Of a stretch of DNA of 20,263 bases, positions 1 through 20,263 are shown piece by piece. How positions within the stretch are numbered: position 1 is the stretch's first letter; every line of letters begins with the position of its first letter. The translations under genes and the position numbers were made by a program. Source of the stretch: a virus; the IMG/VR virus record IMGVR_UViG_3300043449_001046, positions 1-20,263 of that record; one strand, 5' to 3'. Below the pieces are notes generated by a model. That model saw nothing but the letters and a program-made list of their open reading frames with translations, was not told the DNA's origin and searched no databases.

Positions 1-364
1 AATTTAAAATTTCAGCATCATAAATCTTATTTTTAATATTATCTTTTGTAAAGTCGATAAGTTTTGGCGCGTTCTTTCCGCCCCATACTTCTTTGCGAAG
101 CTGATAATTTAAAAGTCTTGATGCAACATATTGATATTGAGGCTTTTCTTCTGAGATCAAACCAGAAGCAGCTTCAATCAAAGTGTTATGGATGTCTTTA
201 GACGATATGCCGTCAAAGAAAGAAAGGTTAGCGTTCATTGCGACTTCTTCAAACGAAGTGTCGGCAATGCCAGTGCAAGCCCATTCCAAAACTTTATTAA
301 TTTTATCAGCGTCGAACTTTTCAATTTCTCCGCTTCTCTTCTTTACAGTCATTAATTTTTTCAT
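1..364 (-). CDS. nrdA: Ribonucleoside-diphosphate reductase large subunit, N-terminal ATP-cone (partial)
   Basis: The first 121 codons of a class I ribonucleotide reductase alpha chain; the rest lies beyond the left edge. NrdA reduces ribonucleotides to deoxyribonucleotides for phage DNA synthesis. The translated start (MKKLMTVKKRSGEIEKFDAD) is followed by NKVLEWACTGI, the FFDGISSKDIHNTLIEAA segment and QYQYVASRLLNYQLRKEVWG. These are the hallmarks of the ATP-cone, the allosteric activity domain found at the NrdA N-terminus, here at about residues 5-95. Having an ATP-cone suggests the enzyme keeps ATP/dATP on-off control. Two in-frame ATGs (364 and 352) are possible starts and neither has a strong Shine-Dalgarno, so the outer one is used. 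A 71-nt gap with an AT-rich hairpin separates it from the upstream acetyltransferase gene. The family call is firm; whether an nrdB follows cannot be seen. Confidence 0.93.
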   Translation of the reverse strand, partial: MKKLMTVKKRSGEIEKFDADKINKVLEWACTGIADTSFEEVAMNANLSFFDGISSKDIHNTLIEAASGLISEEKPQYQYVASRLLNYQLRKEVWGGKNAPKLIDFTKDNIKNKIYDAEILN

Positions 365-382
365 AAAAAGTAAAATAGGGTA

Positions 383-405
383 AATGATTTTACATAAAAA
401 TCATT
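383..405 (-). promoter_or_regulatory. AT-rich inverted repeat upstream of nrdA
   Basis: A 9-bp perfect inverted repeat (aatgatttt / aaaatcatt) with a 5-nt loop lies in the 71-nt gap between the acetyltransferase stop and the nrdA start, about 18 nt before the ATG. It is not a classical terminator: the stem has only one G-C pair and no clean U-tract follows. It could be a weak terminator or processing site, an operator, or a structure affecting nrdA translation. It does not match the NrdR-box pattern as I know it. The structure is seen; the function is unknown. Confidence 0.35.
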
Positions 406-435
406 ACAGGTTCTAAAGAAAGTTGTGCCAAGAAT

Positions 436-906
436 TTATTTGTAACTCTTAACAAAACTAAGTGTATCCAATCTGAATCCGTTTGTCAAGTAAAACGCTT
501 GAACTCTAGGATCTCCACCGTTACACATGTACGAACAAGAAAAATAATCTATGTCGTTTTCAGCTACGAAGTTTTCCGCCGCTTGAATAACTTTAAAACC
601 ACCTCTTAAAGTAGGTTTAACAGAGATCCAAATAACTTCATTCAGTCCTCTTTTGGCACAAGTCCAATCAACGCTGACTAACCCAGCAAATATAGAGACG
701 GGTTCATTTTTTTCAAAATATACAAAAATAGCAGCGTCATTTTTAAATGTTAAAATCATTTGGCAAAGCTGGGACTTCAAGTGATCGAAGTCCCAATTGC
801 CAGCTACATGCTTTTGCTTATCACAGATCTTTTTTAGAAATGGACTTTTTTCCATTTCATTCAAGATGCTTCTAAGCTTTGTGGCGCTGGAGATTCTTTC
901 AACCAT
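436..906 (-). CDS. GNAT-family N-acetyltransferase-like protein
   Basis: A 156-residue protein with the shape of a GNAT acetyltransferase, which moves an acetyl group from acetyl-CoA to an amine. The support is in the C-terminal half: a strand (NEVIWISVKP) followed by LRGGFKVIQAAENFVAEN, which resembles the acetyl-CoA-binding motif A region, and then AFYLTNGFRLDTLSF, typical of motif B (the FY-x-x-x-GF signature). The R/Q-x-x-G-x-G/A loop is only partly kept (LRGGFK). The ATG at 906 is preferred: it lies 2 nt after the upstream stop, whereas the longer frame to 972 would overlap that gene by more than 60 nt with a basic, low-complexity extension. The substrate is unknown. It sits between a candidate annealing protein and nrdA, so it may be a stand-alone accessory gene. 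Confidence 0.65.
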   Translation of the reverse strand: MVERISSATKLRSILNEMEKSPFLKKICDKQKHVAGNWDFDHLKSQLCQMILTFKNDAAIFVYFEKNEPVSIFAGLVSVDWTCAKRGLNEVIWISVKPTLRGGFKVIQAAENFVAENDIDYFSCSYMCNGGDPRVQAFYLTNGFRLDTLSFVKSYK

Positions 907-908
907 TT

Positions 909-1697
909 TTACTTTAGAAACTTTAGAAGAGTGCGAGCTTCTTTTGCGGGAACGTCTGACCAAGACTTCCACTCTTTTGCCGCTTCATTGCGATAAGTTT
1001 CTTCCTTCCACAATTCTCTGAGCCAAGTTTTAAAATCCACGAACTCACCACTAGAATAAATATCCGTAAACTTCTTTTGCAGAACGCCTTGAGGAGAAAC
1101 GTCGGCAGATCCTTCATTAGCCGCAGGAGCTTTCGTTCCGTTGCCTTTTGCAATCTCGTCTTCGCCAACGATATGAATGCCAAGATAATTGCGAACAGCC
1201 CTGACAAATGCACGATTGGCGGCAATTGTTTCCAAAAACTTCTGACCAAATCCATCCGTGTTATCAAATGTAGCATTGGCTACATCCATAGTATTAATAG
1301 AAGACCAGCTTTCATCTCCATCAAGCTTATTTGTCGTTTCAAAACTATTGATCCAATCAATTTGGCATGTAGCGACAACATAATCCTTTTCCAACTTTGG
1401 AAATTGAAAATGAACTCTGGTATAGCCACGAAGCTTGGCAATCTCTTTAATGCCAGCAAGTTTAATCAAAAGCTGATCGTCTCGCAAACCTTCGCCAGTT
1501 TCTGGCACTGGCATATTGCGGCGGTTGAACCAATCCTTGTTTGGATAAAGATGGGCGGGGTTAACCATTGCTCTCCAATCAATTGAGCCGTCTTTCTTAA
1601 AGATATGATTTACGCCAATTAAAAGCCCGCGCTCATCACGAATTGTGGGCTTGCTCTGCTTTGTGTTCTGCTGTTCAGTTTGATTTTGATCGCTCAT
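909..1697 (-). CDS. Conserved phage protein, candidate single-strand annealing protein
   Basis: A 262-residue soluble protein I cannot assign with certainty. A polar Gln/Asn/Thr-rich N-terminus (about residues 1-20) precedes a conserved-looking core containing DDQLLIKLAGIKEIAKLRGY. Around residues 165-195 comes a helix, LETIAANRAFVRAVRNYLGI, followed by HIVGEDEI. A run of the form A-x-R-A-x-x-R-A-x-R-x-x-L-G-I followed by acidic residues is reminiscent of single-strand annealing proteins of the Erf/Sak/Rad52 type, so a recombination role is possible. After a Gly/Ala/Asn-rich linker, a C-terminal helical region of about 45 residues contains several Trp and Lys. The ATG at 1697 overlaps the upstream gene by 23 nt; a longer frame to 1820 would overlap it by 146 nt and is unlikely. 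Other explanations remain open. Confidence 0.5.
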   Translation of the reverse strand: MSDQNQTEQQNTKQSKPTIRDERGLLIGVNHIFKKDGSIDWRAMVNPAHLYPNKDWFNRRNMPVPETGEGLRDDQLLIKLAGIKEIAKLRGYTRVHFQFPKLEKDYVVATCQIDWINSFETTNKLDGDESWSSINTMDVANATFDNTDGFGQKFLETIAANRAFVRAVRNYLGIHIVGEDEIAKGNGTKAPAANEGSADVSPQGVLQKKFTDIYSSGEFVDFKTWLRELWKEETYRNEAAKEWKSWSDVPAKEARTLLKFLK

Positions 1698-2853
1698 CTT
1701 TGTAGATATAAAAATGTTCAGCATCTTCCCAGAATAAAGTGTCATTTGGGACTGGAGACGCTTTTGTGAATTTAGGAATATCTTTTTCCCAGAAAAGCTT
1801 GCAACTATAAACTTTTCCATCGGAAAGAAGAATCTTCTCTGATTCGAACATGTGGTTTTTATCTACATTGTCAAGAGTTTTGATTTCGTTTTTTTGAAAA
1901 ACTTCATCTTTTGACAAGCCAAAATCAAAAAATATTTCAGCAAGATCATTCCATTGAGCGTTGTCATCTGCTACTAGCGTAAAATTTATCCCTAGCGATT
2001 TTAAACTTTCAATATAATTAATATTTGTATTTTTGTCAACGATAAACATCAATGCGACAATTCGATCCTTAATAGCCGCAATCAAATTTAAATTAATTTC
2101 TTTATTTGTGATAAGGTTTATATTGGTAATTTGACAAATTTGTTGCAAAATTTTTTCATTAAAATGGTAATCCATTCTAATGTTACATATTTTATCTTTT
2201 AATATTTCAAGTTTTGGTAATGAGTTTGGAACAATTTCTATTACTGGCTTATGACAGTCTCTACCCATAAAAATTGTTTCGACTTTATCAAGATCATTTT
2301 TTATATTTAATTGATCTAATACGGCTTTTGCAATTTTTTCTGGCTTAATAGTATTTATGTTTTTCTTTTCTTCATTAAATGAAAAGGATGGTTTTCCGTA
2401 AATAGCCCAATCTGGCTCAATTAAAACTTGGTTATCTGGATTCCCCCAAACTGGGGCAGAGTTTTGAGCGTAACAATACGAATACAAAACGACCATTTTT
2501 TTATCGAAATAACTAGCAAAATGGACGGACAAACTGTCTACTCCAAGATACATGGAGCTATTTTTTATGATATACGGTAGATGCTTTAGGCTAGTTTTCC
2601 CTCTAAAATCTAAATCACATCCAGCTACAGATTGATCTGTAGGAAGCCCAACATGAACAATTTTATAATCTGGGGCGTATTGCTTGATAAAGCGAAAAAC
2701 TTTAGACCAATAATCATACTGTCTTGAGTTGCCTTTGCCGCTAGTTTGAAAAACTATGTATTTATCCAGTGTTATTGGATAATAATGCTCAAAAACAAAC
2801 GGTTTATCAATTTTTACTCCGCAAGATAATGCGTATCTATTTAATATATGCAT
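1675..2853 (-). CDS. GT9 (heptosyltransferase-like) C-terminal half plus unknown phage domain
   Basis: A 392-residue ORF whose first about 190 residues look like the second, nucleotide-sugar-binding half of a GT9 glycosyltransferase (ADP-heptose:LPS heptosyltransferase type). Visible marks are YIVFQTSGKGNSRQYD, a strand/turn KIVHVGLPTD, and MYLGVDSLSVHFASYFDKK at about 101-119, the typical GT9 D-S-x-x-x-H-x-A loop. The matching N-terminal half is at the end of the upstream ORF, in a frame one base away; the two are separated by TAAAATG. Residues about 196-392 form a different domain ending in ILLSDGKVYSCKLFW and FWEDAEHFYIYKD, which I associate with phage sugar-related proteins but cannot name. 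The ORF is either expressed by reinitiation or frameshift, or the split is a sequencing artefact at an A5 run. The sugar and acceptor are unknown. Confidence 0.7.
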   Translation of the reverse strand: MHILNRYALSCGVKIDKPFVFEHYYPITLDKYIVFQTSGKGNSRQYDYWSKVFRFIKQYAPDYKIVHVGLPTDQSVAGCDLDFRGKTSLKHLPYIIKNSSMYLGVDSLSVHFASYFDKKMVVLYSYCYAQNSAPVWGNPDNQVLIEPDWAIYGKPSFSFNEEKKNINTIKPEKIAKAVLDQLNIKNDLDKVETIFMGRDCHKPVIEIVPNSLPKLEILKDKICNIRMDYHFNEKILQQICQITNINLITNKEINLNLIAAIKDRIVALMFIVDKNTNINYIESLKSLGINFTLVADDNAQWNDLAEIFFDFGLSKDEVFQKNEIKTLDNVDKNHMFESEKILLSDGKVYSCKLFWEKDIPKFTKASPVPNDTLFWEDAEHFYIYKDERSKSN

Positions 2854-2863
2854 TTTAATTTTT
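2851..2863 (-). other. A5 slippage site / stop-start junction splitting a GT9 domain
   Basis: On the minus strand the junction reads ATT AAA AAT TAA A ATG. A lysine codon inside an A5 run (2859-2863) is followed two codons later by the UAA stop of the upstream ORF, and the downstream ATG begins 1 nt after it. Moving one base forward on the A5 run (AAA to AAA re-pairing) gives an open frame through ATT AAA ATG into the second ORF, restoring a continuous GT9 domain. Equally, TAAAATG is a normal layout for termination-reinitiation, and a one-base homopolymer error would give the same picture. Confidence 0.5.
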
Positions 2864-4756
2864 AATATTAAGTTCTATTTTATCTTTGCCGTTATGCTGG
2901 TAATCAAAAATCTTTTGCGTTCCAATGTGCGGAAGATATACGATATCAAAATATCCAGAGTTTTTCCCATGTCCTTCCATAGTTAATATATTTTCCATAT
3001 ATGGATGAAAAAGCAAAACTTTATGAACGAACTGGTTGCCATGCAATAACTCCGCGTATTCAGGCTTGGTGGAAAAATAAATATTATAATCTGGGTATAA
3101 TTTTTTTATCGAAGGAAGTAGAGATGTAGACAAAAATACATCTCCAGCGCTTTCTGGCATAACAAAAAGAATTCTTTTACCTTGATCCGACTTATCTAAA
3201 ACATCAGATAATTCTACTTTTAAGCCTTCGTTATTTTCTTTGATGGCGACTTGCTTAAAATAATTTAAAATGGCATCCCTTGACATTCCATTTTTTAATT
3301 GCTGTTTCCAATGCTTAAATCCATCATCATTTTCATCTAGATTTACTTTAAGAATATTTTTGTAAAGATCGATTATCCAAGAACTATCATCTTCAGTTTC
3401 GAGCGGAATATAATTTGGATTTCTTGGCTCAAATTTACTGTCGTAATTCCAAGGAATATTTGGAGCGGAGTCTATGATTTGCTCTAGCTTTTTCCCGATA
3501 ACCTCTGCTGAAAGATTTTCTAAAACAAACTTTTTGGCCATTTGCCCCATTTTATTCTTTTCGGCTTCTGGCATCTTGTAAACAACTTCCAATTGGTGAG
3601 CGATTGATTCTGGTAAAGTTGTTGCCTTAATAAAATTTGTTCCTGGTTCATAGTAAGGTTTCCAGTCAAGAGGTAAGCCTCCGCTGTCTTCTTTACAAAA
3701 GTCTTCGCCGCAGGAGTAGTTTGTAGCAAGGGTTATTAATTCTGTAAGCTTAGCTTCTGTTATTGGGATTTCTTGCCCTCCGCTTGTAAATGGATGGCAG
3801 TAAACATCCATTAAATTATAAATCTCGTTAAGCTGAGTTTCGTTGACTCCATGAGTAATATTAGTTGTTTCAACTGAATCTGGACTGCCGCAAAAATTAC
3901 ATTTGATCTTCTGGCCGCAGAATGGTTTAATTTCATACTGCTTGCATTTTTTACAAAAATATGTGGTTAAAATATCATTATGATTTATACCATTATCTTT
4001 GATTAACTGATTAATATCCCAACCTTCTGACCAGTGTGTATGAAGTAAAAGTTTAGCATTACAACTCGGATTCTTTTGCTTGAAAAGTTTAAACCCTTGA
4101 AGCAGATTTGGTACGCTTTTTCTTAATTGATTTCTGAACACGAACCCAATGATGAATTCTTCATTGAGGCTGAATTTATTTCGTATAGATTTTTTTTCAG
4201 TTGGGCTTAATTTACAAAACGACTTAGTTTCAGTAGCTCCTCTTAATGTTTTTACAGAGCCCTTTAGATATCCAAGTCTTTCGACCTCCCTTTCCGCAAA
4301 AGAAGACCAAGCGTAATAATGTTTTACTTTAGGTATGATTCTTTTTGCTTCCGCATAAAGAGGAAGAGAGTCAAGCGTCGTCCAAATCATGCAGTTTTCA
4401 TTCCACCACTTCCTATCTACTAAAGGAGATAAGCCCCAAATATCTTCTATACCGATATAAAAATCTGGCTTAACTTCTTTAATTAAATTATCTATTTCCA
4501 ATAGACCATAGGCTGCATTTCTTGTCTGATTTGGATCGCTGGAAATAGCTTGAAGTTTTGACAAGCTAGGTAAAGTGCCATAAGCCTTCCAAGGCAAAGA
4601 CTTTAATTCTTCGAAATCTTTGGGTTTACTATTAGCAAATTCTACAATGTTGTATTTGCCAGTTTTGTAAAGATAACGAAGAACATTTTTCATGTTCTTG
4701 CCGAATCCCGTGAACATTCGGCTATAATTGCTGTGAAAGACTACGGTTTTTTTCAT
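2855..4756 (-). CDS. GT4-type glycosyltransferase with zinc-ribbon insert, DUF4214-like domain and GT9 N-terminal half
   Basis: A 633-residue multidomain protein. Residues about 1-430 form a GT-B glycosyltransferase of the GT4 kind: a Rossmann-like start (TVVFHSNYSRMFTGFGKNMK), a middle strand GFVFRNQLRKSVPNLLQGF beginning the second Rossmann half, and GGQEIPITEAKLTEL at about 326-340, the E-rich donor-binding region. Between them sits a zinc-ribbon-like insert with C268-x2-C271 and C286-x2-C289, plus C280. Residues about 458-507 (WIIDLYKNILKVNLD, then GFKHWKQQLKNGMSRDAI) match the DUF4214 pattern. Residues about 527-633 begin a GT9 domain (RILFVMPESAGDVFLSTSLL, then YPDYNIYFST and YAELL) that stops early and continues in the next ORF. 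It overlaps the upstream gene by ATGA. It probably decorates a virion, phage DNA or host surface sugar; the target is not visible. Confidence 0.8.
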   Translation of the reverse strand: MKKTVVFHSNYSRMFTGFGKNMKNVLRYLYKTGKYNIVEFANSKPKDFEELKSLPWKAYGTLPSLSKLQAISSDPNQTRNAAYGLLEIDNLIKEVKPDFYIGIEDIWGLSPLVDRKWWNENCMIWTTLDSLPLYAEAKRIIPKVKHYYAWSSFAEREVERLGYLKGSVKTLRGATETKSFCKLSPTEKKSIRNKFSLNEEFIIGFVFRNQLRKSVPNLLQGFKLFKQKNPSCNAKLLLHTHWSEGWDINQLIKDNGINHNDILTTYFCKKCKQYEIKPFCGQKIKCNFCGSPDSVETTNITHGVNETQLNEIYNLMDVYCHPFTSGGQEIPITEAKLTELITLATNYSCGEDFCKEDSGGLPLDWKPYYEPGTNFIKATTLPESIAHQLEVVYKMPEAEKNKMGQMAKKFVLENLSAEVIGKKLEQIIDSAPNIPWNYDSKFEPRNPNYIPLETEDDSSWIIDLYKNILKVNLDENDDGFKHWKQQLKNGMSRDAILNYFKQVAIKENNEGLKVELSDVLDKSDQGKRILFVMPESAGDVFLSTSLLPSIKKLYPDYNIYFSTKPEYAELLHGNQFVHKVLLFHPYMENILTMEGHGKNSGYFDIVYLPHIGTQKIFDYQHNGKDKIELNIKN

Positions 4757-5211
4757 TCTGAAATTTCGAATACTTTGCGAAGATAATTTTCCATATATTG
4801 GGCAATAAGTTCTCCTTCGCCAAGCTCAAAACCAATCAAGAATGATTGCTCACCTTTTTTGATTGAAAAAGAAAGCGCGCTGTCTCCATTCTTCTTCTGA
4901 TACGGTCCAAACATGATTGATGTATTTGAACCTTGATAAGCGTGAACAGTAGAAAATTTGGAGCCAGTTCTGACTGCCCTAATAATAGATGCCGCCTCAG
5001 TTTCGTTAAGTTTAAGAGCGGCGGTCTTTTCTGGATTCTTGGCGTTTTCGCTGAATGAACCCTTGCGACTTTCTTCGTTCCAGCCAGCTTGTTTTACAAA
5101 GCTAACATAGAGATTAAGACCTTTTTCGTTTGCGTCTTTCGGGGGAGAAACGTTAAAAGAGACTGCTGTTCCTGTATTTGACTTGTTGGGTTTATAAAAA
5201 TTAAGGCGCAT
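4753..5211 (-). CDS. Conserved small phage protein, possibly ssDNA-binding
   Basis: A 152-residue soluble protein with no signal peptide or membrane segment. It begins RLNFYKPNKSNTGTAVSFNV, then a strand-rich body (GLNLYVSFVKQAGWNEES, LNETEAASIIRAVRTG, TSIMFGPYQ, GDSALSFSIKKGEQSFLIGF) and an acidic helical tail ending in MENYLRKVFEISE. Alternating strands ending in a helix, with basic and aromatic residues, loosely recall PC4/Whirly-type single-stranded nucleic-acid-binding folds. That is a guess from pattern, not a family match. Its stop overlaps the start of the glycosyltransferase gene (ATGA at 4753-4756), so translation of the two is probably coupled, although a functional link is not obvious. 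The start codon lies just after a small hairpin. Confidence 0.5.
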   Translation of the reverse strand: MRLNFYKPNKSNTGTAVSFNVSPPKDANEKGLNLYVSFVKQAGWNEESRKGSFSENAKNPEKTAALKLNETEAASIIRAVRTGSKFSTVHAYQGSNTSIMFGPYQKKNGDSALSFSIKKGEQSFLIGFELGEGELIAQYMENYLRKVFEISE

Positions 5212-5213
5212 AA

Positions 5214-5232
5214 ATCATCGTTTAAGGATGAT
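5214..5232 (-). promoter_or_regulatory. Small hairpin just upstream of the 152-residue protein gene
   Basis: A 6-bp inverted repeat (atcatc / gatgat) with a 7-nt loop ends 2 nt before the start codon at 5209-5211. It is in the 51-nt gap after the collar gene. There is no U-tract, so it is not an ordinary terminator. Its position over the ribosome-binding region could dampen initiation. Such short stems also arise by chance. Confidence 0.25.
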
Positions 5233-5262
5233 ATACGCGCCCTGATGTTTTTAAACTATATT

Positions 5263-5538
5263 TTAGCCTCTTGAGGGATAAACTCCTTGAATGCAAATTA
5301 CCTGTCTTGGAAGACCAAGTTGGCTCCAATCAACCTTAACTCCATCTTTGGTTGGTCGAAGATCTGGAAGAGCAAACGTAGACCTGCCGTCTCCCCCATA
5401 CGTTGTACCCAAAACGGAAAATAAGGCAGTGTTTGGATTTATTTGAAGAATTTGGCCGCTGCAATCTGCATACCCTCTTGGGGCGAAATTACCGGCGAAA
5501 GTTGAAATTGATCCTAAGATTTCGTCTGATTGGCTCAT
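5263..5538 (-). CDS. Phage tail collar domain protein
   Basis: A 91-residue protein consisting almost wholly of a phage tail-collar domain (Tail_collar type, also seen in microcystin-dependent protein family members). The diagnostic run is plain: LGSISTFAGNFAPRGYADCS, then GQILQINPNTALFSVLGTTY, GGDGRSTFALPDLRP. In tail fibres this domain lies near the distal end and is followed by a longer receptor-binding part; here only about 25 residues follow (GLPRQVICIQGVYPSRG), so this is a minimal stand-alone version. It may be a small virion decoration or fibre-associated protein. It is preceded by a 59-nt gap holding a short repeated tail-coding sequence, and no good Shine-Dalgarno is seen. The domain call is firm; the position in the virion is inferred. 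Confidence 0.88.
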   Translation of the reverse strand: MSQSDEILGSISTFAGNFAPRGYADCSGQILQINPNTALFSVLGTTYGGDGRSTFALPDLRPTKDGVKVDWSQLGLPRQVICIQGVYPSRG

Positions 5539-5540
5539 AT

Positions 5541-5580
5541 TATTTATTCTATAATAACTTTAGACATGGTATTTTCATCC
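5541..5580 (-). repeat. Copy A of a 40-bp imperfect repeat coding DENTMSKVIIE-stop
   Basis: It aligns without gaps to 5976-6015 with 31 of 40 identical bases. In the shared frame it reads DENTMSKVIIE then TAA, against DENDVSKVIIE then TAA in copy B. It is in the 59-nt gap before the collar gene and is in the same frame as the 125-residue gene upstream, but two stop codons (TAA at 5598-5600, then a TAG) separate them. Confidence 0.75.
5544..5567 (-). other. Seven-codon mini-ORF MSKVIIE, or remnant tail of a lost gene
   Basis: ATG at 5565-5567 to TAA at 5544-5546 encodes MSKVIIE. A GGA lies about 10 nt upstream of the ATG, so it could be read as a leader-type peptide before the collar gene, whose ATG begins 5 nt after the stop. 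The identical last six residues (SKVIIE) end the 70-residue protein upstream, so a decayed duplicate of that gene's 3' end is a more economical explanation. No function is claimed. Confidence 0.35.
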
Positions 5581-5597
5581 TATTTTATGTCCAGATA

Positions 5598-5975
5598 TTA
5601 ATTAAAGTTTAATGATTTGATGACAGTAGGTGGATTTTTTTGAAATTCAATATGGCCCGATAATTGTTCTTGGAAAACTTCTAGCGCAGTTTTAGGAAAA
5701 TACATTCCGCTTTGAGTAAGTTTGTCTGTCACCCATCCAATAATATCGTCTTTAGAGATTTGGCTAAATTCAATAAAGCCACTGCTGTTAGGAGAACCAA
5801 GCTCTGCCATCCCAATTCTATCTGAAGTCCAATACGGGACAGATCCGCTTGGGAAATCTCCTGTTTTAGCTTCAGATGCGGTGAGTCTCCAATGGACGAT
5901 TCTAACAACGTCAGTCATCCCATTCTCTGATGGAACGCACTCTACTGACGGGAATTCCCAAGAATAGTTGATCAT
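5598..5975 (-). CDS. Conserved phage protein of unknown function (DUF7936-like)
   Basis: A 125-residue soluble protein starting INYSWEFPSVECVPSENGMT, then DVVRIVHWRLTA, a Ser/Gly/Pro-rich middle, FSQISKDDIIGWVTDKL, and a C-terminus with QKNPPTVIKSLNF. The layout (a W-x-F-P start, DVV-x-x-VHW, D-x-x-x-GWV, and an ending like QKNP-x-V) matches a small protein common in structural regions of cyanophage-like and other marine phage genomes, which I associate with DUF7936. I do not know its biochemical role. It starts 3 nt after the 70-residue gene's stop, and the collar gene follows, so a virion or assembly role is plausible. Beyond its stop, the same frame passes two stops into the DENTMSKVIIE sequence. 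Confidence 0.65.
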   Translation of the reverse strand: MINYSWEFPSVECVPSENGMTDVVRIVHWRLTASEAKTGDFPSGSVPYWTSDRIGMAELGSPNSSGFIEFSQISKDDIIGWVTDKLTQSGMYFPKTALEVFQEQLSGHIEFQKNPPTVIKSLNFN

Positions 5976-6015
5976 AAATTATTCTATAATTACTTTTGAA
6001 ACGTCATTTTCGTCC
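5976..6015 (-). repeat. Copy B of the 40-bp repeat: 3' end of the 70-residue gene
   Basis: This is the coding end of the 70-residue gene (DENDVSKVIIE, TAA at 5979-5981). It is 31/40 identical to 5541-5580. Within the six shared SKVIIE codons, two differences (TCA/TCT and GTA/GTT) are silent third-base changes, which suggests the peptide was kept under selection for at least part of its history. Confidence 0.75.
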
Positions 6016-6191
6016 CACCTCGTCTCTTCCATAGAGCCTTCTGACTTTTTCTTTTTACGGCGATACTGCGAATAGCAAATAGCGGCCCTTTGCTTTTGAT
6101 TGGGGTATTCTTTCAGCATTGTTTCTGATGACATGCAAGATGAGATAAATTCGTCTTCTTCTTGATTTTTCTTTGGTGTTGGTAGTGGCAT
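5979..6191 (-). CDS. Small Cys-containing basic phage protein
   Basis: A 70-residue protein: MPLPTPKKNQEEDEFISSCM, then SSETMLKEYPNQKQRAAICY, SQYRRKKKK and a tail ending DENDVSKVIIE. The PLP-x-P-K-K start with FISSCM and Q-K-Q-R-A-A-I-C-Y-S-Q matches a small module widely seen in phage head/structural regions, sometimes fused to prohead protease or core proteins. Its exact role is not known to me. Two cysteines (C19, C39) in conserved-looking contexts could bind metal or pair. The C-terminal tail is separated by a charged Lys/Ser/Glu linker and is repeated downstream at 5541-5580. The start ATG at 6191 is 1 nt after the preceding membrane-protein gene, and the next gene starts 3 nt after its stop. 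Confidence 0.65.
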   Translation of the reverse strand: MPLPTPKKNQEEDEFISSCMSSETMLKEYPNQKQRAAICYSQYRRKKKKSEGSMEETRWDENDVSKVIIE

Positions 6192-6192
6192 A

Positions 6193-6606
6193 TTATTTTT
6201 TTGTTGTTACTGTGTTTAAACCTTTTTGAACCGTTACTTTGTCGCCATCTACCGTGACGCTCATTGGCTCTTTAGACTCCTCAAGATTTTTAATTAAGGA
6301 ATTAATAATTGAAATTTCTGGCTTCTCTTCTTTTTCTTTAGTAGATGTTATACCAGCTAACATGGTAATTAATGCCATTACTGCTGTTGACACAAGTCCT
6401 ATAACAGCAGGAAGGGACTCTGATGGCAAATACGCGCTAGATAAAACACCAACAACGACTAAAACAACGATACATGGGATAGCAACTTTACCTATAAATT
6501 TAGACGCGGTTTCCTTAGCTGAAGAAGAAGCTTCTATTTTTCTGATTTCAATATCAGCTTTAGTTCTTAAAATATGAGCATTTTGCTCTTCTTCTTGAAA
6601 TGTCAT
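6193..6606 (-). CDS. Two-helix membrane protein, possible holin-like protein
   Basis: A 137-residue protein with an acidic/polar N-terminus (about 1-36), two strongly hydrophobic segments (about 39-59, IGKVAIPCIVVLVVVGVLSS; about 65-87, LPAVIGLVSTAVMALITML) joined by a short Pro/Ser loop, and a charged C-terminal domain of about 50 residues rich in Lys and Glu. Two helices in a hairpin with both tails in the cytoplasm would fit a class II holin. Many phage membrane proteins of other function have the same outline, and no lysin gene is adjacent, so holin is only one option. It is the first gene after the terminator at 6621-6648, so it heads the next transcription unit. Confidence 0.5.
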   Translation of the reverse strand: MTFQEEEQNAHILRTKADIEIRKIEASSSAKETASKFIGKVAIPCIVVLVVVGVLSSAYLPSESLPAVIGLVSTAVMALITMLAGITSTKEKEEKPEISIINSLIKNLEESKEPMSVTVDGDKVTVQKGLNTVTTKK

Positions 6607-6620
6607 ATTAAATATTACAC

Positions 6621-6648
6621 AAAAAAACCCACAGTTTCCTGTGGGTTT
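6621..6648 (-). terminator. Rho-independent terminator after the small SH3-like gene
   Basis: On the minus strand a 10-bp perfect stem (aaacccacag / ctgtgggttt) encloses a GAAA tetraloop and runs into TTTT followed by GTG. It lies 5 nt past the stop of the gene at 6654-6872 and 15 nt before the ATG of the next gene. A stable stem with five G-C pairs, a GNRA loop and a U-tract make this a convincing intrinsic terminator, and the only one seen in the window. It separates the replication/Clp/kinase operon from the structural-type genes. Confidence 0.9.
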
Positions 6649-6653
6649 AGTGG

Positions 6654-6872
6654 TTATCGGGCTGAGTATGTTCGCCCCTGAAAGGTCACGGCTTTTACTT
6701 GTCTCTTAGCGATGTTTCGATATCGCCCAGTGTTTCGATCACGCACCGAAATCAGCGCGGGGCCGAAATTAACAAGTTGAGCATTAATGCTTTCAGAGCT
6801 AGTCTGAAGCCCGAAAAAGCGACCAGCAGTGTTTGCGATCACCTTGAGTGCAGTATTATTTTTTGTTGACAT
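6654..6872 (-). CDS. Small conserved phage protein, beta-rich (SH3-like?)
   Basis: A 72-residue basic protein: MSTKNNTALKVIANTAGRFF, GLQTSSESINAQLVNFGPAL, ISVRDRNTGRYRNIAKRQV, then KAVTFQGRTYSAR. The run of short strands (INAQLV, ALISVRDR, YRNIAKRQVKAVTFQGRTY) suggests a small beta-barrel, similar in outline to SH3-like small phage proteins that keep a S/N-x-NAQ...V-x-V-x-DRN pattern. The function is unknown; the many Arg/Lys residues would suit nucleic-acid binding. The ATG at 6872 is chosen; a GTG at 6890 in frame adds six residues but overlaps the end of the kinase gene. It is the last gene before the terminator. Confidence 0.6.
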   Translation of the reverse strand: MSTKNNTALKVIANTAGRFFGLQTSSESINAQLVNFGPALISVRDRNTGRYRNIAKRQVKAVTFQGRTYSAR

Positions 6873-6880
6873 AGGTTTTA

Positions 6881-7870
6881 CTATTTCCACAGATAGTAGA
6901 AGTCTCTTATTAATTTGTCAAGTGTTTTTGAAACAAAAAGTTTATTGGAAATGTCTTCGTAGCAAGCCTCTGATTGATTAATCCAATACTTTAGCTTTGA
7001 TGGATTTTTAATTCCGAAAGTTATATATTCAGATATAATTTTTGAATTAAAATAAGCAAAGTTAAACAGCCTTGATTGCTCTTTGTACTGATAAAGAACC
7101 TTCGCTTTTTCCTTGGGCAAAAGATCAACAAAAGAATCGAAAACTGAATCAGAGCAGTTAAGAGTTTGTTTGGCAAGCCAAATGTCTAAATAGATATTTG
7201 CATTAGCGGCGTATTCAAAATTAACAAATTTAAAATTGTCTCCAGTATAAATAATGTTATCTAAAGATAAGTCAAAATGCGCTAGACCACAATGATTTAT
7301 GTTATCTTTATACTCTTGTCTAAACACAGCTTTTGCTGACGCAAATAAATCAACGACTGGATATGTCTTAAAGACCATCATGCTTTCTCTTGGCAAAAGA
7401 GAATTAAAAGTATTTATAGTATTATCGGCGCTTCCTAATTTTACAGAATGCATCTGACTAATACTTTTAGCGAAAGTCCTGTGCAAATTTAATTTTGGAC
7501 TTAATGGATAATTTGAGATGTCTGACAAAAACCTGCCACTAGGTATTTCAAAGCAAATATAGTTAAACTCGTCAGACTCTGATGAGTGGCATATTATTTT
7601 AGGATGAAAAGAAAAATTATTACTCCAAAGATCTTGCCAAAAATTAGGCATATCTGGAGACAAGTTTATCTTTAAAAGATAAGGCTTGTTTTCGCTAACA
7701 ATTAAATAACAATCATATATGGGATGAACGTAATGCTTCAAACATTGGCTTATTTTACTACCAATTTTCTGTTCTACAGAAGCTTTAACTAAAGCTAAAA
7801 GCTCCTCTTCTATTGGAAGAAGGGTCTTTTCATGCTTTACAACTTGCAAATGATTTCTTGGTCTTTCCAT
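6881..7870 (-). CDS. Choline kinase/APH-like phosphotransferase with altered metal-binding motif
   Basis: A 329-residue protein with the protein-kinase-like fold of the aminoglycoside phosphotransferase/choline kinase (LicA) group. Residues about 53-69 (DCYLIVSENKPYLLKIN) look like the ATP-binding strand with K67. Residues 198-205 (HFDLSLDN) are the catalytic-loop HxDxxxxN signature, and FVNFEYAANANIYLDIW at about 215-231 matches the metal-binding strand. In active relatives that strand reads I/V-D-F/W-E; here the Asp is Asn (N217), so phosphate transfer may be weakened or lost. Known relatives phosphorylate choline or other small alcohols and amines; the substrate here is unknown. The ATG at 7870 overlaps the Clp gene by 41 nt and has GGAG about 15 nt upstream. 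It is likely co-transcribed with clp and ends at the 6621-6648 terminator. Confidence 0.75.
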   Translation of the reverse strand: MERPRNHLQVVKHEKTLLPIEEELLALVKASVEQKIGSKISQCLKHYVHPIYDCYLIVSENKPYLLKINLSPDMPNFWQDLWSNNFSFHPKIICHSSESDEFNYICFEIPSGRFLSDISNYPLSPKLNLHRTFAKSISQMHSVKLGSADNTINTFNSLLPRESMMVFKTYPVVDLFASAKAVFRQEYKDNINHCGLAHFDLSLDNIIYTGDNFKFVNFEYAANANIYLDIWLAKQTLNCSDSVFDSFVDLLPKEKAKVLYQYKEQSRLFNFAYFNSKIISEYITFGIKNPSKLKYWINQSEACYEDISNKLFVSKTLDKLIRDFYYLWK

Positions 7871-10253
7871 CTAGTTTCAGATCATTCTCCACGACGGATA
7901 CTTTGATATGATTATAGTTATTAATAGCCAAGATATCTACTATCTTTGTTTTTATTTCGTTCTCTATGTAAAAAATAATTTTTCTAGCTCCAGTATTGGA
8001 ATCGTTAGTCTTATTTAAAATAAAACTTACAGTTTCTGGGGCAAAATTGATATCGATTCCTTTTTCCTTTAAAGAGTTTTTAATTTGATTTAATTCAAAA
8101 TTAATAATATTAACTAAAGCGTCTTGGCCGAGTTCATCAAATACGATAATATCATTTAGCCTCGCCAAAAATTCTGGCCTAAAAAACTTTTTGAGATTAT
8201 CAAAAACTGTTTCTTTGGACGGCTTTTGATTAACAACTGCTCCAAATCCCATTCTTTTATTATCAGAAAATTGAAATCCAACATTACCAGTAAGAATAAT
8301 GATGCAATTTTTAAAGTTTAGTTTTTTGCCGTTTGAATCAGTCAGTTCTCCATTGTCCATCACTTGAAGCAAAATATTTATTACATCTGGATGCGCCTTT
8401 TCGATTTCATCAAATAGAAAGACTGACGATGGAGACTTATCTAACTGCTTCGCTAATACATTACTTTCTCCGTAGCCAATGTAACCAGGAGGAGATCCTA
8501 TTAGTTTTGATACTGAATGAGCCTCCATGTATTCCGACATATCAAGCCTTACCAAGCTTGCTTCTGAACCAAAGGCTTGCTTCGCTAATGTTTTAGCTAA
8601 ATGAGTTTTCCCAGATCCAGTTGGGCCAATAAACATGAAATTGCCAAGCGGCCTGTTCCCAGATGAAAGCCCAAAAGATGAGCGCAGAACGCAATCGCTA
8701 ATTTTCTTTATAGCTTCGTCTTGCCCAAATACATGCTTTTTTAAGTTATTAAAGATATTTTTTAAATCGGATGACTTGTCAGTGTTAACGTCTATTATCG
8801 ATCCAAGTTTATCAGAGACAACGTCGTACAAATCTTTTTTCTTTGCCGAGTGCTTCTTATTGGTAACTTCATCGTACCAAATTTGGTACATATCATTGTA
8901 TTCTTTCAGCAAAGGCTTTAAGTATTGATCCTTCGTGTCATCAGAATCTAACTTATTAAGCTCTGCCAGAATCCGTTCTCTTATTTTAAATTCTTCTGGC
9001 CGAGCATAAGATTTAATTTTTACCTTAGCTCCAACTTGATCTAAGATATCTATAGCTTTGTCTGGAAATCGTCTGTTGGTAATATACTTAGAGCAAATTT
9101 TAACTATGTCTTCAAGAAGTGAATCTGGATAAGTAATCCCGTGGAAGTTTTCGTAATACCCTTTAACTCCTTTAAGGATTTTTAATGTATCTTGTTCCGA
9201 CGGCTCTTTAATATAAACCATTTCAAATCTGCGCGTCATCGCAGTATCTTTTTGAAAATACTTGTCATACTCTTTTTGAGTGGTGGCTCCAATACAACTT
9301 ATATTCTCATTAGACAAATAAGGCTTTAAAATATTAGCACTATCCAACGAACCTTCGTCGTTACCTAAACCTATAACAGTGTGAATTTCGTCAATAAAAA
9401 CTATAACATTTTCAGCTTGTTTGATTTCTTTAATAAGCTTATGGAGTCTTTCTTCGAATTCTCCGCGCAACTTTGTACCAGCCAAAAGAGCCGTCAGATC
9501 AAGCTGCATAATAGTTTTACCCATCAAAAATTCAGTGCATTCTCCGGTGATAATGCTCTTAGCTAACAAGCCAACTACTGCGCTTTTACCAACGCCAGAT
9601 TCTCCAACCAAAATGGCGTTTCGCTTTTGCTTTCTGCAAAGCACCTCTGAAATTTGTTTTACTTCTTGATCTCTAAATTGAATAAGATCAAAATCGCCGT
9701 TTGCTGCTTTAAGGTTATAGTCGATGCAGAAAGCTTTAATAGCGTTAAACTCAGACTCCTGATTGTTTGATGAGATCTTCTGGTTAGGCTTTTTAGTTGG
9801 ATTAGAAAGATTTTTACATTCAGTCTGAATCTTTGATGCCAAAAATGACACATCAATTTCAAATTCACGAAGGAAGCTTTTTACTAACGCAGAGTGGCTA
9901 ATTGCCGAAAAAAACAAATGTTCGACTCCAGTGTAATTTTGACCAAAATTCTTTGAGATTTTAGGAGACTCATTAATAACCTTCAATGACTCTGGTGAGA
10001 AATCACTCTGTAAACCTCTTTTTTTAGAAGTTTTCTTGGGGAGCTTTTTTTCTAAAGCTTTTTGCAATTCATCTACAGACACTTCCATGCTTTTAAAAGC
10101 AGACATTACAATCATTGAGTCAGCTTTAAGCAGAGCCAAAAATAAAAAGTCTGGAGTTATTTCGGCAATATTATTTTGCTGGCCGATTTGCTTTGCAACG
10201 TCCAGTACCCTTTTAGCTTTGGGTGTGAAATTTGTGTCTTCCACTGTATTCAT
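7830..10253 (-). CDS. ClpA/ClpC-type AAA+ unfoldase
   Basis: An 807-residue Hsp100 ATPase that would unfold proteins and feed them to a protease or remodel complexes. In order: a double Clp N-terminal repeat region (about 1-150, with AEITPDFLFLALLKADS and YTGVEHLFFSAISHS); AAA-1 with Walker A GESGVGKS (217-224), Walker B VIVFIDEIH (283-291) and ATTQKEYDKYFQKD-x-x-x-x-RRF; a short middle region (about 415-470) like ClpC rather than the long ClpB coil; AAA-2 with Walker A GPTGSGKT (543-550), the DMSEYMEAHSVSKLIGSPPG pore segment and Walker B VFLFDEIEKAH (611-621); and a C-terminal FRPEFLARLNDIIVFDEL. Residues 668-670 (MGF) align with the ClpA IGL tripeptide that docks on ClpP. No clpP is in the window. 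It starts 7 nt after the polymerase stop. Confidence 0.93.
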   Translation of the reverse strand: MNTVEDTNFTPKAKRVLDVAKQIGQQNNIAEITPDFLFLALLKADSMIVMSAFKSMEVSVDELQKALEKKLPKKTSKKRGLQSDFSPESLKVINESPKISKNFGQNYTGVEHLFFSAISHSALVKSFLREFEIDVSFLASKIQTECKNLSNPTKKPNQKISSNNQESEFNAIKAFCIDYNLKAANGDFDLIQFRDQEVKQISEVLCRKQKRNAILVGESGVGKSAVVGLLAKSIITGECTEFLMGKTIMQLDLTALLAGTKLRGEFEERLHKLIKEIKQAENVIVFIDEIHTVIGLGNDEGSLDSANILKPYLSNENISCIGATTQKEYDKYFQKDTAMTRRFEMVYIKEPSEQDTLKILKGVKGYYENFHGITYPDSLLEDIVKICSKYITNRRFPDKAIDILDQVGAKVKIKSYARPEEFKIRERILAELNKLDSDDTKDQYLKPLLKEYNDMYQIWYDEVTNKKHSAKKKDLYDVVSDKLGSIIDVNTDKSSDLKNIFNNLKKHVFGQDEAIKKISDCVLRSSFGLSSGNRPLGNFMFIGPTGSGKTHLAKTLAKQAFGSEASLVRLDMSEYMEAHSVSKLIGSPPGYIGYGESNVLAKQLDKSPSSVFLFDEIEKAHPDVINILLQVMDNGELTDSNGKKLNFKNCIIILTGNVGFQFSDNKRMGFGAVVNQKPSKETVFDNLKKFFRPEFLARLNDIIVFDELGQDALVNIINFELNQIKNSLKEKGIDINFAPETVSFILNKTNDSNTGARKIIFYIENEIKTKIVDILAINNYNHIKVSVVENDLKLDGKTKKSFASCKA

Positions 10254-10260
10254 TTTACAC

Positions 10261-12825
10261 TTAAGATTCGATCTGTGATAACTTTGTGTATATCTTTTCT
10301 GTGAGGATTGTCAAGCCATTTAGGAAAATTGAATCATCGGCTTTGGAGCCGTAAACGATGACGATATCATCTTCTTTAGGGGTTTTCCCACCGCCTTCGT
10401 AGTACTGCGTAAATTTATCATCTCTTCCTCCGTCTGTCAAGCGACAGACCATTTGCCCATATTCATCTGAAATTTTAACAAATAAATATGGACGCCCAGC
10501 CCTGCTGACTTTTTTCTTAGCTTCTTTAACGACGCCAACCATTTTTACATTTTGTCTAAGATCTACTAGAGAAGCTTCGTAGGTAGTATGTAGGCGATCT
10601 TCGCCATCACTAAAAACTTCTTTTAATTTATAAGTATAGCTATAACCAAGAAGCCGCTTTTCAAAAAACCAATTAGCGAACTTCTCGTATTTTTTATTCA
10701 TATCATAAATCTTTTTGTATGGCTCATACTTCTTTTTAAATGTTTCGTACCTGCTTTCTTTCATGAAAGGCTTACCATCATCTCCAACTGATTTGTTTTT
10801 AACCGCATCCGCAATAATATTAAGGACATCATAATTAAATTTAGAGCCCAACAGTTTAACATTTCTTTTCTCTCTGTCTGACAAAATATTATAGCTCTGA
10901 GCCTCAAGAACAAGTCTACAACGCTTCTCACTAAAACTAGATAGAGTCCCAGCTTGGATTAAAGCGGATAGAACTCCAATATTAACTCCAGCCTCTTTGG
11001 CTCCATCAAAACAATCTATCTTATTGGCAAACTCTGTTTCTCTAAAGTTAAGAAGATTCTCTAAAACTTTATCGGAAACTCCCTTAATTGCGTTTAGTCC
11101 AAATCTAATATTGTTGCCTTCGATTTCAAAATCAGCCTTTGACTTTGAAAGGTCTGGAGGAAGCAAACGGATATCAAAGAATTGAAGTTCTTGCGAGATT
11201 GTCTCAATTTCTTCGTGCGGATTGGGTTCATGCTTTGAGGACTTGAGCAAAGCTAAAAAGAATTCTTTTGGATGATTAAACTTTAAATAAGTAGTTAGTG
11301 CAGAAAGAGTTGCATAAGATACGGCGTGAGAAGCATTAAACGAATAGTTCGCACTATCTTCGGCTACCTTCCAGAGAACATCTGCAACGGCTGGATCAAG
11401 ATTATTAGCAGCAACTTTCTCGCGAATCTTCTGCTGCCAAGCTGGCATCTCGCTTACTTTCTTTTTGCCCACTATACGACGCACTGTCTCCGCTTCATCA
11501 AGAGTAAAGCCCACTTTAACGATCATTTTCATCAACTGCTCTTGAAAGATTGGAATGCCGCCAGTTACATTTAAAATGTCGTCGAAGAATGGATGAACAG
11601 ACTGAGAATCGCCAGTTTGAACATATCTAGCGTATTGATCAAGGAAGTCCAGCGCGCCTGGTCGAGCGAGGGACAGGACGCAAGCAAGCTCAAGCATATT
11701 CCTAGGCTTCACTTTCTTACAGACATGAAAATTTGTGTTAGCTTCGATTTGAAATAAACCTTTTGGATTAGACAGGTCTTGTAGGAACTTGTAAGTTGAA
11801 ATATTATCAAAGTCCAAATTCTTGAAGTCTAACCCTAAACGCTGGCAGGTATCATAAACTACAGTTAAAGTTCTAAGGCCGAGAATATCAAACTTAACTG
11901 TAATTTCCGATACGTTATTCATGTCGTAGGCGGAAACGATTTCACCATCTCCAGTCTTTTGGAGAGGCATGATATCTTCATTATTGTAATATGAAATTGA
12001 TATGCCAGATGGGTGAACTCCAGTATTTTTATTTAAGCCTTCAATTTTCTTAGCAATTTTAAATACTTTTGGATTTTTATCACAAAAAGCTTTAAACTGT
12101 TCGCTTTCGTCATAAGCGTCTTTGAGGGCGAAGACCTTACCAAATTGCTTTGGAATTACATCACTAACTGCATTAACCTCGTCTTCTGACATCTCGCCGA
12201 CAATCTTACCGCACTCTTTAATGCAAAGTTTACCAGTAAGTGTATTCATGGTAAGAATCTTGCAAGTCTTACCGGCGTACTTTGTTTTAATATAATTAAT
12301 AACATCCTGACGCTTAGAAAATTCAATGTCATTATCAACGTCAGGCATCAGAGAACCGTCAAGATACGTCACGCCATCTACAACGATCTTTTTAGCGCGA
12401 CTCTTTGAAACGAAGCGCTCAAAGAAAAGTCCGTTCTTGATTGGATCAACGTTTGTAACGCCGATCAAAAAAAGAACGAGAGAGCCAGCCGCAGAACCAC
12501 GGCCATAACCAGTAGGAATGTTATGTTCATGAGCGTAATTAAGAATGTCCCAATTAAGCAGAATGTAATCCACGAAACCAAGTTCGTCAAATACCGCCAG
12601 TTCGTATTTTGCTCGTTCATAATAATCTTGTTTATTTTGTAGTTTATCTATGCCCTTTGTCTTGACAGCCTTTAAGCAAAGCTGTCTTAAAAATTCAAAG
12701 TTAGAAACAGATGGATTAATATTAAGAGACTCATAGTATTTAGAGTCAATCTTAATCTCTGGCAAGCGAACACCAGGAGGAACTGGATGTTCATATTTTT
12801 GAAAACAGTTTAATAGATCACTCAT
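10261..12825 (-). CDS. dnaE: DNA polymerase III alpha subunit, polymerase core (PHP-less)
   Basis: An 854-residue C-family DNA polymerase core; the replicase extends primers on the phage genome. It starts where the DnaE polymerase part normally begins after PHP (PPGVRLPEI). Visible motifs: YELAVFDELGFVDYILLNWD, then GYGRGSAAGSL (about 107-116, palm triphosphate-binding loop), PDVDNDIEF (161-169; D162 and D164 are the first two catalytic Asp, as in PDFDVDF), VHPSGISIS, and VKFDILGLRTLTV (310-322; D313 is the third catalytic Asp). SYNFNASHAVSYATLSA is also typical. Residues about 755-795 look like the OB-fold. A PHP domain is missing, but a PHP-like ORF lies two genes upstream; together they give about 1100 residues, the normal DnaE size. 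The start overlaps the exonuclease stop by ATGA, with GGGGGT upstream. Catalytic residues are intact. Confidence 0.95.
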   Translation of the reverse strand: MSDLLNCFQKYEHPVPPGVRLPEIKIDSKYYESLNINPSVSNFEFLRQLCLKAVKTKGIDKLQNKQDYYERAKYELAVFDELGFVDYILLNWDILNYAHEHNIPTGYGRGSAAGSLVLFLIGVTNVDPIKNGLFFERFVSKSRAKKIVVDGVTYLDGSLMPDVDNDIEFSKRQDVINYIKTKYAGKTCKILTMNTLTGKLCIKECGKIVGEMSEDEVNAVSDVIPKQFGKVFALKDAYDESEQFKAFCDKNPKVFKIAKKIEGLNKNTGVHPSGISISYYNNEDIMPLQKTGDGEIVSAYDMNNVSEITVKFDILGLRTLTVVYDTCQRLGLDFKNLDFDNISTYKFLQDLSNPKGLFQIEANTNFHVCKKVKPRNMLELACVLSLARPGALDFLDQYARYVQTGDSQSVHPFFDDILNVTGGIPIFQEQLMKMIVKVGFTLDEAETVRRIVGKKKVSEMPAWQQKIREKVAANNLDPAVADVLWKVAEDSANYSFNASHAVSYATLSALTTYLKFNHPKEFFLALLKSSKHEPNPHEEIETISQELQFFDIRLLPPDLSKSKADFEIEGNNIRFGLNAIKGVSDKVLENLLNFRETEFANKIDCFDGAKEAGVNIGVLSALIQAGTLSSFSEKRCRLVLEAQSYNILSDREKRNVKLLGSKFNYDVLNIIADAVKNKSVGDDGKPFMKESRYETFKKKYEPYKKIYDMNKKYEKFANWFFEKRLLGYSYTYKLKEVFSDGEDRLHTTYEASLVDLRQNVKMVGVVKEAKKKVSRAGRPYLFVKISDEYGQMVCRLTDGGRDDKFTQYYEGGGKTPKEDDIVIVYGSKADDSIFLNGLTILTEKIYTKLSQIES

Positions 12826-13448
12826 ATATCTACCCCCATGATAAGCTTGCGAAAAATCTTATAATTCATTGTGATATCGTACAGCGCATTGTGCAGTTTT
12901 GATGGATCATGGTCAATACCAAAATGCCTTAAAAGAAAAGCTTGATTAGTTTTAAGTCCCTTTTCTCTAAAATTCATTAGCTTCATTTGCCAAGAAAGGG
13001 TATCTCCAGAAGGTTTAATATCTTTAAATAAAGCAGTCGCAAGGGCTTTTGTATCTACAATCCGAGTCAAAAATGACCAATCATTTTTTACTCCAATAGT
13101 GTTCATCAACACATTAATAATATAAATATCGTAGCCCAAAAGATTTTGTCCAACAAGAATATTCTTTTGGTCGTATAGATATGGTGCAAATTTTTGCCAA
13201 ACCTGCATGGGCTCTTTTGCATTTTGCAAATAAAAGTCTTTATTAAAATTAGTTATTCTGGCAGCATCTTCTGAAACATTCAAATCATTGAATAAAATAT
13301 ATTCATCGTGCTGCTCAAGAATATTATCGCCCTGACAAACTATCCATGAAAGTTGCCAAGGGCGAGATGATGTTAATGACAGCCCTTCTGTCTCGGTGTC
13401 AAAAACAACATACTTTTGATTAATATTATGCTTCAATAAACCGTTCAT
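12822..13448 (-). CDS. dnaQ: DEDDh 3'-5' proofreading exonuclease (DnaQ-like)
   Basis: A 208-residue RNase-T/epsilon-type exonuclease that would remove misinserted nucleotides for the adjacent polymerase. The four metal ligands and the catalytic His are visible: D17 and E19 in VVFDTETEGLSL, D107 in VGQNLLGYDIYII, and H186 with D191 in KLHNALYDITMNYKIF. This is a DEDDh pattern and the length is normal for a stand-alone exonuclease. The ATG at 13448 is chosen because AAGGAG (13454-13459) sits 5 nt before it; a TTG-led frame to 13463 would add five residues but place that Shine-Dalgarno inside the coding region. It overlaps the PHP gene and the polymerase gene by ATGA each, so the three are probably translationally coupled and work as one replicase. 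Confidence 0.92.
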   Translation of the reverse strand: MNGLLKHNINQKYVVFDTETEGLSLTSSRPWQLSWIVCQGDNILEQHDEYILFNDLNVSEDAARITNFNKDFYLQNAKEPMQVWQKFAPYLYDQKNILVGQNLLGYDIYIINVLMNTIGVKNDWSFLTRIVDTKALATALFKDIKPSGDTLSWQMKLMNFREKGLKTNQAFLLRHFGIDHDPSKLHNALYDITMNYKIFRKLIMGVDI

Positions 13449-14185
13449 GACATCTCCTTCCAAGATTCAAAGCAAAATTCTTTGCTGCCGCAGCCAGAGA
13501 GTTCTGGCGCTGAGAGACTTTGATTTTTACCCATATTACGATTACAAGCAATCTTATAAGTTACCCAAGCTTCATAATCGTCTCTATTTTTATAATAGAT
13601 AGATTTAACGTTTACCTTTGGAACATACTTTGATGAAAGAATTTGAGCGATTTCTTTATCAAACGGGAGCTTATTATCTTCTATAAAATAAACTGCATCT
13701 TTCTTGTCAAGCGGAGAGGGAATGCAATTACTAAAATAATGATAATTATTCCAAATATAAGAGTCGTAAAATGGAAAACATAGCAATACATTGTCTGTTA
13801 ATTTTTGACTTAGATCATCACTAGAAATAACTGATTCTTTTTCAGTATTAGCGAAAGTATAAATTTTATTTATATCTTTGAATCCCTGATCATTTAGTGC
13901 AAAAAGAACTACTTTGCTTTTTGAAGTCTCGACGGACTCGTAATTATTGCAAATACTGATCCTAAGTCCAAACTTTAAATGGATGTCGTGCTTTTGACAA
14001 AGCTTAAAAGCAGTAAGAAAGCCAGTTAACGAATCTTCTACCAGATGGAGTTCTTTTAGACCGTTATCTTTGACTATTGAGATAATGCTGTCCGGTCCAT
14101 CTTTCTTTTGCTTTTCTATTTCTGCGAGAGTTAGAATACTTTTTCCCGTAGAAAAGTGAGACTTAAATAGCGGTATCATTACCAC
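13445..14185 (-). CDS. PHP-like N-terminal domain of DNA polymerase III alpha, stand-alone and degenerate
   Basis: A 246-residue ORF corresponding to the PHP domain that normally begins DnaE. Support: the start (IPLFKSHFSTGKSILTLAEI), a strand-helix stretch LKELHLVEDSLTGFLTAFKLCQKHDIHLKFGLRISI that parallels A-L-x-x-TDHGNLFG...IKPIIGLE, and the end SGCGSKEFCFESWKEMS, which parallels the DnaE run SPEFYLKSPEEM. The PHP metal-binding positions are not conserved: the HVH of the first motif has become a single shifted His, TDH has become VED, and GLE has become GLR. It is therefore probably structural (polymerase folding or exonuclease docking), not a phosphoesterase. The GTG at 14185 has AAGG 9 nt upstream; an ATG at 14179 is an alternative. 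The stop overlaps the exonuclease ATG. Confidence 0.75.
   Translation of the reverse strand: MVMIPLFKSHFSTGKSILTLAEIEKQKKDGPDSIISIVKDNGLKELHLVEDSLTGFLTAFKLCQKHDIHLKFGLRISICNNYESVETSKSKVVLFALNDQGFKDINKIYTFANTEKESVISSDDLSQKLTDNVLLCFPFYDSYIWNNYHYFSNCIPSPLDKKDAVYFIEDNKLPFDKEIAQILSSKYVPKVNVKSIYYKNRDDYEAWVTYKIACNRNMGKNQSLSAPELSGCGSKEFCFESWKEMS
13454..13459 (-). promoter_or_regulatory. Shine-Dalgarno AAGGAG for the exonuclease gene
   Basis: AAGGAG lies 5 nt before the ATG at 13446-13448, inside the last codons of the PHP-like gene. It fixes the exonuclease start at ATG (M-N-G-L-L) and rules against the upstream TTG. It is one of the strongest ribosome-binding sites in the window. Confidence 0.8.
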
Positions 14186-14201
14186 ATCTTACTGCCTTTG
14201 T

Positions 14202-15233
14202 CTAGGAAGTCAAGTGTTTTGGGCAACCAAGATACGTTTCTCTGGTAACTTTTTCTCCATTTTTTAAAATCTTAAAAGCTTCGTCTTTGTTTTCTTCAAA
14301 AAATGTTTTAATTATTTTGTTATCCTTGTCTCTAAGAGCGTAATAATTAAATCCAAATTTAAATGGACAATGCCACATCGGTTTGCCGTCTTTTTTAAGA
14401 TGCCCTTTGTACTTTGCAAACCCACATGCTAATTTCCCGCTAAAAGATCCATCTGAAGGCATAGGCTTATCTGCGGCAAAATTAGAATAAGCGTCAGACT
14501 CGCTAAAGTTATCCACTACCTTTTGGACTTCAGTTAAATGGTTCTCGAAATCAGATAAGGCTGATTTATCAAGAGGCTCCATTTTTAATAAGCCAGAATT
14601 AGAAGCTCCCTCCTTTAAATCGAACTTTAGGAATAAAAATTCCATCTGCACCTTATGCTTGGGATCAAGCTTTTGAGACGCTAGGGTATACATTAAATGC
14701 TGAAGATTGTCCTCGGCATCTTTACCAGCGAATACCGCTTTGCTGGTCTTATAGTCTCTCACAATAGAGGTTTTGTCGCCATACATGAACTGGCGGTCGA
14801 TAAAACCTTTAATTCTGTATTTTTTATTCTTTTTATCAACTGTAATATCAAAGTCTCGTTCTTGAATATCTTGTGTTGGCTGCTTCTCAGAATCTCCCCA
14901 GAAGTCATATTTAAGCCCAACCAACGCCATATCTTTTATCAATTTAATATTTTCTTCGTCAGATACATTCAACCTACGGGCATGTTTGAAAACAAGCTTG
15001 CGGACAGATGGGATAACAAATATATCACTTGTTTCCAAAATGGAATCAACATACTTCTTTCTTTTTTTATTCGCGAGAACTTCTAGAACAGTATGAACTA
15101 CATTGCCACGACTAGACCCATCATTAGGCGTATCTGGCAATTTTAAAACATAGCTGCACCAATAAGACCAGCTGCATTTCTCCAATGTCTTTATTCTGCT
15201 AGCTGACAGAGCTACATGTTTATTCTCAGCCAA
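14202..15233 (-). CDS. PD-(D/E)XK nuclease, Cas4/RecB-like, with candidate Fe-S cysteines
   Basis: A 343-residue nuclease of the RecB/Cas4 branch, likely a 5'-3' or 3'-5' exonuclease for recombination or replication of phage DNA. The N-terminus LSASRIKTLEKCSWSYWCSY fits the S-x-S-x-I...F/L-x-x-C-x-x-x-(Y/W) start of the family. SSRGNVVHTVLE (H47) is the helix carrying the first catalytic His. RIKGFIDRQF (D146) and SIVRDYKTSK (D160, K162) form the PD-(D/E)XK core, with Q178 following in NLQHLMYTLA. C20/C26 near the N-terminus and C270, C289 and C337 near the C-terminus would suit the Cas4/AddB-type Fe-S staple. It overlaps the primase stop by 8 nt and the PHP-like gene begins 16 nt after its stop. 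The substrate direction cannot be read from sequence. Confidence 0.85.
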   Translation of the reverse strand: MAENKHVALSASRIKTLEKCSWSYWCSYVLKLPDTPNDGSSRGNVVHTVLEVLANKKRKKYVDSILETSDIFVIPSVRKLVFKHARRLNVSDEENIKLIKDMALVGLKYDFWGDSEKQPTQDIQERDFDITVDKKNKKYRIKGFIDRQFMYGDKTSIVRDYKTSKAVFAGKDAEDNLQHLMYTLASQKLDPKHKVQMEFLFLKFDLKEGASNSGLLKMEPLDKSALSDFENHLTEVQKVVDNFSESDAYSNFAADKPMPSDGSFSGKLACGFAKYKGHLKKDGKPMWHCPFKFGFNYYALRDKDNKIIKTFFEENKDEAFKILKNGEKVTRETYLGCPKHLTS

Positions 15234-16317
15234 GATGATCTAAAAGTTTAACGGCTCTCTCAATGAGATTCTCGGAGAACTTATTGGCAACTGCAATTTC
15301 ATGAATACTTTTAATTTGCATTTCTTTGTTGACTCGCTTCTCGACCCATTCGGCAAAAAGACCACTTTCGCCTTCAATCTGGCAAATGTGCATGTCAAAG
15401 AAATCGTTTTTAACAGGAAGTCTAATCTCAAGTTTAAAGGGATCAAATATTGAGCATAGCTGAAGATAGCTTTTGCAAGCAGAGATTAGCCCATGATTGA
15501 TATCACCTTCGTCGTCATTGTTTGAGGCTATAATAATCTTATCTGGGTCAAGAGCTACAAGTGCAGAACAAATCTTAGAAGAGATTCCGAGACCAAAAGT
15601 TACAATGGTATTTTTAAACCCTCTCTCAAAGAGAGCCATGCTATCGCCAATACTCTCTACGATAATAACAGTCTTTGTTTTTTCGATATCTTCTCTGATC
15701 TCTTCACGACCGTTTCTTTTAATATAAAGAGGGTACACCCAATCAGCACGCTTGCCCACATGTTTCCATTTTGGAAACTCAGACTCTTTATTCCAGAAAA
15801 TAGCTCGTCCAGAAAATCCATGAATCTGACCAAACTGGTTATAGATTGGAAAAACTATACGTCGAAAAAGCTGTCCAGAAGTAGCGTATCCACACTTATA
15901 AAAATTTAGAGTGTCATCGCTGATACAGTTCTTTTGATAAAAGGAAAGTTCTGGCAATAGATTATTTAAAATATCTTCTGGATAAATCTTTTCCATTTCG
16001 ATTTTTTCTTTTTGCTGTACATGGATGATATTTTGATAATCAAATTTTACATACTTATTTACTACATGCTCGTCTTTAGTATCAAGAGTAAGTTCAACAA
16101 GTCTTTGAAACGGATAACTTTTAGAGCCATTCGAAGCAAAATCAGTCCAGACTCCACTATTCTTGTAGATCTTTAATGCGGTTGAATTATCACCGCCGCG
16201 ATATAAAGCGCTAGTTCTCCAGTAGTTTCCATAATCTTTAAGCTGGTAGCCCAAAGATTCAAGGGAGCTTTTTAAAACTATTGGATCAATTGAAGTTTGG
16301 GACATCGTCATTCTCAT
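15226..16317 (-). CDS. dnaG: DnaG-type TOPRIM primase lacking zinc-ribbon cysteines
   Basis: A 363-residue primase that would lay RNA primers for the polymerase. The N-terminal 65 residues (YWRTSALYRGGDNSTALKIY, NSGVWTDFASNG) have the layout of a CHC2 zinc-binding domain, but the Cys/His ligands are replaced (SALY for CPFH, TDFA for CFGC). Residues about 152-171 (RRIVFPIYNQFGQIHGFSGR) are the RNA-polymerase basic strand. The TOPRIM domain has VIIVESIGDSMAL (E221, D225) and IIIASNNDDEG (D268, D269). The protein ends with a short helical tail (about 330-363) that may contact the helicase. It is much shorter than bacterial DnaG (about 580). It overlaps the helicase gene by 32 nt. Starts at 16317, 16311 and 16305 are all possible; AAGGA lies just before the first and 10 nt before the second. 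Confidence 0.9.
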   Translation of the reverse strand: MRMTMSQTSIDPIVLKSSLESLGYQLKDYGNYWRTSALYRGGDNSTALKIYKNSGVWTDFASNGSKSYPFQRLVELTLDTKDEHVVNKYVKFDYQNIIHVQQKEKIEMEKIYPEDILNNLLPELSFYQKNCISDDTLNFYKCGYATSGQLFRRIVFPIYNQFGQIHGFSGRAIFWNKESEFPKWKHVGKRADWVYPLYIKRNGREEIREDIEKTKTVIIVESIGDSMALFERGFKNTIVTFGLGISSKICSALVALDPDKIIIASNNDDEGDINHGLISACKSYLQLCSIFDPFKLEIRLPVKNDFFDMHICQIEGESGLFAEWVEKRVNKEMQIKSIHEIAVANKFSENLIERAVKLLDHLG

Positions 16318-17803
16318 TTGATCCTTCTAGTCTAGTTGTTCCAGTATCAGCTTGATTTACGATGTCGCGAAGATCACCGCGTTCTTTGATATCAAAATTT
16401 TCAAATTGAAGATTGATAAAATTCTTTTTTAGAGTGCCATCTGGCATTCTTACCAACTCAACCGCTCCAGCCACATCAGATCCAAGAAAGCGATTCTTAA
16501 CGAAGATGAGTTTATGAGATCCAAAATTTGGACCCTCGTCCTGTCTTTCATCTGCCGTCTTTGGCCTCAGAATAGCCATGTGAGAGCAATAATGGGTAAT
16601 CCTATCTGACATTGACACGATACCTTCGTCGTCGTTAATCGCATCGGAATTACGGTTGGTGGTAATACCGCTTCGATTAGACTGAATTGAAGTGAACATG
16701 GTAATCATTGGCTTTTGATCCTGAACGACATCTCTCTGGATAGTCTTTTTAAACTTATTGAGCATGTCGCCAATAACTTGCCATTCTGGCTTATTGCCAT
16801 CGGCATCGACTGAAGGTTTAATGTAGTCAAAGCTAAAGATCAAAGGGTTGCCGCGACCGATCTTAGAATAATAAAATCTCTTGAGATTATTAATCATTTG
16901 ATCGCTAGTCATGCCTCCTACGTTGTAGTAATAAAACTTGAGGTTTTTTACCTTATGCCAAGTTGATCTAACCCTTTCAACAACATCTTCTCCAGCCTTG
17001 CGCCAAAGCCCAGTTTCAAGCAAATGCATTGGAACATGACTCAGCGCGGCACATTGACGCATGATAACTTCTTCTTTGCTCATTTCTCCATTGTCAAAAT
17101 GAAGAACTGGAACATCATATTGAGCAGAAACTTTCGTAGTGTAATTTAACGCAAGAAGAGTCTTGCCTACGCCTGACCTAGCCACAACGACAGTAATATT
17201 ACCGGGCCTAAGAAGTGATCCGTAAATCTTATTAACTGTGGGGAATGGACCCATGAAACCAAACTCAGTAATAGGGTTATTACCGCGCTCCTCAATAACA
17301 GACTCCATCTCTTCGAAGATGTTGACTGGTTTTTCTTCATTGTTCTCATAAATATTAATAATTTTATTAAATGTAGTGTCGGCTTCTTCAATAATCTTTT
17401 GATAGCTTGAATCTGGCGCCATCTTTTTCATCCTATCTGCTACATCAAGAGCGGACGCATGAATAGATCTACGAATTGAATACTTCTTAATTTCTTTAGC
17501 GGCTAATACAGCTGTGTTTTTATTAGTCTTTCGAACAGCCAGAGATCTCAAATAATCAAAAATATCGATATTGTCTTTGAAAGAAATACCAATCTCCTTG
17601 ATTCTCTGAGCAATAATTATCTCATCGACTTTCTCATTTGACTCAATGCATTTTCTGATGATATGATAAATTGTTTTGTGAACAATTGTATCGTCAGAAT
17701 AAAAATCTGACTCCGAGATGAAGTCGCAGACTTCTGAATATGTATCTGGGAACTGTAGCAGCCCAGCTAAGAACTGCTTTTCTACTTCTAAAGAATAGAG
17801 CAT
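16286..17803 (-). CDS. dnaB: DnaB-type replicative helicase
   Basis: A 505-residue replicative helicase that unwinds DNA ahead of the replicase. The N-terminal domain (about 1-105) has the usual start (EVEKQFLAGLLQFPDTYSEV...DFYSDDTIVHKTIYHII). After a linker helix (about 105-165), the RecA-like motor has Walker A VARSGVGKTLLALNYT (about 207-222), FDNGEMSKEEVIMRQ (motif H1a, catalytic E), a Walker B-like strand LIFSFDYIKP, and MFTSIQSNRSG with the sensor Gln. The C-terminus is acidic and Asn-rich. The length is slightly above bacterial DnaB (about 470). It begins 2 nt after the 76-residue gene and overlaps the primase gene. No separate loader is visible. Confidence 0.95.
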   Translation of the reverse strand: MLYSLEVEKQFLAGLLQFPDTYSEVCDFISESDFYSDDTIVHKTIYHIIRKCIESNEKVDEIIIAQRIKEIGISFKDNIDIFDYLRSLAVRKTNKNTAVLAAKEIKKYSIRRSIHASALDVADRMKKMAPDSSYQKIIEEADTTFNKIINIYENNEEKPVNIFEEMESVIEERGNNPITEFGFMGPFPTVNKIYGSLLRPGNITVVVARSGVGKTLLALNYTTKVSAQYDVPVLHFDNGEMSKEEVIMRQCAALSHVPMHLLETGLWRKAGEDVVERVRSTWHKVKNLKFYYYNVGGMTSDQMINNLKRFYYSKIGRGNPLIFSFDYIKPSVDADGNKPEWQVIGDMLNKFKKTIQRDVVQDQKPMITMFTSIQSNRSGITTNRNSDAINDDEGIVSMSDRITHYCSHMAILRPKTADERQDEGPNFGSHKLIFVKNRFLGSDVAGAVELVRMPDGTLKKNFINLQFENFDIKERGDLRDIVNQADTGTTRLEGSNENDDVPNFN

Positions 17804-17805
17804 TA

Positions 17806-18036
17806 TTATGTAATTTCAGTCTCTTGGTTGCAGAGATATTCGTCAAGTGCTTTTTTCAAGCCCAACGAAGTGACTACAGAATCAAATCTAGTAAAGATTT
17901 GAGGCGTTCCGTTTTGAGTGCAAATACAAAGAATTAATCCTTTGTAAGACTCTGCTCCTCCAGACAGCTCATAAATCTGATCAACCATTTCCATTGGAAA
18001 TAGAAATTCTTTATCTTCTTTTTTAGATGGTGACAT
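17806..18036 (-). CDS. Small conserved phage protein in the replication operon
   Basis: A 76-residue soluble protein: SPSKKEDKEFLFPMEMVDQI, YELSGGAESYKGLILCICTQ, NGTPQIFTRFDSVVTSLGL, ending in KKALDEYLCNQETEIT. The pattern FPMEMVDQIYELSGGAE followed by a strand (GLILCI), F-x-R-FDS and L-G-L-x-KAL looks like a conserved alpha-beta family that I have met near phage replication genes but cannot name. Its start overlaps the endonuclease stop by 1 nt (TAATG), and the DnaB gene begins 2 nt after its stop, so it is co-expressed with helicase. A helicase-accessory role is only a guess from position. Confidence 0.6.
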   Translation of the reverse strand: MSPSKKEDKEFLFPMEMVDQIYELSGGAESYKGLILCICTQNGTPQIFTRFDSVVTSLGLKKALDEYLCNQETEIT

Positions 18037-18446
18037 TATAAAATTATTCCTTGTTTTTCGAAAACGTCTTTGTCAATAGTGTCCGTCTCGTATATTTCTA
18101 CCAGCTTTATACCATTTGTCAAGCAAAAATTAAGCTTTAAATCATCGCGCTTCAACTGAGATAACCAATTTTCACGGTTGTTGCTATGAAAATATGGGTT
18201 GTAGGTTTGATGCTGTTTTCCCTGAACCTCTACTGCGATCCTTTTATTTGCATTATAAATGTCTAAAGAAAGCCTAGTGCCAACGATCCTAAGCTCTTCA
18301 AACACAACATCATGTCTCCAATAGGAGAATAAAAATTGTTTTACTCTCCATTGGATATTACTTTTTGATTTAGCCTCCCAATTAATAATATATTTTTTAG
18401 CATTCCTGAGAAGCTTCTCTTTGCCGTTAAGTGTTTTGAATTTCAT
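18036..18446 (-). CDS. Small PD-(D/E)XK-like endonuclease (Vsr/DUF2726-type)
   Basis: A 136-residue protein with a restriction-endonuclease-like core: LSLDIYNANKRIAVEVQGKQ around residues 59-78 supplies D62 and E73-x-Q75, and is followed by HQTYNPYFHSN, a helix with DDLKLNFCLTNGIKLVEIYE, and a short tail. The pattern D-x(10)-E-x-Q-G-x-x-H, followed by K-x-x-x-x-x-x-G-I/Y-x-L-V-x-I, is the one seen in Vsr-like and DUF2726-like nucleases. An upstream E50/E51 could complete the site. Placed between recA and the DnaB operon, a role in cutting recombination intermediates or repair is reasonable, but the substrate is not known. It overlaps the recA end by 20 nt. Confidence 0.75.
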   Translation of the reverse strand: MKFKTLNGKEKLLRNAKKYIINWEAKSKSNIQWRVKQFLFSYWRHDVVFEELRIVGTRLSLDIYNANKRIAVEVQGKQHQTYNPYFHSNNRENWLSQLKRDDLKLNFCLTNGIKLVEIYETDTIDKDVFEKQGIIL

Positions 18447-19596
18447 TTGGCTTGGAGAAGATCATGTCTACAAAATACTTATGTAAAAAGTTAACAAGTT
18501 TTGCATCCGACTCTACAAACTCAAAGATTGCGTTTTCTCCTTGAAACTTCTCTGGAGCAGAGAAGCCATTCTCTTTTAAAGTTAACGAAAAGTCTTCCGC
18601 GACATAATACCAAGCTCCAGATCTAGTAACTAGCTCCCAGCGCATAAGCATGTCTACAATTTCTTTTTCCAGCCAAACTGACCTACCGTCAGATCTACCA
18701 TATTTAATTGGATATTGGAACTTAACTTTGCTCTTTTCGTTTGGGCTCTTTTTTATTACGACTTTGCAGAAATGCCCAATGATTGGATTTTTAACTGGAT
18801 CTGCCTTCTTAATAGAAGGGTCTTTGAGGATTACATCGCCTTCAAATCTAGGCTCAAAGTCAAAAATAAAATCAGCAAAGTGAAGAAGAGCATTGCCTCC
18901 GGTTGCGGAAGTCTGACGAATTGGAGCAGAGGTGTACGGGTCAATCTTTACATCGCTTCTAACTTGAGAGATAAAGATAGCCATATGGCCACGCTTTTGC
19001 AAAGCAATAGACATCCTCTTCATGAAGTCTGCTGCAAGAACGGCTCCTCCAGCTACCTTTTTTGATTCTTCAAACGTCTTATCCAGATCTCCTTTAGTAA
19101 TAAGCCCATCAACAGAATCAAGAATAAACATATACTTATTCTTTTCCTCGTTGTGCATTACTAATTGGCGCATAGCATCAACTACCGTCTCATAAATATT
19201 GCATTCAAAAACAAAACAAGTTCCAGCTTCCCATTCGTCAGCGTCAAAGACAAATTTAACTCCAGAGCGCTTCATCATTTCTTCGGAGAGTCTTCCTTCG
19301 GCCTTGATGTAGAAGCCCTTTGCGCCTTCTACGGTTTTAAGAAAATTCTTCATCACTTCAAGCGCAGCTGAAGTTTTGCCGCCTTCGGTAAAGCCAACGA
19401 ATCGATGCACACCAGGTCTCAGCCCTCCACCAGTAAGTAGATCAAAATTTAATGACCCAGTTGACACCTTGTAAGATACAACTTCTTCAAAATTATAATG
19501 GTCTTCCTTCTTGTTCTTTAAGAATGAATTTAAAACGCTCTTTGAGGATGCCGCTTCTGACTTAACCTCTTCTTCTTGTTTTGCTTTTTTGCTCAT
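18427..19596 (-). CDS. recA: RecA/UvsX-type strand-exchange recombinase
   Basis: A 389-residue recombinase that would form filaments on ssDNA and pair homologous strands. A charged N-terminal tail (1-35) is followed by VSTGSLNFDLLTGGGLRPGV, Walker A GFTEGGKT (68-75; usually GPESSGKT), FYIKAEGRLSEEMMKR with E100 at the catalytic Glu position, Walker B KYMFILDSVDGL (D160), AIFISQVRS, and the loop-2-like segment TSATGGNALLHFADFIFDF. The C-terminus (about 290-389) has KYGRSDGRSVWLEKEIVDML and a winged-helix-like tail resembling other phage and bacterial RecA. Its start overlaps the preceding gene's stop by 4 nt and its end overlaps the endonuclease gene by 20 nt. Confidence 0.93.
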   Translation of the reverse strand: MSKKAKQEEEVKSEAASSKSVLNSFLKNKKEDHYNFEEVVSYKVSTGSLNFDLLTGGGLRPGVHRFVGFTEGGKTSAALEVMKNFLKTVEGAKGFYIKAEGRLSEEMMKRSGVKFVFDADEWEAGTCFVFECNIYETVVDAMRQLVMHNEEKNKYMFILDSVDGLITKGDLDKTFEESKKVAGGAVLAADFMKRMSIALQKRGHMAIFISQVRSDVKIDPYTSAPIRQTSATGGNALLHFADFIFDFEPRFEGDVILKDPSIKKADPVKNPIIGHFCKVVIKKSPNEKSKVKFQYPIKYGRSDGRSVWLEKEIVDMLMRWELVTRSGAWYYVAEDFSLTLKENGFSAPEKFQGENAIFEFVESDAKLVNFLHKYFVDMIFSKPNEIQNT

Positions 19597-19940
19597 GATA
19601 AAAATTCTTTAATAGTTTTTTTAGTTTTAACTTCTGCGTCTTTGCCGATTTTCTCTTGTTGAGAAAGATCTTCTTTATGAAGACGAGTATAGTAAAATTC
19701 CTTGTGTTCAACGTCAAGTAACTTCGACTTCCAATCAGCAAACAAAAATGCTAGTGTTGGAAGTTTCTTTTCTTCTTGCAGTTGGGCGAGAAAGTCTATT
19801 CCGTATTTTTTTTCGAGTCTTTTTAAGAAGACCATCTCTTTTTGCCAAAATTTAACTGAAGCTCCTTCAGGAATTTCAACAAGATTGCCTATGATTTTTT
19901 TTCGATTAATCTTCGCCTTCATCTCCAGCCAACAAAACAC
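19593..19940 (-). CDS. Hypothetical phage protein upstream of recA
   Basis: A 115-residue (GTG start, 19940) or 109-residue (ATG start, 19922) soluble protein that I do not recognise. It is basic and mostly helical: KINRKKIIGNLVEIPEGASV, KFWQKEMVFLKRLEKKYGID, FLAQLQEEKKLPTLAFLFA, then DWKSKLLDVEHKEFYYTRL and a Lys-rich tail. GGAG sites lie close to both start candidates but too near to be ideal (2 nt before GTG, 0 nt before ATG). The stop overlaps the recA ATG by 4 nt, so it is coupled to recA. A recombination-accessory role would be a guess from position only. Confidence 0.55.
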   Translation of the reverse strand: MFCWLEMKAKINRKKIIGNLVEIPEGASVKFWQKEMVFLKRLEKKYGIDFLAQLQEEKKLPTLAFLFADWKSKLLDVEHKEFYYTRLHKEDLSQQEKIGKDAEVKTKKTIKEFLS

Positions 19941-19962
19941 AACTCCGATCTTTTGTCAAGAG

Positions 19963-20263
19963 TTATGATTTGTTTGAGGCAGCAGCAGATCCAAAATAAA
20001 ATCCAGTTATTGCAATAAGGCACTGTCTAATTTCTGATGTAATTAAATTACCAGAGATTTCGACGAAAGCTTTGGCTGATTTATCTTCTCCAACTAAGCC
20101 TAAAATGCTACCGCCATTATCATAGTCAACCTCCATATAAGTAGGAATACCTAGAATAGCCATAACAAATGGAGATATAACGATAGAGAAAATTACAGAT
20201 ACCACAATAAATTGGCGAACCATTTTACCAACGTCGCCATCTCTTTTTGAAGCTTTGTCAGCC
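19963..20263 (-). CDS. Small membrane protein, holin-like (5' partial)
   Basis: The frame stays open to the right window edge, so the true start is outside; an internal ATG at 20223 is probably not the start. The visible 99 residues read ADKASKRDGDVGKMVRQF, a hydrophobic helix IVVSVIFSIVISPFVMAILG, an acidic extracellular-type loop (YMEVDYDNGGSILGLVGEDK), and a second helix near the C-terminus (LIAITGFYFGSAAASNKS). A basic N-terminal segment, at least two helices and the ending GFYFGSAAAS recall three-helix phage/GTA holins, in which the last helix often ends G-x-x-F/W-GS. It stands next to an unknown gene rather than a lysin, so holin is only a candidate function. The stop is 22 nt before the next gene's GTG. 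Confidence 0.5.
   Translation of the reverse strand, partial: ADKASKRDGDVGKMVRQFIVVSVIFSIVISPFVMAILGIPTYMEVDYDNGGSILGLVGEDKSAKAFVEISGNLITSEIRQCLIAITGFYFGSAAASNKS

What the first reader, a model, noticed from the sequence alone, without database searches (positions are those of the whole stretch)
2845..2880. GT9 domain split by a one-base shift at an A5 run
The upstream ORF ends with the first half of a GT9 domain and the next begins with the second half. A +1 shift on an A5 run restores one frame (N-I-K-I-K-M-H-I-L-N-R-Y). Lys-tRNA could re-pair perfectly after slipping, and the stop is two codons away. The TAAAATG layout would also allow reinitiation. If programmed, the phage would make both a GT4-DUF4214 protein and a longer GT4-DUF4214-GT9 fusion of about 1,027 residues.
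Basis: partly seen in the sequence, partly recalled or inferred. Interest (0 to 1): 0.62.

Follow-up and report, generated by a model that had tools for sequence, protein, structure and literature searches.

The report
Phage glycosyltransferase made as two chains
A phage carries a sugar-transferring enzyme of family GT9 cut into two neighbouring genes; dozens of related phages keep the same cut but change how the two genes abut, so this is a normal two-gene enzyme whose halves probably assemble, not a sequencing error and not a ribosomal frameshift.

Summary
On the minus strand P0001 (633 aa; GT4, DUF4214 and the N-half of a GT9 fold) ends at TAA 2857-2855. One base later ATG 2853 starts P0002 (392 aa; GT9 C-half plus about 200 aa). 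The frames differ by +1 and an A5 run lies just upstream.

The frameshift reading fails on comparison. In 152 ORF pairs (87 distinct junctions) from viral contigs and MAGs the GT9 domain is always split at this point and never fused. The relative frame is +1 in 42, +2 in 40 and 0 in 5. The A5 run is not conserved. Sixteen junctions share no open frame. In ten a whole gene (DUF6165, an Anp1-like GT, or two small ORFs) sits between the halves. P0002 relatives always begin with ATG.

Joined in silico, the halves give a confident GT-B model (pLDDT 90) whose 30 best PDB matches are all GT9 enzymes; the junction is the one disordered linker.

Best explanation: two translationally coupled genes encode the two halves of one GT9 active site, which assemble in trans as Alg13/Alg14 and EpsE/EpsF do. 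This is a new variant of a known kind. The acceptor is unknown.

The parts
2855..4756 (-). P0001: GT4 + DUF4214 + N-terminal half of a GT9 (GT-B) domain, 633 aa
   Evidence: ORF; Pfam and PHROGs; 55 related loci
3464..4750 (-). GT4-type glycosyltransferase part of P0001
   Evidence: phrog_2170 glycosyltransferase E 3e-18; Glycos_transf_1 E 7e-5, below cut-off
3254..3391 (-). DUF4214 part of P0001; missing in the 552-571 aa relatives
   Evidence: PF13946 E 4e-5, above cut-off; alignment
2858..3181 (-). GT9 N-half (residues 526-633) with the Asp of the GD motif (D539), invariant in 87 of 87
2851..2863 (-). Junction: A5 run 2859-2863, stop TAA 2857-2855, one A, start ATG 2853-2851
   Evidence: comparison
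1675..2853 (-). P0002: GT9 C-half plus C-terminal extension, 392 aa
   Evidence: ORF; AlphaFold pLDDT 89.5
2299..2766 (-). GT9 C-half (about residues 30-185), DSxxxH motif at D106/S107/H111
   Evidence: Pfam GT9, 1psw, Foldseek GT9 hits
1678..2286 (-). C-terminal extension of P0002 (residues 190-392), with a second alpha/beta fold
   Evidence: model; alignment; no family assigned

Best explanation
P0001 and P0002 are two separate genes of one operon. The ribosome ends P0001 at TAA and reinitiates at the ATG one base later, or starts there independently. P0001 carries a GT4 enzyme whose tail is the N-terminal Rossmann half of a GT9 enzyme; P0002 supplies the C-terminal half, which in GT9 enzymes binds the nucleotide sugar. 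The halves most likely assemble in trans into one GT-B active site, giving a two-chain complex with a GT4 and a GT9 activity. Shown: the conserved split, the variable junctions, conserved motifs in both halves, and the GT9 fold of the joined halves. Inferred: coupling, physical assembly, activity. Unknown: the acceptor.
For: 152 pairs, 87 distinct junctions, 0 fused; every N-half far enough from a contig end has the C-half within 640 nt. 77 of the 87 have an overlap or a gap of at most 14 nt; termination-reinitiation works best at overlaps and very short gaps, and such pairs are enriched in heteromeric subunits (PMC10666635). A DUF6165 gene, an Anp1-like GT or two small ORFs lie between the halves in 10 junctions. 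On starred branches of the tree the frame relation changed at least 9 times and gene presence between the halves at least 5 times. The GD-motif Asp is invariant in 87/87, a K/R is kept in 82/87, and the D of the DSxxxH motif in 77/87. The joined model has pLDDT 90 and pTM 0.84, with disorder only at residues 111-117, next to the junction; Foldseek's first 30 hits are all GT9 (best E 4.7e-11 over 346 columns). Overlaps and short gaps are common in this window.
Against: No experiment shows that the halves bind or act. The joined model ties them covalently, so its domain pairing does not prove assembly in trans. The N-half match by sequence alone is weak (E 0.02). Some lineages carry N instead of D in the DSxxxH motif, so some may be inactive.
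Confidence: 0.8

Rival explanations
1. Programmed +1 frameshift on the A5 run makes a GT4-DUF4214-GT9 fusion beside the short product.
For: A5 run and +1 offset are real; Lys-tRNA could re-pair.
Against: No fused relative; required shift differs (+1, +2, 0); 16 of 87 junctions have no shared open frame; 10 hold whole genes between; A5 not conserved. The A-site codon at the slip is AAT, not a stop. Downstream RNA folding is unremarkable (z -1.4).
Confidence: 0.03
2. Assembly or sequencing error broke a single fused gene in this contig.
For: Metagenome contig; homopolymer at the site; reads not available.
Against: The 19-row clade that holds the window shows the same split, mostly as TAA-N-ATG or a 14-nt overlap. 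No fused form was found in the family.
Confidence: 0.01
3. The two genes are merely neighbours: decayed GT9 halves that act apart, for example P0002 as an independent protein with its own role.
For: P0002 has a second alpha/beta domain and could have another role. Some lineages lack D or H in the DSxxxH motif.
Against: The pair is always linked, both halves keep motifs, and they are complementary parts of one fold.
Confidence: 0.15

Closest known systems
Alg13/Alg14 (eukaryotic UDP-GlcNAc transferase)
   Same: A GT-B enzyme divided into its two domains: N-half and C-half on two chains (PMC10937113).
   Different: MurG-like relatives, not GT9; Alg14 is a membrane anchor, whereas here the N-half is the tail of a GT4 enzyme.
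EpsE/EpsF-type bacterial split GTs
   Different: MurG-like, in exopolysaccharide synthesis; not phage, not GT9.
GT9 heptosyltransferases WaaC, WaaF, TibC and 3tov
   Same: Fold of the joined halves and the GD and DSxxxH motifs.
   Different: Those are single chains; ours is never fused in 87 junctions; donor sugar not shown.

Membership tests
GT9 (Glyco_transf_9) | C-terminal domain matches the family profile above its cut-off | tested here: met
   Met in relatives (30.6, 35.4, 35.5 bits against 22); the window protein itself is just under at 18.7
GT9 (Glyco_transf_9) | N-terminal Rossmann domain with GD motif | tested here: met
   Asp invariant in 87/87; best PDB hits are GT9 N-termini but E only 0.02 and 0.06; fold match full length
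GT9 (Glyco_transf_9) | Both domains on one polypeptide | tested here: not met
   0 of 152 pairs fused
GT9 (Glyco_transf_9) | Transfer of ADP-heptose or a similar donor | not testable with these tools
   No assay
Split GT-B heteromer (Alg13/Alg14-like way of working) | N- and C-domains encoded by separate genes | tested here: met
Split GT-B heteromer (Alg13/Alg14-like way of working) | The two chains bind and only together are active | not testable with these tools
   Joined model only
Programmed +1 ribosomal frameshift gene | Conserved slip site and overlap of the two frames across relatives | tested here: not met

The most novel reading that the evidence does not exclude
A phage-specific family of obligately two-chain GT9 enzymes whose N-half is carried on a GT4 enzyme. 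One active site is then built in trans, and two sugar transfers are tied into one complex, with a third protein (DUF6165 or another GT) co-translated between the halves in some lineages.
Probability: 0.55. Interest if true: 0.5.

Novelty: new variant of a known kind. Interest (0 to 1): 0.38.

Why it matters
It turns an apparent frameshift into a conserved split enzyme. If the chains assemble, it extends natural two-chain GT-B enzymes from the MurG-like group to GT9 and to phages. It also warns that a homopolymer next to an offset ORF is weak evidence for recoding in AT-rich phages with densely packed genes.

Tried and rejected
Programmed frameshift: rejected on comparative evidence. Sequence error: rejected by the near relatives. 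Split intein or trans-splicing: no intein domain was reported at either end and each half ends within a few residues of the fold. Search of annotated phages with P0001, P0002 and the upstream gene: no match. A distant viral scan with the P0002 alignment could not run (no conserved stretch). A first mixed alignment of N- and C-halves was misaligned and discarded. RNA structure downstream of the site: unremarkable. Literature searches for phage GT9 or a split GT9 gave no report in the titles and abstracts listed from the held library.

Full report
Observation. The window is a 20,263-base virus record, 36% G+C, with its genes packed on the minus strand. P0001 (4756-2855) ends ...N-I-K-N-stop; after TAA (2857-2855) comes one A and then ATG (2853), the start of P0002 (2853-1675). 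The offset is +1 and the A5 run (T 2859-2863) is as described. P0001 shows a GT4-type glycosyltransferase (PHROG 2170, E 3e-18) and DUF4214; P0002 shows a weak GT9 match.

Is the GT9 domain really split? Yes. A profile of P0002 relatives finds E. coli WaaF (1psw), residues 242-308, as its best PDB hit. A profile of the last 119 residues of P0001 finds, as its two best hits among 177,635 sequences, two GT9 structures at their N-termini (3tov 8-67, 1psw 2-56; E 0.022 and 0.058). The halves are thus complementary. Joined in silico by reading the junction through (word AATT=N), they give a model with pLDDT 90.0 and pTM 0.84. Its only stretch below 50 is residues 111-117, next to the junction. Foldseek's first 30 PDB hits are all GT9 enzymes, the best at E 4.7e-11 over 346 columns with TM 0.58-0.60. 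The join is covalent in the model, so it does not test assembly in trans.

Are relatives fused or split? brought in viral contigs and 12 MAG contigs, mostly Bacteroidota. In all 152 pairs (87 distinct junctions, window included) the domain is split at the same linker, and no ORF holds both halves. Start minus stop (first base to first base) is +4 (TAA-N-ATG) in 20, -11 in 14, -1 (ATGA) in 14, and between -14 and +17 in the other close pairs; all 87 start with ATG. The relative frame is +1 in 42, +2 in 40 and 0 in 5. Sixteen junctions have no shared open frame, so no single shift could fuse them. In ten the halves are 380-640 bases apart with genes between: DUF6165 or a look-alike in eight, an Anp1-like GT in L118, and two small ORFs in L039 (same place as L062). 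On a tree of 86 pairs the starred branches force at least 9 changes for each of the two main frame classes and at least 5 for the inserted genes. The junction drifts while the split stays.

What of the A5 run? It is what an AT-rich genome gives: 6.9% of 15-nt windows on this strand hold A5, 2 of 20 genes here have one just before the stop, and 14 of 87 family junctions do. RNA folding downstream is unremarkable (z -1.4). The A-site codon at the slip would be AAT, not the stop.

How it most likely works. Gene pairs with overlaps or very short gaps are coupled by termination-reinitiation, which falls off steeply by about 20 nt, and such pairs are 4.5- to 8-fold enriched in subunits of heteromeric complexes in E. 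coli and H. volcanii (PMC10666635). The window pair has a 1-nt gap, and P0001 itself overlaps its upstream neighbour by 4 nt. The GD-motif Asp (D539) is invariant in 87 of 87 and the GT9-like K/R and D/H positions are mostly kept, which points to an active enzyme. Natural precedent for a GT-B active site on two chains is Alg13/Alg14 and EpsE/EpsF (PMC4973528), and separate N- and C-domains of GT-B enzymes were shown to auto-assemble when co-expressed (PMC10937113). I therefore read P0001 and P0002 as the two chains of a GT4+GT9 complex. Assembly, donor and acceptor are inferred or unknown. The setting among replication and recombination genes does not decide between modifying host surface sugars, virion proteins or phage DNA.

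Membership. In sequence motifs and fold the joined halves meet GT9. The single-chain layout of GT9 is not met. It works like a split GT-B enzyme by anatomy; binding is untested. I found no report of a split GT9 in the held library, which lacks most subscription papers.

Noticed in passing
10261-14185 (-): DNA polymerase III alpha is also in pieces: a PHP-like gene (13445-14185, just under Pfam's cut-off), an RNase_T exonuclease gene (12822-13463) and the PHP-less catalytic part (10261-12825, 854 aa). Six of seven related records have an open frame of about 853-871 aa; G004 has 1,263 aa, perhaps fused.
   Followed up: partly
3890-3955 (-): Four invariant cysteines (C268, C271, C286, C289 of P0001) look like a zinc-ribbon insert in the GT4 part.
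   Followed up: no
1678-2286 (-): C-terminal 200 residues of P0002 form a second, confidently predicted alpha/beta domain with no family name.
   Followed up: partly
L043:7658-8065, L098, L100, L102, L103, L119, L140, L152: DUF6165 genes lie between the two GT9 halves in several lineages, suggesting a functional link of DUF6165 with these glycosyltransferases (L102, L103 and L140 judged by similarity only).
   Followed up: partly
6881-7870 (-): A 329-aa protein with no Pfam match; its NHCGLAHFDLSLDNI stretch resembles phosphotransferase (APH/kinase-like) enzymes. L043 has a gene of 382 aa with a similar stretch upstream of its GT pair.
   Followed up: no
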